IMG/VR virus record: IMGVR_UViG_3300035181_000377 | Span: 1-64,000 of that record | Direction: 5' to 3' (one strand) | Source: a virus | Length of the DNA: 64,000 nt | Shown here: positions 1-64,000 of the stretch, one piece after another | Layout: each line of letters begins with the position of its first letter | How positions within the stretch are numbered: the first letter of the stretch is position 1 | Position numbers and translations under genes: made by a program | Notes under the pieces: model-generated | What the model saw: the letters and a program-made list of their open reading frames with translations, nothing else | What the model was told of the DNA's origin: nothing | The model's database searches: none

Positions 1-2
1 GT

Positions 3-1412
3 GTGCATGGTTATTATTTTTCAGAAGAACCACCTAAAAAAGGCAGTGGATTATCAAGTCACTTAATTACATCAAAAGGTTATTTAGCAAGTTCAAATAA
101 TGCTAAAGAATTTACTGAACAAGTAACGCCTTTACAATACATAGATTTTTTTGGTTCTGGTAAAGAGTGCGGTTCTAATAACTCAGCAGAAATTGATGCA
201 CTAGCTTATGCTTTAATGGAACTAAAACATATTGAACATCTCGATTATATTAATGTCTTTACAGATAGTGAGTATTTGCGTCGAGGTGTTGAAGAATGGT
301 TACATATTTGGGTATCTAAGAACTGGATTAAGAGTGATGGATCGGTAGTACCTAACTCATTAAGTTGGAAGCGTCTATTAGAAGCTACTGAGTATTATAA
401 AGAGCGCGGTATACCTGTTAATATCTCTTGGGTAAAAGGTCATAGCGACCACCACGGTAATACAATAGCTGATTTACTAGCCACTACTGGCGTAGTCTAT
501 GCAATGGAAAAACAATTCAGAGTAGAACATAAATATAGCCCACCTGAAGGATATTGGAAAACTGAAGTAGACCGCGATCCTTTACTTTGTTTTAATATGT
601 TATATTTTAACTCTATTGAAACTTACAATGAGCGTGGACATTATTACATTGCTAAATTAAAAGGTAATGATGAAAGCATTGTCGGTAAGAAAACACCTGA
701 AACTTCTTACAGCATTGTTAGACTATTAAAGCCAGATGAAGTAATTGAAAGCATCAAGGATAAACAATTTAAAGTATCTAACGATATAAATTCCATCATT
801 GCTGCAAGATTAGATAAAATATATTCACCACAAGTTTATAAACATATTTTAGAGCATAGAGGTTTTTCATTAATACCTGCCTCTAAACATATGTTGAGTT
901 TAAACTTCTTAGATAATACTCCAATTACTATTGAAAGAAATCCAGCTGGTTTATCAATGCGTGCTATTGAAAGTTTTGGTTTATTAGAAACTTTGCTAGA
1001 TAGATTTATAGAACATGAAATGGGTGTAGTATCTCAAATTAGTATTAATACTGATTTTAGAGTTATAAATATCACTGATGAAATATTTGATACGGTAACA
1101 AAAACTAAAAAAGATGCGACTACAGTTACTCATAAATTAAAATCTATTTTTAATAGTACCTACACCACTTTGAATATTTTTATTAATTCTATAGAAGCAA
1201 CTTTGAATAAACAGATTAAAATACCGTTAGTATTAGGTACAGATCTTATAACAAGAAATAATTTGAAAAAGATCGAGGAGCATAATCCATCCGTCAATTT
1301 AATTACTTGGAAAGAGTCTAACGATGCTATTAAATATGCGGTTATTATCAGAACCAGTGGTGGTATTGGCATATGGTCTAATTTTTTTGCTAATACTGTA
1401 CTTATTAACTAA
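3..1412 (+). CDS. RNase HI-like protein, 5' end outside window
   Basis: This gene is open to the window edge, so its start lies upstream; the GTG at base 3 is only the first in-frame codon. The N-terminal third is an RNase H fold, which cuts the RNA strand of RNA-DNA hybrids. Visible acidic residues, numbered from base 3, are Glu63 in SAEIDAL, Asp88 in FTDSEYL and Asp157 in the motif GHSDHHGNTIAD. The first catalytic Asp of the family (the DGS strand) should lie just upstream. About 300 further residues after the RNase H domain match nothing I recognise, so the protein is a fusion much longer than the usual 150 residues. The role is probably primer removal during phage replication. The domain call is firm; the tail's function is unknown. 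Confidence 0.85.
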   Translation: MHGYYFSEEPPKKGSGLSSHLITSKGYLASSNNAKEFTEQVTPLQYIDFFGSGKECGSNNSAEIDALAYALMELKHIEHLDYINVFTDSEYLRRGVEEWLHIWVSKNWIKSDGSVVPNSLSWKRLLEATEYYKERGIPVNISWVKGHSDHHGNTIADLLATTGVVYAMEKQFRVEHKYSPPEGYWKTEVDRDPLLCFNMLYFNSIETYNERGHYYIAKLKGNDESIVGKKTPETSYSIVRLLKPDEVIESIKDKQFKVSNDINSIIAARLDKIYSPQVYKHILEHRGFSLIPASKHMLSLNFLDNTPITIERNPAGLSMRAIESFGLLETLLDRFIEHEMGVVSQISINTDFRVINITDEIFDTVTKTKKDATTVTHKLKSIFNSTYTTLNIFINSIEATLNKQIKIPLVLGTDLITRNNLKKIEEHNPSVNLITWKESNDAIKYAVIIRTSGGIGIWSNFFANTVLIN

Positions 1413-1884
1413 TTTAGTAAATGGAATTAAAAATATGTATTTAATGCGAAGTAATAGATCATTTTTATCATCGGCGATTTGTGATAAACTAATTAATAAA
1501 GTACCTAGGAAATTTAAAAGATTAGTATTTCTTTCAAGTATATTAGGCATTATTGATGATATTAAAAATCCAACCGATGAAATTATTAGTAAACTAAACG
1601 AATTACTTAGTTTAGCTCATGATAAGAAAGCATTAATGTTACCTATCTATATCCATTCCTTTATATGGAAAGGTGTGATGGAGCCAGCATTGGAAAAAGA
1701 TCAGCAATTAGTAGATAGCATTAGAAATGTAGTAGGTGGTGTTATAGATGAAGATAGTAAGAATTATTTAATTGACTTCTTTATAACTCATTCACCTGAA
1801 TGGCTACGTTATGGTAGTATAGATTTAATTAAAAAAGAATTAAATACATTATTTACATATTCACGTGAAATTGTAGCAGTTTGA
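1324..1884 (+). CDS. Hypothetical protein with an N-terminal membrane segment
   Basis: The product is 186 residues and not recognised. A hydrophobic stretch near residues 11-33 (VVVLAYGLIFLLILYLL) looks like one membrane helix and is followed by a basic segment and a helical soluble part. The frame overlaps the end of the RNase H gene by 89 bases, which is long. The ATG at 1324 has GGAAAGAG upstream; later starts at 1336 or 1435 are possible, and the last would remove the membrane helix. Because the overlap also shadows the upstream gene, the first 35 residues are uncertain, while the part after 1412 is clearly coding. Confidence 0.6.
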   Translation: MLLNMRLLSEPVVVLAYGLIFLLILYLLTNLVNGIKNMYLMRSNRSFLSSAICDKLINKVPRKFKRLVFLSSILGIIDDIKNPTDEIISKLNELLSLAHDKKALMLPIYIHSFIWKGVMEPALEKDQQLVDSIRNVVGGVIDEDSKNYLIDFFITHSPEWLRYGSIDLIKKELNTLFTYSREIVAV

Positions 1885-1900
1885 AAATAAATACACATAT

Positions 1901-1942
1901 TACATAGACTGAGCTTAGCTCAGTCTATGTAATATATTTTTT
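1901..1942 (+). terminator. Terminator between convergent genes
   Basis: A 13-bp perfect stem (1902-1914 with 1918-1930, loop TTA) is followed by an AT-rich stretch ending in eight T residues. It closes the plus-strand operon and faces the minus-strand gene ending at 1943. Confidence 0.85.
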
Positions 1943-2794
1943 TTACTTTTTAATTAAAGTATTTACTAATTCTTTTACTACTTTTAATAAGACATTAACG
2001 TCGTAATAAATAACACCTAGTAGTTCTACCATTTTAGCAACTTCATAAGCACCCATAGAAATATTCAAAGTAGCTGCTGGTGACATGTTTGTAATATCGC
2101 CATTCTTAGTTTGCTTAATAATAATATCTAATAAGTCAGTAGATTTAGCAACGCTATCTCTAACGTTTGTAATTACTGCTTTGTTATGTAACTTACCAAT
2201 ATTAATAGACTCTCTGATGATTGGTTCAATATCACTCATTCGACTAATGACTGATTTTAACTTAACTTTAGATACGCCACTGTCTTTAGTAAATCTACCT
2301 AACTTCTCTAAAATAAATAAACGCTTAGCTTTTACTTTTTTGAAAAAATCTGTATGATCTTTAAGAGATATCTTATCATCTTTATTGGTGATAAACGAAG
2401 AAAGTATTGCATTGTATTCACTTAAGATAGATTCATTTAAAGTATAAACTTCTGTGGTGACGTCAGATAATGTTTTAATATAATCTAACATAGAACCATG
2501 AAAGTTTTCTGGTACAGTTATTAAGATATCTCCAAAGTTAATATAGCTTAAAGAACGGGCTGATAATACAGCTTCTTTAGAATCTTTATCTAAATCATTT
2601 AAATCAACATTCTTATCTTCTACTAATCCAACTATTAAATTACTGTAGTTAATAATGCTTTCTCTAAAGCTAGGAATAACTCTATTAAAAGAAGTTAACA
2701 TGTTAGCTAGTACATCACTTTCTAGAACCACTCTTTCTAAATTAGATTCCATTGATACTCTACTTACAATTCCATCATCAAAGACTAGCTTCAT
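1943..2794 (-). CDS. Hypothetical alpha-helical phage protein
   Basis: The product is 283 residues and not recognised. It is predicted mostly helical, rich in Leu, Ile, Ser, Asp and Lys, with no signal peptide or membrane helix. The start ATG at 2794 is preceded on the minus strand by an AAAGGATTG ribosome site. It stands alone on the minus strand between two plus-strand units, with an early-type promoter for the opposite strand just beyond its start. A virion or assembly role is possible from the many isolated minus-strand structural genes nearby, but nothing in the sequence proves it. Confidence 0.7.
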   Translation of the reverse strand: MKLVFDDGIVSRVSMESNLERVVLESDVLANMLTSFNRVIPSFRESIINYSNLIVGLVEDKNVDLNDLDKDSKEAVLSARSLSYINFGDILITVPENFHGSMLDYIKTLSDVTTEVYTLNESILSEYNAILSSFITNKDDKISLKDHTDFFKKVKAKRLFILEKLGRFTKDSGVSKVKLKSVISRMSDIEPIIRESINIGKLHNKAVITNVRDSVAKSTDLLDIIIKQTKNGDITNMSPAATLNISMGAYEVAKMVELLGVIYYDVNVLLKVVKELVNTLIKK

Positions 2795-2880
2795 TTTTTC
2801 AATCCTTTAATATACAGTAAACGTGATAAGCTCATACAATATTAAAAATTGTTAGAATATTAGTATTTTAAAATATTTGA

Positions 2881-2936
2881 TTGCATTTTTTTTTAGTCAT
2901 ATATAGCTATATTGAACATTGTACAGTATGTGCAAT
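2881..2936 (+). promoter_or_regulatory. Early promoter with 5' leader hairpin
   Basis: A T tract is followed by CATATATAGCTATATTGA at 2898-2915, close to the phiKZ early core TATATTAC. Immediately downstream, ATTGTAC (2918-2924) pairs with GTGCAAT (2930-2936) across a 5-base loop, with one G-U pair. Confidence 0.7.
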
Positions 2937-2963
2937 AATCTTTTATTTTAAGGAGATTTTATT

Positions 2964-3080
2964 ATGCTTATTACGCAAAGTATGTCAGTATCACAAGCAA
3001 GCCTTGTGGTGATTTATTGGGTGGCATTATCATTAGCCATATGTGGTGTTTGTGATTTTATTAAAGAGGTAACAAAATGA
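2964..3080 (+). CDS. 38-residue hydrophobic microprotein
   Basis: This short gene begins at an ATG with a strong AAGGAGATTTT ribosome site and ends in ATGA, so its stop overlaps the start of the next gene. The 38 residues contain a hydrophobic core (LVVIYWVALSLAICGV) that could span a membrane, followed by a short charged tail. It is the first gene behind an early-type promoter. The coupling with the next gene and the good ribosome site support real expression. No family is recognised; small early membrane peptides of phages often modify host envelope functions, but that is inference only. Confidence 0.65.
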   Translation: MLITQSMSVSQASLVVIYWVALSLAICGVCDFIKEVTK

Positions 3081-3292
3081 GTACAGAATTCAAAAAGAAG
3101 CTTGCCGATATGCAGGCTGAGATAGCTGCTAACGCAGCACGTATATCGGCACAGGCTACTATAGACCGATATGAGCTAATGGAGCGTATCAAAGCTGATA
3201 CGAAAGCATTAGTAGAAAAACACACAGCTGCTAATAATGCAGCGTGTGTTAGAATGTGTTCGAAGCTAGAGCACATGAAGCACTCGCTGTAG
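3077..3292 (+). CDS. Small helical early protein
   Basis: The product is 71 residues, translationally coupled to the preceding microprotein by an ATGA overlap. The sequence is almost entirely alpha-helical and Ala, Lys and Glu rich (repeats such as AANAARISAQA), so a coiled coil or DNA-binding helix bundle is plausible. It is the last gene of a two-gene early cassette closed by a strong terminator. Base composition is more GC-rich than neighbouring late genes. The function is unknown. Confidence 0.7.
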   Translation: MSTEFKKKLADMQAEIAANAARISAQATIDRYELMERIKADTKALVEKHTAANNAACVRMCSKLEHMKHSL

Positions 3293-3297
3293 AAAAA

Positions 3298-3330
3298 ATA
3301 GAGAGGAGTTACCTCTCTATTTTTTTTTAT
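3298..3330 (+). terminator. Rho-independent terminator of early cassette
   Basis: AATAGAGAGG pairs with CCTCTCTATT around an AGTTA loop, followed by a long T run. Confidence 0.9.
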
Positions 3331-3400
3331 TTAAAATATTATTTTTAATAGATTACGTTATACTTTGTACACCTAACTAATATGTAAAGGATAAAATAAA

Positions 3401-4852
3401 ATGTTATTAAAGCAAGGTTTTGAACAATCACCAAACGTAAAAATATTAATTAATATTGGTGCACTTTTAGACATACCTACAGGCACATATATTACTGGCT
3501 TACATGGCGAGAGTATTCTTAATGGTGGTTTAGGACAGATGACAGGTGTAGTAGGTATTGGTAACAACTTTAAATCAACAGTGATGCATTACATGATGCT
3601 ATCAGCTATGAATAGAATATCATTTACTACGCCTACTAGTGCTAGTACATATGACACAGAAATTAACATACATGAATCACACCTCAGAGCTTTAACTAAA
3701 CGCTTTGAAAACTTTAAGAGTAATGATGTTACTAATGATGGTACGTGGACATTTACAGATAAGACAGTTTACTATGCGAATGAATGGTATACGGTTTTAA
3801 AAGAATTCTTAAAATCTAAGAAATCAAACTATAAACAAATTTCAGTAACTACACCATTTCCAGACAGAGATGGTAAAACATTATTGAGTATTGCTACGCC
3901 CACATTTAGTGAAATAGATTCATTCAGTGAATTTGAAACAGCGGACATTGCTAAGATGCAGAGTGAAAATGAATTAGGTGATTCAGGTGCTAACACTATG
4001 CACATGCGCCAAGGCTTAGCTAAGACACGTTTCTTAATGGAGCTACCAGCTATCACAGCCTCAGTATATCATTTTGTATTGATGACTGCACACGTAGGTA
4101 AAGATATTGCAATGGCGTCTGGTCCTATTCCTACTGCACCTGTTAAGAAACTACAGAATCTTAAAAATGGTGATAAGATTAAAGGCGTTACAGATAAGTT
4201 CTTCTTTCTTATGAGTAACTGTTGGCACGCTTATAACGCAGCACCATTAATTAATCAAGGAACTAAAGGTCCAGAGTATCCTAGAAATCCTGATGATAAT
4301 AATACTAATGACACAGATTTAAACGTAGTGAGTTTAAGACAGCTACGTAGTAAGTCTGGTCCAAGTGGTAATGTAATAGAACTACTCGTATCACAGTCAG
4401 AAGGCGTATTACCAGAACTATCAGAATTCCATTTCTTAAAGAGTGCTGAGCGTTTTGGTATATCTGGTACACTACAACACTATGCTTTAGATCTTTTACC
4501 AGAAGTTAAGCTATCAAGAACTACTGTAAGATCTAAAATAGATACAATGCCAGAATTAAGAAGAGCATTAAATATTACAGCTGAACTTTGCCAGATGACT
4601 TTATTATGGAGAAGTTCAGATAGAGATATATTATGTACTCCTAAAGAGCTGTATGATGATTTGATTAAACTCGGTTATGACTGGGATATGATACTCAAAA
4701 ATACACGTGGATGGTGGACGGTAGACAATGATAAGTACTCACAACACTTCTTAAGCACAAAAGATCTACTATTATGTAGAGCAGGACTATACCACCCGTA
4801 TTGGTTAGAGGCTGATAAGAAGACAATTAAAAAACAATATTTAAAAAATTAA
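3401..4852 (+). CDS. RecA/DnaB-fold ATPase, possible UvsX-like recombinase
   Basis: The product is 483 residues. Residues 50-60 read GVVGIGNNFKST, a P-loop-like turn after a beta strand; the usual GxxxxGKS/T is degenerate, with Phe before Lys. It is followed by a helix and a TYDTE segment like the second strand of RecA-type ATPases. Length and layout fit phage UvsX/RecA or replicative-helicase-like ATPases that act on single-stranded DNA. It is the first of three closely spaced genes (gaps of 19 and 11 bases), so the next two may be partners. The fold call is moderately sure; recombinase versus helicase is open, and the altered Walker A may change or abolish ATP hydrolysis. Confidence 0.55.
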   Translation: MLLKQGFEQSPNVKILINIGALLDIPTGTYITGLHGESILNGGLGQMTGVVGIGNNFKSTVMHYMMLSAMNRISFTTPTSASTYDTEINIHESHLRALTKRFENFKSNDVTNDGTWTFTDKTVYYANEWYTVLKEFLKSKKSNYKQISVTTPFPDRDGKTLLSIATPTFSEIDSFSEFETADIAKMQSENELGDSGANTMHMRQGLAKTRFLMELPAITASVYHFVLMTAHVGKDIAMASGPIPTAPVKKLQNLKNGDKIKGVTDKFFFLMSNCWHAYNAAPLINQGTKGPEYPRNPDDNNTNDTDLNVVSLRQLRSKSGPSGNVIELLVSQSEGVLPELSEFHFLKSAERFGISGTLQHYALDLLPEVKLSRTTVRSKIDTMPELRRALNITAELCQMTLLWRSSDRDILCTPKELYDDLIKLGYDWDMILKNTRGWWTVDNDKYSQHFLSTKDLLLCRAGLYHPYWLEADKKTIKKQYLKN

Positions 4853-4871
4853 AATTAAGGATTTAAACAAA

Positions 4872-5228
4872 ATGAACGCTGTAGCAGACAAAGTTAAAGA
4901 ATACACAGAACCACGACATCCAGAAGATCGTGATTTAGTGGCTGAGGTACGTAATTTATTAGTGGCTAGTGGATTGGCTATGGAAGCTCAAAAAGCATAT
5001 GACACGCACAACTATATTGTTGAGGCATGTATCCGTAGACCACTCACACAGCGTTTCTTATTAAATAGATTCTGGAATCTACAATTAATCATGGCACCTA
5101 AACCTTCTATAGAAGAACGTTCATGTTTAATAGTGGATGGTAGTATTGATGAATGGTTACATTTATTTAAAGCAAAAATTCTACCATTCTTAATCGAGAC
5201 TAGATTACCAGCAGTCGCTAAATTTTAA
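4872..5228 (+). CDS. Hypothetical protein in ATPase operon
   Basis: The product is 118 residues, soluble and mostly helical, with no recognised motif. It lies 19 bases after the RecA/DnaB-fold ATPase gene, with an AAGGATTTAAACAAA ribosome site, and 11 bases before the next gene, so the three are very likely co-transcribed. An accessory role in replication or recombination is inferred only from this position. Confidence 0.75.
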   Translation: MNAVADKVKEYTEPRHPEDRDLVAEVRNLLVASGLAMEAQKAYDTHNYIVEACIRRPLTQRFLLNRFWNLQLIMAPKPSIEERSCLIVDGSIDEWLHLFKAKILPFLIETRLPAVAKF

Positions 5229-5239
5229 GGTAAACTAAA

Positions 5240-5908
5240 ATGGCCGGTAATAGGAAAGCTACGGAAGCGTATATATTAACTTGGTTACAAAAAATAACCA
5301 ATGATGATAGTAATGCTGAGATATATAAAAACTTCTTTAAAACGATGAGTGATAGAGAATTTTTTGACTACATGGCTGATATAGAAAAAGGTACTAAGTT
5401 CTTAACTATCACTGCGCCAGTCTTTAATAAAGCTGCGTTAAGTGTTGAGCGTAATATAAAACTTGGTAAAGAACTAGGTCATAGTTTCTTTCAAAAAATA
5501 TGGATTGGTGCTAAGGAAGGTATGCCAGCATACTTAACACCTATTCCATATTTAGTAGTTGATCTACCTATACGTAGAGCCTCTCAGTTACTTACTAAAA
5601 AGATTAGTACACCTGAGCATAATAAAACTGTTGACGTGCTCTCTGGTCAGCCCACAAGTGCTTCTAAAGGTAGTAAGATATCTTTCCCAGAAATACAAGT
5701 ATTAGCTGCAATGGGTTTAGATGAAAGTGTGGTAGAATTAATTAAATATCGTGGTGGTGATAATAAAGGTTTTAGTGCCATGAACTCAATGATATCTAAA
5801 TTAGGTTCTGCTAACATGAAAACATTATCCGGTTATGCTAGTGGTGTTGAATCTACTAAGACACTTAAAACTTTTCTCACTGGGATGATGTTAAAGAATA
5901 ACTTGTAA
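5240..5908 (+). CDS. Hypothetical protein in ATPase operon
   Basis: The product is 222 residues and not recognised. It is soluble and basic in places, and the C-terminal part is rich in Gly, Ser and Met. It is the last of three tightly spaced genes led by the RecA/DnaB-fold ATPase, with AAGG ahead of the start. Just after it come tRNA-Leu and an HNH endonuclease gene, a combination that often marks an insertion site in large phages. Confidence 0.75.
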   Translation: MAGNRKATEAYILTWLQKITNDDSNAEIYKNFFKTMSDREFFDYMADIEKGTKFLTITAPVFNKAALSVERNIKLGKELGHSFFQKIWIGAKEGMPAYLTPIPYLVVDLPIRRASQLLTKKISTPEHNKTVDVLSGQPTSASKGSKISFPEIQVLAAMGLDESVVELIKYRGGDNKGFSAMNSMISKLGSANMKTLSGYASGVESTKTLKTFLTGMMLKNNL

Positions 5909-5956
5909 TGTAAAAAATACTATTTAAAGTAATGATGTGCAAGTATAATAATTAAT

Positions 5957-6045
5957 GCAAGAGTAGCCGAATTGGTCTAGGCAGCGGATTTAAAATCCGC
6001 CGAGTGGAAACACTCCTGTGGGTTCGAGTCCCATCTCTTGTACCA
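5957..6045 (+). tRNA. tRNA-Leu (anticodon TAA)
   Basis: The acceptor GCAAGAG (5957-5963) pairs with CTCTTGT (6035-6041), followed by A and an encoded CCA. The anticodon arm is GCGGA-TTTAAAA-TCCGC, giving anticodon TAA. A long variable arm typical of class II leucine tRNA and a GGTTCGAGTCC T-arm are present. UUA is a favoured Leu codon in this AT-rich genome, so the gene probably supports late translation. Confidence 0.95.
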
Positions 6046-6080
6046 TTTATTAAAATATTTATTATATCCATAGGAACGTT

Positions 6081-6626
6081 ATGAATATTGATAATGTAGA
6101 TCAAAAAATTATAGATACTTTTAATGATTCTATAATTAAACGTTTTTTAAATAAAATAGAATTAGGTGAAAATGGCTGCATTGAATGGACAGATAGTTTA
6201 AGTGCTGGCGGTTATGGTAAATTATCAATAGGTGGTAGAAGTGGATTTGAAGTAACGCCATCGCGGTGGGCAATGCAATTATCATTAGGTACTATTTTAC
6301 CAAAAGAAATATTTGTATGCCATAAATGCGATAATCCAGCGTGTGTAAATCCAGAGCATTTATTTATTGGTACACATGCGGATAATATGCGAGACATGCG
6401 TGAAAAAGGCAGAGCTGCTTTTAATTTTGGCAATGCTAAATTAGATTGGGATAAAGTAGACGATATTAGATCCTCTACTTTAAATGGAATTGAACTGGCT
6501 TCTAAGTATAACGTATCTAAATCTACCATATCTGAAATAAGAAATAATCACATATGGAAAGAAGAACATAGAGAAAAAGCTATTATTCATACCACCAATT
6601 TATTTAAAAGAGTACATTATGTCTGA
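6081..6626 (+). CDS. HNH endonuclease with C-terminal helix-turn-helix
   Basis: The product is 181 residues. The centre carries a Cys-supported HNH (HNH_3-like) core: [15 protein letters not shown], then THADNMRDM. The C-terminus ([19 protein letters not shown]) reads as a helix-turn-helix of the kind seen in homing endonucleases. It most likely cuts a specific DNA site as a free-standing homing endonuclease. It begins 35 bases after tRNA-Leu with an AGGAACGTT ribosome site and overlaps the next gene by 8 bases. Both His residues and the Asn needed for activity are present. Confidence 0.85.
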
Positions 6627-7338
6627 AGAAATAATGCCTAGTAGATTACTGGTAGATTTAGATTCAATTTTTGATACTAGACTATCAGTATTATATTCAA
6701 TTAGTCCTGATTTAGCTGAGCAAGCAATTAAATCAGGTTACTTAAATAGAGTAAGTAATAAGTATCCAGATATTTCAATAGAAGCTTTTAATGAAAGATA
6801 TAATGCTAGAACTAAAGCAGATTTAAAAAATGCATTAGTGACGCCTATAATTAAACTAGTTTCAGATTTTGCTTATACCACTATCAGTAACAGTTTATCT
6901 GGACCTATTAAAGAAAGACCAGTAATAGTACTAAATACATATCCGTATGTTTTATCTGAAGAAGAGAATAAATTATTTATTAATTTATTATTTACTACAA
7001 CTAGAACTTATGCAGAAATAGAAATTATTAATCTTAGTCCTGATGACATTACACCCAGATATCTTAAAGATAACTTTAACTTAGTGATAATGTATAATGG
7101 CTTAGATTGGTTGGAGTTACACGCGTCTAAAGAAAACTTTAAAAAGACTATATGTCCAGACATAGGTTTAATATCACCAGCTACCTTAGACCATTATCCT
7201 TCTGATACTAAATTAGTAGAATTAACTAGAATGGGTGTAGAGCTTTTTGAAGGTATAGAAAAAACAGCTTCTCCTTTAATAGCTTTATCATTAATCAACG
7301 CTAGTAATTTTTCAGCTTTAGCTTTAGAAAATATATAG
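6619..7338 (+). CDS. Hypothetical protein after HNH gene
   Basis: The product is 239 residues and not recognised. It is soluble, acidic and has no membrane helix. The start overlaps the end of the HNH gene by 8 bases, so translation is probably coupled, which is unusual for a phage core gene behind a mobile endonuclease. It may have belonged to the 3401-5908 operon before tRNA-Leu and HNH entered between them. A bidirectional terminator follows. Confidence 0.75.
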
Positions 7339-7344
7339 TTTAAA

Positions 7345-7378
7345 ATTATAGAGAGATGCTAATGCATCTCTCTATAAT
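7345..7378. terminator. Bidirectional terminator
   Basis: A 15-bp perfect stem (7345-7359 with 7364-7378, loop TAAT) lies between two convergent genes with AT-rich flanks on both sides. Confidence 0.8.
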
Positions 7379-7393
7379 TAAATATTTTAAATA

Positions 7394-7789
7394 TTACAGT
7401 TTTTGAAAAGTATCTAGGTCTAATGTTTGCATTCCGATATCAGTTTCACCAGGCACTAAATCTAGCTTATAATCACTTTCTAATAAGACCGGCATTTGCG
7501 TACGCTTATTTGAAGGAGAATTAACACCACTCAAGCTAGACAATACTTTAGCAACAATGTCCGTAGCTTCTTGCTGAGACTTATTAGCTTGTTCGTCAGA
7601 TTTAATTCTGGCTTTACCTAATACTGTTCTATCTATGCCATCCATCATTGATATTAGAAAACTACGATCTTCTTTATCATCAGGCACGCCTTCAGACATT
7701 AATTTATCTATAATAGTCTCACGTATTTTTAATGTTTTATTTAATCGCGCTGAGTCATCTAAATCAAATACATTACTATTTTCGCTCAT
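7394..7789 (-). CDS. Hypothetical acidic protein
   Basis: The product is 131 residues and not recognised. It is acidic and helical in its first 90 residues, with a long polar middle and an extended Asp-rich tail. The start at 7789 has an AAAGGATTTCAAA site on the minus strand. It lies just before a divergent run of morphogenesis-like genes. Size and charge would fit a scaffold, a chaperone or a small terminase-like adaptor, but no motif decides. Confidence 0.65.
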   Translation of the reverse strand: MSENSNVFDLDDSARLNKTLKIRETIIDKLMSEGVPDDKEDRSFLISMMDGIDRTVLGKARIKSDEQANKSQQEATDIVAKVLSSLSGVNSPSNKRTQMPVLLESDYKLDLVPGETDIGMQTLDLDTFQKL

Positions 7790-7824
7790 TTTGAAATCCT
7801 TTAAAATATTCTATTAATATTGGG

Positions 7825-7842
7825 TGATATATAACTAATGTG
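7825..7842 (+). promoter_or_regulatory. Candidate promoter of TATATAAC type
   Basis: GATATATAACTAATGTGA matches the element found ahead of the early cassettes, but it sits only 10 bases before the ATG at 7853 and lacks the upstream T tract and downstream hairpin. It may be a weaker or differently timed version. Confidence 0.5.
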
Positions 7843-7852
7843 AGGTATAACG

Positions 7853-8329
7853 ATGTTTAACATATTAAAACTTTTTAGAAGTAAAAAAGTATCATTAATA
7901 AAAACTACTATAGTCTTAGCTAATGAGATTTATTTACCTTTCTTTAATGATGTATATTCAAATGATTTATCTTTAAAGACAGTAAGTGTTTTATTTGATA
8001 GCGTTGAAGAATATAATAAAAGATTAATAATAGCTAATAATTCATTATTAGAAGCCACGTACTTACAGCCTCAACCGTATACAGGTACATCTAATGTTAT
8101 TTTATTGCAAAGGTTTCTTTTAAGTAAAGATAAAATTTATTTAGATACTAACATAGTAATGAAAGAGTTTATTAACAATATTATTAATTTCTTAACTACA
8201 TATGAGGAGTGCGAAAATGAAGTAGAAAAAGATTTAGTCATTAACCGTAACTTAATAAATTTAACGAGATTAGCTACTAATGCTATATCCATCATAGAAA
8301 ACCTACATCAACTTAGTAGGGAGTATTAA
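7853..8329 (+). CDS. Hypothetical protein, first of a five-gene run
   Basis: The product is 158 residues, helical and soluble, with no recognised motif. The ATG follows a TGAGGTATAACG ribosome site. It starts a series of closely packed plus-strand genes (7853-11875) with gaps of 0-18 bases in the first four, a layout typical of virion assembly genes. The next gene begins 17 bases after it. Confidence 0.7.
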   Translation: MFNILKLFRSKKVSLIKTTIVLANEIYLPFFNDVYSNDLSLKTVSVLFDSVEEYNKRLIIANNSLLEATYLQPQPYTGTSNVILLQRFLLSKDKIYLDTNIVMKEFINNIINFLTTYEECENEVEKDLVINRNLINLTRLATNAISIIENLHQLSREY

Positions 8330-8346
8330 TATAAAGGTATTTGTTT

Positions 8347-8805
8347 ATGATATCTAGAAATAGAAATAATCAAAATAAATCACAAGTAGGTGCCGGTACT
8401 GAAAGTGCATTATTTGGTTTACTAAATAGTATTATGGAAGACAAGAATGCTAAGTCTGTTGGTAACTGGAGTGACAATATGTACTATTTTATTAAAGATA
8501 GACGTAATGGCATACCTAGTAATATAAAAGACCAAGCTATAGCTCGCGGTAATCTAAAGAAAGAGTTCGAGAAAAATAGAATGTCTTGGAAAGTATTTTG
8601 TAAGGCTTTAAGATTTCTCAGAGTAGTAGAATTCAAAATTTCGATTACACTCACAGATAAGGATGGCGCATATAAAGAATATACACAACTAGTTAATTTA
8701 GGTGAACCAGTGTATACGCTCGATACAGTAATGGAACAATCTAATGATTCCAGTATTGTAAATAAATTTAATGTGCACATGTATGAAGAAGAAAAGGACG
8801 AATAG
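8347..8805 (+). CDS. Hypothetical protein, probable virion or assembly gene
   Basis: The product is 152 residues. I chose the ATG at 8347 rather than the TTG at 8341 because it lies at normal spacing from AAAGG. The N-terminus is polar and Asn-rich; the rest is mixed alpha and beta. The stop codon is directly followed by the next ATG (TAGATG), so translation is coupled. No family is recognised; the packed context suggests a structural or baseplate role. Confidence 0.7.
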   Translation: MISRNRNNQNKSQVGAGTESALFGLLNSIMEDKNAKSVGNWSDNMYYFIKDRRNGIPSNIKDQAIARGNLKKEFEKNRMSWKVFCKALRFLRVVEFKISITLTDKDGAYKEYTQLVNLGEPVYTLDTVMEQSNDSSIVNKFNVHMYEEEKDE

Positions 8806-9327
8806 ATGGAACAAGAAAAGCTCGATAAGTTAGTAGAAATCATTACTTCTACTTTCGATAAAGTATGCGGTAATATTAGTTCAGATACTATTTTAATGAA
8901 TTTTAAAGAAGTGTTTTATAAATACTTTACATCAAATACATTATATCAACTATTTATAAATACGGAATTAGTTAACGTCACTGGTTCTTTATTTGAAGAT
9001 AGTTATGTTGCTAATAATTTCTTAGCACTTACATCTGAAGTAATAATACTTTTTAAATTAAGCGGTATAGACGAGAAAGCAATTATTAAAATGATTGCAG
9101 AGTCTAGATATCAGTTAACAGGAGAAACTGGTAATGCTTTAGTGCCTGTTAATAATTTAATGCCTGTTAATATTAATAAAAGCCTTGAAGTTAGAGAAGG
9201 ATTCTTATTAGAAGTATTAGAGGTAAATACCTGGTTAGTTGTTTTCTATCTAACGGTACTATTCTTAGATAAAACAGAAACATACAGAGAAGACATAATA
9301 AAACTTATTAATAAAAAGGTGAAATAG
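8806..9327 (+). CDS. Hypothetical helical protein
   Basis: The product is 173 residues and not recognised. It is mainly helical, with a hydrophobic helix near the C-terminus (WLVVFYLTVLFLD) that could be buried or membrane-associated. It abuts the genes on both sides without spacing (TAGATG at each junction), implying fixed-ratio translation and perhaps a complex of these products. Confidence 0.7.
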   Translation: MEQEKLDKLVEIITSTFDKVCGNISSDTILMNFKEVFYKYFTSNTLYQLFINTELVNVTGSLFEDSYVANNFLALTSEVIILFKLSGIDEKAIIKMIAESRYQLTGETGNALVPVNNLMPVNINKSLEVREGFLLEVLEVNTWLVVFYLTVLFLDKTETYREDIIKLINKKVK

Positions 9328-10173
9328 ATGATTGATCGTAACTTTACTCCGACATTAGAAGGTAATCTACAATCTAAATTAAAAGCATTAGTTAATAGTG
9401 CTAATCAAAACGATAAAAAATCTTCTAAAGAAGAAATTAAAATTACTAGACATTTTGATTTAAAACCAATTGAAAATATTGGGGAAGATGGAGTAGACCA
9501 TTTAAATATATGGAGTTTCGCAAAAACTGAACTAGGTGTATTATTATCATTTAGCACAAACTTACGTTTTAACCACGAGCAGTTGTTTAACTTTTCAAGT
9601 ATTGATTGTTTATGGCAGTATATTACTATCATTGAACCATCAGAAAAAATACGTAACGTACCATCTAGAATACTACGGTCAATGGTGAAAGAATTACCAA
9701 AGCGGTCTGTAGTTAATTTTAGAGCAGTCATTATGGATGCTAACTGGCAAAAGATACAACAGTATCCGGATATTAAAGATGCTATTATTGAATCTACTCT
9801 ACCGTTTGATTTTTATTATTTCATAAGAGCAACAGAAACACGAGTACGGTATAAAAACGCATTCTGGGTATTAAAAGGCTTTGAAGAAATTAGAAAAGCT
9901 TTGAAAGAAGCTAGAGATCCTAATTTTGATTTTCTTATAGACGATAAAGAAATTGGTATTTATGGTGATTTAATTATCCCCGTAATTCAAAAACCTAAGG
10001 CTAAAAAGAAAAAGAAAAAAGCTAAAGTTGCAGTTGTAGAACCTGATAATACTGAAACTGTATCTGGAGATGATATATTAAATCCGGTTGTAGAACCTGA
10101 ACTAGCTGCATCAGTAACTGATTCCAGCGACATTCATAAAGCATCTGCACTACTTGCTAAAATTTATAAATAA
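9328..10173 (+). CDS. Hypothetical protein with Lys-rich linker
   Basis: The product is 281 residues. The first 210 residues form a mixed alpha/beta domain without a recognised motif. Then comes a strongly basic patch (KPKAKKKKKKAK, near residues 223-234) and a low-complexity acidic tail. Such a basic linker may contact DNA or an acidic partner. It is the fourth gene of the packed run and ends at a terminator, so the following Ser/Asn-rich gene has its own transcription. Confidence 0.7.
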   Translation: MIDRNFTPTLEGNLQSKLKALVNSANQNDKKSSKEEIKITRHFDLKPIENIGEDGVDHLNIWSFAKTELGVLLSFSTNLRFNHEQLFNFSSIDCLWQYITIIEPSEKIRNVPSRILRSMVKELPKRSVVNFRAVIMDANWQKIQQYPDIKDAIIESTLPFDFYYFIRATETRVRYKNAFWVLKGFEEIRKALKEARDPNFDFLIDDKEIGIYGDLIIPVIQKPKAKKKKKKAKVAVVEPDNTETVSGDDILNPVVEPELAASVTDSSDIHKASALLAKIYK

Positions 10174-10177
10174 TAAA

Positions 10178-10212
10178 AATAGAGGAGCATTAGCTCCTCT
10201 ATTTTTTTTTAT
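10178..10212 (+). terminator. Rho-independent terminator
   Basis: AATAGAGGAGC pairs with GCTCCTCTATT around ATTA, followed by a T run. Confidence 0.9.
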
Positions 10213-10261
10213 TTAATACTTAAAGGCTATGATATGATTAATATAAACGGAGCATTATATC

Positions 10262-11875
10262 TTGGCCATTAAAGCAAAAAGATTTGATAATTTAGATCAA
10301 GAGACTAATATAGCAACAACAGATTTTGCTAGCGCAGTATCATCAAGTGTTATGAATTCACCTTTAAATGGCGGTGGACCAATCACACCTACAGACATGG
10401 ATAGTCTGAGTAACTTTATAGCAAATAATAATGTACCAGACTTAGCTGGGTTAAATAATTTATCCACGGTAGGTGATTTAACTGATGCTAGTAGTGTATC
10501 TAATGCAGTCCCAACTTTAACAGACTTAATTAGTAAGAGTCCTAGTATATCGTCCGTAATATCTAATAGTAATTTTAGTACAGGTGTTGCTGACTTAGAA
10601 AATAATTTATCTAGCATTGTTGGTCAGATAACAGATGGTTCCGCTATAAGTAAAGTACAGACAACTTTAGCAAATAGTGTTAGTTCATTTGACTTAGGTG
10701 ATATTACTAAAGTACCTGGTTTATCTAATTTACCTCAAAGCACTATTAATAGTTATAGCCAATCTTCTAATACCTTAAACATTGCTGGTGCATTAAAGAA
10801 TGTGCCTGGTATTGGTTCTTTAACAAGTAATATAGGTGGTGGTTTACCATCTATTACTAGCAGGTTAACTAAGGATAGTTCTTTATCTACTATACTACCT
10901 GCTGTACTGAATGCAGTTGATGTTAATAAAATAACTAATATATTAATGCCTACTGGTGGTAATGTGGCAAATACTGTAAAACTATTAGCTGGTGCATTAA
11001 AGAATAGTGCGCTGACTAACATGATACCCGCTAATAATACTGCTACAGTTTTAATTAATGGTGTATCTACACGTATTAACAACACATCTGGAAATGCTGG
11101 TTCATTAATAAGTTCTATAGGAAGTTTAACGGGTGGTAGTTATTCACCTAATATTAGTAACCCTTATTTATTAAGTCAAACTACTACTAACTTACAATCC
11201 CAAGCATCAAAGTTGGGGTTACCATCTATATTTAGTTACGTATCAAGAATATTCCCTAATAGTTCAGCTATGGTTACGGCTGGTAAAAATATTTTATCTT
11301 CAGCTATCCATACTGGAGATTTTAATACTATCTTGGATGTGGGTAAATCTGAATTAGGGGCTATCCTAAACAATTCTATGCCATCGGCTGTCTCAGGTAT
11401 AGGAAGTAGTTTTAAATTGCCTGTAGGTCTTCCTAGCAGTAATTTGAGTGGGTCTTTCACTGACTTTACAACCCAGATGAGTTCTATGTCGCCAACATGG
11501 AACACTTATAATGGAATGTCTAGTATTAGTGCATTACCTAGTAATAATGAAGATTTAAATTCCATCTTTGCTTCTGCTTCATTAAGTACACCGGTAACTA
11601 TACCTGATTTTAGTGTAGATCCTAAATTTGATACTAGCATCAGTGATTCACAACTGATGTACGGTGCATTAGTAACTAAAGGTAGTATGCCAGCATCTAA
11701 TGTTAGTGATACTTTGTTAGCTAGTTTACCAAATGTACCACTACTACCAGATAACTCAATATCGAGTACTAGTTATGTACAGCCTGAGGTATACAGTACT
11801 AATTATGACATTGGTCTAGGTATTAATACTAATCCTAGTTATGATTTTAGTACATCACCAAGCATATATGCTTAA
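10262..11875 (+). CDS. Ser/Asn/Thr-rich structural protein
   Basis: The product is 537 residues from a TTG start; ACGGAGC lies 10 bases ahead and no ATG fits. Composition is extreme: Ser, Asn, Thr, Leu and Gly dominate, with recurring short segments such as LSNLPQST, LPNVPLLP and GSLTGGSY, and almost no charged residues after residue 30. This resembles extended or fibrous virion proteins rather than an enzyme. It is transcribed alone, between a terminator and a long convergent terminator. No known family is recognised; a fibre-like or internal head role is inference. Confidence 0.65.
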   Translation: MAIKAKRFDNLDQETNIATTDFASAVSSSVMNSPLNGGGPITPTDMDSLSNFIANNNVPDLAGLNNLSTVGDLTDASSVSNAVPTLTDLISKSPSISSVISNSNFSTGVADLENNLSSIVGQITDGSAISKVQTTLANSVSSFDLGDITKVPGLSNLPQSTINSYSQSSNTLNIAGALKNVPGIGSLTSNIGGGLPSITSRLTKDSSLSTILPAVLNAVDVNKITNILMPTGGNVANTVKLLAGALKNSALTNMIPANNTATVLINGVSTRINNTSGNAGSLISSIGSLTGGSYSPNISNPYLLSQTTTNLQSQASKLGLPSIFSYVSRIFPNSSAMVTAGKNILSSAIHTGDFNTILDVGKSELGAILNNSMPSAVSGIGSSFKLPVGLPSSNLSGSFTDFTTQMSSMSPTWNTYNGMSSISALPSNNEDLNSIFASASLSTPVTIPDFSVDPKFDTSISDSQLMYGALVTKGSMPASNVSDTLLASLPNVPLLPDNSISSTSYVQPEVYSTNYDIGLGINTNPSYDFSTSPSIYA

Positions 11876-11877
11876 AC

Positions 11878-11919
11878 ATAAATTATACACAGAGGTATCA
11901 GCCTCTGTGTATAATTTAT
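11878..11919. terminator. Bidirectional terminator
   Basis: An 18-bp perfect stem (11878-11895 with 11902-11919) lies between the convergent genes ending at 11875 and 11925. Confidence 0.85.
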
Positions 11920-11924
11920 CATTA

Positions 11925-14222
11925 CTAATTTCCTTCTGTAGCATTAGAACCATGGAATGGCCCAGTCATCAATCTAAATAAGCCAGTATTACTTAACATA
12001 CTACTCCACTTAGCTGACGATGTCATTTCATCTAATCTCTTCTTATACTTAGCCATTTTCAATCTAGCTTTAGGCCACCAATATATTTGTGAATATACGT
12101 CTTGCCCAGCTAACACAGCTAAGTAATCATAAAGAATATTATCTTCGTCAATAGCAGCATTAAAGTTAAACATACCGCCTGATGAAATAGGCATGTGCAT
12201 TATGGAAGATAAGTCAACAATGCTAAACGATACATCAATAGCCATCGCATTACCTGTCCTAGTGAATCCTAAGTTACTAGTACCGCGAGTAATAGAAACA
12301 GACTCGATCATACCAGTTTGAATTTGACATCTACCTCTATCAAATAACTGTACTATGAATGGACTAGTATAGGAAGATCTACCTGTAGACAATGGTAATG
12401 AACCTGCCATAATCATACATAACGGTATATAGATATTTTGTAATTGTGATATAGCATTACCATATGGACTAATTAACTGAATATTATAATTAGCTCTAGG
12501 TAGTGTAGCGTTAGAACTTTGCCAGTGTTTAGGTATGTCAATAAAGCCTTCACCTAACAAACCTTTAATAGCATCTGATACACCCATTGTTAAACCAGAT
12601 AATGCACCTGTTAATACATCGGCACCAAGATCAAGAGCTGCGCCAGCTACTGCACCAACTGCACCACCTACTAAGTTACCATTAGCAAAAGTAAATCTAG
12701 CTTCTCTAGCAGTAGAACTTAATCCATTTAGGTTAGTAGATATATCGCTCTCTACTACAGAGTTACCAAAAGCTTCAGATACAGATCCTGTACTATCTAC
12801 TCTAAAAGTGGCAAACATAGAACCATCGCTTAATTCAGCTTCTAAGAATATCTTTAAGTTAGAATAGAACTCACCTAATCCAGTTGCAGCATTTTTAGCA
12901 GCTGCTGCAGCAGCATCTGCTGGGTTAGCGACTATATCATCGTAACTAAGTCCATTAGCTACGTTAGATCTTTGAGTACCATCGGCATTAAAGAATATAC
13001 CTTGAGCACCTTGTATAGTTGTAGCAGTATCAGTAGGAGTAGCTGTTTTAGCTGGTGTAGTTGGTGCTGCCGTTCCACCTTCAGCTGGTGGAGCTGATTC
13101 TATAGGTAATGGTGGTCTAGGCTCAGCAGCACTATTATCATTATAATACAAAGTACTCTTACCAAGTCTCTGAATTATATTTGCTAACGAGTGCTCACCT
13201 CTAGGGTCTGCTAATGAATCACTAGTTGTTTTAAAGTCTACACCTAATTGACTTTTTTTAGACACTTCATCAAAGTTATCATAGTCCTGCGTAAATAAGA
13301 CGTTAGCCATACGTTGCGCTCTATTAGCTATGGCATAAACATCTATCGCTCTATCAGCAGTAAATAAATCTGGCATCATTTCTGATAATGTGTCTAAACT
13401 ATCTTGATCTAGATTTAATTTAGTATTTATTTTTTGATCAGCTGGTATGCTAGGATCAGAATTAGGATTTGAAAATATCCTAGGTAATATACCCATATTC
13501 ACTGCTAAGTTATTTACTAATGAGTTTACTGTGGACCAATATAAAGGCATCGTTGGTTTAAGTTTATAAAATTTAGAATTAGCGCCAGTTACAAACTGTG
13601 ATAAAAACTGTCCACCGATTAGCATCATACTGGCAATAGGAAATGCACTAAAAGATACCGCTGCACCTATTCCTTCTGCTATTTTATAAATTAAACCATT
13701 ACCACTACCTGTTCTAGCTAATGAACTTACACCAGAATCAAATGCACCCATTAAGAAGTTACTTAAAGAGTTATATTCAGGTACACCAAATCTTAAGAAA
13801 ATAGTTTGTGCATTATCGTCTATAGATTCACTATAGTATCTACCCATACCGTAATCGCCATTACCTTGATCTAAAGTTACATCTGAACGATTAGATATTC
13901 TACCTTTTACACGAATATCGCTATATGGGCAAAACTGTGGTCTAGCATTAATGCCTATACTACCACCCATACGTGTATCTGTAAACTTATCATTAGCACT
14001 TGACCATGTTCTATTTAAAATCAAGTTAGGGTCTGCTAATGTAATATCGCTAATCATGAACGCCTGCTGTAACCATTTATTATCTAAAGTTACGTCGATA
14101 TTTTCTACTACCAAAGAGCTATTAGTTTTTACTAATGGTGGTTGATCATTAGCTATTGCACTTTGTGCATTACCACTAATAACTTGTGTACCGTGAAATG
14201 TATCTAATGCTATACCAGCCAT
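11925..14222 (-). CDS. Large virion structural protein
   Basis: The product is 765 residues. It has a beta-rich N-terminal part, a hydrophobic Gly/Ala segment near residues 185-215, a Pro/Ala/Thr-rich linker near residues 370-400, an Ala/Gly segment near 525-560, and a C-terminal domain ending in a basic helix. The order structured domain, linker, structured domain fits a baseplate or tail component. It lies directly downstream of the giant lytic virion protein on the same strand but is separated by a hairpin. No precise family is recognised. Confidence 0.7.
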   Translation of the reverse strand: MAGIALDTFHGTQVISGNAQSAIANDQPPLVKTNSSLVVENIDVTLDNKWLQQAFMISDITLADPNLILNRTWSSANDKFTDTRMGGSIGINARPQFCPYSDIRVKGRISNRSDVTLDQGNGDYGMGRYYSESIDDNAQTIFLRFGVPEYNSLSNFLMGAFDSGVSSLARTGSGNGLIYKIAEGIGAAVSFSAFPIASMMLIGGQFLSQFVTGANSKFYKLKPTMPLYWSTVNSLVNNLAVNMGILPRIFSNPNSDPSIPADQKINTKLNLDQDSLDTLSEMMPDLFTADRAIDVYAIANRAQRMANVLFTQDYDNFDEVSKKSQLGVDFKTTSDSLADPRGEHSLANIIQRLGKSTLYYNDNSAAEPRPPLPIESAPPAEGGTAAPTTPAKTATPTDTATTIQGAQGIFFNADGTQRSNVANGLSYDDIVANPADAAAAAAKNAATGLGEFYSNLKIFLEAELSDGSMFATFRVDSTGSVSEAFGNSVVESDISTNLNGLSSTAREARFTFANGNLVGGAVGAVAGAALDLGADVLTGALSGLTMGVSDAIKGLLGEGFIDIPKHWQSSNATLPRANYNIQLISPYGNAISQLQNIYIPLCMIMAGSLPLSTGRSSYTSPFIVQLFDRGRCQIQTGMIESVSITRGTSNLGFTRTGNAMAIDVSFSIVDLSSIMHMPISSGGMFNFNAAIDEDNILYDYLAVLAGQDVYSQIYWWPKARLKMAKYKKRLDEMTSSAKWSSMLSNTGLFRLMTGPFHGSNATEGN

Positions 14223-14278
14223 AATTAATTTCCTTTTAAATTGTTATTACTCAAATCATATCCATTTATAAAACTTAT

Positions 14279-14311
14279 TACATAGACAGTGATTGCTCAC
14301 TGTCTATGTAG
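14279..14311 (-). terminator. Hairpin terminator after the giant virion gene
   Basis: TACATAGACAGTGA pairs with TCACTGTCTATGTA around TTGC. It lies just past the stop of the 2402-aa gene on the minus strand; the T tract on that side is short. Confidence 0.65.
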
Positions 14312-14317
14312 TTTTTA

Positions 14318-17300
14318 TTATGTCATCACTCTTCTCATACTTACTGCTGAGTTTGGAACACTACTAGGCGCAGCTTTAGGTGTTTGTGGTACACTAGGTT
14401 GCGGTGCAACTGAACCACCTACTGCTTTTTTAATAGCGTCTCCAATAGAGGCTAAATTCTCAGGACTAACATTGGTTAATATCTTATTAAGAACACCAAG
14501 TATCTGAGTTTGTATATTTAGAGAGTCTCCTAATACTTTATCTACATTACCTAAACCATTATTACCACTTTGGTTTGGAGTAGGTGTAGATGCAGCAACA
14601 GGTGCAGCAGTACTTGCCACGCTAACATTACTATTTTTAGTAGTAAGTCCCATTGAAGGCGGTTTAGATAAATCACCACCTTTCGTAGGCGCAGCTACTG
14701 TTCCTGGTATTCTAGGAGAAGCAGCAGCAATACCACCAGCATTATTACCTTTAGTATCTTTAGATGCAGTAGTAGCGCTTACAGCGTTTCCTGACTGTAC
14801 ATTAACACCAAAGGCTCTAGACTTAACCTGTATTCTATTATTAATCAATGAATATATCTCACCAATAGTTCTAGCTCGAGTACCTTCAAAGAAAATTTCT
14901 CTATTAGCAGACGCTGCCTTAGGAAATAAATTAGCGCCTATTCCATCCGAAGGAGCTTTCAAGAAAGCTTTGGCACCACTAGGTCCTAAGAAATGCGCTA
15001 AGTATAAATCGGTTACAGTAGGATTATCTACACTACCTCTTAGCGCATTAGCATTAGCTTTCATATATTCACCAGCTATTAACGTACTAGCCATTGGATC
15101 TAAAGGAGAAGCATTTTTATCTAGTCCATGTTTAGGACCATACTTACTTAGCATTTCATCCCATGTACCGTTGGTGAACTGATATAATCCACTAGCACTA
15201 CTACCACCAGCTCTAGCATTAGGATTCATACTAGATTCTACAGCAGCGAATGCTTGCATAGCTTGAGGATCAAAACCAGCTTTATCTGATACCTTAGTAA
15301 TTAATGATTTTACTTCAGTAGGACTATTTACTGTTCCTACCGCACTCATATTTTCTAATTTACCTAAACCACCTGGCTCAGCTTCTTTAAAGTCTACAAC
15401 TTTAGAAGACGCTCTATTAGCAGCGATATTAGCACCAATAGTGGCTTTTTGTGCAGCGGGTAAAGCACCAACATTAGCAACGGTAGTACTTTTAAATACT
15501 GGAGTATTTTCATTACTTGTTGATGAATTAGTAGTGGTGCCTGGTATAGTAGATGGTTTTAAATTATCTGGTTTAGAATGTTCAACTGCAATAGCACTAA
15601 ATTCTTCATCCCACAATGATACAGCTAGTGGCATATTTCTATGTCCTTTAGCTGTGCCAGGTATGGAACCAAATCCACCACCACCTTTACCTATTGAGCT
15701 AGCAATAAGTTCACTAGCTAAGTTAGCATCTTTTTTAGCACCTTCTACGTTACCCTGCATGGCAGCTGCTTCCATATGCCAAGTTTCTCCACCAACGGGT
15801 CTAGTGAAACCATACTTACGCATTAATCCCATTTTATCTAAAGCATCTAAGTCAGAACTATTTATATCTAAAGCTAAACCAAACTCATGTGGAGAGTTAC
15901 CAGGAGCTGCAGCACCTGCACCAAGTTTGGATTTCAAGGCTTTCTGTTGCTCTAAAGTTCTAAAGCCATCAGTAACTAAAATAGACTTACCTGTAGTAGT
16001 ACCATACTCTTCAGCCATAGCTTTAAAGTTCTGTAAGAAAGCAGGATTTAACTGATCTATACTTACACCTTTAGCTAAACTAATATACTGGCTACCATTA
16101 TTTCCACTAGCCATAGCACCTGTAGCTAATGGTATCTTACCACCAGTCATTCTAGTGCTAGCACCAGCTGCTCCACCAGCCATTCCTGCAGCTGGTTTAC
16201 CTTCAGAATCAGTTGGTTTATTAACGTCACCATTAGCTGCTTTATTAGCAGCCGCTGTAGCTGCTGCAGCTGCACCAGCAGCGGGTAATTTAGGCGACAG
16301 AGCTTTATCTAATTTACCAGCGTTCTTATCTATAGACGCTAATGGCACATTTAATTTCTTAGCTAAAGATTTTTCATCATCTAAATTTTTCTTTAATGGA
16401 CCTAATACTTTATCTATCGCTACCTGAACATCACTCTTATCAGCGAATAACTTAGGTACATCTACGAAAGGTGAATTCCGTATATCGTAAGGACCATCAG
16501 GAAATGAAATAGCTTTTACGTATTCTGCTTTTTGATCATTAGGTAATTTATCTACGTCTTTTAATTTAGCTTTAGGATCAATTCCATTCAACACAGTTAA
16601 GTGAGTAAAGAATATTCTTCTAAAACGTTGATTATACCAGTTACCAAAGTTTAATACTTGTTCAGCATTATCTTTATCTATACCAAATATATCGTACCAT
16701 TCTTGGAAATTAACTTTAGGTTGATCGAGCTGTACAAGCTTATTAACAACTTTAGTAGTTTCCATTAATTTATCTTCGAAAGCAAAAATTAAATGATACT
16801 GGCTTTTATTTTTTTCTGTTAAACCATATTGTCTTAGGCGGATGTCCGTAGTATCGTCGGTGTTATTACGCATTAAGTATTTACCAGCGTACCAAAGAGC
16901 AGTACCTGCTAGTAGTAAACCTCCTATAGGTGCTGTCGCTATACCTAATAATCCAGCAGCAGCTATACCCAATACTCTCATACCTACTTGTAAACCTATT
17001 CTAGTAGCTAATTTAGTAGCGCCCCAAACAGCAGCACGTACACCGGCTTTTTCAGCAGCTTGTACGGCTACTTTTTCACCAGCTACTTGAGCACCTTTAG
17101 CTAAAGCTCTACTAGCTAATTTCTCAGTAGCATATGCCATAACGCCATTAACCAAACCACCTAAGGCGCCTTTAATACCACCGAGTATACCTTTAGCTTT
17201 ATCTAATAAAGTATCTACCACATTTTTACTGCCCTTATACTTAGCAGATAAATCAGCAGTAGCTCTTTTCTTACTATCTTCTATTTTCTTACGTTCAGCT

Positions 17301-20300
17301 AATTGAGCTAATAAGCTACTAGCATTACCAATTCTAGTACCGTCTTTATTTTTATGCGTAGACGCATCTTCATTAGCTAAATTATTACTACCTCTTGATA
17401 CTTGGTTATAAGTGTATTTGCCTTCATCGGCGTGTGCGGCTTCTTGTTCACCGTGGTCTGTAGTATGAACGTCTTTCTCTTCACCATCCTGACCGCCACC
17501 AAACATTCCACCCAACATACCCATACCAGCGCTAGCAATACCTTTGAATTTACCGCCAAGCATTCCTACAAGTTTTCCACCTCTAGAATTACTTAACCAA
17601 GATGCAGCTCTACCTATTTTACCATTACCTAACCACCCACCAGCTGTAGTTGGTGCAGAAGCTGGACCATATGTAGCATCAATGCGTTTAGAGAAAGCAC
17701 CGAAGCCACCATCTTGTTGACGCTGATACACACCAGTATTAGGATTAAATACTGGAGCGTTAGGATTGTTAGGAGTACCATTAAACATATTCTTTAAAGA
17801 ATTAAATGCACTTCCACCAGCACCTTTAAGAGATGATAATATACCTTTCTTCTTAATGCCTTCAGCAATGCTTTTGGCTTTATCTTTAAGTTTAGCTTTC
17901 TTAAGTTTCTCTTTACCTTGAGCCATGACCTTTTTAAGTTTGTCTTTGCCTTTAGTAACAATCTCAGAATTAAGAACCGATTTACCACTACCAGAAACAG
18001 CATGAGCTATACTAGACATGGCAGAAGAAGGACCAGGTCCTATATCGGCATATTCAGTAGGCTCACCTTCTAATCTAGTATTTAAAGTATCTCTAATCTG
18101 TATTAAAAGATTTACTACTCGCTCATCTTTACCACTACCACCAATGCCGCTGGCAATATCTTTAAAGAAATTTCTGAATGATTCAAATAAAGGTTTCTCT
18201 TTACCTTTAACAGAATTAAATAACTTAATGGCGGAATCTTTTACAAAGTTAAAACCCACTACAGTCTTAGCTACCATGAATCTAGCTAGCTTACTTAAGT
18301 TAGATCTTATCTCATCACCATTTTTATCTACTAGACCTTTATTTAAACCATCTTGGGATAATACTACGTTTCCTTCATGATCAATTACAGGACCTTTAAT
18401 GTCAGTACCTTTCTTAAGTATCTTTCCAGTTAACTGATCAGCATATCCACCAGCTTTTAATACGGTGGCGTATAACACTGGTGTAGTTTCACCTTTGATA
18501 TAAACATCGGTTACTGGATTAATTAAATCAGATACTAAATCTTTAGCTGCACCTAATTGTTTATGTGCAAAGTCAGATAGTCCAGGTATTTTATTATCTA
18601 ATAAATCATTAGCTGCGCGTTTAGCTAAGTCATAAGTCTTTCCTAATAGTTCAGAACCATCAGCAAATAACTTTCCACCTAATTCTTTAACAGCATCTTT
18701 ATGGTCGTTTATAAAGTCTTTAGCTTTATCAAAACCAGTAGAAGCTTTACCTTTAGCAGCGTGAACAGTATCTAATATAAAAGCAGTAGCTCTAGCAGCT
18801 AAAGCAGCAGCATTACCTGCCATAGTTTTATGTCCACGGTTAGCAAATGCTCTAAGCTTTCTACCAGTTCTAGAACCTTTAGCTTTATCTTTTAAATGAA
18901 TAGCTTTACTTTTTAATTTTGAAAAGCCTGATTCTTGATGAGGTCCTACAAAAGAGTCTGGATCAAAATCTTCACCTTCTTCTTCAGTGTGTTTTCTAGT
19001 GAAGAAAGATTTTAGTGTGTCACTTAAACTCATTTTAGATAACTTGTTCTTTAACTTACCAGCAATAGAACCAAATAAACCTGATCTAATTTCTTCAAGT
19101 TTATCTACAATTCTATCAGCAGCAGTTTTTATATCAGAACTCTTACCACCTTTACCGCGCTTCTTTAATTTATCTTGTTCTTTAGCTAACTCTCCAATGG
19201 CTGCCATGTTAGTACCGTTTAAACTAACTAGGTCTATCTTTTTACCATCTGGAGCAACATCGTCACCAAAACTCTTTTGTAAGTCTTGAGCCATAGGTCC
19301 AATATGCTTATCGTCATCTTCATTTCTAGATTTCTTATAGCCCCATTTAGTGACAGCTAATTTCTTCATCTTACCTAGAATACCTCTAGGATCAAATTTA
19401 GAAAAGTTCTCTTTAGCTTCTCTATCAGAAGTAGCATAACCAGACTTAGATATACCATAGCTACCTTCAGATACGTCTCTGTAGGCATCTTTGTATTTGC
19501 TATCAGAAGGTCTACCGCCACTAGCATACATTTTACCAATAGCGTCAGTATCTACAGATAAACTACCATCTCTACCAATCTTAACAAATCCTGAATTAAT
19601 AGCAGCTTCTCTATCTCCAGTATCTATTAATTTTTGTATTTTAGCTTGCAGGTTATTAATCTTACTTCTTACTTCATTGTGACTTTCCTGCACTTTTCTA
19701 TTATAGCGAATGTCATTAGCAGTACCATCTTCATGTTTACCACCACCTGCTTTTGTTAATAACTTTCTAATTTTATCAACAGCTGTTTTATCTAAACCTT
19801 TATGGTACTTAGAATTAGTATAATCTTCTAAAGTACCTAATGAGTCAGGGTCTCGTAATATTTGTTCTTGTATATCGGATAGTGTTTGTTTTTCAGAAGT
19901 AGATAATTTACCTTTAATTTTAGTTTCTACAGTTTTAAAAAAATCTTTTCTAGCACGACCATAGCTACCAATATCCATTTCTTTAGTTAGCTGTCTTTTA
20001 ATGGTTTTATCGTGCTCCTTACTAGGTATAAATTTATTACCAGTATGATTAAATGCTAGCAATTCTGGCATAGCACCATTTACCTTTGGAGACACGGCTT
20101 GTAAAATTCTAGCTAAATATCCAGGGATTATAGTAGTAATACTTTTCTTTGTTAGATTATCAAACACAGCATTTTGATTTAGATCTGATAATGCACCATT
20201 TAAAGTAGTGGTAGATTCTAAGCTAGTTTTGGTTTTATCATCTTTAGCATTCTCTAAAAAGAATCTAGCAAAACCTTTAAACATATTAGCAAACATGCTA

Positions 20301-21526
20301 TTGCCATCTTCTAATTTATCTGACTTAGCCCACTTAGCAGCAGTGCCTTGCACGTTATTAGCCGCCATAGTAGCTTTATTAAAAAATCTATCAGTCTTAC
20401 TACCTTTAACTACAAATTTATCTACTAGCTTCTTCATAGCTTTATTGAGTAGATATTCACCACCCATATTACCAGCTATTTCCGATCCAAACGCTAGTTT
20501 ACCTTCACCACCATTTTCTGGATCAGCCATAGAGTTCATCATTTCAAAGCCTGATAAACCTTGCATGGCAGCGTCTTTATATCTATCTATTTTTTCTTTA
20601 ACTGCAGCACCAACTTTTTTAAAGGCATTATTAATTGCGCTACCATTACCAAATAACTTAGCATTGGCTTTTTCAATTAGATTAGTTCTTGCCATTTCTT
20701 TAAAACGTTCAGAATCTCTTAATTTTAAGAAGTCGGGTAATCCAGTATTTTTAGCTATTGCATCCTGTTGTAGTTTAAATATCTCTGAATATTTTTTAGT
20801 TGTCTCTAATAAATCAGACTGAACATAATAACTTCTTAATTGTAGCTCTAAAGATTTCTTTTGATACGCGGCATTAACTCTATCATTATACTGCGATAGT
20901 CTATTTAAACTTAAATTAATAGAACTCAATATAGCAGTGGATTCTTGATGCCTATTGGCGCCTAGTTTATCTCTAATAGAATCAGCAGCTCTATCACGCG
21001 CTTTTTCATTATTATCATTCTCAGCAGTAGCTGTAAAAATTTCTGCTAATGTGCTTTGAATACCACCTTCTCTTAATTGTTCTGCACTAGGTCCAGTAGT
21101 ATCGTCAGAAGAAGATAAATCTTTTAATCTTTTAACAAAACCTTTAGTACGTTTTAATTCTTCAGGTACTAGCTTATCTATTTCTTTAAATACTTTGTGT
21201 GCCGTAGGTTTTATTGATTTTACAGAGTCATTGTATAGTGTGGATACATTACTTGTTATGTCATCAACAGCATCAAAAGCTACACCGTATTCAGAAGGGA
21301 GTGCTTTCTTTACAGCGCTAGTGATGGACCTTGGATTAGTCGTCGTGCTGGCTACACCACCTACTACACCTTTAAATACAGTAGATACTGGTTTTCTATC
21401 TTTCTTTTTGACGCTTTCATCAGCCATGCTATCAATATCGTCAAAATTAAACTCATCCATATCAACTATATCTAAGTCATTTTTACTCTTAGATTCTAGT
21501 TTTGTACTTTTACCTTTTGTCGCCAT
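14318..21526 (-). CDS. Giant virion protein with internal S74-like, M15 peptidase and SLT domains (phiKZ gp181-like)
   Basis: The product is 2402 residues. The first 650 are helical and Lys-rich. Near residue 700 is a peptidase S74-like (intramolecular chaperone) domain: SDREAKENF with Ser700 and Lys705 spaced as in the family's catalytic dyad, then HIGPMAQDLQ. Residues about 900-1450 are Lys/Ala/Gly rich. A hydrophobic membrane-like segment lies near 1510-1545. An M15 D-Ala-D-Ala carboxypeptidase domain follows at about 1840-1920 (FRTLEQQKAL, SPHEFGLALDIN, ETWHME) with the zinc ligands His, Asp and His. An SLT lytic transglycosylase domain is near 2080-2160 (AAVESSMNPNA, ASGLYQFTNGTW). It should open the cell wall during DNA injection, as phiKZ gp181 does. 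The gene is divergent from the RNA polymerase genes, as expected from phiKZ gene order. Confidence 0.88.
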   Translation of the reverse strand: MATKGKSTKLESKSKNDLDIVDMDEFNFDDIDSMADESVKKKDRKPVSTVFKGVVGGVASTTTNPRSITSAVKKALPSEYGVAFDAVDDITSNVSTLYNDSVKSIKPTAHKVFKEIDKLVPEELKRTKGFVKRLKDLSSSDDTTGPSAEQLREGGIQSTLAEIFTATAENDNNEKARDRAADSIRDKLGANRHQESTAILSSINLSLNRLSQYNDRVNAAYQKKSLELQLRSYYVQSDLLETTKKYSEIFKLQQDAIAKNTGLPDFLKLRDSERFKEMARTNLIEKANAKLFGNGSAINNAFKKVGAAVKEKIDRYKDAAMQGLSGFEMMNSMADPENGGEGKLAFGSEIAGNMGGEYLLNKAMKKLVDKFVVKGSKTDRFFNKATMAANNVQGTAAKWAKSDKLEDGNSMFANMFKGFARFFLENAKDDKTKTSLESTTTLNGALSDLNQNAVFDNLTKKSITTIIPGYLARILQAVSPKVNGAMPELLAFNHTGNKFIPSKEHDKTIKRQLTKEMDIGSYGRARKDFFKTVETKIKGKLSTSEKQTLSDIQEQILRDPDSLGTLEDYTNSKYHKGLDKTAVDKIRKLLTKAGGGKHEDGTANDIRYNRKVQESHNEVRSKINNLQAKIQKLIDTGDREAAINSGFVKIGRDGSLSVDTDAIGKMYASGGRPSDSKYKDAYRDVSEGSYGISKSGYATSDREAKENFSKFDPRGILGKMKKLAVTKWGYKKSRNEDDDKHIGPMAQDLQKSFGDDVAPDGKKIDLVSLNGTNMAAIGELAKEQDKLKKRGKGGKSSDIKTAADRIVDKLEEIRSGLFGSIAGKLKNKLSKMSLSDTLKSFFTRKHTEEEGEDFDPDSFVGPHQESGFSKLKSKAIHLKDKAKGSRTGRKLRAFANRGHKTMAGNAAALAARATAFILDTVHAAKGKASTGFDKAKDFINDHKDAVKELGGKLFADGSELLGKTYDLAKRAANDLLDNKIPGLSDFAHKQLGAAKDLVSDLINPVTDVYIKGETTPVLYATVLKAGGYADQLTGKILKKGTDIKGPVIDHEGNVVLSQDGLNKGLVDKNGDEIRSNLSKLARFMVAKTVVGFNFVKDSAIKLFNSVKGKEKPLFESFRNFFKDIASGIGGSGKDERVVNLLIQIRDTLNTRLEGEPTEYADIGPGPSSAMSSIAHAVSGSGKSVLNSEIVTKGKDKLKKVMAQGKEKLKKAKLKDKAKSIAEGIKKKGILSSLKGAGGSAFNSLKNMFNGTPNNPNAPVFNPNTGVYQRQQDGGFGAFSKRIDATYGPASAPTTAGGWLGNGKIGRAASWLSNSRGGKLVGMLGGKFKGIASAGMGMLGGMFGGGQDGEEKDVHTTDHGEQEAAHADEGKYTYNQVSRGSNNLANEDASTHKNKDGTRIGNASSLLAQLAERKKIEDSKKRATADLSAKYKGSKNVVDTLLDKAKGILGGIKGALGGLVNGVMAYATEKLASRALAKGAQVAGEKVAVQAAEKAGVRAAVWGATKLATRIGLQVGMRVLGIAAAGLLGIATAPIGGLLLAGTALWYAGKYLMRNNTDDTTDIRLRQYGLTEKNKSQYHLIFAFEDKLMETTKVVNKLVQLDQPKVNFQEWYDIFGIDKDNAEQVLNFGNWYNQRFRRIFFTHLTVLNGIDPKAKLKDVDKLPNDQKAEYVKAISFPDGPYDIRNSPFVDVPKLFADKSDVQVAIDKVLGPLKKNLDDEKSLAKKLNVPLASIDKNAGKLDKALSPKLPAAGAAAAATAAANKAANGDVNKPTDSEGKPAAGMAGGAAGASTRMTGGKIPLATGAMASGNNGSQYISLAKGVSIDQLNPAFLQNFKAMAEEYGTTTGKSILVTDGFRTLEQQKALKSKLGAGAAAPGNSPHEFGLALDINSSDLDALDKMGLMRKYGFTRPVGGETWHMEAAAMQGNVEGAKKDANLASELIASSIGKGGGGFGSIPGTAKGHRNMPLAVSLWDEEFSAIAVEHSKPDNLKPSTIPGTTTNSSTSNENTPVFKSTTVANVGALPAAQKATIGANIAANRASSKVVDFKEAEPGGLGKLENMSAVGTVNSPTEVKSLITKVSDKAGFDPQAMQAFAAVESSMNPNARAGGSSASGLYQFTNGTWDEMLSKYGPKHGLDKNASPLDPMASTLIAGEYMKANANALRGSVDNPTVTDLYLAHFLGPSGAKAFLKAPSDGIGANLFPKAASANREIFFEGTRARTIGEIYSLINNRIQVKSRAFGVNVQSGNAVSATTASKDTKGNNAGGIAAASPRIPGTVAAPTKGGDLSKPPSMGLTTKNSNVSVASTAAPVAASTPTPNQSGNNGLGNVDKVLGDSLNIQTQILGVLNKILTNVSPENLASIGDAIKKAVGGSVAPQPSVPQTPKAAPSSVPNSAVSMRRVMT

Positions 21527-21587
21527 GGTAACTTCCTCTTAACATTTGTTTAGTCATAGAATTGGCTTATATGGAGTTATAAACACA

Positions 21588-23201
21588 ATGAATGAAAATA
21601 TTATACCTTTTAATATTGACCTTTTAATACTAACGCCAGAAAATACTAAGTTACTAAGACCAGTTACTGTATTAGATATTTTCGATGGCGCTACTAAAAA
21701 CTTTCACAATGACGGTCTATTTAGTACAGCTATATTTGGCCGATATGGTGAAGAAGTTAGGAATAGAACTTTTTCTTATATAGATTTAAAAATAGATATC
21801 TTTCATCCAGTTATATTTAAAGCACTCTGTGATTTAAAAGAACTTTACCATGAAATAATGGCTGGTAAAGGTTATGCTATCTGGGACGATAAGCTTAAAG
21901 ATTTTGAACGGTCTACACCATTGGATGGTGAGACTGGATTTAGTTTCTTTATAAAACACTTTAAAGAAATGCAGTTTGAAAAACGACCAAGTACTAAACG
22001 CGAATACAATATTAAATTAATTGAAAAATTTAAAGATAAATGTTTTATAAGTAAAATAGTTGTATTACCTGCTGGTCTTAGAGATTTTGAAATTGATGAT
22101 ACTGGTAAACCTTCTAAAGATGAAGTAAATACATTCTATATTAAAGCACTCGCATACAGTAACTTAATCACGCCGGCCTCAATTAAAATTAATCCAGAGT
22201 CTATAGATACCACTCGATATAATTTACAAGCTAATGTAATGGATTTATTTAATTATATTAAGAATTTATTAGAAGGTAAAAAGAAATTAATTTTAGATAA
22301 GTGGGCTGGTCGTAAAATTTTTAATGGTACGCGAAATGTTATAACTAGCTTAAATAATGATACGACATCTTTAGGTTCAAAAAGAACTGTTAGTTATAAT
22401 CAAACAGTGATAGGGTTATATCAATATTTAAAAGCTAGTTTACCTATAAGTATGTATAAAATAAAAACTGGTTTTATATCTAATGTTTTTATTGGACCCA
22501 CAGCACCAGCTATGTTGGTTAATAAGAAAACATTAAAGAAAGAACAAGTAGAAATAAATTCAGATTATTTTGATGACTGGATGTCTGATGAAGGTTTAGA
22601 AAAAACAATAACTAGCTTTTCTGAAGAAACTGATAGACACGCTTATATAACGATAGGTAATCATTACTTAGGATTGATTTATAAAGGTCCTGATATGACT
22701 TATAAATTATTTCAAGACATAGATGATTTACCATCAACCTTATCTAGAGAATATGTTACACCAATTACTTATGCTGAGTTATTTTACTTATCAGTATTTG
22801 ATGGATCTGAAAAAAATCCTTTATTGGTTACACGTTATCCTATCACAGGTTTTGGTAGTATTTATCCTAGTTTCGCATGTATGAAGTCTACAGTAGAATC
22901 TGAAACTAGAACTATGTTAGATGATAATTGGGTAGAGACAGGGATAGTCGCTATTTCTTTTCCAATTAAAGATGTGCAGTTTGTAAATTCAATCTCACCT
23001 CACGCTAGTCATCTTAAAAAATTGGGTGCTGACTTCGACGGAGATACCGTATCTGCAAATATCTTATTTACAGAAGAGTCAAAAGCTGAAGTTACAAAGT
23101 TATTAAAAAGCAAAATTTATTATGTAAATGCTTCTAACGAAATGAATTTTAGTGCTAGTTCAGATACAATTAACTATGTATTAAAAAATATAACTGGGTA
23201 A
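21588..23201 (+). CDS. Virion-type RNA polymerase beta' subunit, N-terminal part (phiKZ gp180-like)
   Basis: The product is 537 residues from the ATG at 21588, which has GGAG at good spacing; a TTG 42 bases earlier lacks support. Near residues 480-490 it carries GADFDGDTVSAN, matching NADFDGDQMAVH, with the three Asp that bind the catalytic magnesium. Earlier, GRKIFNGTRNVIT near residue 245 matches the double-psi barrel entry of beta'. The chain stops soon after the active site, so the rest of beta' must be a separate gene elsewhere, as in phiKZ. The position beside the giant lytic protein and before beta points to the virion polymerase, packaged in the capsid to read early promoters. Confidence 0.85.
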   Translation: MNENIIPFNIDLLILTPENTKLLRPVTVLDIFDGATKNFHNDGLFSTAIFGRYGEEVRNRTFSYIDLKIDIFHPVIFKALCDLKELYHEIMAGKGYAIWDDKLKDFERSTPLDGETGFSFFIKHFKEMQFEKRPSTKREYNIKLIEKFKDKCFISKIVVLPAGLRDFEIDDTGKPSKDEVNTFYIKALAYSNLITPASIKINPESIDTTRYNLQANVMDLFNYIKNLLEGKKKLILDKWAGRKIFNGTRNVITSLNNDTTSLGSKRTVSYNQTVIGLYQYLKASLPISMYKIKTGFISNVFIGPTAPAMLVNKKTLKKEQVEINSDYFDDWMSDEGLEKTITSFSEETDRHAYITIGNHYLGLIYKGPDMTYKLFQDIDDLPSTLSREYVTPITYAELFYLSVFDGSEKNPLLVTRYPITGFGSIYPSFACMKSTVESETRTMLDDNWVETGIVAISFPIKDVQFVNSISPHASHLKKLGADFDGDTVSANILFTEESKAEVTKLLKSKIYYVNASNEMNFSASSDTINYVLKNITG

Positions 23202-23215
23202 AGGAATATTAAGTT

Positions 23216-26200
23216 ATGATGCAAATTTATGAAATTTTTTATAAACGGTTTGGTATACGCCGATTACAAAGCCTATTATCACCACGTGTATTTGAATTAG
23301 AAGAGTTTAACTTTACTAGAAGCTGTGCTTACCATTATGTTACTCATGCAGAAGGTAATCATTATCCAGATCCTAATATGGGATATTTTACTAGTTTATC
23401 TAAACGCATATATACAGAACATGTCAGTGAGTTGACTAGTTACAAAGGTATGCCTAAGAGAAATAGTAAAATGATAAATCTCTTAGCTAGACCTTTTCAC
23501 GTAGAGCACAAGCACTTTAAATTCTTAAAAGAAGCGCATATATTTAATAAAGATCAATTAGCTCTGACTTTAATTAACTATGGTTATCTGGATGAACTTT
23601 ATAGATATCAACCAGTTATTTTAAGTGATTATTTTAAATGGTTTAATATTGAAAAGACTGCTTGGGACTTTGGTAAGAAAGTATTAGATGAATGCGATAG
23701 ACAAAACTTTTACTTTATTAACTTACCAGATATTTTACCAAGCGTTTCTTTACTTAAAATATTCTCAACAAGAACCAATACTGCTTTATTAAAAGTATTT
23801 AATAGTCCTGAAAAATTAGGAATACTGGAATTATGGAAATGGATAGATCCTGATACTAGACCTACAAGTACACTAGGTAACTTTACCGATGAACAACTCC
23901 ATAGAACAAATTTAGTATTTATCGCTAATACTAAATGGACTATTCTAAATTTAGGGTTATTTAATAGCTGGATTAAAAAAGAAAATAACGATGCTAGTGT
24001 GGATGAAAATGTTTTAAGTTTCTCTGCACACACGATGCAAAAATACTTTCTTAAATATTTAATCAGCTTACAAGGCTCTGGCGTAACTGTAGATAGTGAA
24101 GAGAATGAAAATGACGGAGATAGCGAATATGAACTTAACGATAGTAGCGATAGTGATGATGCTACTGATAATAGCAATAACAACACCACGACTGTAAATT
24201 TAAACGCTGCTAAATTAAATAATAACGTCGCTAGTTTACAGACTGATTTAAAAGAAGCTGATGAAATTGAAGAAGTTAATGAAGATGCCGTAGACTTTAG
24301 TAAAGCACTTAAAGCCCTAGATGATGATTTAGAAATATTGGATAGAATTAATAATCAAATTTTATTAGCGCGTGGTATCAAAGCTAATGCGGATAGTAAC
24401 GATGATGCACATGAAGAAACTACTGTTGCGGAAGTACCAAAAGCAACAGCTGCAGATATTAGTGCAATCATACATAAAGAATTAACACCTAATGAAAAGT
24501 TAGTAGAGAGTATTAAAGACTATGCTACGTTTGGTGTGTTAAGTCCAAGTGAAATAAAAAGTACATTAAAGTTAGCAGAATCTTTTCACGCTATTAAAGA
24601 TCCATATGGGACTTATAAACCTATTGAAGAATTTATTAAGATAGAGCACGAAGATTTAAAAATAGATCATGAAGCTAGTAAATTAAAAGATTCACCAACC
24701 ATCATAGATAAAACTATGCTAGAATCTAGACTAAGCGTGTTCGATAAAGATTACATTAAAAAAGTAATGCATAAAGATATTGCTGGTATGGTAGTAGGTG
24801 TACAAAGTGCAGGCATTATATTACAGAGCTACGATGTTGAAACTGAGGCTAGTGTATTAGGTTCTTTTGACGTACATACTTTAAAACTAAAACCTATTGA
24901 TGGTGTTAGTTCTATTGTTCGTTTTAAATTACCAGTAGTAGATACTAATGGCGAATTTAAGATGTCTGGTAATAAATACAGATCTAGGAAACAAAGATCA
25001 GATTTACCAATTCGTAAAATAAATAATAGCAGTGTATCGTTGACTAGTTATTATGGTAAAGTATTTGTTAACCGTAGTGTAAAGGTAGCTGATGATAGCA
25101 CTGCATGGTTAGTTAAACGTTTATATGAATTAGGATTAAGTCCTGAAAAAACTCACGTATCTAATTTAGGTGCTAGTAACGTATTTAATAATTTATTTAA
25201 AGCACCAAAAATCTATTCTGCATTATCAATGCATTTTAAATCTATTACTATTAGTGGATATGATTTTTACTTAGATTATAGAGATAGATTAAAATTAATG
25301 GAAGAAGCTCCATTAAAAGCATTAGAAGGCGATGCTTATAGATTAATAGCTATTAGTCCCAATAAAGAACCAGTCGTTGTAGACTATGAAAATAACTTCT
25401 TTATTTATAAAAATAAAGAATTAATACCAATTGGTAGTATTTACGACATAGCTAACTTAGATCAAACTAAAGTACCTGTTGACTATAGTGTTTTAAAAGT
25501 ATTCTCTAAAGATATTCCTTTAGGGTTAGTATTGGGATATATGTTAGGATTTAATAATCTCTTAACATTATTAGATGTACAATACGACACCATAGAATCT
25601 GGTAAACGCGTTAGTCTAAATAAAGATCAATGGGTATTAGCATTTAAAAATATTAAATATATCTTTAATAGAAAAGATGTAGCAGCTAATTTAATATTAG
25701 GTGGTTTAAACAATTATGATAAATTAATTAAAAGCTTTGATGTAGAAGAGTTTAATTCTAAGGACGTTTATTTTAACTTACTAGATAGTAGTAAAGTAGG
25801 TAGTAGATATCTGAGAGAGATAGATTTATTAGATCAAATGTTTATTGATCCAATTACTAAGAGTATATTAGAAGACATGAAGGAACCAGTAACGTTTAAA
25901 GGTCTCCTATTGCGCGCTAGTGGATTATTAATGAATGAGTATCACCCTGATGCCCAAGACATGCGATACATGCGTATAAAGGGTTATGAGCGTTTCTCTG
26001 GTGCCGTATATAGAGAGCTAGTAGCTAGTATCAGAGATTATAAAGGTCGGCATATTAGAGGTAGAGCAGCTATTGAATTAAATCCATACGCAGTGTGGAA
26101 AAATATAGCACAGGATTCTTCTAACATGTTGGTTGCTGATATTAACCCTATAGAAAATTTAAAGCAGACAGAAGCCGTGACCTATACTGGTGAAGGTGGT

Positions 26201-27556
26201 AGAAATAAAGATGCGATGACAAAAGATTCTCGAGTCTATCACGAGAATGACATGGGTACTATATCTGAGTCAACTGTAGATAGTTCTGACGTCGCTATTA
26301 ATACTTTCTTGTCAGCTAATCCATTATTTACTTCTATTCGTGGAACTACTGAGAAGTATGACTTTGATAAGAACGGCGCTACAAGTTTATTATCTACTAG
26401 TGCAATATTATCACCTGGTTCTGCTAATGACGATAGTAAACGAGTTAATTTCATATCGGTGCAGCAATCACACACAATTTCGTGCGATGGTTATACTCAA
26501 CCAATGGTTAGAACAGGTTATGAAGAAATAGTTCCTCAGCGTACTAGTGCTATGTTTGCATTTGCTGCTGAAGACGATGGTGTAGTAACGTCATTATCGG
26601 ATAAAGGAATTATTGTTACTTATAAAGATGGTACAAAAAGAGGCGTAAATTTAGGTAGGCAGTATGGTAGTGCTGAAGGTTCTAATTACCCACACGACAT
26701 AGCTACTCTATTAAAAATGGGTAGTAAGTTTAATAAGGGTGATAACTTAGCTTATAATACTGGGTTCTTTGAACCAGATTTCTTAAATCCAAAAGCAGTT
26801 ATTTGGAGAAATTCTTTAACAGTTAAAACTGTACTATTTGAATCTAGTCAAACACACGAAGATTCATCTTCTATTACAGCAGCATTAGCACAGAAACTAA
26901 ATTCAAAAACAACTAAGATAAGATCTGTAGTGGTTAATTTTAATCAAGGTGTAGGTAGATGTGTAACACCTGGTACTCAATTAACACCTAAAGATTACTT
27001 ATGCGTTATTGAAGATGAAGTAACTAATGCTGGTGGATTAATGGATGATGACGTTTTAGAAACTTTAAAGCGTTTAGGTAATAAAGCACCTAAAGCTAAA
27101 TATAAAGGAACGCTAGATAAAATCGAAGTTTATTACCACGGTGATAAAGATGATATGTCTACTGCTCTTAGAAAATTAGCTGATAAAAGTGATAAGGATT
27201 TAATTGAATCTGCTAAAGCATCGAATCGAATTCCTTATACTGGTGAAGTAAATGACGACTATAGAGTATCAGGTACTGCATTAATGTTAGATAGTGCCGA
27301 AATACGTTTCTATATCACTGTTGAGAATCTTCCAGGTGTTGGAGATAAAGGTGTGTTTGGTAATCAATTGAAGTCAACATTTGGTGAAGTTATTAATTAT
27401 GAGTTAAGTACAGAAGATGGTACACCTATTGATGCTATATTCGGTCAATTATCTGTTGCTGCTCGAATAGTACTATCCCCAGAGTTAATCGGTACGACTA
27501 GTACACTTCTAAAGATAATTGGTAAAAATGCTGTTAACATTTATAAAGGAAAATAG
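23216..27556 (+). CDS. RNA polymerase beta subunit in one chain (phiKZ gp178-like, extended)
   Basis: The product is 1446 residues. Residues 1-430 are unfamiliar and include an acidic Asp/Ser/Asn linker around 300-330. From about residue 565 beta motifs appear: FKLPVVDTNGEFKMSGNKYR matches the beta lobe segment before the HRSPG motif; near 992, GEGGRNKDAMTKDSR matches the rifampicin-pocket GPGG region; near 1376, GDKGVFGNQLKS matches GRHGNKGV; and DGTPIDAIFGQLSVAAR matches the C-terminal clamp contact. Both halves of beta are therefore in one polypeptide, whereas phiKZ divides virion beta between two genes. It starts 14 bases after beta' and is presumably co-transcribed. Confidence 0.85.
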   Translation: MMQIYEIFYKRFGIRRLQSLLSPRVFELEEFNFTRSCAYHYVTHAEGNHYPDPNMGYFTSLSKRIYTEHVSELTSYKGMPKRNSKMINLLARPFHVEHKHFKFLKEAHIFNKDQLALTLINYGYLDELYRYQPVILSDYFKWFNIEKTAWDFGKKVLDECDRQNFYFINLPDILPSVSLLKIFSTRTNTALLKVFNSPEKLGILELWKWIDPDTRPTSTLGNFTDEQLHRTNLVFIANTKWTILNLGLFNSWIKKENNDASVDENVLSFSAHTMQKYFLKYLISLQGSGVTVDSEENENDGDSEYELNDSSDSDDATDNSNNNTTTVNLNAAKLNNNVASLQTDLKEADEIEEVNEDAVDFSKALKALDDDLEILDRINNQILLARGIKANADSNDDAHEETTVAEVPKATAADISAIIHKELTPNEKLVESIKDYATFGVLSPSEIKSTLKLAESFHAIKDPYGTYKPIEEFIKIEHEDLKIDHEASKLKDSPTIIDKTMLESRLSVFDKDYIKKVMHKDIAGMVVGVQSAGIILQSYDVETEASVLGSFDVHTLKLKPIDGVSSIVRFKLPVVDTNGEFKMSGNKYRSRKQRSDLPIRKINNSSVSLTSYYGKVFVNRSVKVADDSTAWLVKRLYELGLSPEKTHVSNLGASNVFNNLFKAPKIYSALSMHFKSITISGYDFYLDYRDRLKLMEEAPLKALEGDAYRLIAISPNKEPVVVDYENNFFIYKNKELIPIGSIYDIANLDQTKVPVDYSVLKVFSKDIPLGLVLGYMLGFNNLLTLLDVQYDTIESGKRVSLNKDQWVLAFKNIKYIFNRKDVAANLILGGLNNYDKLIKSFDVEEFNSKDVYFNLLDSSKVGSRYLREIDLLDQMFIDPITKSILEDMKEPVTFKGLLLRASGLLMNEYHPDAQDMRYMRIKGYERFSGAVYRELVASIRDYKGRHIRGRAAIELNPYAVWKNIAQDSSNMLVADINPIENLKQTEAVTYTGEGGRNKDAMTKDSRVYHENDMGTISESTVDSSDVAINTFLSANPLFTSIRGTTEKYDFDKNGATSLLSTSAILSPGSANDDSKRVNFISVQQSHTISCDGYTQPMVRTGYEEIVPQRTSAMFAFAAEDDGVVTSLSDKGIIVTYKDGTKRGVNLGRQYGSAEGSNYPHDIATLLKMGSKFNKGDNLAYNTGFFEPDFLNPKAVIWRNSLTVKTVLFESSQTHEDSSSITAALAQKLNSKTTKIRSVVVNFNQGVGRCVTPGTQLTPKDYLCVIEDEVTNAGGLMDDDVLETLKRLGNKAPKAKYKGTLDKIEVYYHGDKDDMSTALRKLADKSDKDLIESAKASNRIPYTGEVNDDYRVSGTALMLDSAEIRFYITVENLPGVGDKGVFGNQLKSTFGEVINYELSTEDGTPIDAIFGQLSVAARIVLSPELIGTTSTLLKIIGKNAVNIYKGK

Positions 27557-27558
27557 TA

Positions 27559-27774
27559 ATGGAAATAATTCAAACAGATCCAGCTCTGAAAGAGAGAATA
27601 CTTAAATCTAACGTCACGCTAGCTTGTGCTGCTGAATTAGTATTAAGTACAATATCGCAAATAGCTGGTAATGATATCGCTACCAGTATTAATGGTAAGA
27701 CAGCTACTACTGGTATTGTGTCTTCTATTGTGCGGGCTAGATTTCAGAACGCTCTTAAACAAAACTCTAACTAA
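27559..27774 (+). CDS. Small hypothetical protein in RNA polymerase operon
   Basis: The product is 71 residues, helical and soluble, starting 2 bases after the beta stop, so translation is coupled. No motif is recognised. Such position and size would fit a small polymerase-associated or assembly factor, but this is inference from location only. Confidence 0.65.
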   Translation: MEIIQTDPALKERILKSNVTLACAAELVLSTISQIAGNDIATSINGKTATTGIVSSIVRARFQNALKQNSN

Positions 27775-27786
27775 AGGACTAGTAAA

Positions 27787-29214
27787 ATGATAAGATCTAA
27801 TACTACTCTGAGCATGACGCCATTAGCAGATTTCTTTGCTACTAAGTCGTTAACAGTATTACCTAAACAGAATACTGTTATTTATAAACTGCTTGGATAT
27901 ATTGACCAATTAGGACCTGCATTAACTTCTTCACCTGAAGCTTTAGCTGAATACTTAGAAGTATTAACTACAAGTGAAACTAATCCATTTACAAATGAAT
28001 TAGACGATGTTGTTGGTATTTTAAAACAATCGGTTTCAGCTCATTTAAGCTTTGCTAAAAATATCGTAAAGCCTTTAGTTGTAGACTATGTTAAGTTAGT
28101 TCAAGAGTATTTAGCAACTACTGATACTGAAACACCTATGTCTAAATTCAATATAGATGTAGTTACAGAACCTACTTTGTTTAATGATGTTTCCTTTATG
28201 GATTCAATATCATTTTATAAATCTAAGTCTGTATTAATTCCGGATGATGTTATTGGTTTAGGTCCACGTTCTGGTAGAGATATCCTAGATCTAATGCTTA
28301 CTCGCGACCAAGACACCGATCAGCAGATTATTGCATGGTATACAGTGATTGGTGAAGACTTCTTTGTTCAATTATGGAATGGGTTGTTTACTAAGAATTT
28401 AGATAGCAATACTACGTTTGAAAAAGTACGTACTGCTAATGTAGCTGATAAGGCTAACTATGCTTTGGCTATCTACCTAATTTCTAGAAATATTGTTAAT
28501 GGTGCTGATGGCGATACACCAGTTATTAATTTAGCCGGCATGACTAAATTGGCTGAGCAATATAAAGATTTTGCTGGTTCTTTAATAATGGAAGCTAAAG
28601 CAAAATTTGAGACGCTGCTTAAATCTAAAATCATGATTTTAGGTATGGGTTCTGATGGTTATACTGCTAGCGTTTATGCTCCGGTGTATGTAGAGTGGTT
28701 GGGTAATGGCGGTTCACCTGAACTTATATTCAGTATGATCTCGATTAATTCTCCACAAATCACCGTTAAAGATATTACAGAACAGACCGAATCTCTTAAA
28801 AAGAATTGGACTAGTTACTGCGCATATCACTCAGCAGCTAAAGCTAATAACTCTTTAAACTATTTTAAAACTGGTATGGCTATTTCTTTTAGTACTTTGC
28901 TAAAAACATTGTCAGAAACAGAGTTAGAATATATCAACACTGACGTAGATTACAATGGTAAAGTAACAACACTATTTAATCAACAAATTGAAGATTTAAA
29001 GTTATCTGATGTTAATAATATATTTGATACTTGCTTACGTGTAATCTGTCGTTCGCGCTTCTTCTATACAGATGCTGAAAAGATTTTAGTAGGTATTAAC
29101 CGCGCAGCTGAAGCTAATCCAGGTATTGATCCACGTGAAGCTGCTTTGATTTCTACCATTGAATACATTGCAGATTTCTTAGCTGATCAAATGTATTTAG
29201 AAAGCAAAATGTAA
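27787..29214 (+). CDS. Hypothetical virion-associated protein
   Basis: The product is 475 residues, mostly helical, acidic and without membrane segments or a recognised motif. It follows the RNA polymerase genes with a 12-base gap and an AAGGACTAG ribosome site and is followed 3 bases later by another gene. In phiKZ the genes beside the virion polymerase encode head proteins, so packaging with the polymerase is plausible but unproven. Confidence 0.7.
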   Translation: MIRSNTTLSMTPLADFFATKSLTVLPKQNTVIYKLLGYIDQLGPALTSSPEALAEYLEVLTTSETNPFTNELDDVVGILKQSVSAHLSFAKNIVKPLVVDYVKLVQEYLATTDTETPMSKFNIDVVTEPTLFNDVSFMDSISFYKSKSVLIPDDVIGLGPRSGRDILDLMLTRDQDTDQQIIAWYTVIGEDFFVQLWNGLFTKNLDSNTTFEKVRTANVADKANYALAIYLISRNIVNGADGDTPVINLAGMTKLAEQYKDFAGSLIMEAKAKFETLLKSKIMILGMGSDGYTASVYAPVYVEWLGNGGSPELIFSMISINSPQITVKDITEQTESLKKNWTSYCAYHSAAKANNSLNYFKTGMAISFSTLLKTLSETELEYINTDVDYNGKVTTLFNQQIEDLKLSDVNNIFDTCLRVICRSRFFYTDAEKILVGINRAAEANPGIDPREAALISTIEYIADFLADQMYLESKM

Positions 29215-29217
29215 GAT

Positions 29218-29943
29218 ATGGATATTAGCAACTTAACCAGAGATGCTAAATCTGTTTTAAGTGCGTTAAAAGAATTGCCAAATAACAGCGTAGTGACTAC
29301 TAAGGCTTGTAAGATACAAATCCCAAAAAGATTTGCTAGTAGAAACTTAGCTGTGATTGGTATTGATATTTATATACCTGGTATATACGTGTTGATAATG
29401 GAAGATAATAAATATGCAGTATCTACTATTACTTCTCAAATAAAAATTAACCCATTTAAAACATTAGAAACAACTATAGAAGATGTAGATTATTATGAAT
29501 TCTATTTTGAAGCTGGGCAAGTATTATTCGAGAATATTAACTTAGTTAAAAAAGATACATTATTCTACTACATATTTGATGAAATTATTACCAAAGCTAA
29601 TGTTCCGTGGTTTTTAGAATATGAAGATTTAGGTAAGATATTTGACTATGCCGCTTTTTATGCAGGTAGTAATATTGGTGAGAATCCAGAAGTAACTGAA
29701 TTAATTATTTCTTTAACTTCTAGGGATGCAATAAATAAGATGAATTTTTACAGACATACTGTGAAGAATCGTTCTTATTTAAAAACTAATCCACCTGAAT
29801 ATGTAGCGCTGAATAGTGTTATATATTCCGCATCAAGTACATTAAATAAAATAGCAGGGTCATATGTTAGCGATGGTATTGTGTCTGCTTTAGTTGACAC
29901 TACTACCGAAGCAAGCAAGATAGAGAAATTATTAAGAGCATAA
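29218..29943 (+). CDS. Hypothetical protein, last gene of RNA polymerase operon
   Basis: The product is 241 residues with a mixed alpha/beta pattern and no recognised motif. It begins 3 bases after the previous stop (TAAGATATG) and is closed by a 13-bp terminator. The organisation makes beta', beta, and the genes at 27559, 27787 and 29218 one likely transcription unit of about 8.4 kb. Confidence 0.7.
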   Translation: MDISNLTRDAKSVLSALKELPNNSVVTTKACKIQIPKRFASRNLAVIGIDIYIPGIYVLIMEDNKYAVSTITSQIKINPFKTLETTIEDVDYYEFYFEAGQVLFENINLVKKDTLFYYIFDEIITKANVPWFLEYEDLGKIFDYAAFYAGSNIGENPEVTELIISLTSRDAINKMNFYRHTVKNRSYLKTNPPEYVALNSVIYSASSTLNKIAGSYVSDGIVSALVDTTTEASKIEKLLRA

Positions 29944-29949
29944 CTAATT

Positions 29950-29988
29950 AAATACAGATAGCTGTGAGGCTATCTGTATTTAATTTTA
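29950..29988 (+). terminator. Rho-independent terminator of RNA polymerase operon
   Basis: AAATACAGATAGC pairs with GCTATCTGTATTT around TGTGAG, then a T-rich stretch. Confidence 0.85.
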
Positions 29989-29989
29989 T

Positions 29990-30049
29990 TTGAATGCATT
30001 TTTTTTCAGTCATATATAACATAATTGAACGTTATACGCTGTGTATAAC
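29990..30049 (+). promoter_or_regulatory. Early promoter with 5' leader hairpin
   Basis: A T tract then CATATATAACATAATTGA (30011-30028). GTTATAC (30031-30037) pairs with GTATAAC (30043-30049) across GCTGT. The block is nearly identical to that at 30599-30658. Confidence 0.75.
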
Positions 30050-30075
30050 AAAACCTTTTTTTAAGGAGATTTATC

Positions 30076-30489
30076 ATGAATAATAAATACATCGCGTTCG
30101 TGTTATCTAGCGAATCACGGGCAGAGTTACTGGCTGCATATAATCCTGCGTATGGCAGGGTCATAGCACATCATGTCACGCTAGCATTTAATGGCGTGAA
30201 CGAAGGGCTCTTTAAAGAGCTAAGTGATGAATGCACTAGCCATCTAGGGATGCAATGCATGGAAGCTGTTACGGAGTACGATGATGGCGCTGGCGTACAG
30301 TGTGTGAAAGTTATTCCTGCATCGGCAGGGTCATCAGTTCGCCGAGATGGCGGTACTTACCATATCACCCTTTCATTGGGTGAAGGTAGACGGCCAGTAG
30401 AGTCTAACAACATCCTGAAAGAGGGTGGTGTTAAAATAAAGTCGACTCACTTACGCCTATATGGCTCGGTTCAACTTTTAGATAAATAA
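30076..30489 (+). CDS. 2H phosphoesterase-like early protein, candidate anti-defence factor
   Basis: The product is 137 residues. It has the two HxT signatures of the 2H phosphoesterase superfamily: His33-Val-Thr35 in AHHVTLAF and His96-Ile-Thr98 in YHITLSL, each on a predicted strand. This family cuts 2',3'- or 2',5'-cyclic phosphates and includes LigT, RNA-repair enzymes and the phage anti-CBASS protein Acb1. It is the first gene after an early promoter with a strong AAGGAGATTT site, and its GC content is above that of late genes, so it may be an acquired early counter-defence or RNA-processing enzyme. The substrate is not decidable from sequence; RNA repair is the main alternative. Confidence 0.7.
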   Translation: MNNKYIAFVLSSESRAELLAAYNPAYGRVIAHHVTLAFNGVNEGLFKELSDECTSHLGMQCMEAVTEYDDGAGVQCVKVIPASAGSSVRRDGGTYHITLSLGEGRRPVESNNILKEGGVKIKSTHLRLYGSVQLLDK

Positions 30490-30510
30490 GTTGGCGTGGG
30501 TGATATTTGT

Positions 30511-30552
30511 TAGAGAGGATTGGTAATTACCAATCCTCTCTATTTTTTTTAT
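30511..30552 (+). terminator. Rho-independent terminator
   Basis: A 32-base perfect palindrome (30511-30542) beginning TAGAGAGGATTGG is followed by a T run. Confidence 0.9.
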
Positions 30553-30553
30553 A

Positions 30554-30578
30554 TTAATTTGATATAATTATTTTAATA
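30554..30578. repeat. 25-bp inter-cassette repeat, copy 1
   Basis: The element begins TTAATTTGATATAATTATTT and continues TTAATA. Further copies lie at 30985-31009, 31518-31542 and 32043-32067, each just after a terminator. It contains a TATAAT-like hexamer. Confidence 0.8.
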
Positions 30579-30598
30579 GGTATCTATTTTTATTTTAT

Positions 30599-30658
30599 TT
30601 GAATGCATTTTTTTTCAGTCATATATAACATAATTGAACGTTATACGCTGTGTATAAC
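30599..30658 (+). promoter_or_regulatory. Early promoter with 5' leader hairpin
   Basis: CATATATAACATAATTGA at 30620-30637; GTTATAC (30640-30646) pairs with GTATAAC (30652-30658). Nearly the same 75-80 bases occur at 29990. Confidence 0.75.
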
Positions 30659-30683
30659 AAAACCTTTTTTAAGGAGATTCAAA

Positions 30684-30938
30684 ATGGACATTTTATTAGA
30701 AGAGGCCAGTGCTACTTTAGTAGCGCTTGGATTTGTACCAGTCGTTGGGAATCCAGAATTCCTGGATTCACCAGGAAAAGACTGGTTTGGACCAGTTGTA
30801 CAAGTCTACATCTACAAAAACATGTGCGGAACATGTTCAATAGATGTAGATGGTGGCTATAAGGCCACTTGTAATGGTCCAGATATGGAAAATTTTCTGT
30901 ATCATCTTGACAAATATCACCCAGGTTGGCGTGGGTGA
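30684..30938 (+). CDS. Small early protein of unknown function
   Basis: The product is 84 residues from the ATG at 30684, which has AAGGAGATTC at ideal spacing. An in-frame extension upstream only reads through the promoter and leader and is not a real N-terminus. The protein is compact, with Cys (NMCGTCSIDVDGGYKATC), Gly and aromatic residues, and may be a small beta-rich domain. It forms a one-gene early cassette between its own promoter and terminator. No family is recognised; a host-takeover role is inferred from context. Confidence 0.75.
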   Translation: MDILLEEASATLVALGFVPVVGNPEFLDSPGKDWFGPVVQVYIYKNMCGTCSIDVDGGYKATCNGPDMENFLYHLDKYHPGWRG

Positions 30939-30946
30939 TTAAGTTT

Positions 30947-30982
30947 ATAGAGGATGGAATTACCCATCCTCTATTTTTTTTA
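30947..30982 (+). terminator. Rho-independent terminator
   Basis: ATAGAGGATGG pairs with CCATCCTCTAT, then a T run. Confidence 0.9.
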
Positions 30983-30984
30983 TT

Positions 30985-31009
30985 TTAATTTGATATAATT
31001 ATTTTAATA
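30985..31009. repeat. 25-bp inter-cassette repeat, copy 2
   Basis: Same element as at 30554, between a terminator and the next early promoter. Confidence 0.8.
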
Positions 31010-31030
31010 TCTGCGTGTATTTAATTTTAT

Positions 31031-31091
31031 TTGATTCCATTTTTTTTTCAGCCATATATAACATAATTGAATATTGTACATTCCGTACAAT
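31031..31091 (+). promoter_or_regulatory. Early promoter with 5' leader hairpin
   Basis: CATATATAACATAATTGA at 31053-31070; ATTGTAC (31073-31079) pairs with GTACAAT (31085-31091) across ATTCC. Confidence 0.75.
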
Positions 31092-31121
31092 AATTTTTAT
31101 TAATTTTTAAGGAGATTTATA

Positions 31122-31463
31122 ATGTCTACATTCAGTTTTAACTCATACGCGTTGGTTGGGCAGCTTATGGTGATGAGAGAAATGAAGGCACGAAATGTGT
31201 CTGATGAAGAAGGTATGGATTTTGTGCTGCATTCACCTGAAATGCTGTTGCTTTTCATGTCTTCTGACGAAACAGAGGACAAGAAGAATAAAGTATTGAG
31301 TTATTACAAAGCATCTTCACATCCTAATAAAGAGCTTGTCTCTGTTTTAGAGGACGCGTTATTTCTTTCGTCTTCTAGAAAAGAAACAATCCCACTATTT
31401 GATATGCTGAAAGAAGAAGCAGATAAATTCATAAAAATGATAAATTTAGAAAACATGCTTTAA
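31122..31463 (+). CDS. Early protein, paralogue of the next gene
   Basis: The product is 113 residues, helical and soluble. It aligns end to end with the gene at 31654, sharing VGQL, MKAR, VSD and the segment NKELVSVLEDA, so the two arose by tandem duplication of the whole cassette. The start has AAGGAGATTTATA. No known domain is recognised. Two diverged copies under separate early promoters suggest dosage or differing targets in the host. Confidence 0.8.
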   Translation: MSTFSFNSYALVGQLMVMREMKARNVSDEEGMDFVLHSPEMLLLFMSSDETEDKKNKVLSYYKASSHPNKELVSVLEDALFLSSSRKETIPLFDMLKEEADKFIKMINLENML

Positions 31464-31484
31464 AAAGCCACTATAACAAATTTA

Positions 31485-31515
31485 AAATAGGAGCGAATGC
31501 TCCTATTTTTTTTTA
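31485..31515 (+). terminator. Rho-independent terminator
   Basis: AATAGGAGC pairs with GCTCCTATT around GAAT, then a T run. Confidence 0.9.
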
Positions 31516-31517
31516 TT

Positions 31518-31542
31518 TTAATTTGATATAATTATTTTAATA
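31518..31542. repeat. 25-bp inter-cassette repeat, copy 3
   Basis: Same element as at 30554. Confidence 0.8.
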
Positions 31543-31569
31543 TGTATCTGTATGTATATTTTTTATCTT

Positions 31570-31628
31570 TGATTGCATTTTTTTTCAGTCATATATAGCT
31601 ATATTGAACGTTGTACATTCCGTATAAC
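31570..31628 (+). promoter_or_regulatory. Early promoter with 5' leader hairpin
   Basis: CATATATAGCTATATTGA at 31590-31607; GTTGTAC (31610-31616) pairs with GTATAAC (31622-31628) through one G-U pair, which supports an RNA hairpin. Confidence 0.75.
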
Positions 31629-31653
31629 AAAACCTTTTTTAAGGAGATTCAAA

Positions 31654-31995
31654 ATGTTTTCATTCAACTTCAATGCATTCTCGTTTGTTGGTCAGTTATT
31701 GGTAATCAAACACATGAAGGCGCGTTCTGTATCCGATGCGGAGTCCATGGAGTTCGTTGTAAATTCGCCTGAACTAATGTTATTCTTTTTGTCTTCTAAA
31801 GAAGATGTAATGAAGAAGAACAAGATATTGGAACTTTACAAAGCATCTTCACACCATAATAAAGAGCTTGTCTCTGTTTTAGAGGACGCGGCATTCTTTT
31901 CATCCAATAGAAATGAAACAATTCATTTCTATGACATTATGGTTGAAGAAGCGAATAAATTTATTGTTACAGCAGATATAGAAAATCTGCTGTAA
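31654..31995 (+). CDS. Early protein, paralogue of the preceding gene
   Basis: The product is 113 residues from the ATG at 31654 with AAGGAGATTC upstream; a longer in-frame reading crosses the promoter and is rejected. It is the sister of the gene at 31122, with conserved length and blocks (MKARSVSDAESM, KASSHHNKELVSVLEDA) but many substitutions elsewhere. It is predicted helical. It forms its own early cassette with promoter, hairpin leader and terminator. The function is unknown. Confidence 0.8.
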   Translation: MFSFNFNAFSFVGQLLVIKHMKARSVSDAESMEFVVNSPELMLFFLSSKEDVMKKNKILELYKASSHHNKELVSVLEDAAFFSSNRNETIHFYDIMVEEANKFIVTADIENLL

Positions 31996-32007
31996 TGGTG
32001 AATAAAA

Positions 32008-32040
32008 AAAATAGGAGCATTCGCTCCTATTTTTTTTTTA
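32008..32040 (+). terminator. Rho-independent terminator
   Basis: AATAGGAGC pairs with GCTCCTATT (loop ATTC), then a T run. Confidence 0.9.
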
Positions 32041-32042
32041 TT

Positions 32043-32067
32043 TTAATTTGATATAATTATTTTAATA
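32043..32067. repeat. 25-bp inter-cassette repeat, copy 4
   Basis: Same element as at 30554. Here no TATATAAC promoter follows, so the repeat itself may drive or bound the HNH-like gene at 32113. Confidence 0.75.
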
Positions 32068-32112
32068 GGCCGTTGTATTTTATAGTAAAACTATTTTATA
32101 AAGGAAACTTGT

Positions 32113-32724
32113 ATGACATTATCTATGTTAGTTGCTGGCCTAATGAAAGCTAATGAATTAGTTGAAGTAGAAGCTAAAGATTATTCAATAATAAATGCCA
32201 CATATGGAGCTTACTCTGACGCGCGTGATGATGTATTTATAGAATACATTAATGCTAAAAAAGAATTTACTGGTATATCTGTAAATAGAAATGGAGAATT
32301 TAAGGACACTGCTACTTCTGAACCTCTTAAGCTTTATAGTTATAAAGATGGAACTTTAAAAATTTGGCGTGATCAAAAAGATCAATATAAGGCAGCTAGA
32401 TTAGTGTGTGAACTATTTGTTAAAGTACCAGAAGACTTAATGAATAATTCTCCAATACTATCTTATATAGATGGAAATAAAAGTAATATTAAAGCTTCTA
32501 ACCTAGCATGGCGAAATAAAAATAACGCACAGAACAGACATACTACTACTTTATTAGTAACTGATCCAGATGGTAATGAAGAAACTTATTTTAGTATTGT
32601 TTCCTGTGCTAAAGCGATCGGGATACTTAAACAATATTTATATAATAGATTTAAAAAAGATGATTCAGATATTGGTAAGATTATTACATTAGAAAATGGG
32701 ACTACCATTAAAAAAATAAAATAA
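32113..32724 (+). CDS. HNH-like homing endonuclease family protein, catalytic His lost
   Basis: The product is 203 residues. The middle resembles the HNH homing core of I-HmuI relatives: ARLVCELFV, then ILSYIDGNKSNIKASNLAW, followed by KNNAQNR. The His normally before IDGN is Tyr here, so nuclease activity is doubtful. The C-terminus (YFSIVSCAKAIGILKQYLYN) looks like a NUMOD1/IENR1 DNA-binding module. It sits after the early cassettes without a TATATAAC promoter. It may be a decaying mobile endonuclease or a DNA-binding regulator derived from one. Confidence 0.65.
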   Translation: MTLSMLVAGLMKANELVEVEAKDYSIINATYGAYSDARDDVFIEYINAKKEFTGISVNRNGEFKDTATSEPLKLYSYKDGTLKIWRDQKDQYKAARLVCELFVKVPEDLMNNSPILSYIDGNKSNIKASNLAWRNKNNAQNRHTTTLLVTDPDGNEETYFSIVSCAKAIGILKQYLYNRFKKDDSDIGKIITLENGTTIKKIK

Positions 32725-32792
32725 CCTTGATCAGTATATAGTATTTTAATACATCATATGTTTGATACAATATACTAACTAAGGATAGAATC

Positions 32793-33548
32793 ATGGCAAA
32801 TACAATAAAGTTTACAAATACAAGAATTTTAAATAGTAAAGAAAATATTTTAACACCAGATCAAGACGGTTACTATACCTTAGTTATAGGTGGTCTTAAC
32901 ATTTATAACACTGCTGGTGATTACTACGAATATGAGGGCTCTAGAGAGTTATTTGAAAAATCTAGTGCATTCATGCGCCGAGTTCAACGCGGCGCTTTAC
33001 GTGGCGAAGTAGGGCATCCTAAGTATACTCCTGGTATGCATAACGACGAATATGTAAACCGCATTATGAATATTGATGAAACTAACGTATGCGCTCACTT
33101 TAGTGATGTCTGGTTAGATTTTGATAAAGTAAAAAATAAAGATGGTACACCTACTATCGCCATTATGGGTAAAGTAAAACCTAGCGGCCCTAAGGCAAAT
33201 GTATTAGAATCATCTTTAAAGAATCCAAAAGAAAATGTTTGCTTTTCTATTAGAGCAATTAGTGCTGAGTTTTATGAACGCGGTGAAACTATACGTGTAT
33301 TAAAAACTATTGTTACTTTTGATTATGTTAATGAACCAGGTATTTCTATCGCTGAAAAATATAATTCACCTGCTTTAGAAAATCTATCAGAACATATTGT
33401 TTTGAAAGCTGACTTTATTCGCGCTATGGATTCAACAAAGAACTCCTTAGTAGCTACAGAATCATCTAAAGAGATTGCTAGTGACATATTTAAAGTAATG
33501 GGGTGGGATATACCTGATGGTATTGTACCTGCTTATACTAAGTGGTAA
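32793..33548 (+). CDS. Prohead maturation protease (phiKZ gp175-like)
   Basis: The product is 251 residues. It carries the hallmarks of T4 gp21/phiKZ gp175-type serine proteases: LRGEVGHPKY with His75, and NVCFSIRAIS with Ser152, at the expected distance. The enzyme trims head proteins inside the procapsid before DNA packaging. The start has AAGGATAGAATC. The last residues VPAYTKW are encoded within a 24-bp sequence repeated 392 bp downstream at the end of the next gene, so the C-terminal coding end marks an insertion junction. The stop overlaps the GTG start of that next gene. Confidence 0.85.
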   Translation: MANTIKFTNTRILNSKENILTPDQDGYYTLVIGGLNIYNTAGDYYEYEGSRELFEKSSAFMRRVQRGALRGEVGHPKYTPGMHNDEYVNRIMNIDETNVCAHFSDVWLDFDKVKNKDGTPTIAIMGKVKPSGPKANVLESSLKNPKENVCFSIRAISAEFYERGETIRVLKTIVTFDYVNEPGISIAEKYNSPALENLSEHIVLKADFIRAMDSTKNSLVATESSKEIASDIFKVMGWDIPDGIVPAYTKW

Positions 33549-33551
33549 ATA
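33528..33551 (+). repeat. 24-bp direct repeat, left copy
   Basis: Begins CCTGCTTATACTAAGTGGTA and matches 33920-33943 at 23 of 24 bases. It encodes the end of the prohead protease and its stop codon. Confidence 0.9.
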
Positions 33552-33940
33552 GCTATTGTAAAGAAATCAAAGATTACGTTATTAATAATTTACGTAATAT
33601 TGATTTTGATGTAGAAATATATATATTTGGTAGTGTAGCGAAAGAAACTTGTAATGTAAACTCTGATTTAGATATATTGATTAAGTTTAAATCTTTTGAT
33701 ATTGGTGATATTCATAACTCTGTTTTTTATAATAAAAACCCAATTATTGAAACTAAAGTTAAAACTTTAATTAGTTCTAAATTAGGTTTAAATCCAATAA
33801 CTAAATCTAAATTTGATATACAATTAGTTGGAGCTTATGAACTTAGATTTTTTCCTAAACATGAAATTGAACAAATATTAGGAAATGCTATTATGGTCAT
33901 TGGTAATAAAAAACATCCGCCCGCTTATACTAAGTGGTAA
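33542..33940 (+). CDS. Minimal nucleotidyltransferase (MNT-type) in an inserted unit
   Basis: The product is 132 residues from a GTG that overlaps the protease stop, implying coupled translation. Residues 29-45 show the nucleotidyltransferase signature FGSVAKETCNVNSDLDILI (GS, then DxD), as in antitoxin-like MNT proteins that transfer AMP or other nucleotides. Its last seven residues, PPAYTKW, copy the end of the preceding protease because both ends of the unit carry the same 24-bp repeat. The unit therefore looks inserted into the protease gene end while restoring it. No HEPN partner lies beside it. The biological role is unknown. Confidence 0.75.
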   Translation: MVNSYCKEIKDYVINNLRNIDFDVEIYIFGSVAKETCNVNSDLDILIKFKSFDIGDIHNSVFYNKNPIIETKVKTLISSKLGLNPITKSKFDIQLVGAYELRFFPKHEIEQILGNAIMVIGNKKHPPAYTKW

Positions 33941-33943
33941 ATA
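33920..33943 (+). repeat. 24-bp direct repeat, right copy
   Basis: Begins CCCGCTTATACTAAGTGGTA; differs from the left copy at one base. It encodes the C-terminus and stop of the nucleotidyltransferase and is followed by the terminator expected for the protease. Confidence 0.9.
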
Positions 33944-33955
33944 TCTAAACTATAA

Positions 33956-33990
33956 ATACTCATTAGGTGTTAGCCTAATGAGTATTTAAA
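33956..33990 (+). terminator. Terminator after protease and nucleotidyltransferase
   Basis: AATACTCATTAGG pairs with CCTAATGAGTATT around TGTTAG, then AT-rich DNA. Confidence 0.75.
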
Positions 33991-34012
33991 CTAGGTTCTA
34001 ATATATTTTAAT

Positions 34013-34051
34013 AATATATAACTTTAATGAAGCTAGTACGTTAATGTATTA
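34013..34051 (+). promoter_or_regulatory. Early-type promoter with short hairpin
   Basis: AATATATAACTTTAATGA at 34013-34030. TAGTAC (34034-34039) can pair with GTATTA (34046-34051), including one G-U pair. Confidence 0.6.
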
Positions 34052-34094
34052 ATTCATTTACTTTTTATTTACTTTTTGTGATAAAGGAAATACC

Positions 34095-34277
34095 ATGTCT
34101 AGTCAAGAAATTTGTTTAAATAATGAACCAGTTAAAGTATCTAACGCTGGTTTTCTTTCTGTATTTAGAGATGGTAAATGGCGGAACTTAACCGCCAAAG
34201 AAGAACACGACCTAGCGATGTCAAAAGATCGTGAAAGTTATGAGAACTTATTAAGTAGATTAATATCTGGAGATTAA
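34095..34277 (+). CDS. Small early protein
   Basis: The product is 60 residues with no recognised motif; polar, with a short basic beta-hairpin-like part (VFRDGKWRNL) and a helical C-terminus. An AAAGGAAATACC ribosome site precedes the ATG. It is the first gene behind an early-type promoter and is separated by a single base from an HNH-like gene that starts at TTG. Confidence 0.65.
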   Translation: MSSQEICLNNEPVKVSNAGFLSVFRDGKWRNLTAKEEHDLAMSKDRESYENLLSRLISGD

Positions 34278-34278
34278 T

Positions 34279-34863
34279 TTGGATTCAGAAACATACTTGT
34301 CAGAATTTAAAACATATATGTTATCCACTAAGGTGGATAACATATTTTTAGTCAATAGATTAGGAAAGGTTAAAAATAAAATAACTGGCACTATATACTC
34401 TTCAACAAGTAATGGTAAATATATTAAAATAACTTTACCTTATAAGTACATAGATGCTTTAGAAGATGCTAAAGAGGTAGCTCCACGTGGTTTATTAGTG
34501 CACCGGATGGTAGCAGAAACGTTTATCCCTGTTGATAGAAAATTACTAGAACTTACTGGTAGAGATACTCCTTTAAATAACCGTAGACTAAATGTACTTT
34601 TTAAAGACGGTGATACGCATAATCTACACTATAAAAATCTATACTGGACTAGTATGTCTGATATAGCTAAACATAGAGCACGTACTAAAACACACACTGA
34701 TAAAAAAGTAATTCTAAGTTCACGTGGTATGGATGATTTAGAATTTACATCTATTTTAAAAGCTACTGAATACATGGGGGTGAAATATAGCACTATACTT
34801 ACTGGATTAAATAGAAATAATGGTACCTATGTTTATAATGGGTGGCTTATAAAAGTCACTTAA
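34279..34863 (+). CDS. HNH-like homing endonuclease family protein, catalytic His lost
   Basis: The product is 194 residues from a TTG start with GGAG ten bases ahead. It follows the layout of phage HNH homing enzymes: VHRMVAETFIP, then LFKDGDTHNLHYKNLYW, then a C-terminal IENR1-like module (FTSILKATEYMGVKYSTIL). The His expected before DGD is Phe, so the active site is probably broken. It overlaps the small early gene's terminal region closely, suggesting joint expression. It could be a decayed endonuclease or a DNA-binding protein. Confidence 0.65.
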   Translation: MDSETYLSEFKTYMLSTKVDNIFLVNRLGKVKNKITGTIYSSTSNGKYIKITLPYKYIDALEDAKEVAPRGLLVHRMVAETFIPVDRKLLELTGRDTPLNNRRLNVLFKDGDTHNLHYKNLYWTSMSDIAKHRARTKTHTDKKVILSSRGMDDLEFTSILKATEYMGVKYSTILTGLNRNNGTYVYNGWLIKVT

Positions 34864-34894
34864 TCGTAGTAAAATTTTAATGTAGTGGTTGTAT

Positions 34895-34917
34895 ATATTG
34901 TACATGTCGTACAATAT
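34895..34917 (+). promoter_or_regulatory. Leader hairpin before 34939 gene
   Basis: ATATTGTAC pairs with GTACAATAT across ATGTC, a 9-bp version of the early-leader hairpin. No clear TATATAAC box is visible upstream, but TTTTAATGTAG at 34875 occupies that position. Confidence 0.65.
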
Positions 34918-34938
34918 AATTTTCAAAGGAGTTGTAAA

Positions 34939-35409
34939 ATGAGTGAAGTTAAAAAAGAATTAAAACCAGAAGTATTGGAAATGTCTAAAAAATTGTCAAG
35001 TGGTTTTTCAGTTGATAAAAATTCTGGTGCTGGTACGGCTGAGCCAGATATGTACAAAGCCAATCTACCAAAAGAATTGACAATGGATGTTGTTAAAGCT
35101 GTTAGCGATTATAACGGTGTGTTTATTGCTGGTGCAACCCACGCATTCGCAGAACTCGCCGTAGACGCTATGAAAGGCACTAAACTACCTTCGGCTAACG
35201 TGACTATCCCAATGGGTCATAAAGATGCACTGACGGTCAACGTAGACCGTGAGAAGCACTACGTGAATCACTTGGGTGGCGGTGAACAAACTACCAAGTA
35301 TGGTGTAGTGTCCGCTACATATGAAGTTCAAGTTGGTAAGAATAAAGGTCAGTTGAAAGCCGTTCGTTCAGTAATTCAAGAGCTAGCTTTGGCTGCACTC
35401 GCTAAGTAA
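34939..35409 (+). CDS. Abundant-type phage protein of unknown function
   Basis: The product is 156 residues from the ATG at 34939 with a very strong AAAGGAGTTGTAAA site; an upstream in-frame extension crosses the leader hairpin and is not used. It has a helical N-terminus, a central GATHAFAELAVDAM helix, a polar Gly/Thr segment (LGGGEQTTKYG) and a Lys-rich C-terminal helix. Codon choice is visibly biased to common, more GC-rich codons, which suggests high expression. It ends at a strong terminator facing the tail tube gene. No function is assigned. Confidence 0.75.
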   Translation: MSEVKKELKPEVLEMSKKLSSGFSVDKNSGAGTAEPDMYKANLPKELTMDVVKAVSDYNGVFIAGATHAFAELAVDAMKGTKLPSANVTIPMGHKDALTVNVDREKHYVNHLGGGEQTTKYGVVSATYEVQVGKNKGQLKAVRSVIQELALAALAK

Positions 35410-35429
35410 GAAATAAACTTTGGTGTCAT

Positions 35430-35470
35430 ATATTGCACGCTCATTAAGAGCGTGCAATATATTTTTTTTT
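35430..35470. terminator. Bidirectional terminator
   Basis: ATATTGCACGCTC pairs with GAGCGTGCAATAT around ATTAA, with a T run on the plus side. Confidence 0.9.
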
Positions 35471-36333
35471 TATTTAACGATTGCTGTTGAGCCAATATTT
35501 TCAGCTTCTGACTTATAACCAATTGTAGCTGAGCCAGACAATGCATCAATACCTTGAACAAATGATGGACGTAAGTTAGGGTTAGCGTTAGTAATGTTAA
35601 TAGTATCCAAGATATTCTGAGCAAATACTTTAGTACCCAGGTTATATTGAGCAATACCAGTAAATTCAATTGTCAAGTTAGACAATTCACTAGCACTAGT
35701 CAAATCACGTTTACCAATAACTTCACCATCGCTCTTAGGCATCATGTTAGTAATAACCCAAGCTTTAACTACGCGTTGATGTGTAGGATCTGGTTCAATG
35801 AATAAACACGTCATTGAATACCAGTCAGCCAACATATCTGCAGGTTTAGAACCAGGTAATGTACCAGCCATTGCAAACTTAGTATCTGGGTCCATCATAC
35901 CGTAGATAATCCAGTTCTGCAAGAAAGTATTGATAGGCATACCATACTTTTCAACAAAACCAAATGATGGTTCACTACGAGCACGTTTGCTGTCTGTGAT
36001 CTCTTGTTGCATTTCACCCGCACCGCCTACTGGATGCTCATCAAATTCAACTGTCAAACCAGCATTCAGACCTTCAATAGTTTTTGCATGAAGCTCAACT
36101 AATGATTTTAATGCCTGTACCCACTTATCTGGATTAGGCATTAATGTAAAGAATCGTGGAGATTCTAACAATATACAAAATAGATTCTTACGAACATATG
36201 CTTGGTTGCTCACCCATTCATTTAGATTAGGTGCCCAGCCTTGTTGACCACCAAAAGATAAATCTAAGATTGGTTGGTTAACATAGTTAGCATATGCACT
36301 ATTGGTTAAAATTGCATCTGTTATACGAGCCAT
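35470..36333 (-). CDS. Tail tube protein (phiKZ gp30-like)
   Basis: The product is 287 residues. Length, beta-rich pattern and position immediately after the tail sheath gene on the same strand identify it as the inner tail tube of a contractile tail, the conduit for DNA. It contains polar loops (GAGEMQQEITDSKRARSEPS) and a C-terminal Ser/Gly/Ala stretch. The start at 36333 has AAAGGTAATATTAAA. No single diagnostic motif exists, so the call rests on gene order and size. Confidence 0.7.
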   Translation of the reverse strand: MARITDAILTNSAYANYVNQPILDLSFGGQQGWAPNLNEWVSNQAYVRKNLFCILLESPRFFTLMPNPDKWVQALKSLVELHAKTIEGLNAGLTVEFDEHPVGGAGEMQQEITDSKRARSEPSFGFVEKYGMPINTFLQNWIIYGMMDPDTKFAMAGTLPGSKPADMLADWYSMTCLFIEPDPTHQRVVKAWVITNMMPKSDGEVIGKRDLTSASELSNLTIEFTGIAQYNLGTKVFAQNILDTINITNANPNLRPSFVQGIDALSGSATIGYKSEAENIGSTAIVK

Positions 36334-36367
36334 TTTAATATTACCTTTCTTTTAAAAAATTAAGAGT

Positions 36368-38449
36368 TTACTTAGCAGTTAAAGCAGACATACGGTAAGC
36401 TTTTACGTATGTTGTCATTACAGTCTTCATGTTGTTTGCATACAACTTGATAGGTAATGTCCAGCTATAACCACGTAATACGTCCATATCTGTAAACAAT
36501 GTATCTGGGATAATAACAAAACGACCATCAAATCTACCGCTAACTTTATCATTAACAAACTTGTTAACTTTGTCTGCTAGAACAGCATTAGTATATTTAG
36601 ACACACCACTAAATTCTCTCCACGCGGCATTAGAGATTTTGTTTAATTGGCAAATACACATAGCAGTAAAGTAGCTATTCAGTACAGATGTATCATCACT
36701 GTAGATGGTTTTGAAAGCTGGGAAGAAGAATGATCTACGATCATAACGTTGTACCCAATTTAAACCAGCATCCCAGTTTTTATTACGAACAGTAGTAGGA
36801 ACCCAAGTAATACTAACATCACTCATGTAATCTAATACAGAACCAGGAGCACCATCAAAGTCCTTACCATTCTTCCAAACACCGTTAGATGCGCCCATGT
36901 AGTTAGCTGACTTAATTAAAAGTTCAGCAGTTAAAGGTAGACGACCTTTGTATTGTGAATTACGCAACACGCCGCTATAACCAATAATCATACCACGCAT
37001 AACTGGAGTACCGAAATAATCAGACTCTGGGAACATTTGTAAACGCGTACGCAAAGCAATAGCTAATGAATATTCTTCAGAAGCTTGTAATACTGGACCA
37101 CCAACAGTATATGTTGAAAGTGCTACAAAAGTATCTTTACGAACTGATACTAAGTTACACATAGCTTTTTTGGTATCCATAGGGAAACCACTGTCATACA
37201 TAATTGATTCTACGTTCAAGGCAATTTCTTGCACAGGGTCATTAGGATCTAAATATGCTGCCATTTCATTCGTTACTAATGTAGCGAAAGCAGTATCATT
37301 CATAGTACCATCAGAACCACCAGCACTGAAAATATTAGTATACTGCGTTAATCTAATAGACGAACTATCATCAACAAATTGGAAACTTTGGTATGGTACG
37401 CTCATTGAAGAAACGCCTGATACAAAGTTAAACAAATACTTATCAGCTGGATCTGAAGTGAAGTCAGAATTAGAATCAATGTATGGTGCTTCAGCTGCTA
37501 AGAATTTACCTAGCAATAAATCAATGTTAGACTGATAAACGTGCATTGAATCGTAGTTACCATAAATGGTTGGATACAATGGATCATTCAGGTTTTGGTA
37601 AGCATCTAACAATACATCGCCAATATATAATTGGCTGTCTGTAGTAGGGTCAATTACACCTGGTTTAACAACGGTCTGAACGTACAAATCACCAAAGTTA
37701 CTAGCCATGATAGAAGGTGATGTATTAACATCGGGTCTAGTAATCATGTTGACGAAATATGGATAAGCGCGTTCACTAGCCATCATAGCAGTAGGCATAG
37801 TGCCATTAGATGCTAATGTAGGTGCGTATAAACGAATACCAGCATTATTACCCCATTCACCTAAAGACGATGCTTTAAATTGGAAAATAGGATATAGTGT
37901 AGATTGTGTACCAGTACCAACATCAATCTGTGAACCATGTGATTGAGTCTCTTGACCGAATAATTGTAAATCAGAAACACTGGTTTTATTACTTAAAACC
38001 CATTTTACTTTATATCCAGCAATAGTACCAGTTACTGTAGGTTGACCTAATGAATCTAGTGCAATTGAACCATCACTATTACGGGCATAGGTATTTACCA
38101 TTGTAGATAATACATCTAAGCTTAATAACATGTTAGCTTCAGGACCAGCATCGTTAGGAACTACACGTTTAATAATACATGCATTACCAGCAGCATTAGC
38201 TAGGTTAGCAAATACTGTAGCGTGGTTAGCCCACTTTTTACGCAAATCAAAAGAATCAATACCGAACATATTAGCCATTTCAGCACCACTAACTAATTCT
38301 GCATTGGTTTTACCTTTCTGTGTATAAAGGTAAAATTTAGGTAGGTGTGTAGGTACTGCATCTGGTGTGCGTGGTAGTTGAGTTGTACTTAAATCTTGTG
38401 TGCCGTACTGTATAGTCATTGGTGCGGCATTAATTATAGAAGCTACCAT
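36368..38449 (-). CDS. Contractile tail sheath protein (phiKZ gp29-like)
   Basis: The product is 693 residues from the ATG at 38449, which has AGAGGAAAAAATT ahead; a 13-residue upstream extension lacks a ribosome site. The Ala/Gly/Thr-rich N-terminus, the long insert and the C-terminal domain with RRSFFFPAFKTIYSDD and NAAWREFSG resemble phage sheath proteins, whose C-terminal part forms the contracting core. It is followed by the tube gene 35 bases on. Size and order match phiKZ gp29-gp30. Confidence 0.8.
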   Translation of the reverse strand: MVASIINAAPMTIQYGTQDLSTTQLPRTPDAVPTHLPKFYLYTQKGKTNAELVSGAEMANMFGIDSFDLRKKWANHATVFANLANAAGNACIIKRVVPNDAGPEANMLLSLDVLSTMVNTYARNSDGSIALDSLGQPTVTGTIAGYKVKWVLSNKTSVSDLQLFGQETQSHGSQIDVGTGTQSTLYPIFQFKASSLGEWGNNAGIRLYAPTLASNGTMPTAMMASERAYPYFVNMITRPDVNTSPSIMASNFGDLYVQTVVKPGVIDPTTDSQLYIGDVLLDAYQNLNDPLYPTIYGNYDSMHVYQSNIDLLLGKFLAAEAPYIDSNSDFTSDPADKYLFNFVSGVSSMSVPYQSFQFVDDSSSIRLTQYTNIFSAGGSDGTMNDTAFATLVTNEMAAYLDPNDPVQEIALNVESIMYDSGFPMDTKKAMCNLVSVRKDTFVALSTYTVGGPVLQASEEYSLAIALRTRLQMFPESDYFGTPVMRGMIIGYSGVLRNSQYKGRLPLTAELLIKSANYMGASNGVWKNGKDFDGAPGSVLDYMSDVSITWVPTTVRNKNWDAGLNWVQRYDRRSFFFPAFKTIYSDDTSVLNSYFTAMCICQLNKISNAAWREFSGVSKYTNAVLADKVNKFVNDKVSGRFDGRFVIIPDTLFTDMDVLRGYSWTLPIKLYANNMKTVMTTYVKAYRMSALTAK

Positions 38450-38550
38450 AATTTTTTCCTCTTTTAAAAAATAAATATTAAAAAACACATAAAGCTTAAA
38501 TCATTTGAAGATTGAAACATTTTAACTAACTTAAACCGAGGTAATACAAA

Positions 38551-39540
38551 ATGAGTATTTTTAAAACAGCATATGACACAACTGTCGGATCAAACATTAA
38601 TACCGGCGATATTAAAAAACATATAGCATTAGAATTAGTTCAGGGTTTTTCTCATTTAAAAACACTCAATCTCATAACATCACTAAATTATAAACCTATG
38701 TTTATTGCTAATGGTAATTCTGCATCAGAATCAATACCATTCTTTACACATCCTTTAGTGCTTTCTGCACACGAGACAGCTGATAAAACAGCTTACTTAG
38801 TTACAGATATTAGACCATATGTTAAACCCGCTACATTTGATAGTAACGATGTTGTCGCTAGAAATCAAACAGAATTAGATTTTGCTAAATCTCGCACTAT
38901 TTTAAATCTAGCTTGGATTACTGGTGGTGAGGCATCAATGCGTAACGATTTAATGTTTGCAGCAAATGTATTTTCTGAATGGTTAAGTAATGGTATTACC
39001 ACTAGATTTGCATTAGATCCTAAAGATGCTTTAACATTAAAAGTAATAGCACATTTTTATTATCAAACGTTATTTTTTGATCAATCTGAATTTGATGAAA
39101 ACTTTAAACAAAAGTTTGCAATTCATACCATAACAGCAACTAATGCACCATCTAAACTAGTATTTGAAATTTTTGATAAAATTGGCGTGATGAATAATAT
39201 TGATGATTTTTGCTTTAATGCTATTAAGATATTAGAAAACGTTAGACTCAGAGATTTAAACACTGGTCTATTAATAACTGTTATTGGTAATTCATGGTTC
39301 GGTTTAAACAGTAAAGAAATATTAGCCGTTGCTTTAGAACATCCTCCTACTTGGGCTGCTATCGTTTATATGTCTTTAGTAGAACGCACATTTAAAAATT
39401 CTACAATAGCTAGACTAACAGAGCGCTTAGCTAAACGCGGTGCTGGTGATAATTTCTTAAAATCTTATACTTATTTAGTTAAGAGTTATACAGAAGAAAA
39501 AGTAACTAACGAAGAAATATCATTTAAACCTTTTGAATAA
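38551..39540 (+). CDS. Hypothetical protein between sheath and terminase
   Basis: The product is 329 residues and not recognised; mainly helical, soluble, starting behind GAGGTAATACAAA. It is divergent from the sheath gene and begins a four-gene plus-strand operon (38551-44868) with gaps of 11-13 bases. By position it would correspond to the phiKZ gp26-gp28 group between terminase and sheath, which are virion proteins. That link is inferred from gene order. Confidence 0.7.
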   Translation: MSIFKTAYDTTVGSNINTGDIKKHIALELVQGFSHLKTLNLITSLNYKPMFIANGNSASESIPFFTHPLVLSAHETADKTAYLVTDIRPYVKPATFDSNDVVARNQTELDFAKSRTILNLAWITGGEASMRNDLMFAANVFSEWLSNGITTRFALDPKDALTLKVIAHFYYQTLFFDQSEFDENFKQKFAIHTITATNAPSKLVFEIFDKIGVMNNIDDFCFNAIKILENVRLRDLNTGLLITVIGNSWFGLNSKEILAVALEHPPTWAAIVYMSLVERTFKNSTIARLTERLAKRGAGDNFLKSYTYLVKSYTEEKVTNEEISFKPFE

Positions 39541-39551
39541 AGGGAACGTTT

Positions 39552-42155
39552 ATGTACGACTACTTAGTAGATCACGCTATTAAAAATGTGTGGTGTAATC
39601 CTGAACAAGATAGACAGTATATATTTAAACCTAAAAGAATTACTCCACCTTCAGGTGCATTAAATTATTATAAGGTTATGTGGCGTAGTTATGCTTTGCC
39701 TGAGAAAGGTGTAAATTATCATATATTTCAAATAGGTAATTTACATCCTTTATTTATTAATTTATTTAATACAGCCGATACCACAATAAATTCTACATGG
39801 GTTCCATTATCAGAAGCCTGTAATACAAACAAGATGTTAGTAAACATCTATAATGACGCTGGTGTATCTATACCTTTACACACTGTATTTTATATGTTTG
39901 ATAATACCAGTAATTTAATTATCGGTATTAGAGAGAATAGTTTAATACCGGCTGACTTTTCTAATGATTCTTTTTATATGCGCGTATACTCTAACGCGTA
40001 TTTTAACTCTATTAGATCAGATGCAGAAGTAGACGGTGTCTACGTAGCTGGTGGTACATTTACTACTGTTAACGATATAGTAAGATTTCAAAATGCTTAT
40101 AATGCTTATCTAGCTAAAGATGGATTAGTCACCGCATATGTGAATGGTTTACTAGTTGCAAATATTAGTTTAACTACTGTAGCAATTGGTGACGTAGCTG
40201 AATTTATTTATGATAGTTCTGTAATTAAAACTATTGTATTTAAACTAAATAACTTAGATACTTTCCAAAGTACGCTAGATTTATCAATGAAGTATATTCT
40301 TCATTATTCAGATACAGATATTTCTGATATCCTGTATTTTGATGATAACGATATATTCTTGACTTACTCTGATAGTGGTAGCCTGTTTAAAGGATTGTAT
40401 TATCATAAGAACCAAGTGTCTAGTGTAAGAATGTTAACACATCGCGATTACAGTATAAGTGTGCCTAACGTTGTTTATTTTTCGAATGAGTTAGCTGCTA
40501 TTAAAAATGTTACACCTGTAGATCCTACTTTAATTAGTATTGTTTTAGTTGTAAGAAAATCAGGTTATAATAGATCTTTAATTTATGATAATAATAGAAT
40601 ATTTGAATTATATAAATTAAACAATGAACAAATTATTCAAGCTATGACTGGTCTAAATTCTAATAACATTTACTGGTCTGCCAATAATTTAGAATCTAGT
40701 GCTTATACTAAAATAATGCGCGATGAATATAGAGACATAACTAAGCAAGATGTTCAAGATGCATATGGGTATAATAGCGTAAGTAAGTTATTAGCTGATA
40801 CACCATCTGTACCTGTTATGATATCTTCATTACCTGCTGTTAATTTACCATATGGTTTAATAAACAAGTCAACTGGGTATGAGTATGATGCTGAAGGTAA
40901 GTTGTTAGAATATCACCCACATACATACGGTAGCGTTTATAATGTTACTAACCAAACAACTGCTTTAGTTGAAATGATAACTGGTACTGGCGATTATTAT
41001 CCAGATGTAGTTTTTGGAACTGACAATATACCGCTACCTACTGACTTTGATTATCGTGTATATAAGTCTCACTTAACTGCAGAAAATGTATCTGATAATA
41101 TTTGGACTGACATTACAGGTACGACTGAATATACCGTAGTAGATAATAAATTAGTTTGGGCTAATCAAGACTTTAACCAGTTTTTAATGGTTAGAACTAA
41201 TTCTAAATTCTTAGCCTATGATTTAGATATATTTTTGTTAGACGGTAATTTTAAATTTGCACTATCTGAAATGGAAGATAGAGGAACTGGTTTTCATAAC
41301 TATGTTATGCCAGTACCTATGGGTGAGTTAGATTTATTTATGAATGGTTATTCGTTAATAAATGGTTTAGATTATATCTTTAATTTTCCAGAGATCACTA
41401 TTTTAAATAAACGATTTTTAATAGATCAAGCTAATTCAGCTCAGCACTTCCATATTAGATTTAGTAATTTCTGTAATAAAGACTTATCAATAAATTCGGC
41501 TAGTGATTATGGTTATGTTATTGATGGGTTGCTATCTGTAAATAATAGGTTTGATTTACGTGATGATAAAGTATTAAGGATAGTGGTAAATGGTAAATTA
41601 CAAACTAAGACTAGTTTTAACTTTGGTGAGAATACTACCGGCGTAAACATTACGGATGTTAATAATGGGTCACCATATTCCATTAGAGATATCGTAGTGC
41701 CTGTAAATAATTTAGTTAATGATAATACCTATACTTACAGAGCTAAATCATTAGCAGTAGATAAAGTGGTTAGTGACTATATGACGCTTTACTATCAGGA
41801 ACCAACAATCAGTACACCTAGTGCTATTCCTAGTAGGTATGAAATTGTTAGTCCATTTATAGCTGCTGTTATAGATGCTTTAGTAAATCATGAGATACCT
41901 GATTCAGCTATAAGTAAAACATTGTCCGACAATGCTGTAATTAAAATTTGCAAACCTTATGAGGACTGGTTAAAGTTTGACACCATTACAGATATAAATA
42001 AAGTAGATAGTAATTACGTAATAGTACATCCAACTGTCTTTCAGACTACGATAGGTTTAAATTTATATCAGTATCGCTTCTTAACGAAAGTAGTTAAGAT
42101 ATACTCGAAAGATACTGTAAGTTTATCACCTTTTGTAATTTTAAATAATGTTTAA
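39552..42155 (+). CDS. Large virion structural protein
   Basis: The product is 867 residues, predicted mainly beta, rich in Asn, Tyr, Asp, Ser and Val, with no enzyme motif. Such composition fits baseplate or tail-fibre proteins. It starts 11 bases after the previous gene with an AAAGGGAACG site and is followed by a second beta-rich protein. It may be the counterpart of phiKZ gp27-like proteins, an inference from order and size. Confidence 0.7.
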   Translation: MYDYLVDHAIKNVWCNPEQDRQYIFKPKRITPPSGALNYYKVMWRSYALPEKGVNYHIFQIGNLHPLFINLFNTADTTINSTWVPLSEACNTNKMLVNIYNDAGVSIPLHTVFYMFDNTSNLIIGIRENSLIPADFSNDSFYMRVYSNAYFNSIRSDAEVDGVYVAGGTFTTVNDIVRFQNAYNAYLAKDGLVTAYVNGLLVANISLTTVAIGDVAEFIYDSSVIKTIVFKLNNLDTFQSTLDLSMKYILHYSDTDISDILYFDDNDIFLTYSDSGSLFKGLYYHKNQVSSVRMLTHRDYSISVPNVVYFSNELAAIKNVTPVDPTLISIVLVVRKSGYNRSLIYDNNRIFELYKLNNEQIIQAMTGLNSNNIYWSANNLESSAYTKIMRDEYRDITKQDVQDAYGYNSVSKLLADTPSVPVMISSLPAVNLPYGLINKSTGYEYDAEGKLLEYHPHTYGSVYNVTNQTTALVEMITGTGDYYPDVVFGTDNIPLPTDFDYRVYKSHLTAENVSDNIWTDITGTTEYTVVDNKLVWANQDFNQFLMVRTNSKFLAYDLDIFLLDGNFKFALSEMEDRGTGFHNYVMPVPMGELDLFMNGYSLINGLDYIFNFPEITILNKRFLIDQANSAQHFHIRFSNFCNKDLSINSASDYGYVIDGLLSVNNRFDLRDDKVLRIVVNGKLQTKTSFNFGENTTGVNITDVNNGSPYSIRDIVVPVNNLVNDNTYTYRAKSLAVDKVVSDYMTLYYQEPTISTPSAIPSRYEIVSPFIAAVIDALVNHEIPDSAISKTLSDNAVIKICKPYEDWLKFDTITDINKVDSNYVIVHPTVFQTTIGLNLYQYRFLTKVVKIYSKDTVSLSPFVILNNV

Positions 42156-42167
42156 GGGAGTTTATAT

Positions 42168-43868
42168 ATGAGTACTAACCCAGCAAACATCAGTACGATA
42201 GGAGTATCAGGTACTGATGGAGTTACGCCTGTATATCAGCCAGAGGCACGTTGGTGCTTCTGGGCACTGAGTGAGATATATAATGGCACAGCAGGAACTA
42301 ATAGATATGTTCCTAAACTAAAAGACTATGTAATTGATCCAGATACTTTCACTACCTGGATTGTTTCAGAAATTGATCCAGTTACTTTGATTCCTACACT
42401 TACAGAAATTAGACCTGTAAATATGTCATATAGTTTTAGTACTACCGACATTTTATTTGGTGTAGGTCCTGGTACACAGTCTGATACTTATCGCGTGTAT
42501 GTGGATGCTTCTGTTACTCCATCTATTATGGCAGTAGATGTTAGGTTAAAAGTAGCAGGTAGTATGTGTAATTATTGTGTAATTTATAAAGGATCTGATC
42601 TTAGTTCTACTGGTCACATTCTTTCTAAGCTGTATGATGCGAGTGGTAACTTTGTCACTAATAACATACCGTTAGAATTAGTTGAAATAGATACACACAC
42701 AAATTACTCTGTTAAGACTGTTTCTGTTTGTTATACTAATGAAACGCTTACTGATGGTGAAGTGGTTACTGCAGTCTTTTATAGTGCAGGTGGTCACGTA
42801 GTTTCTAAACGTCAGTTATTGGTAGAGAATACTTCATTTATTAGAGATGTAAATGCTTCTCAGAAATATGTATCTAGCATTAATTTGAAGTCTCCATTTA
42901 TTTCACCTACCTTTGATAATGTAATTAACTTTCCATTAAACATGCCAGTAAATGCACTGAATATTACTGGCGTAGTTAATTACTCAGATGGTAGTAGTTT
43001 AGAAATGCCGGTAGATGGAAATAAATTTAAGATATTTGGCTTAGAACAATATGTGTCTACTATTGTTGGTCAAGAAATTAACTTAGTATTAAGTTATGCT
43101 TTAGGTGCTAATGAAATAGGTTATGGTTTAGTAAGTGGTGATGGTAAGTATGCTACTGCTGGATATAAGTTAGTTACTTCCGACGTTAATAACTCATATA
43201 CTGTAAAACTCTTTGGTTATCCTGTCTGGCAGAATGATACGATTGGGTATTACATGCAATGGTATCTATTTAACTTAGATCGTAATGTTTATTTCGACGT
43301 TACTCCATTTGTTAGGTTTGCTGATAATACTGGTATATTTAATCCTAAAGGTTATGGTTACATGCAGCAAAAAGATGTCACTATAAACCTAGCAGATGTA
43401 TCAGGTGCATTTAAACCATACATCCATACACAGACTATGGATATTGTTCTTAAATCACCACCCAATAGCTTACAGACGCCGTGGTTAGTATCTAGCGAGA
43501 ACACCACTATATCACCATACTACGGCGATAAGATGTTAGCTATTTATAACTATAACCAAATGAATTCTACTATTAATTTAAATATCGCCGCTACTCAAAC
43601 TACTTTAGATGATTGGTTAAATCATATTTACTATAGTACTAAACCACTGACTAATCCAGATATAGAAATAGCACCACCTGTTCCAACACACTTCCAAATC
43701 ATCCAAGGTGGTAACGAAGTAGAGTTCACAATAGACCAATGGAATGCTTCTTTAAATATACCATTTGTTGTTGCATTGTATTCAACTGTATTTGTTAAGT
43801 TTATTAAACGTACCGGTAATGGTGATTTAGAATTATCAATAGCAGGTATGTTAGTAACCATACCTTAA
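42168..43868 (+). CDS. Virion structural protein, beta-rich
   Basis: The product is 566 residues, almost entirely beta-strand and loop, rich in Val, Thr, Ser, Tyr and Asn, with repeated Ig-like strand patterns. It starts behind AAGGGAGTTTATAT and leads with 13 bases into the Kelch-repeat gene. A tail-fibre or baseplate role is likely from composition and context; no specific family is recognised. Confidence 0.7.
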   Translation: MSTNPANISTIGVSGTDGVTPVYQPEARWCFWALSEIYNGTAGTNRYVPKLKDYVIDPDTFTTWIVSEIDPVTLIPTLTEIRPVNMSYSFSTTDILFGVGPGTQSDTYRVYVDASVTPSIMAVDVRLKVAGSMCNYCVIYKGSDLSSTGHILSKLYDASGNFVTNNIPLELVEIDTHTNYSVKTVSVCYTNETLTDGEVVTAVFYSAGGHVVSKRQLLVENTSFIRDVNASQKYVSSINLKSPFISPTFDNVINFPLNMPVNALNITGVVNYSDGSSLEMPVDGNKFKIFGLEQYVSTIVGQEINLVLSYALGANEIGYGLVSGDGKYATAGYKLVTSDVNNSYTVKLFGYPVWQNDTIGYYMQWYLFNLDRNVYFDVTPFVRFADNTGIFNPKGYGYMQQKDVTINLADVSGAFKPYIHTQTMDIVLKSPPNSLQTPWLVSSENTTISPYYGDKMLAIYNYNQMNSTINLNIAATQTTLDDWLNHIYYSTKPLTNPDIEIAPPVPTHFQIIQGGNEVEFTIDQWNASLNIPFVVALYSTVFVKFIKRTGNGDLELSIAGMLVTIP

Positions 43869-43881
43869 TAAGGATTAATAT

Positions 43882-44868
43882 ATGTTTAAAAATGACGCGT
43901 GTAGCAATACTTGTATTCCAACAAGTACTGTAGAATTAAAATTATGGGAAGAAGAGGAAGGTGTTTTAGGATACTTAGATTTTAGTTCTAATCAACGTAT
44001 ATTAAAAACTGAAAAAGGTATCTTTATCATTGGTGGTAGAGTAAATGGTAAGATATCTAATTCAGTAGTATATGCTAAAGATATTGGTGCTAGTAAATAT
44101 GAAAATGCTAAAAAACAATATGACTTACCAGAAGCATTAGAAAACTTTTCAGTAGTAGGTTCTGGTGATTATATATTTGTTATTGGTGGAGCTACTGTAA
44201 GTGGTATCTCTGATAAAATTTATAGAAGTAAAATAGATGAGTTTGAAGTGCTAGGTGAATGGAAAATGGTAGGTACTTTACCTAAACCTTTAGCTAATGC
44301 CTCAATTATTAAAGTTGATACTACCTTACTTATCGTAGGTGGTGATGATGAAGAATCTGTTAGTAATCAAATATACATAACTACTTTATTAGATAATGGT
44401 ACTATTGGTTCTGTAATTTCTTATGCAGAAATGCCTTTAGCTTTAACTAATTGTAAACTAGTTTTAACAAAAAACAAACTTTACATTATGAGTGGTATTA
44501 AAGAAGATGGTTTTGAGAATGAAGATATCTATTCTTCTCTATTTACTAGTAAATTTGGTAGTTTATCTACGTCTTTTAATAAAGAAGGTAAAATACCTTG
44601 TACATTCTTAGGCGCTAACTTAGTTTATGCTGCTAATAATGTTTTTGTTATTGGTGGTATTAAAAATGGTAGAACTAGTGCCTTAATATATCGTGCTGGG
44701 ATTGATACTAGTGGTAACATATGGTCTTGGTATAAAGGCGGTTCTTTACCACGCCCTAACGCTAATAGCGCTGCATTAGTAACGACTAATAAGTTATATC
44801 TATTTGGTGGTTACAACGATAGAGACTTATCAGACACTTTAATATGTAGCTTTGATGGTTGGTTGTAA
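43882..44868 (+). CDS. Kelch-repeat beta-propeller protein
   Basis: The product is 328 residues. At least five Kelch-like units of about 45-50 residues are visible, each with a Gly-Gly pair after hydrophobic residues: IIGGRVNG, VIGGATVSG, IVGGDDEE, VIGGIKNGR and LFGGYNDR. Together they should close a beta propeller, a fold used for protein or carbohydrate binding. It is the last gene of a virion operon, so it probably decorates the tail or head and helps bind the host surface. A terminator follows. The Kelch call is firm; the ligand is unknown. Confidence 0.82.
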   Translation: MFKNDACSNTCIPTSTVELKLWEEEEGVLGYLDFSSNQRILKTEKGIFIIGGRVNGKISNSVVYAKDIGASKYENAKKQYDLPEALENFSVVGSGDYIFVIGGATVSGISDKIYRSKIDEFEVLGEWKMVGTLPKPLANASIIKVDTTLLIVGGDDEESVSNQIYITTLLDNGTIGSVISYAEMPLALTNCKLVLTKNKLYIMSGIKEDGFENEDIYSSLFTSKFGSLSTSFNKEGKIPCTFLGANLVYAANNVFVIGGIKNGRTSALIYRAGIDTSGNIWSWYKGGSLPRPNANSAALVTTNKLYLFGGYNDRDLSDTLICSFDGWL

Positions 44869-44881
44869 ATAGTGATTATAA

Positions 44882-44913
44882 ATAGAGTAGCTATTGCTAC
44901 TCTATTTTTTTTT
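44882..44913 (+). terminator. Rho-independent terminator
   Basis: AATAGAGTAGC pairs with GCTACTCTATT around TATT/ATTG, then a T run that merges with the next promoter's T tract. Confidence 0.9.
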
Positions 44914-44971
44914 GAATGCATTTTTTTTCAGTCATATATAACTTTAATGAGAGTTGTACAATGTGTATAAC
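44913..44971 (+). promoter_or_regulatory. Early promoter with 5' leader hairpin
   Basis: CATATATAACTTTAATGA at 44933-44950; GTTGTAC (44953-44959) pairs with GTATAAC (44965-44971) across AATGT, with one G-U pair. Confidence 0.75.
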
Positions 44972-44996
44972 AAAACCTTTTTTAAGGAGATTTATC

Positions 44997-45260
44997 ATGA
45001 AAGTTTCTAAAACAAAAAACTATGGCGTGGATAATACAGTTGTATTATCCACCCCTTCACAAAAGAAGTACAATGATAAAGTGCGCGCATACGCCGCGCG
45101 AGGAAAGCGCTTCATGGAAACCTGCCGCAAGGGTAACGGCAAGGTCAGTATACGAGTATGGAACGGAGCATATAAATACTTGAAGTGGTTGGAATCTTAT
45201 AAAAAAGGGGTTAGAGGTAATAAGCTCCCTTATAATAAGATGTTACCACCAACACGATGA
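44997..45260 (+). CDS. Small basic early protein
   Basis: The product is 87 residues from the ATG at 44997 with AAGGAGATTTATC; longer readings cross the promoter. It is strongly basic (many Lys and Arg, for example VRAYAARGKRF), suggesting binding to nucleic acid or ribosomes. It is a one-gene early cassette inserted between the Kelch gene and the convergent terminase gene. GC content is higher than in its neighbours. The function is unknown. Confidence 0.75.
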   Translation: MKVSKTKNYGVDNTVVLSTPSQKKYNDKVRAYAARGKRFMETCRKGNGKVSIRVWNGAYKYLKWLESYKKGVRGNKLPYNKMLPPTR

Positions 45261-45261
45261 T

Positions 45262-45308
45262 TGTAGACATGTGGATTACTCCACATGTCTACAGTTTTAT
45301 TTTTTTTT
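45262..45308. terminator. Bidirectional terminator
   Basis: TGTAGACATGTGGA pairs with TCCACATGTCTACA around TTAC, between the basic early gene and the end of the terminase gene. Confidence 0.85.
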
Positions 45309-45310
45309 AT

Positions 45311-47512
45311 TTAATTATCACCAAATACAAAGCTACTACTATTAGTGGTTATCCCACGAGCATTATCCACTAGTTGTCTTTGTGGACCTCTATTCATAGT
45401 TCTATTAAATCTCTTTTCTTTTCTAAGAGAATATAATAATTCATCTACAGAGAACTGCTCACCTTCTTTTAATATTAACTTACTATTGAGTTGTTTCATT
45501 CTAGATTCTAACTTATAGTAAATTACCTCATCTCGTTCAGTACGCAATTGTTCATAGATGTGCTCTATTTCTTCACGTACTTTACGTTGCATATGTTCTA
45601 CATATGGGTCAAAGTTTTCTACTTCTCTTTTTCTATTAGAATTATTAATCAAAATGTCTGAACTATTAATTCCATAGAAAATAAGATTCTTAGCTTGTGT
45701 TAAAAACCAGAAGCATAATAAGAAAGCAATTACCATATCGTCATGACCGCCTTCAGGATGATCTACTCTACCGTTACGAGTAGTTAAACTTGTAATCTGG
45801 TCAATAGTCATTCCATCATGCACTCTATCACCCACCATCTTACCAGCAGCTTGTAAAGTAACTGAATATAAGTCTGTTCTTGAAGTTATGCCTACGCCAG
45901 ATGTAGAGAAACCAAAATGCTTTTTATACTTAACAAAAGTATCTGTAGATTTTCTACCTAAAGGTATAGCACATTCATCAAACCGTTCTCTAAATTCATC
46001 GCTATCGTTTACACATCTATTAAATAAACGTTTAAACGGATCTATATTTTTAGCAGGTAGCATTAATGTTAGGTAGTCTATAATCATTCCGCCTGTAGAT
46101 CTACGTTCTATCACACAAGTTAAATTATCAAACCTAACAAAGAATGTAACTAACCATTGTGCAAATGTAATTAAGTTAGTTTCATTATAGTTACCAGCAG
46201 CCACTACATCGCCCGTCAGTGCATCCATTATTAATAATGATATATCATCACCACCACCAGCTTCGCTCGAATCTATACCCATTATAAAGTGTCCTTGGGC
46301 CATTCTAAATTCAATATCTGTTTCATCTATATACCATCTAGTAATATAGCCATAGTTAGGTGATATTTCTGAATAGAAATCAGATTTTTGAGAGTTTCTA
46401 ATTTTCTCTAGTATCTGTATAGATAGTGGAGATGATAATGTGCCTGATGTCCATACGTTAAAGAAATCTCGGTCAGCATCTTCACCAGTGGCTAACGAAT
46501 CTTCAATAGTGCGTCTTAACCATTCATCACTATAACCTAACTGCCTGTGATTAAAAGTACAATTTACACGTAAACTATCAGTGCGTGAATTCTTTCTAAT
46601 GATTAATTCTAAATTTTCTAAATTATCGGCATCATAAAAACCTTCAGTCCAGACAGCACTATCCATTAATAGATTATACATGTATCGACCATCTCTATCG
46701 TCTTTTTTACCAGCGGTAGTAGTAATCATAGTACCATAAGGTTCGCCAGCGCGCCTAGCATTATCTCTAGCGGCAGTACCGGCAGCCAATGCAGCTGGCA
46801 AAGATATACCTACGTTAGATAAGAATGCAGCTTCATCGAACTGGAAAATAGGACTAGTCAAACCACGACCTACGTTCAAAGCCATCTTAGGAGACTTATT
46901 AGGTAAGTGTGCTTTGTAAGCGTTGTTTAAAGACTTGACTGTTATTTGTTCAGTATTGTTTAAGTCATGCCTAGTCTTTTGATTTAAGTAAAAAGGTAAT
47001 AAGTCTCTAATTTCTTTTACTTTCTCAATAGTTTCTGCACGTAGTGTATCATCCTTAGTTAATAAGTTAATATTAGTACCTGTACAACCTATGTTTAATA
47101 AATAAACGTTTAGAGTATTAGCTGAGAATGATTTACCTGTTTGACGAATCTGAATTAATAGTGTTGTAATGTGGTTAAAGAATAACCAATACAATGCCAT
47201 GTTACCACGGTTAGCAATAAACTTACTAGTCCTGGTACCAGCCATACCAGGTACTCTAGCGACTTCACGTATGTAATACCAAAAGTTTTGTTTACATTCA
47301 GCAGCTATTAAAACTATTTGATCTATAGTTAAGTTAGGATCAAAAGGATCTACACCTTGTAATTCTGGATTTAATAATGCTAATGGGAATAAATGATTTT
47401 TAATACCCATGTGTTTAAATAAAGCAGCCACTTTTAAAAATGATTCATTTGTTGTTTTAGTATCAGCTATGGCATTAGGATAATTTTGCCAATCAGATTC
47501 GAATAGTATAAT
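45311..47512 (-). CDS. Terminase large subunit, apparent AUU start (phiKZ gp25-like)
   Basis: The product is 733 residues if read from ATT at 47512. The ATPase part has Walker A RQTGKSFS near residue 125 and Walker B IFQFDEAAF near residue 225; the nuclease part has GIDSSEAGGGDD near 415 and GHDDMVIAF near the C-terminal third. It translocates DNA into the head and cuts it. The first GTG (47431) has no ribosome site, while the 27 codons before it are open, read like a terminase N-terminus (LFESDWQNYPNAIADTKT), and are preceded by AAAGGAG seven bases before ATT. No ATG, GTG or TTG lies in that stretch. Confidence 0.88.
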   Translation of the reverse strand: MILFESDWQNYPNAIADTKTTNESFLKVAALFKHMGIKNHLFPLALLNPELQGVDPFDPNLTIDQIVLIAAECKQNFWYYIREVARVPGMAGTRTSKFIANRGNMALYWLFFNHITTLLIQIRQTGKSFSANTLNVYLLNIGCTGTNINLLTKDDTLRAETIEKVKEIRDLLPFYLNQKTRHDLNNTEQITVKSLNNAYKAHLPNKSPKMALNVGRGLTSPIFQFDEAAFLSNVGISLPAALAAGTAARDNARRAGEPYGTMITTTAGKKDDRDGRYMYNLLMDSAVWTEGFYDADNLENLELIIRKNSRTDSLRVNCTFNHRQLGYSDEWLRRTIEDSLATGEDADRDFFNVWTSGTLSSPLSIQILEKIRNSQKSDFYSEISPNYGYITRWYIDETDIEFRMAQGHFIMGIDSSEAGGGDDISLLIMDALTGDVVAAGNYNETNLITFAQWLVTFFVRFDNLTCVIERRSTGGMIIDYLTLMLPAKNIDPFKRLFNRCVNDSDEFRERFDECAIPLGRKSTDTFVKYKKHFGFSTSGVGITSRTDLYSVTLQAAGKMVGDRVHDGMTIDQITSLTTRNGRVDHPEGGHDDMVIAFLLCFWFLTQAKNLIFYGINSSDILINNSNRKREVENFDPYVEHMQRKVREEIEHIYEQLRTERDEVIYYKLESRMKQLNSKLILKEGEQFSVDELLYSLRKEKRFNRTMNRGPQRQLVDNARGITTNSSSFVFGDN

Positions 47513-47564
47513 TTTAATTCTCCTTTAATATGTTCATTATTATTAATAGTATTTTAAAATATTT

Positions 47565-47623
47565 GATTTCATTTTATTTCAATCGCATATAACTTTAATG
47601 AAGATTGTATAATCCTATACAAT
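47565..47623 (+). promoter_or_regulatory. Early promoter with 5' leader hairpin
   Basis: GCATATAACTTTAATGA at 47585-47601; ATTGTATA (47604-47611) pairs with TATACAAT (47616-47623) across ATCC, an 8-bp compensated variant. Confidence 0.75.
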
Positions 47624-47650
47624 TTCTTTACTTATATTAGGAGAAACAAA

Positions 47651-48124
47651 ATGATTAAGATTGATAATGTAGAATATGCGGAATTTAATGATGAGGCTAT
47701 AGCTGCAGCAGCTATAGGTAAAAAAATAGAGTATATTGATTTACTATTAGTAGAAGTATTACCAGAAGCGCCTCTAGCTAAAGACATTCGGTATTTTGGT
47801 TTACCAAAGGTAAAAGTATTACCAAATACTCCTTTAGTTGAAAGAGTACGGTATCAAATTTTACCTATGGTAGAAATATTACCAGAAACACCATTAGTTG
47901 AAAAAATAGAGTATTATAATTTACCAAATGTAAAAGTATTACCAAATACTCCATTAGCTAAGGAAGTAGGGTATTATAATTTACCACTGGTAAAAGTGTT
48001 ACCAAAAACACCCTTAGTTGAAAAGGCATGGTATGTTAGTTTACCGTTAGTAGAATCATTACCATCCACACCTTTAGCTAAAGACATTTGGTATTTTGGT
48101 TTACCATTGTTAAATATTGGTTAG
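47651..48124 (+). CDS. Protein of six tandem 20-residue repeats
   Basis: The product is 157 residues. After a 35-residue head, about six units of exactly 20 residues follow, with consensus LPxVxxLPxTPLxxxxxYxx. Each is encoded by a 60-bp DNA repeat. Pro, Leu and Val recur at fixed positions, so the protein may form a regular solenoid or extended rod. An early promoter and hairpin leader drive it with an AGGAG site. Repeat units differ by point changes, so they diverged under coding constraint. No family is recognised; binding a repetitive partner is one guess. Confidence 0.75.
   Translation: MIKIDNVEYAEFNDEAIAAAAIGKKIEYIDLLLVEVLPEAPLAKDIRYFGLPKVKVLPNTPLVERVRYQILPMVEILPETPLVEKIEYYNLPNVKVLPNTPLAKEVGYYNLPLVKVLPKTPLVEKAWYVSLPLVESLPSTPLAKDIWYFGLPLLNIG
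47756..48115 (+). repeat. Six tandem 60-bp repeats inside a coding region
   Basis: Units beginning TATTACCAGAAGCGCC-type sequence recur every 60 bp with moderate divergence and stay in frame. They encode the 20-residue repeats. Confidence 0.85.
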
Positions 48125-48131
48125 AAATTAT

Positions 48132-48165
48132 AAATAGAGTAGCATTAGCTACTCTATTTTTTTTG
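48132..48165 (+). terminator. Rho-independent terminator
   Basis: AAATAGAGTAGC pairs with GCTACTCTATTT around ATTA. Confidence 0.9.
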
Positions 48166-48223
48166 ATTCCATTTTTTTTTCAGTCATATATAACATAATT
48201 GAACGTTGTACATAATGTACAAC
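48165..48223 (+). promoter_or_regulatory. Early promoter with 5' leader hairpin
   Basis: CATATATAACATAATTGA at 48185-48202; GTTGTAC (48205-48211) pairs with GTACAAC (48217-48223) across ATAAT. Confidence 0.75.
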
Positions 48224-48254
48224 AATTTCTTTATTTTTTAAAAGGAGATTTATC

Positions 48255-48548
48255 ATGTCACATTCAGACAACCTTTCTGTTTTATCATCCACGTTCGGCG
48301 CGGAGTTTTATAAACTTTATAAAAGCTTGCCAGACAACAGCCTTATTGCTATATGGTTGCAGTTTGGAAGCCCAGAACCAGAGTTAGTTTATTGTCTTCC
48401 AGAGGAGTCATGCATGACTCCTCTGGAGGTACGAAGTCTTGACGGAGTCCGTAAAGGTATCCGTATATACAGTTATGATGTACTACGGGCGATAAAAAGC
48501 GCACTGCCATTTACTTGTGGGGCGTTTATAAACGCATTTCACAAATGA
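48255..48548 (+). CDS. Small early protein
   Basis: The product is 97 residues with AAAGGAGATTTATC before the ATG. It is a mixed alpha/beta domain without a recognised motif. It is a one-gene early cassette with promoter, hairpin leader and a very strong terminator, and has more GC than late genes. A host-directed role is inferred from timing only. Confidence 0.75.
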   Translation: MSHSDNLSVLSSTFGAEFYKLYKSLPDNSLIAIWLQFGSPEPELVYCLPEESCMTPLEVRSLDGVRKGIRIYSYDVLRAIKSALPFTCGAFINAFHK

Positions 48549-48551
48549 TTA

Positions 48552-48592
48552 AAATAGAGAGGGGCTGATGCCCCTCTCTATTTTTTTTTATT
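48552..48592. terminator. Strong terminator between convergent genes
   Basis: AAAATAGAGAGGGGC pairs with GCCCCTCTCTATTTT around TGAT, then T residues. Confidence 0.9.
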
Positions 48593-48977
48593 TCAATAAT
48601 TCTTTTTTAAGACAATCTAAATAAAAGCAAACTAATATTTCATATATTTCTTTGTCTTTATTAATCATCCTAAAAACAGACCCTTTTGCGTAGAGTCTAG
48701 ATTCTTTCAATAATTTTAATTTCTCTGGTACATTGTCGCTATATTCAGCAGATACAATATAAATTACTTTATCTTTGTAGTACAACTTATTAAAAATATA
48801 ATAACATACTTTAATAGTTTCTTTATGAAAATAAAAGTTAATCTCTAAACCTTCAACATATTTAACACAAAGTATGGCAGGAACACTTTTACCTGTAATC
48901 AAATTCGACATATAAAAACTAACGCCATTAAAGTACATGTATGTTTTTAATAAGACTTTTTTTATATTATTAAACAT
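48588..48977 (-). CDS. Hypothetical protein downstream of tRNA cluster
   Basis: The product is 129 residues, rich in Tyr, Lys, Ile and Phe, with an alternating beta pattern (ILCVKYVEGLEINFYFHKE) then a helical end. No motif is recognised. It is the last gene of a minus-strand block holding tRNA-Asn, a PEP-CTERM protein, a tRNA-like gene and tRNA-Ser. No strong ribosome site is visible at 48977, so expression level may be low. Confidence 0.6.
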   Translation of the reverse strand: MFNNIKKVLLKTYMYFNGVSFYMSNLITGKSVPAILCVKYVEGLEINFYFHKETIKVCYYIFNKLYYKDKVIYIVSAEYSDNVPEKLKLLKESRLYAKGSVFRMINKDKEIYEILVCFYLDCLKKELLK

Positions 48978-49040
48978 ATTGATGGTCCCATGGGTGGTTA
49001 CATAGGATTACAGTAACAATAATATAAACAAACATTTGGG

Positions 49041-49125
49041 CTGAAAAAGTGGGATTCGAACCCACGGACACTTTCGCGTCGGCAGTTTTCAAGACTGCTG
49101 CCTTAAACCACTCGGCCATTTTTCA
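49041..49125 (-). tRNA. tRNA-Ser (anticodon TGA)
   Basis: On the minus strand the acceptor TGAAAAA pairs with TTTTTCA and G follows as discriminator. The anticodon arm GCAGT-CTTGAAA-ACTGC gives TGA. A long variable arm (CGACGCGAAAGTGTCC region) and the T-arm GTGGGTTCGAATCCCAC are class II. CCA is not fully encoded. Confidence 0.93.
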
Positions 49126-49126
49126 A

Positions 49127-49188
49127 TGGTGCCCTCTATCTGACCCGAATAGACACACCACTGCTCTACCAGGATGAGCTAAGAGGGC
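49127..49188 (-). ncRNA. tRNA-like gene lacking an anticodon arm
   Basis: On the minus strand, GCCCTCT pairs with AGAGGGC as a full 7-bp acceptor stem and is followed by an encoded ACCA. The D-arm GCTC-ATCCTGGTA-GAGC is intact. A T-arm-like hairpin GTCTA-TTCGGGT-CAGAT follows with one mismatch. Between D- and T-arms only about eight bases (AGTGGTGT) remain, so the anticodon stem-loop is gone and the whole gene is 62 bases. It lies one base from tRNA-Ser and six bases after the PEP-CTERM stop. It could be a deleted tRNA pseudogene or a working tRNA mimic; the intact acceptor and CCA favour not dismissing it. Confidence 0.75.
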
Positions 49189-49194
49189 GTACTA

Positions 49195-49410
49195 CTAAGC
49201 TTTATTTTTCTTTGTTACTGCAAATGCGACCATACCAATACCAACACACATTAATGCAAGGTTACTAGGTTCAGGTACAGGTGGAGTAACTCTAGCTACT
49301 ATTCTTTTTTTAAAATTACTATGCAAATTACCGGCATTAAACGTAATTGCGTGTGCAGATAATGAAAAAAATAAGCATGAAATAACTATTGCGAATTTAC
49401 TTTTTGTCAT
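49195..49410 (-). CDS. Phage-encoded PEP-CTERM microprotein
   Basis: The product is 71 residues with an AGGAGAAACGTC ribosome site. Residues 1-21 form a classic signal peptide (FAIVISCLFFSLSAHA). The C-terminus has the three parts of a PEP-CTERM sorting signal: VPEPSNLAL with Pro46-Glu47-Pro48, a hydrophobic helix at 51-65 (MCVGIGMVAFAV), and the basic tail TKKNKA. Exosortase/EpsH systems of Gram-negative bacteria recognise this tag and process proteins for surface display. Only about 24 residues would remain after processing. The gene lies between tRNA-Asn and the tRNA-like gene. It may be a host-derived gene or a decoy for the sorting machinery. Confidence 0.85.
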   Translation of the reverse strand: MTKSKFAIVISCLFFSLSAHAITFNAGNLHSNFKKRIVARVTPPVPEPSNLALMCVGIGMVAFAVTKKNKA

Positions 49411-49449
49411 GACGTTTCTCCTAAAGAATTAAACCTACAAAAAAAATTA

Positions 49450-49525
49450 TGGCTGGAAAGACAGGTCTCGAACCTGTGACCGACGGATTAACGGTCCGTT
49501 ACTCTACCAACTGAGTTACTTTCCA
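49450..49525 (-). tRNA. tRNA-Asn (anticodon GTT) with C33
   Basis: On the minus strand TGGAAAG pairs with CTTTCCA, followed by G and an encoded CCA. The anticodon arm is ACGGA-CCGTTAA-TCCGT, giving GTT. Position 33, nearly always U, is C here. D-arm and T-arm (ACAGGTTCGAGACCTGT) are normal. Confidence 0.9.
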
Positions 49526-49568
49526 ATATTTTTAATCTTTACATATAAATAGTAATCAAAGTAAAGTT

Positions 49569-50795
49569 TTAACTATAATGTTGTTTAGTGAATGCACGTA
49601 ACACTATATACAAATAAATACTAGTACGTATAGATGACATAGCATTTTCATTTGTAGTGCCTGTTGCTTTCTTAACTATCTCTTCACCAATGTCCCGCAT
49701 CTTCATAAGTGTAGGATCGGTACTTCTAGAACTTAAATAGACACCTCTAATTCTAGATAAAAACCCAGGTAAATCTTTAGTGTCTGAAAGTGTAGTAGAT
49801 TCAGTATTTAAGTAATCGTAACTATGAACCATTACTAACTTAACAAAATCTTCTACTTCAGTACTATGTTTATTATTAATATTTATATTTAGCCACTCTA
49901 AACTTTTTATAAAGTTTTTTTCTTGAGTAGTAAACATTAATTTTAATATCACTTCTACTAACTCTTTTTTAATAAAAGAATTCTTATCAGACATTACACT
50001 AAGGATATATCTAGTATAGTTTTCTAATCCGTGAGATTTATCTTTGAAAGCTTCTACACCATCAGTATCTATTACTGTCCCTGAAGTAGTAGAAATTCTA
50101 TCACCACGATCATGTATCTTTTTAAATTCAGAATAAATATTTTTTAACATATCACGAATACGACCTTGTGAATCTGTCACTGCGTAAATAATGCTTAAAT
50201 CATCATTAAATTTAATAAATGTTTTATAATGAATACCATGCTTATTAATCATTTCTTCAGCGCGGAATAATAATACACCAGACCAACTACCAATCTTCTT
50301 TAATAGAAATTTATAACTTAAATTAGCATAGGTTGCTTGAGCAGTACTCTCTAATGCAGGATATCTAAAATAACTAGTATGCAGACCGCAGAGTATTCTG
50401 TAATTAAATATCAAAGCCACATCAGTAGCAGCTCTAATTTTTTTATCATCAGCTAAATATTCACTAGTTAAGAATTTATGTATTAGATACATAAATGTTA
50501 AGTTAAAAGTATCACTACCAACTATGTGGTCAGTATTAACATCTTTAACATTCTTTAAGTCTTCAGATATATCGTCTATATCTGTATCTAATATTTCATT
50601 AAATATTTTATTAGTATCTGTAGGTGTAAATCTAATTACATTTACACCTGTTAAATTACCACCAAAGAAAGACATATGTTCTTCATTTTTACTAATGAAG
50701 CCAGATTGAAATATATAAAACTTATCGGCTAAAGATTTATTAAACTTTAGGTGACCTAAGTGTTTTTCAAATACCTCTAATAAAGATAAACTCAT
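49569..50795 (-). CDS. Hypothetical protein, probably virion-associated
   Basis: The product is 408 residues, helical and soluble, without recognised motifs. It begins 4 bases after the stop of the gene at 50800, so the pair is translated together. A helix-rich form and position in a late-type minus-strand block suggest a virion or assembly protein. The tRNA and PEP-CTERM block follows on the same strand, so this operon may drive it too, since no terminator is seen between. Confidence 0.7.
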   Translation of the reverse strand: MSLSLLEVFEKHLGHLKFNKSLADKFYIFQSGFISKNEEHMSFFGGNLTGVNVIRFTPTDTNKIFNEILDTDIDDISEDLKNVKDVNTDHIVGSDTFNLTFMYLIHKFLTSEYLADDKKIRAATDVALIFNYRILCGLHTSYFRYPALESTAQATYANLSYKFLLKKIGSWSGVLLFRAEEMINKHGIHYKTFIKFNDDLSIIYAVTDSQGRIRDMLKNIYSEFKKIHDRGDRISTTSGTVIDTDGVEAFKDKSHGLENYTRYILSVMSDKNSFIKKELVEVILKLMFTTQEKNFIKSLEWLNININNKHSTEVEDFVKLVMVHSYDYLNTESTTLSDTKDLPGFLSRIRGVYLSSRSTDPTLMKMRDIGEEIVKKATGTTNENAMSSIRTSIYLYIVLRAFTKQHYS

Positions 50796-50799
50796 TTTA

Positions 50800-51324
50800 C
50801 TACTTCTTTAATAAATGATTAATTAAACTTTCACGTGTATAGAAAACTCTAATATTTGATTTAGTTAAAAACTCTTCTAAAATAACAACGCTATTATTAA
50901 TAGGTTTTTGATTAGTCTCTATACAAACTGAAGTAGAACTAAATTTAGGATTCTTAGTTGCTTTTAAGATACTTTCAAATGTAGCATTAATAGTACTACT
51001 ATTTAGCTTATCCGAGTTAGTTACATAAATGTAGTCTGCTGGAGCATCATCTTCGTAATCATTAATTTCAGAATAATCTAACTCTGCGTCTTCTTCTTCA
51101 CTTTCAGTAATGACGTCTGGTCTATCTTTACCATAGATTATATCTAGTGCTTTAGTATAAACATTACTTAACGGACCATCGAATAAAACTGTAGGTGACT
51201 TTTCATCATAAGGTGTTGTTGTCTGTGTAGTTTGTTCTGTTCCTGAGTCTTCAGTTTGCTTCTCAGGTATTTTTTCTTCTGGTGCTACAGGTAAAGTTGT
51301 TGGTCCTAAATCTAATACACTCAT
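50800..51324 (-). CDS. Hypothetical acidic protein
   Basis: The product is 174 residues. The first 35 residues are Thr, Pro and Glu rich and probably disordered; an acidic segment around residues 70-95 (ESEEEDAELDYSEINDYEDD) follows; the last 70 residues form an alpha/beta domain. The start has AGGAGTTAATA on the minus strand. It leads the operon with the 408-residue protein. The function is unknown. Confidence 0.7.
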   Translation of the reverse strand: MSVLDLGPTTLPVAPEEKIPEKQTEDSGTEQTTQTTTPYDEKSPTVLFDGPLSNVYTKALDIIYGKDRPDVITESEEEDAELDYSEINDYEDDAPADYIYVTNSDKLNSSTINATFESILKATKNPKFSSTSVCIETNQKPINNSVVILEEFLTKSNIRVFYTRESLINHLLKK

Positions 51325-51404
51325 TATTAACTCCTATTTGTTTAAGTAGTCTTTCAAAGGATTGAATGTTAAAATACTTTTTTTAATGTTGAGTGTGTAT
51401 GATA

Positions 51405-51537
51405 TAGAAAAACCGGCAGGATTTTTCTAGGTGCCAGAGCATATCTTTGGGGATAAAGGGGCAGAACGAAGAGAGAGCCCCAAGAGTGAGAGAGGTAGAG
51501 AGTGTGTACTATACACACAGATACCCACGATACATCG
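51405..51537 (+). ncRNA. Structured GC-rich leader before HNH gene
   Basis: TAGAAAAA (51405-51412) pairs with TTTTTCTA (51422-51429); its loop GGCA (51415-51418) can pair with TGCC at 51432-51435, forming a small pseudoknot. Then GGGGC (51458-51462) pairs with GCCCC (51477-51481), GTGTGTA with TACACAC near 51502-51518, and CACGAT with ATCGTG near 51526-51539. The purine-rich stretch is unlike the AT-rich flanks. It may be a regulatory leader or a mobile RNA element tied to the HNH gene. Confidence 0.5.
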
Positions 51538-51601
51538 TGTCATTATTTTAATAGAATGCAATATTCATTATAGAGCATATGTTAATACTAGGATAAGTAA
51601 A

Positions 51602-52450
51602 ATGAACGATAAAAAATATTATATAAGTTTAGAAGAATTCAATAGTAATTTAGAACAAAGAATAAATAAAGATATAAATGACTTAGAAGTAATAACACCA
51701 GCGATGGACCCAACTCGTAATAACTTTTATATCTATCCTTTAATTACTGATTTATTAATTAATAGAAACGGTGTTATTATTAGAAAGAGCACAGATAGGA
51801 TATTATTAAGTTATCCTAAAGGTAGAGGCTATCTTACTGTAAAGCATCCTGAAGGTGGTAAGTTACGTGATTGTAGAGTTCATAGACTACTTGCTATTAC
51901 TTTCATTGGTAGACCGTCTAGACATGCAAACACACCGTATAATAGATTACATGTCAACCATATTAACGGTAAACATTCAGATAACCGATTAGTTAATTTA
52001 GAGTGGTGTGATTATAAAGAGAATATACAACATGCTTCTGATAATTGTTTATTACATACTGTCGCTATTTTAGCTAAACACCTTATTACAAATACTATAA
52101 TTAAATTTAAGAGTATTAAATCATGCAGCAGCTATTTTAATATTAATGCCAATACTTTTCAAAATATGTTTAGTAGAAATGGTGAGTGTAGAGGGTTTAA
52201 AGATAATTATATATTTAAGCGCGACGATGATAAGGATTGGAGAATTTTTCCTAATGAAGAAATGTATGAGTTAGGTAAAAATAATTACCATGAAGTAATG
52301 TTAGTAGATATAAATACTAATTATAAAATAATATTTGGAACTATTGTAGAAGCAGCTAATTACATAAATATATCTAATAGTGCGTTAGGTGGTTATGTAG
52401 ATGCTGATAAGATAATTCCAGGAACTAATTATAAATGTGTTAGTATTTAA
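51602..52450 (+). CDS. HNH homing endonuclease, I-HmuI-type, intact core
   Basis: The product is 282 residues from the ATG at 51602 (AGGATAAGTAAA upstream); the longer in-frame reading crosses the structured leader. It has VHRLLAITFIG, then the HNH core LHVNHINGKHSDNRLVNLEW with the catalytic His and Asn, then KENIQHA. The C-terminus (IIFGTIVEAANYINISNSAL) is an IENR1-like DNA-binding repeat. It should nick a specific target and drive its own spread. It is the only one of three related HNH genes here with the catalytic His kept. Confidence 0.88.
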   Translation: MNDKKYYISLEEFNSNLEQRINKDINDLEVITPAMDPTRNNFYIYPLITDLLINRNGVIIRKSTDRILLSYPKGRGYLTVKHPEGGKLRDCRVHRLLAITFIGRPSRHANTPYNRLHVNHINGKHSDNRLVNLEWCDYKENIQHASDNCLLHTVAILAKHLITNTIIKFKSIKSCSSYFNINANTFQNMFSRNGECRGFKDNYIFKRDDDKDWRIFPNEEMYELGKNNYHEVMLVDINTNYKIIFGTIVEAANYINISNSALGGYVDADKIIPGTNYKCVSI

Positions 52451-52473
52451 TAGTTGATTCCAAAATTAATTAA

Positions 52474-52515
52474 CCATATATAACTTTAATGAGTCTAGTA
52501 CAATCCTGTAATAGA
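52474..52515 (+). promoter_or_regulatory. Early-type promoter with imperfect hairpin
   Basis: CCATATATAACTTTAATGA at 52474-52492. TCTAGTAC (52494-52501) pairs with GTAATAGA (52508-52515) with one mismatch. Confidence 0.65.
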
Positions 52516-52553
52516 TAATCATTTTGTTTAATTAATTTTTTAGGAGATTTATC

Positions 52554-53171
52554 ATGGCTATAATCGAAGGTAAACCATCACGTAGCAATCGTAACAAAAC
52601 ACCGGCAAAAGGTTTAGGTTCACTTGGTGAAGCTTTAACCAAGGCAGCTGAAGCATTACCCACACCGCCTATGAATGAGCAACCAGCACAGGCATCAACA
52701 GAAACAGAAGTATTGAAAGAAGAAGCGGCTAAGCCATTTCTTCAATCACTGGGTGAGTTAAATCCTGGCCCAACACGCCGTATCTTTATTAATGACGTTG
52801 AAGTCACCGCATCTGTGATTAAACAACATGACGAAGATGCAAAAAAGTCGGAATCTAAAGAAGAACTTCGGAAAGAGTGTTTAGGACTACTCGATAAAAC
52901 TTATGATGAAATTGATTCAGCAAAAGAAAAACTTCGTCAAGCAGATGAAGTAATGGAAATACAAGCTTATGCAGCTCAACTAGGTAAGCTAGAAGCAATA
53001 AAGAATGATTTGTATAATGCTGGTATAGTAACGCCAAATGAATATAATGCTCATTATAAAGCATCATCTGTTAAACATGAAAAAGAATTAACAGCAGACG
53101 AAATTGTTTTACGTGCTGCCAGTGCATTTGGTAGATCTTCTGTTCAAGAATGTTTTGGTGTGTATCCTTAA
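52554..53171 (+). CDS. Hypothetical early protein with disordered N-terminus
   Basis: The product is 205 residues with AGGAGATTTATC. Residues 1-70 are Pro, Ala, Thr and Lys rich and probably unfolded; residues 95-150 form a charged coiled-coil-like helix. The tail is an alpha/beta patch. It is an early one-gene cassette between an early promoter and a terminator. No family is recognised; it may be a protein that packages or binds host factors. Confidence 0.75.
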   Translation: MAIIEGKPSRSNRNKTPAKGLGSLGEALTKAAEALPTPPMNEQPAQASTETEVLKEEAAKPFLQSLGELNPGPTRRIFINDVEVTASVIKQHDEDAKKSESKEELRKECLGLLDKTYDEIDSAKEKLRQADEVMEIQAYAAQLGKLEAIKNDLYNAGIVTPNEYNAHYKASSVKHEKELTADEIVLRAASAFGRSSVQECFGVYP

Positions 53172-53180
53172 GTAATTTGA

Positions 53181-53214
53181 TAGACAGAGCTAAATACTCT
53201 GTCTATTTTTTTTT
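53181..53214 (+). terminator. Rho-independent terminator
   Basis: ATAGACAGAG pairs with CTCTGTCTAT around CTAAATA, then a T run. Confidence 0.9.
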
Positions 53215-53235
53215 ATTTCTAATTAATCTTAGCGA

Positions 53236-53268
53236 CATATTACTATTATGAGTACAGTAATATTGTTT
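53236..53268 (+). promoter_or_regulatory. Candidate phiKZ-like promoter
   Basis: CATATTACTATTATGA (53236-53251) keeps the TATTAC end of the phiKZ core. A short ACAGT/ATTGT hairpin may follow. Confidence 0.55.
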
Positions 53269-53288
53269 ATTAGTTTATAGGAGAAAGT

Positions 53289-53765
53289 ATGAAAAGATTT
53301 ATCATTATAATTTTATTAGTAATATCTAGTAATGCTTTAGCTAACATAGAAACACTAAAGACTACAATTATAAATAGCGACACTAAAGGAAATAAGAATG
53401 ATATAATAGCTATTATAGATTATATCTTTTCTAATAAAGGTATAGACCCATTATTAGTATTGAGTGTAGTAGATGTGGAATCTAATTTTAATAAGTATGC
53501 TAAATCTAAAAGTGGTGCTGTAGGATTGATGCAGGTGGTCCCTAGATGGCATAAAAAGAAAATACATGGTAGGAGCATGTATAGAATTAAAGTAGCGTTA
53601 GAAGTAGGTACTAAGGTATTAAAAGAGTGTAGTATAAAGTATCACGGTAACATAAATAAAGTCCTGAATTGTTATTCTGGATATAGAGGAAAAGGAGCCA
53701 GTAAATATCGACATGATGTATTAGTGGAGTATAGACGATATAAACGAATTACTTTAAAAGGATAG
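53289..53765 (+). CDS. Secreted SLT-type lytic transglycosylase, candidate endolysin
   Basis: The product is 158 residues. Residues 1-19 form a signal peptide or signal anchor (FIIIILLVISSNALA). The SLT (goose-lysozyme-like) fold follows with VVDVESNFNKYA, where Glu64 is the catalytic acid, then SGAVGLMQVVPRWH and a final LNCYSGYRGKG. It should cut peptidoglycan glycan strands by forming anhydro-muramyl ends. Being small and self-exported, it fits a lysis enzyme rather than the virion enzyme at 14318-21526. It begins a small-gene block before phuZ. Confidence in the fold is high; use in lysis versus wall remodelling is inferred. Confidence 0.88.
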   Translation: MKRFIIIILLVISSNALANIETLKTTIINSDTKGNKNDIIAIIDYIFSNKGIDPLLVLSVVDVESNFNKYAKSKSGAVGLMQVVPRWHKKKIHGRSMYRIKVALEVGTKVLKECSIKYHGNINKVLNCYSGYRGKGASKYRHDVLVEYRRYKRITLKG

Positions 53766-53823
53766 TATATACGTACTAAAACAAAATACGTATACTGATA
53801 GTTATTAATAAAGGAGAATAGAA

Positions 53824-54117
53824 ATGAATGTAGAAGAATATCTTTTGACGTGTTTAAATGAGGAATCTTTAGAAATAGCCCATGCTGTTAATAAGGCAAA
53901 AAGATTTGGTTTAGATGACATTAATCCAGATAATGGTTTAACTAATCGTGAACATATCCTTAAAGAGTTTAATGATCAGATGGGTGTATTTGATATGTTA
54001 ATAGAACTTGGTGTATTTGAAACACCATTAATACGTACAGAACTAGTAGTAAAAAAACGTGAGAAGTTAAATATATGGATGACATATTCTAGAAGCAAAG
54101 GTACGTTGGTGAATTAA
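53824..54117 (+). CDS. Hypothetical small protein
   Basis: The product is 97 residues with AAAGGAGAATAGAA. It has two helices and a middle part NPDNGLTNREHILKEF reminiscent of nucleotide-pyrophosphohydrolase-like helical proteins, but key acidic motifs are not clear. It starts a series of four short genes before phuZ. No firm function. Confidence 0.65.
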   Translation: MNVEEYLLTCLNEESLEIAHAVNKAKRFGLDDINPDNGLTNREHILKEFNDQMGVFDMLIELGVFETPLIRTELVVKKREKLNIWMTYSRSKGTLVN

Positions 54118-54142
54118 TTATATTATTTATTAAGGAAATTTA

Positions 54143-54340
54143 ATGAGTCGTAAAAATAATACTATGGGTCGTAAAAATATTATTACTACTACCTTTACGA
54201 AAGATGAGTTATCTGATTATAGGTTTTCAATTATTGTTATTAAACCCACATATTCAGATGAAGTAAGAAATAAATTAATAGAACATTCAAAAAAGTATAA
54301 CGTCGCTATTTATGAAGATGGTGTGTTGTATGATGTTTAA
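54143..54340 (+). CDS. Hypothetical small protein
   Basis: The product is 65 residues with AAGGAAATTTA. The N-terminus repeats a short basic motif (SRKNNTMGRKN), so a second in-frame ATG at 54164 could be the start. The remainder is a beta-alpha-beta-like piece. The function is unknown. Confidence 0.55.
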   Translation: MSRKNNTMGRKNIITTTFTKDELSDYRFSIIVIKPTYSDEVRNKLIEHSKKYNVAIYEDGVLYDV

Positions 54341-54358
54341 ATATAAAGGAGCAGTGTA

Positions 54359-54841
54359 ATGTCTGAATTAAAATTAAGTAATGAACAAACTATCGAAGCT
54401 GTTTTATTTATGCGACTAATAGCTGATGCTAATTTATTTTTCGATGATAATGAACATTTAGTAATAGACAATGTTATTATTAAGTTAAAATCAGCTACGC
54501 CAACTGAAACTGTAGCTAAGTTATTTTTAAGTAGTGACTTGTATGAGAAAATAGTTGGTATGTATCCTCTAATGCTAAATAAAGTTACTGAGATTGTTAT
54601 TAATTGTTCTAAAGATGGTACTCTAGATAAAAAATTATTCTTTATTTTACTAGAGACTACTTATAGAATGTTTGTTTCACAACGTGAATTATTAAATAAT
54701 TTAGTTATAAAGAGTGTTGGAGAAGATATAAATAATGTATTAGAAATGCTACATAGTAGTATTAGTAATATTATCAATACTACTATGGTTGAAAAAGAAG
54801 ATGGTAAAAAACTAAATAATAATCTCACAGTTGTAAAATAG
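54359..54841 (+). CDS. Helical protein, paralogue of the next gene
   Basis: The product is 160 residues, helical. It aligns over its full length with the gene at 54884, sharing E/DKKLFF, L/MFxSxxE and the end VVK, so the pair are tandem duplicates. The start has AAAGGAGCAGTGTA. The position just before phuZ suggests an early or middle function. No known domain. Confidence 0.7.
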   Translation: MSELKLSNEQTIEAVLFMRLIADANLFFDDNEHLVIDNVIIKLKSATPTETVAKLFLSSDLYEKIVGMYPLMLNKVTEIVINCSKDGTLDKKLFFILLETTYRMFVSQRELLNNLVIKSVGEDINNVLEMLHSSISNIINTTMVEKEDGKKLNNNLTVVK

Positions 54842-54883
54842 TTATTTAGTTTTATCAGAGTTTAAATATAAAGGAGTTTTAAA

Positions 54884-55369
54884 ATGACTGAGTTTGAATT
54901 AAGTAATAAATTGACTACTGACGCTATTAAATATATTAAAGAATGTGCTGAAGAAAATGGCGTGATATTTAGTAAAGATGAAGTAATGGTAATTGATAAG
55001 TTTATTAGTAAATTAGATTTACTTATACCAGGTGAAGTAATCAGTAAGGTATTTATAAATACAGATGAATATACTAGCGTAGTTACAATGCACGCAACAA
55101 TGATAGAGGCTGTTAAAAGATTAGCACATACATCTATGTGTGATAAATCTCTAGATAAAAAATTATTTTTTGTTTTAATAAATTACTGTAATAAATTATT
55201 TATGTCGCATGATGAAGCTTGTACTATTTTAATAAAGCAAAATATTGACACTGAAATTAATAATAAGATGTATAAACTACAGGAGAGTATTAATTCAATT
55301 GCTCTTGGTAATACCGAAAATACTGCACCAAACACTGTTACTAGAAATGGTTTACATGTAGTTAAGTAA
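54884..55369 (+). CDS. Helical protein, paralogue of the preceding gene
   Basis: The product is 161 residues with AAAGGAGTTTTAAA. It is the diverged sister of the gene at 54359, same length and helical layout (SLDKKLFFVL matches TLDKKLFFIL). It is the last gene before the phuZ promoter region. The function is unknown. Confidence 0.7.
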   Translation: MTEFELSNKLTTDAIKYIKECAEENGVIFSKDEVMVIDKFISKLDLLIPGEVISKVFINTDEYTSVVTMHATMIEAVKRLAHTSMCDKSLDKKLFFVLINYCNKLFMSHDEACTILIKQNIDTEINNKMYKLQESINSIALGNTENTAPNTVTRNGLHVVK

Positions 55370-55391
55370 TTGTTCCAAATAATCTTAGACA

Positions 55392-55423
55392 CATATTACT
55401 AACATGGAGTGCCGAGAGCACTT
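55392..55423 (+). promoter_or_regulatory. phuZ promoter with 5' hairpin
   Basis: CATATTACTAACATG (55392-55406) keeps the phiKZ TATTAC core. GAGTGC (55407-55412) pairs with GCACTT (55418-55423) across CGAGA, with one G-U pair: the same geometry as other leaders with unrelated sequence. Confidence 0.65.
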
Positions 55424-55496
55424 TACACTTATATGTTTATAGACGTGTTTAAGATTATAAAATTTGTTGTAATTTTCTTTTAACTTAGGAGTATTA

Positions 55497-56474
55497 ATGA
55501 TGGGCAATGTCGTAAATTTATATGCATGTGGTGGCGCAGGCCTTAATATAGCATCAAGTTTAGAAAAGTTTCGCGGTACCACTGAAGAAGGTTTTGCTAC
55601 TGTCGATACTTTCTACATAGATACGTCTAAAAGTAATTTGAAATTTAATCCACCTGAAGACAGTGTATTTTTAATTGAAGGTGTAGATGGTAGTGGTAAA
55701 AAACGTGACCAGAATTATGAATTAATTTACGAACGCAGTAAAGAAATGCTACAACAGTTTAAACCAGCTGATGTAAATATTGTATTACATTCGGCATCTG
55801 GTGGCTCTGGTTCCGTTATTGGTCCAGTACTAGTATCAGAGTTATTAAACCGTGGTGAAAATGTAATTGTAATTATGGTTGGTTCTCGTGATTCACGTAT
55901 TGAAATTAATAATACAATTAAAACAATCATGTCTTATGAAATGATTTCTAATAAACGTGAACTACCAGTAATTGCTACCTATTACGAAAACTCAAATGAA
56001 GAGCCACGTAGTTCAGTTGACGCTAGCGTATTAAACGCTATTACGCTATTATCAGCAATCTTCTCTAAAGATAATGCTGAACTAGATAGTAGTGACTTGA
56101 ATAACTTCTTGAACTATCACAATGTTACTAGTTATTCTCCACGCCTAGCGTTCTTAGATTTTTACTCTAAGGATATCGCGTTAGTAAAAGGTCAGACTGT
56201 TATTTCTGTAGTAACGTTGGGTGAAGAAGGTTCTCCTACCTCACTTAAAGATCCTGTAGAATATCAAGCTGCTGGATTCATGTGTGAGTCTGCTATTAAG
56301 CGCGTAGACTTACATTTACCAATTCACACTGCTGTAATTAATGGTACTTTCAATATTATTATTAAGCGCCTAAATGACGTAATTCAAGAACTCGATACTG
56401 CTCGTTCAGCGGTGGTTGAGAAACCATTGTTAAAAGGCAATGAGAAGGCTACCAATGACGGTCTAATGCTTTAA
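55497..56474 (+). CDS. phuZ: PhuZ-type phage tubulin
   Basis: The product is 325 residues; ATG at 55497 or 55500 both fit the TTAGGAG site. Tubulin/FtsZ signatures are present: ACGGAGLNIA near residue 10 in the first GTP loop, FYIDTSKSNLKF as the FtsZ VNTD-like strand, and HSASGGSGSVIGP near residues 98-110, the tubulin signature loop. The downstream pattern and the acidic C-terminus resemble phiKZ gp39 PhuZ. The protein should form filaments that centre the phage nucleus and carry capsids. It sits alone behind its own promoter and ends at a strong terminator, as for a dosage-sensitive filament protein. Confidence 0.88.
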   Translation: MMGNVVNLYACGGAGLNIASSLEKFRGTTEEGFATVDTFYIDTSKSNLKFNPPEDSVFLIEGVDGSGKKRDQNYELIYERSKEMLQQFKPADVNIVLHSASGGSGSVIGPVLVSELLNRGENVIVIMVGSRDSRIEINNTIKTIMSYEMISNKRELPVIATYYENSNEEPRSSVDASVLNAITLLSAIFSKDNAELDSSDLNNFLNYHNVTSYSPRLAFLDFYSKDIALVKGQTVISVVTLGEEGSPTSLKDPVEYQAAGFMCESAIKRVDLHLPIHTAVINGTFNIIIKRLNDVIQELDTARSAVVEKPLLKGNEKATNDGLML

Positions 56475-56482
56475 GTTATGTA

Positions 56483-56530
56483 AAATATACTACTCCCGAT
56501 AATAATCTGGGAGTAGTATATTTTTTTTGT
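56483..56530 (+). terminator. Rho-independent terminator after phuZ
   Basis: ATATACTACTCCC pairs with GGGAGTAGTATAT around a roughly 11-base loop, then T residues. Confidence 0.9.
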
Positions 56531-56547
56531 TTCTATTAAGTGTTGGT

Positions 56548-56565
56548 GATATATTACCTTATTGA
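56548..56565 (+). promoter_or_regulatory. Candidate phiKZ-like promoter
   Basis: GATATATTACCTTATTGA contains an exact TATATTAC, the phiKZ early core. No hairpin is obvious. It probably drives 56601-59163. Confidence 0.65.
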
Positions 56566-56600
56566 TAATATAAACTGTTTTTATTAATAAGGGATTAAAG

Positions 56601-56966
56601 ATGAATCAAGTTTTAATGTTATTTGATATATCTAACATATCTGGTCAAATTATTAATTTACTTAGATTACCTATGTTTGAGTATAGAATATCTGAAGCGG
56701 AGTTAGAAGAATTATTTGACTACGTTATTAAAAAAGGAGTAGTAGATTTATTTAATGATAATAGTTATCCATATAACACGCATACTTTAAATGGTGAGCA
56801 TAGGCGTGATTTATATTTATGTGTTTATGACTCAGTTCGTGTAGATGTGGCTAATTTATTATTTACCGTTTTAGAACATTATCTACATAAACCTTTACCT
56901 GTAAAACTTAAAATATTGGTAACAGTTAGAGACTTAGTAATATGTAAGTCTAATTATAGAATTTAA
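56601..56966 (+). CDS. Hypothetical helical protein
   Basis: The product is 121 residues, mainly helical, no recognised motif. It follows an AAGGGATTAAAG site and starts a six-gene operon (56601-59163) with short gaps or overlaps. Its position next to phuZ is suggestive only. Confidence 0.65.
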   Translation: MNQVLMLFDISNISGQIINLLRLPMFEYRISEAELEELFDYVIKKGVVDLFNDNSYPYNTHTLNGEHRRDLYLCVYDSVRVDVANLLFTVLEHYLHKPLPVKLKILVTVRDLVICKSNYRI

Positions 56967-56979
56967 AAGGAGTTTTAAA

Positions 56980-57639
56980 ATGATAAAAAAACATGACAAT
57001 GATAAAGTACTAAGTCTAGAAACAACAAGTTCATTAATACTTGGTCTAAGTGATAGTATGTACTTAGTAGAAGGCCTGATAAATTTAACAGGTGCAATTA
57101 GAAATGAATTTAAAGGCATTTATTTATTTAACTCCTCTACACCTTTAATAAAAGAGAACACCAAGTATTATGCAAATTTTGCATTATTGGAAGACCCCAT
57201 TAATCAAATACCTGATTTACGCTGTGCTATTACTGATGATGAAAATAACGTTGTCATTCCTGAGTTCGTTATGTTAAATCAGAGTAAGTTTTTAAGAGGT
57301 TATCCAAAACATAACCTACATGCTTTGATGTTAATTATTAAATTAATAGAAGATGAGCTAGTGCGTGTATGTCCATTTGCTATTAATGATGAGAGTAGAG
57401 TAGATCCTACTATCATAGATTATTATTTTAATCCACGTGTACAAGAGATAATTGCTTCGGGTAAATTAGAAGATATTTGTCATCCGATTATTTCAATCAT
57501 GAGTGAATTTATAGGTAACGATAACTATCACATTTATTTTGTTAAAGTAAATGAAGATGAAGCAACGTTAACTATTAATAAAACAATTGATCACAGAATA
57601 TATGAATGGACTAAACAACAGTATGACATCAAAATATGA
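56980..57639 (+). CDS. Hypothetical protein
   Basis: The product is 219 residues with AAAGGAGTTTTAAA. It is an alpha/beta protein with no recognised motif. It overlaps the next gene by about 17 bases, so the two are translationally linked. Confidence 0.7.
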   Translation: MIKKHDNDKVLSLETTSSLILGLSDSMYLVEGLINLTGAIRNEFKGIYLFNSSTPLIKENTKYYANFALLEDPINQIPDLRCAITDDENNVVIPEFVMLNQSKFLRGYPKHNLHALMLIIKLIEDELVRVCPFAINDESRVDPTIIDYYFNPRVQEIIASGKLEDICHPIISIMSEFIGNDNYHIYFVKVNEDEATLTINKTIDHRIYEWTKQQYDIKI

Positions 57640-57997
57640 GACCATAGCTTTTGACATATCCTGCATTAAGAGTAGGTTTGATTTAATAATTGCTAATATT
57701 TTTTATGGTAAAATTAGTGTAGAAACTTTAATAGAGTTATTCACTAGTATACCCATAGAGGTTCAGTATAACGAGATAATATGGTATAAAATAGAGGAAT
57801 TATTAGGTCCTGCTGAGTATGAGAATTTAAATCTTGAAGATGCAGAGATAATTATTGAATCTTTAATTGAAAATTTTTATAGTGAATTAGGGGTATTAAT
57901 AATACCATTCTGCGATCCTATGGATAATTATACTTTCTTTAAATGGATTGATAGAACTTCCATTATGTTAATTAATGAAAAAAAAGTATTTAGTTAA
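57623..57997 (+). CDS. Hypothetical acidic protein
   Basis: The product is 124 residues if read from the ATG at 57623; ATG at 57602 or 57587 is also possible, all inside the previous gene. It is helical and acidic (LEDAEIIIESLIE). No family is recognised. It ends 11 bases before the next gene. Confidence 0.6.
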   Translation: MTSKYETIAFDISCIKSRFDLIIANIFYGKISVETLIELFTSIPIEVQYNEIIWYKIEELLGPAEYENLNLEDAEIIIESLIENFYSELGVLIIPFCDPMDNYTFFKWIDRTSIMLINEKKVFS

Positions 57998-58008
57998 AGG
58001 ACATTATA

Positions 58009-58344
58009 ATGATTGAGCATGACTTAGAGTATAATACAGTTGACGAATATTCAGAAAATGAGTTGGAAGAGGATGATTTATATTTTTACAATAAGATGTT
58101 TGATTTTGATGTAGATGAAGCCGATATAACTGAGATGTTGTCCGACTGTATAGATAAGACATATAAGTGTCAGGTTAGCTCACCAAATGTTAAATCAGTT
58201 CCATATGCATATATGACAGATAAGACTTTAGGTACTGTGATAATATTAGACGATAACTTAGAAGGTTTTATTTCTAAATTCGGTAGCACTGAAAAAGTAA
58301 TCACGCATCCGGTGTATCGTTTAATTAAATTTATTTCACACTGA
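58009..58344 (+). CDS. Hypothetical acidic protein
   Basis: The product is 111 residues. The first 45 residues are strongly acidic (YSENELEEDDLYFYNK), the rest is alpha/beta. AAAGGACATTATA precedes the start. The function is unknown. Confidence 0.65.
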   Translation: MIEHDLEYNTVDEYSENELEEDDLYFYNKMFDFDVDEADITEMLSDCIDKTYKCQVSSPNVKSVPYAYMTDKTLGTVIILDDNLEGFISKFGSTEKVITHPVYRLIKFISH

Positions 58345-58351
58345 GAAGAGT

Positions 58352-58753
58352 ATGAGTAATTTTATCCAGCAGCAAAATAACTTTAATGAGGCCAATGTAA
58401 TTTTAGATACTTCTAAAGAATATGCATTAGCTTTTTCAGTATTAGATCATTTATCTCTACATAGCACAAATGTATATAATGAGATGATAAACCAAATATT
58501 CCAAAGTATGACGACAGATATAAAATTATTTACTAGCGCCTTGATGAGAGGTCCTAACTATAATTTATTTAATATTAATTATTTTACTGTTAAAAAAGAT
58601 TCATTAAAAGAAAATTTAGATAATTTATTTAAAGAATTAGGAATAAGTATTTGGTTTAATTTACAACATTATGGTTTATTTAATAATCCGTATGCTGATT
58701 TAATTTTAACCGATATTAACAAAGACTATATTAAAGTTTCAGTGTATGTATAA
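58352..58753 (+). CDS. Hypothetical protein
   Basis: The product is 133 residues, helical, rich in Asn, Leu and Phe, no recognised motif. It begins 7 bases after the previous stop, with GAGAAGAGT as a ribosome site. It is followed 14 bases later by the last gene of the operon. Confidence 0.65.
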   Translation: MSNFIQQQNNFNEANVILDTSKEYALAFSVLDHLSLHSTNVYNEMINQIFQSMTTDIKLFTSALMRGPNYNLFNINYFTVKKDSLKENLDNLFKELGISIWFNLQHYGLFNNPYADLILTDINKDYIKVSVYV

Positions 58754-58767
58754 TTTAGGAGTAGTAA

Positions 58768-59163
58768 ATGAGTGATTTTAATTTAGGCTTTAGATATAAC
58801 TTTAATACTTTAGCACCAGCTATATTAGGTGCTACGTTTACTAATGCAAAGGTACTGGCGCTATTAAACTATGATACTGCAACTATGTTTGGTAATATTG
58901 CTGCCACGGCAGTAGCTGTATATCCTTTGTTGCCTGCTGGTACGCCTAGTGATCCTACGGCATATAAGTATGTAATCATAGAAACAGAAAATAAGAGTAA
59001 AGTAGTATTAGCATTAAACTGGATAGATACAAATAGTATTGTTTCAGTAGAATCAGTCAATGCTAACTTTAAGATTAGTAATATTACTTTGGATGATATA
59101 AATAAAATTACAACTGCTTTAGTAGCTATGGGTTATACTCAGATAACTACTTCAACGATGTAA
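58768..59163 (+). CDS. Hypothetical alpha/beta protein
   Basis: The product is 131 residues with TTAGGAGTAGTAA. It has an Ala/Leu-rich first half (GNIAATAVAVYPLLPAG) and a beta middle (YKYVIIETENKSKVVLAL). It is the last gene before a long non-coding region; no terminator directly follows, so its transcript may continue into the structured RNA. Confidence 0.65.
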   Translation: MSDFNLGFRYNFNTLAPAILGATFTNAKVLALLNYDTATMFGNIAATAVAVYPLLPAGTPSDPTAYKYVIIETENKSKVVLALNWIDTNSIVSVESVNANFKISNITLDDINKITTALVAMGYTQITTSTM

Positions 59164-59206
59164 ATAAAAATTATTATACCTATTATATGTAGAAAATACA
59201 GTTTAA

Positions 59207-59572
59207 GTTCTGTAAGATGTTAGTGCGTTTTGCTCCAAAACATTTTAAGCTCTCCTCATGAGGGCTGACACAGCAATCCACTTATCTTACAGAACACCCT
59301 CACTACTGATAAACAATACTATATTGATACCTTACATGCACTAGCTCGCAACTTAAAATATTAGGTTATAGTAAATGCGTTTATCAGTTCTTTAATTACA
59401 GCAATAGCCATCTTTAAGCGCCCCCTCGATGTAAAGATGATTTTTCATGGTTTAACTCCTTTTCTCCGTGATATGTTGCAATTGTAATTAAAGTTGTTGC
59501 GAGCAGCATGTTATAATTAAAAACATTAGTTTTTAGTATCCACTGAGGTTTTCCTCAGTGGATACTTTTTTT
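59207..59572 (+). ncRNA. Large structured non-coding RNA with pseudoknot
   Basis: The 486-base gap 59164-59649 has no credible gene. P1: 59207-59218 with 59284-59295, 12 bp, enclosing AGTG/CACT and two hairpins, GTTTTG-CTC-CAAAAC and AGCTCTC-CTCAT-GAGGGCT. P2: ACTGATAAAC (59305-59314) with GTTTATCAGT (59379-59388), then TACTATA with TATAGTA. P3: CTTTAATTACA (59390-59400) with TGTAATTAAAG (59483-59493), extended by GCAA/TTGC past a 3-base bulge, enclosing CATCTTTA/TAAAGATG and TCATGG/CCGTGA. Pseudoknot: GCTCGCAAC (59344-59352) in the P2 interior with GTTGCGAGC (59496-59504), 9 bp. A 14-bp terminator ends it. It does not look like tmRNA or RNase P RNA. Confidence 0.82.
59535..59572 (+). terminator. 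Terminator of the structured RNA
   Basis: AGTATCCACTGAGG pairs with CCTCAGTGGATACT around TTTT, then seven T residues. Confidence 0.93.
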
Positions 59573-59591
59573 GTTTCTATTTATAATTAAA

Positions 59592-59609
59592 CATATATAA
59601 CTAATATGA
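59592..59609 (+). promoter_or_regulatory. Early-type promoter
   Basis: ACATATATAACTAATATGAA matches the TATATAAC element; a clear leader hairpin is not seen. It drives the gene at 59650. Confidence 0.6.
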
Positions 59610-59649
59610 AGTTAATGTAATTAATCTTTTTAAAAGGAGTTTTAAAAAA

Positions 59650-59988
59650 ATGGTAATAGTTAAAGCAGAATGTGAACTTACGATGGAATATTGGTTAGTA
59701 TTAAATCCAATGCAAGGTAATACAGAGGATGGTGTAAAGTTTGGACCTTATACTTCTAAAGAAGAAGCTAGAACAGTATATAACTCACAATTATGCGAAC
59801 CATATAAAGATGAAGGTATGGATACTTTTAATGGCGGTACTAAACAATACCATAAGAGTTTTATTAAAGGTGGTCCAATGGAATGGATGAACCGAATAGA
59901 TGAGAATGACTGGACCACGCCTAACCGTTATGGTCACGGACTGCATAAAATAATTGCTGATGTGAAGGTATTGCGAGTTATTGGATAA
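59650..59988 (+). CDS. Hypothetical protein
   Basis: The product is 112 residues behind AAAAGGAGTTTTAAAAAA, with a slightly long spacer to the ATG. It is a compact alpha/beta domain with YWLVLNPMQG, KFGPYTSKEEAR and Trp-rich loops. No family is recognised. It leads a four-gene group ending at 62027. Confidence 0.65.
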   Translation: MVIVKAECELTMEYWLVLNPMQGNTEDGVKFGPYTSKEEARTVYNSQLCEPYKDEGMDTFNGGTKQYHKSFIKGGPMEWMNRIDENDWTTPNRYGHGLHKIIADVKVLRVIG

Positions 59989-60043
59989 CTAAGTGGATGG
60001 ACATTAATAGAGAGTAGTGTATTTTTATTTTTAAGGATTAATT

Positions 60044-60415
60044 ATGAATATCCAATTAAAGAGTCGCACTAGAAAATCCGGTATAATACCGGTTACGTGT
60101 TTAGACTCCATTATGGCGGAGATGTTAAATGTATCACCTGATGCATTTCAGTTGTATAATGGTGAGTTTACTACTTTTGATAGGTTTAGTAATCAACTAC
60201 AAGTGTTTACATTCTTTAGTGGCGCTGGTTTATTTACGAGTAATAAGAAGAATGAGTTTTATATAGTTTTTCAAGGTTTACCAGAAGTAGCTGGTATGTC
60301 GGCTGCTGAAGAATTAGAAATGTTAGATCATTTACGACTAGCTAAAAATCATTTCTTAAAAATAAGAAGTATGATTGATTTAGGACAAATGAGTTTACGA
60401 ATAACTAGATTTTAG
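60044..60415 (+). CDS. Hypothetical protein
   Basis: The product is 123 residues with AAGGATTAATT. The N-terminus is basic, the middle beta-like (FTFFSGAGLF, FYIVFQGLP) and the C-terminus helical. No motif is recognised. Confidence 0.65.
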   Translation: MNIQLKSRTRKSGIIPVTCLDSIMAEMLNVSPDAFQLYNGEFTTFDRFSNQLQVFTFFSGAGLFTSNKKNEFYIVFQGLPEVAGMSAAEELEMLDHLRLAKNHFLKIRSMIDLGQMSLRITRF

Positions 60416-60429
60416 ATAGGAGCAGTATT

Positions 60430-60684
60430 ATGAATTTATTTGAATTTTTATTAACTTTGTATTTAGTATCTGTGGTGCTAACTATTTTATTTATAGTTAA
60501 GCATTCAGTATCCGTACACGATGTAATTAAAAGCTGGCTTAATGTAAGTACTTTAAATAAGAAAATTAAGGCTAGTAAATTAACATATATAGGTCTTATA
60601 CTTTATATGATTTTATTTCCAATTTTAAATACTTATTTAGCTGTAATGTATTTGAAAATTAAAAAAGAAGAGTTATTATTTTAA
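60430..60684 (+). CDS. Small two-helix membrane protein
   Basis: The product is 84 residues. Two hydrophobic helices are clear: residues 5-24 (FLLTLYLVSVVLTILFIV) and about 52-74 (YIGLILYMILFPILNTYLAV), joined by a Lys-rich loop, with a charged C-terminus. ATAGGAGCAGTATT precedes the start. Size and layout would fit a holin-like protein or an envelope modifier. The lytic transglycosylase lies 7 kb away, so holin is only a possibility. Confidence 0.7.
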   Translation: MNLFEFLLTLYLVSVVLTILFIVKHSVSVHDVIKSWLNVSTLNKKIKASKLTYIGLILYMILFPILNTYLAVMYLKIKKEELLF

Positions 60685-60710
60685 TGTAGTATTTTAAAGG
60701 AGTAGTAAAA

Positions 60711-62027
60711 ATGGCTATAGTTGATAATGTAACAGGGGCACCTTTTAACGATAAATTAGATATAAAATTAAATGAAGTTACTAGAAATGTAATCATTTCA
60801 ATAAATGATGCTATTGAAATGATTACTAACATCTATAGTAAAATTAATGCTTTTAATTCTACTAGAGAAGTTCTTATTAGCGATTTATCAATAATAAAAG
60901 GTTTAGTAAAAACTTTACTTAAGGATGCTTTAAATAATAAAGAAGATATAGATTTTATAGAATCTTTTTTACGACCACGCGCTGATGAATTAAGTGCAAT
61001 TAGTGATAGACTAAGAGATAATTTAGATTCTGTTTTAAATCGCGATGGACGTAGTAAAAAAGTAGTAAGTATTATTACTAGTGAAATAAATGATGTAGTT
61101 ACGGATGTTAATATTCTATTAACCAAAATTAAAGAAAGTTATCAACCTAAAGAAATTAATGAAGAACAACCTAAAGGAGAAACAAAAATGAAAGAAAATA
61201 TTAATTTATCAGCGATGCTTAATGAAATTGCGAATGTTATGTCTTTTAATGTTTATGAAGTTAATATTAAAGAACTTGTATATGACACTAGTTCAAAAAT
61301 GGCGTTTAGATGTTTAGAAGGTAAAGAGTCGCGTTCTAAAAAGATACTGAAAGCAAATAATAAATTACTAAAAAAATTATTAGATATTTCAAAACATGGG
61401 AGTTTTATCCATGTTAGTGTTAAATTTCTAGATGATCTACTAGGTAAGTATAAAGTATTCTTTAGAATTATTGTTGAATTAATTAAGGATGATGGTAGTT
61501 TATCAGAAGTTGATTTTCAATCTTTGTTAGAAGGTAATATTTCTGATAAGTTAAAACAAAATCAAACTTATGGATTCTATCAACCAGACTTTAATCCAGG
61601 TAAGCAGATTGGTGGGTTTACGCAAGCAACTTATCAGCGACAGCCTCAACCATTTGTTGCACCAGAATCCATCCCACCATTCGCTAGACATAATCAATTT
61701 ACTGGACAACATTTCGCACCACAACAAATAGATCATAGAACTTTAGATAAAATAAAAGTTGAAATGAATGTGTTTATGAGTACTATTCAACACGGAGCTG
61801 ATTTAAAGTTGGCTGTTTCTACACATATTCAGAATATGGCTAATATAGCAGACTTACCAAAATACGAATTGATGCATAAAGATCTTTTAAGTCGTATAAG
61901 GAATGAAGCTCGACAATTTAATAACGTTGTCACTAAAGGCGGTGATTTAGAATTAGCATTATCTATGCATATACAAAATATGTATAATATAGCTGCATAT
62001 GTGCCACCTCCAGCTTCTCGTTTTTAA
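60711..62027 (+). CDS. Helical structural-type protein with internal start and C-terminal repeats
   Basis: The product is 438 residues. The first 150 are coiled-coil-like helices. A strong AAAGGAG lies before an in-frame ATG at 61189, so a shorter 279-residue form may also be made. A Gln/Pro-rich linker (residues about 285-345) follows. Two copies of a motif of the form GADLKLAVSTHIQNMANIA and GGDLELALSMHIQNMYNIA end the protein. The terminator that follows faces the DNA polymerase. No family is recognised. Confidence 0.7.
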   Translation: MAIVDNVTGAPFNDKLDIKLNEVTRNVIISINDAIEMITNIYSKINAFNSTREVLISDLSIIKGLVKTLLKDALNNKEDIDFIESFLRPRADELSAISDRLRDNLDSVLNRDGRSKKVVSIITSEINDVVTDVNILLTKIKESYQPKEINEEQPKGETKMKENINLSAMLNEIANVMSFNVYEVNIKELVYDTSSKMAFRCLEGKESRSKKILKANNKLLKKLLDISKHGSFIHVSVKFLDDLLGKYKVFFRIIVELIKDDGSLSEVDFQSLLEGNISDKLKQNQTYGFYQPDFNPGKQIGGFTQATYQRQPQPFVAPESIPPFARHNQFTGQHFAPQQIDHRTLDKIKVEMNVFMSTIQHGADLKLAVSTHIQNMANIADLPKYELMHKDLLSRIRNEARQFNNVVTKGGDLELALSMHIQNMYNIAAYVPPPASRF

Positions 62028-62040
62028 ATAACGTTTTAAA

Positions 62041-62072
62041 TACACACTGGATAAAACCAGTGTGTATTTTTT
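62041..62072. terminator. Bidirectional terminator
   Basis: TACACACTGG pairs with CCAGTGTGTA around ATAAAA, then T residues. Confidence 0.88.
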
Positions 62073-62077
62073 TTTAA

Positions 62078-64000
62078 TTAATAAAAATCAGATACTATTG
62101 AATCTTCTTTTAAAAAATAACCAAGACTCTCTAACAACATATAAAACACATTACATATATCCATCGTAATACGTCTAATATCTATTATAGATGCTAACTC
62201 AACTGGTATACCTTTAGACATTACATAATCTACAGAAATGTACATAGTAGGTAAACTAGTTTTATTAAAAACTTTTAACCATTCAGATAACTTAGTTTTT
62301 AAATCAGTATCTACAATAGTATCAAGCCAATTTTTAAGATCAGTTTTATTACCTAGTATAGTAGGTATCTTAATTACTGAATAAGGCGGTTTAGCTATAC
62401 TACCATACTTTTCAGAGAATACCTGTTCCCAAAGAATATGGTGCTGATATGGAGAACCTTCCTCAGTTTTAGTATAAGACTCCGGTGATTTAATTTTACT
62501 TAATCTAAAATAAGTAATTTCATTATTCATAATAGAAGTTCTAATGTTACGTTCTATATTAGCTACTTCGGTTAAGAAATATTTTAATTCTAACTTTTTA
62601 CCTTCTAAGGTATCTTTTAAAATTTTATCCATTAACGCTGTAGCAGCTTCAATAATAATCTTTGGAGAATTACTAGACTTTAAATGCACGCCTTTTACTT
62701 CACGCTCAAATTTAGAAAATACGTTACCTTCTTGTATTTCACATAAAGCAAAGTAATGCTTACCTACACTAGTGTTTACAAATACTGGCCAATAAAACTC
62801 TGATTTCATAGCCATGGTGTGTAGGTCATCTTTAGCAAAACCAAAGTTAGCTGACATCTGTGCTAGTGTATGTGTGATAGTTTGTGCTGTTAAAAATACA
62901 ACTACACCGGCAATAGGACTAGCTAAATCATTTTGAACATAATCACCATAGTACCACTTTACCCAATCCTGTACAGTGAATATAGTGCTGTCAGTATCTG
63001 ATGTCACTACGGCTCTTCTGATGCTATTTGGAAGGTATGCCACTGATGCTGGCATATGTTTAGTAACAAAGAAAGCTTTAATAAATAAAGAGTAGTCTGT
63101 AAGAACTTTACTTACATTTAAAGTAGTGTTAATTACAGTACCTAAGTTACCATCTTTTTCAATACTAGCATAATCTTTACCACGACCTTTTACTTCAGTA
63201 GTACAAATTTGATGTGCTAAGTTTACATAACTTTCTTCGAGTTTATAAATGGTATCTAAACCGTTTTCAAAACTACCCACTACTTTTTCGCTCATTCTAC
63301 CAATTAAGTCACGCACTAAACTTTCATTATGTTTTTTAATATGGTAAAGGTCACCTGTATAAACAAACGCCACTCTTTCTAAGTCATTTAAGGTAACTAC
63401 AAATTTTCTTATATCGTCTAAAGCTACAGCATTGTTCCAGTATAGGTCAGTAGAATATTTTATACAATCCATTACATCGTCTATAGTCGGTATGTAAATA
63501 TTATATTTATTTACTACTTCACCTATTAGCGTATAATTAGAATCTGAAGTAATAGATACTAAATTAAACATTACAATTTTATGTGACCAATAATGCCTAT
63601 TACCAGTTACGAACTTTTCATTATTAGCATTACCTAAGCCAGCCACTACTCGACAATTAGATGTTAAAGTAGAATGCGCTGTCTTATTATTTAATGGTGT
63701 AGATTTACTAACATGCGCCCCAGATATCGCGTTGTTATTTAATTTTTTATATGTCTGCTCAATTGTTTTAATTGTAGCTTCTTCTTTTTTACCAGCGTTC
63801 TTTAAGGCAAAAGATAATTTTTTAGCAGCTGAACGAGCTTTAATATTATCTTTAATATAGGTCTCTAATAACGATACTTTAACATGCTTAGGCATGTACG
63901 TGGTCATTGTAGGTGCTATTAATTCTTTAGCTCGTAGACTACTATATAAGTATTTAGTTAAAGTTGTTGTACGTTCTGCTCTATCGCCTGTTTCATCTCT
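62078..64000 (-). CDS. Family B DNA polymerase, C-terminal part; 5' end outside window
   Basis: The frame stays open past the ATG at 63907 to the window edge (GDRAERTTTLTKYLYSSLRA), so at least 641 residues are seen and the start lies beyond. Motif B appears as KKLNNNAISGAHVSKST near 63745, matching KxxxNSxYG. Motif C is SDTDSTIF near 63000, with both metal-binding Asp of the YGDTDS class, the Tyr-Gly replaced. GVHLKSSNSP follows like the KKGxxLxxxxxP thumb entry. The exonuclease and motif A lie upstream. It replicates the phage genome. Ending convergently on the 60711 gene, it is isolated on its strand. Confidence 0.85.
   Translation of the reverse strand, partial: RDETGDRAERTTTLTKYLYSSLRAKELIAPTMTTYMPKHVKVSLLETYIKDNIKARSAAKKLSFALKNAGKKEEATIKTIEQTYKKLNNNAISGAHVSKSTPLNNKTAHSTLTSNCRVVAGLGNANNEKFVTGNRHYWSHKIVMFNLVSITSDSNYTLIGEVVNKYNIYIPTIDDVMDCIKYSTDLYWNNAVALDDIRKFVVTLNDLERVAFVYTGDLYHIKKHNESLVRDLIGRMSEKVVGSFENGLDTIYKLEESYVNLAHQICTTEVKGRGKDYASIEKDGNLGTVINTTLNVSKVLTDYSLFIKAFFVTKHMPASVAYLPNSIRRAVVTSDTDSTIFTVQDWVKWYYGDYVQNDLASPIAGVVVFLTAQTITHTLAQMSANFGFAKDDLHTMAMKSEFYWPVFVNTSVGKHYFALCEIQEGNVFSKFEREVKGVHLKSSNSPKIIIEAATALMDKILKDTLEGKKLELKYFLTEVANIERNIRTSIMNNEITYFRLSKIKSPESYTKTEEGSPYQHHILWEQVFSEKYGSIAKPPYSVIKIPTILGNKTDLKNWLDTIVDTDLKTKLSEWLKVFNKTSLPTMYISVDYVMSKGIPVELASIIDIRRITMDICNVFYMLLESLGYFLKEDSIVSDFY

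Follow-up and report, generated by a model that had tools for sequence, protein, structure and literature searches.

A predicted large pseudoknotted RNA downstream of gp49 in a phiKZ-like phage and its relatives, with recurrent anti-Shine-Dalgarno loops

The Cuckoo RNAs, or CcsR sRNAs, of Alphaproteobacteria are small host sRNAs that carry the motif CCUCCUCCC and are thought to act in trans. In nucleus-forming phages, the only non-coding RNAs that we found described are two small UTR-derived ones from phiKZ, one from the 3' UTR of PHIKZ298 (~100 nt) and one from the 5' UTR of p40 (~180 nt), which come from mRNA ends and form two stem-loops (PMC8545117). Larger phage RNAs are represented by ROOL and GOLLD, which are characterised by self-assembly into a multimeric cage and a location near tRNA islands, and many GOLLD RNAs exceed 800 nt (PMC12286853). 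The literature searched, with most of the subscription literature outside its coverage, held no description of a large RNA at the locus presented here.

The window, meaning the whole stretch of 64,000 nt that was analysed, is part of a 66.8-kb virus record (IMGVR_UViG_3300035181_000377). PhuZ (phrog_4733, E 3.4e-90) is encoded in it together with an SH3DP protein (PF20287) and a divergent DNA polymerase of family B (gp50, PF20286), and these genes mark the phage as phiKZ-like (Chimalliviridae) and nucleus-forming. ORF tiling of the window left no ORF of at least 40 aa on either strand between 59164 and 59649; a protein-coding gene was considered for this gap and rejected. A sequence-only reading had called it the only long gene-free gap, which is essentially right because most of the other gap of like size (1413-1942) is filled by a 186-aa ORF at 1324-1884. 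The same reading had placed a large non-coding RNA here, next to the phuZ operon; the RNA indeed comes after the gp49 gene, the last of that gene run. The features of the locus are collected in Table 1.

Table 1. Predicted features of the gp49 locus, with positions in the window.
Feature	Position	Strand	Basis
phiKZ gp49 homologue (SH3DP, SH3-fold partner of the phage DNA polymerase)	58768..59163	+	PF20287, E 2.7e-29; aligns with phiKZ-group homologues; constant upstream neighbour of the RNA
TATG late-promoter motif; G 59189 is the predicted transcription start	59186..59189	+	phiKZ late promoters (PMC4666361); TATG enrichment after gp49 in relatives
Predicted non-coding RNA, ~384 nt	59189..59572	+	Fold z -8.7 (59207-59572); no ORF of at least 40 aa; promoter motif and terminator at the ends
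P1 domain: 12-bp helix 59207-59218/59284-59295, inner hairpin 59248-59254/59260-59266	59207..59295	+	Fold; 12-bp P1 also at this place in L012
P2 helix 59305-59314/59379-59388 (10 bp) plus inner stem; crossed by the pseudoknot	59305..59388	+	
Pseudoknot 5' strand GCUCGCAAC	59344..59352	+	Pairs with 59496-59504, 9 bp, -14.8 kcal/mol
P3 domain: 59390-59400/59483-59493 (11 bp), enclosing hairpin 59409-59416/59432-59439 and the CU-loop hairpin	59390..59493	+	
CU-rich hairpin region UUUAACUCCUUUUCUCC (anti-Shine-Dalgarno)	59451..59467	+	Core unpaired in the MFE fold; complementary to three phage leaders
Pseudoknot 3' strand GUUGCGAGC	59496..59504	+	Pairs with 59344-59352
Intrinsic terminator: 14-bp hairpin 59535-59566, then U run	59535..59572	+	Fold
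Repeat resembling an early promoter (59591-59611) and Shine-Dalgarno leader AAAAGGAGUU of the following gene (59632-59641)	59591..59641	+	Repeat families D12, D13; leader complementary to the CU loop

The + strand of 59207-59572 folds with a minimum free energy of -107.3 kcal/mol, against -66.4 +/- 4.7 for shuffled sequences, and none of 100 shuffles was as good. All the helices listed by the sequence-only reading were present where it had put them, including the 9-bp pairing that crosses P2, whose position was exact. Forcing the core helices while keeping the pseudoknot strands free costs 7.7 kcal/mol relative to the nested optimum; as the pseudoknot helix is worth -14.8 kcal/mol, formation of the pseudoknot is plausible on energetic grounds if loop penalties are left aside. 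The fold, the absence of ORFs and the signals at both ends support by computation the claim that a discrete non-coding RNA, pseudoknotted and ending in a terminator of its own, lies here, and the RNA gene is very probably real.

In phiKZ, late promoters carry the motif TATG with its G at +1, a motif that is necessary but not sufficient (PMC4666361). The TATG of the window stands 22 nt past the gp49 stop. Among relatives, 44 of 80 have a TATG no more than 60 nt past gp49, compared with 24 expected from shuffles, and the motif often lies inside a longer string like TATTGTATGTA. These observations suggest a separate, late-transcribed RNA, predicted to span 59189-59572 because the G of TATG would be its start. 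The extent proposed earlier (59207-59572) thus stands at its 3' end, where the strong terminator hairpin and U run were found again, while the 5' end probably lies near 59189 instead. The motif TTTATGCCG, present in relatives (e.g. L018, L019, L039 and FLC9) but not in the window, comes after a strong hairpin at 73 of 82 sites, versus 180 of 400 random positions, which would suit a component of a terminator signal in these phages. The operon downstream of the RNA has its own promoter-like repeat. Such CATATATAACTWTAATGA-like repeats are found in the window at 33985-34051, 47556-47622, 52447-52513 and 59591-59611, and probably serve the virion RNA polymerase as early promoters. Other repeats were also observed. 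Terminator-like hairpins occur in repeated blocks of 130-150 nt between genes (window 29934-32083, 44856-44999 and 2831-2959); these blocks give rise to near-identical spurious N-termini (MHFFSVIYN...) in ORF calls, and genes made of 60-nt repeats (LPLVE.LPETPL-like units) occur in two copies within ~20 kb (window 47700-48119 and L224:7170-8012).

Protein searches of the viral_contigs collection with the window's own PhuZ, polymerase and gp49 gave no close relatives. Relatives were gathered through polymerase alignments, which yielded ~100 distinct loci, six of them from bacterial and MAG assemblies. Contigs of 144-286 kb with this phage polymerase are present in assemblies of Caballeronia arationis (L218) and Paraburkholderia sp. 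(L220) and in two MAGs (L219 and L223), and are probably carried-over phage DNA. A gp49 profile detects gp49 at the same locus in relatives, adjoining the polymerase in most loci; gp50 is normally the next gene and nearly all of these neighbours are co-directional. In the window gp50 is intact (707 aa) but inverted relative to gp49 and 2.4 kb away. In the region 59650-64201 (L224), ORFs of 112, 123, 84 and 438 aa lie between gp49 and the inverted gp50. The RNA is kept with gp49 despite another ORF separating it from the polymerase in the window, L031 and L051.

Of 97 unique loci, 56 have a gap of at least 200 nt after gp49, and strong folding (z -5 to -12) is seen in many of them. The median z of the gaps after gp49 is -4.6, versus -2.7 for other long gaps of the same phages (Mann-Whitney p 0.001); since some of those other gaps are also strongly structured, a z value is not enough to define the RNA. 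Relatives differ widely in the size and layout of the RNA, and its position varies too; the gap after gp49 is short in phiKZ itself and in some relatives. phiKZ, with simple hairpins in its short gap, was rejected as a member, as was 201phi2-1, whose gap carries an annotated ORF on the - strand and a reading frame on the + strand. Gaps just ahead of gp49 fold strongly in L020 and L033, but on reading were unlike the window RNA. A different, shorter structured element, which starts with TATATTGTGACAGAG and has a terminator at its end, follows gp49 in L137, L139 and L044, and was not counted as the same architecture. BLAST of the window RNA against phages gave weak matches only, mostly to the stretch past the terminator; a DNA pattern of P1 gave no match, and no sequence core conserved across clades was found.

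The closest relative, L012, has a polymerase 53% identical to that of the window and an RNA whose sequence is not obviously alignable. Its elements come in the same order, with a 12-bp P1 domain, P2, a pseudoknot strand in the P2 loop, P3, the second pseudoknot strand and a terminator; P3 comes soon after P2, and the second pseudoknot strand soon after P3. When we searched for the P2/PK/P3 topology, the window, L012, L023 and L025 each scored above all 300 of their dinucleotide shuffles, and FLC9, L032, L039, L052, L055, L089 and others above 40 shuffles. Four of 40 random window segments also exceeded all their 20 shuffles, so that the test alone is not decisive and single cases are weak; the evidential weight of the architecture is its recurrence at one locus. 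Nor is the architecture universal, since the search was not significant in relatives such as L057, L021, L051 and L066. Because distant relatives keep a similarly elaborate RNA at the same place with its sequence almost wholly changed, the RNA probably has a real function.

Covariation could be followed in the clade of Burkholderia phage FLC9, where the RNA is alignable and six distinct sequences stand behind the counts. In FLC9 itself, a phage that infects Burkholderia glumae, the RNA would lie at about 2790-3235 on the - strand of its record. With these six sequences, and with shuffles that leave relatedness in, 96.8% of the cells in the FLC9 core are standard pairs (90.1 in shuffles), 20 cells carry changes on both sides (7.6 in shuffles, 0/500) and covariation scores 0.413, against 0.265 in shuffles (0/500). 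Sliding the pairing partner by 1-3 columns lowers pairing to 41-50%. Curating the helices by hand gave 298 paired cells out of 300, with changes on both sides in 16 pairs. When 3' strands are swapped among five sequences of the clade, at most 237 of 250 cells remain paired, compared with 248 before. All sequences keep the pseudoknot helix, GGGGCUGAUUCAUUC/GAAUGGGUCAGCCCC, fully paired while eight of its pairs vary, and G-U pairs maintain the helices amid the variation of the clade. A covariance model of the FLC9 core (R1) matched the FLC9 clade and no further one, and did not match the window RNA at E up to 10. As this model misses the window RNA, we infer the unity of the family from what the two RNAs share, namely a position directly after gp49 and a P2 crossed by a PK helix that encloses P3. 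A covariance check had been proposed for the window RNA; it revealed covariation at the same locus in the FLC9 clade, and the window's own sequence is without an alignable relative.

Comparison with known RNA families returned no match to Rfam covariance models at the gathering threshold and none at E up to 10 on 59100-59680; at E = 10, the window and FLC9 gave chance hits only. ARAGORN found three tRNAs in the window, all distant, the nearest at 49.5 kb, ~10 kb from the RNA. tRNA, tmRNA, RNase P RNA and a group I intron were set aside for want of a covariance-model or ARAGORN match, in agreement with the sequence-only reading, which had seen no tmRNA, RNase P or tRNA signatures. Group I introns (Rfam RF00028) are found elsewhere in relatives, at L016:17808-18104 and L034:16637-16999. 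This reading had found the size and complexity of the RNA reminiscent of ROOL and GOLLD while seeing no shared sequence; a specific kinship with them was not supported, with no Rfam match even at E = 10, a length of ~384 nt versus more than 800, and a DNA-polymerase module instead of a tRNA island; the comparison is an analogy only. Nothing was found in support of the catalytic or capsid-associated role that it had also suggested.

One sequence feature recurs across clades, a hairpin loop rich in C and U (UUUUNCUCCUUUU type). Of the 56 gaps after gp49, 25 contain CTCCTT, compared with 6.6 in shuffles, and anti-Shine-Dalgarno hexamers lie in hairpin loops in 50% of cases, a share that is 12% for hexamers overall and 6% for those made of purines. 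The loop is without a fixed place in the architecture. In the predicted fold of the window RNA, a hairpin loop exposes CUCCUUUU as single strand, with 9-10 nt of perfect complementarity to the leaders of ORFs 54884, 56980 and 59650. Against the phage's own leaders this loop does better than 59 of 60 shuffled loops, with comparable results in L013, L056 and L066; in L016, L025, L031, L039 and L050 the loop is no better than shuffled loops against own leaders. A test of own versus foreign leaders gave a weak signal (141/5000).

These loops are the best functional lead and point to pairing with phage mRNA leaders rather than to the host-directed role that the sequence-only reading had also named. 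Because they recur and complement Shine-Dalgarno leaders, a trans-acting translational regulator is suggested. The RNA would act in trans as a stand-alone, late-transcribed gene, in which the P2/PK/P3 pseudoknot might form a rigid scaffold that keeps the CU-rich hairpin loops open. The loops would pair with A-rich Shine-Dalgarno leaders of phage mRNAs, such as AAAAGGAGUU, and block ribosome binding, so that a set of mRNAs would be translated less from the time when the late polymerase becomes active. We hold this model, predicted from the loops, as a possible and tentative one, together with its evolutionary side, an RNA gene of fast-changing sequence and recurrent architecture kept beside gp49 in many nucleus-forming phages. 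A broader version is more doubtful, in which a family of large pseudoknotted phage RNAs would mimic the 3' end of 16S rRNA, capture phage mRNAs through anti-Shine-Dalgarno loops, and serve as a phage-wide translational timer or mRNA-handling factor.

Other explanations have to be weighed against this model. The RNA might be structural, a scaffold that binds protein or self-assembles for the replication compartment or for the gp49-gp50 polymerase complex, with CU loops serving as protein-binding or kissing sites and not as anti-Shine-Dalgarno sequences. The ornate fold, the pseudoknot, two replication proteins as constant neighbours and the several relatives without loop-leader complementarity would all fit; the wide variation in size and layout is unusual for a tight RNP scaffold, and no common sequence core was found across clades; we consider this role rather unlikely. 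Less probable still is that the RNA belongs to the gp49 mRNA, as its structured 3' UTR or as a product processed from it, serving to stabilise that message and to terminate the operon with no separate function in trans. In favour of this, the RNA always follows gp49 in the same direction, and the known phiKZ non-coding RNAs are UTR-derived (PMC8545117), but the RNA has a late-promoter motif ahead of it, past the gp49 stop, and several hundred nucleotides with a pseudoknot are more than a terminator or stabiliser requires. A simple terminator only was considered and rejected.

Another reading makes the RNA a cis-acting leader or attenuator of gp50. The gene that comes next is gp50 in most relatives, and in the FLC9 clade the loop CUCCUUGU matches the gp50 leader ACAAGGAG. 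However, terminators stand between the RNA and gp50, and since the window RNA persists, folded, where the polymerase has been inverted and moved away, a cis effect is improbable. The breakpoint nearby, with the polymerase inverted and other ORFs inserted, and the place beside the polymerase module might recall a DNA element (a replication origin, a recombination or packaging site) whose inverted repeats are merely RNA-like, and the - strand of the region folds well too. Nevertheless, the transcribed strand folds better (z -8.7 versus -5.2), G-U pairs keep the helices of the FLC9 clade, and the terminator and CU-rich loops are strand-specific, which makes a DNA element very improbable. A CsrA sponge with GGA loops was also rejected; it requires the other strand, which folds less well and is without a U-run terminator. 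Overall, we favour the trans-acting anti-Shine-Dalgarno regulator over the scaffold and over the gp49 3'-UTR element.

If the anti-Shine-Dalgarno model is true, it would show a nucleus-building virus using RNA to choose which of its own messages get translated, and a role in mRNA handling, if true, would fit a virus that separates transcription (in the nucleus) from translation (outside). The large structured RNA gene is syntenic in dozens of relatives and is present in the cultured Burkholderia phage FLC9, and it is therefore directly testable; knock-down by antisense oligomers has already been applied to phiKZ genes (PMC12571901).

To conclude, the predicted RNA can be set beside three described systems. 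Like the phiKZ non-coding RNAs, it belongs to a nucleus-forming phage, but it lies at another locus, is ~384 nt long and pseudoknotted, and has its own promoter motif. It may share with the Cuckoo and CcsR RNAs the presentation of an anti-Shine-Dalgarno sequence in hairpin loops, whereas those RNAs are without a large pseudoknotted scaffold. With GOLLD and ROOL (PMC12286853) it has in common that all are large, ornate, pseudoknotted phage RNAs; it differs from them in its ~384 nt, its place beside gp49 and the DNA polymerase, and the absence of any covariance-model match. With a pseudoknot and, in the FLC9 clade, clear covariation, the predicted RNA extends the large phage RNAs beyond the ROOL/GOLLD setting.
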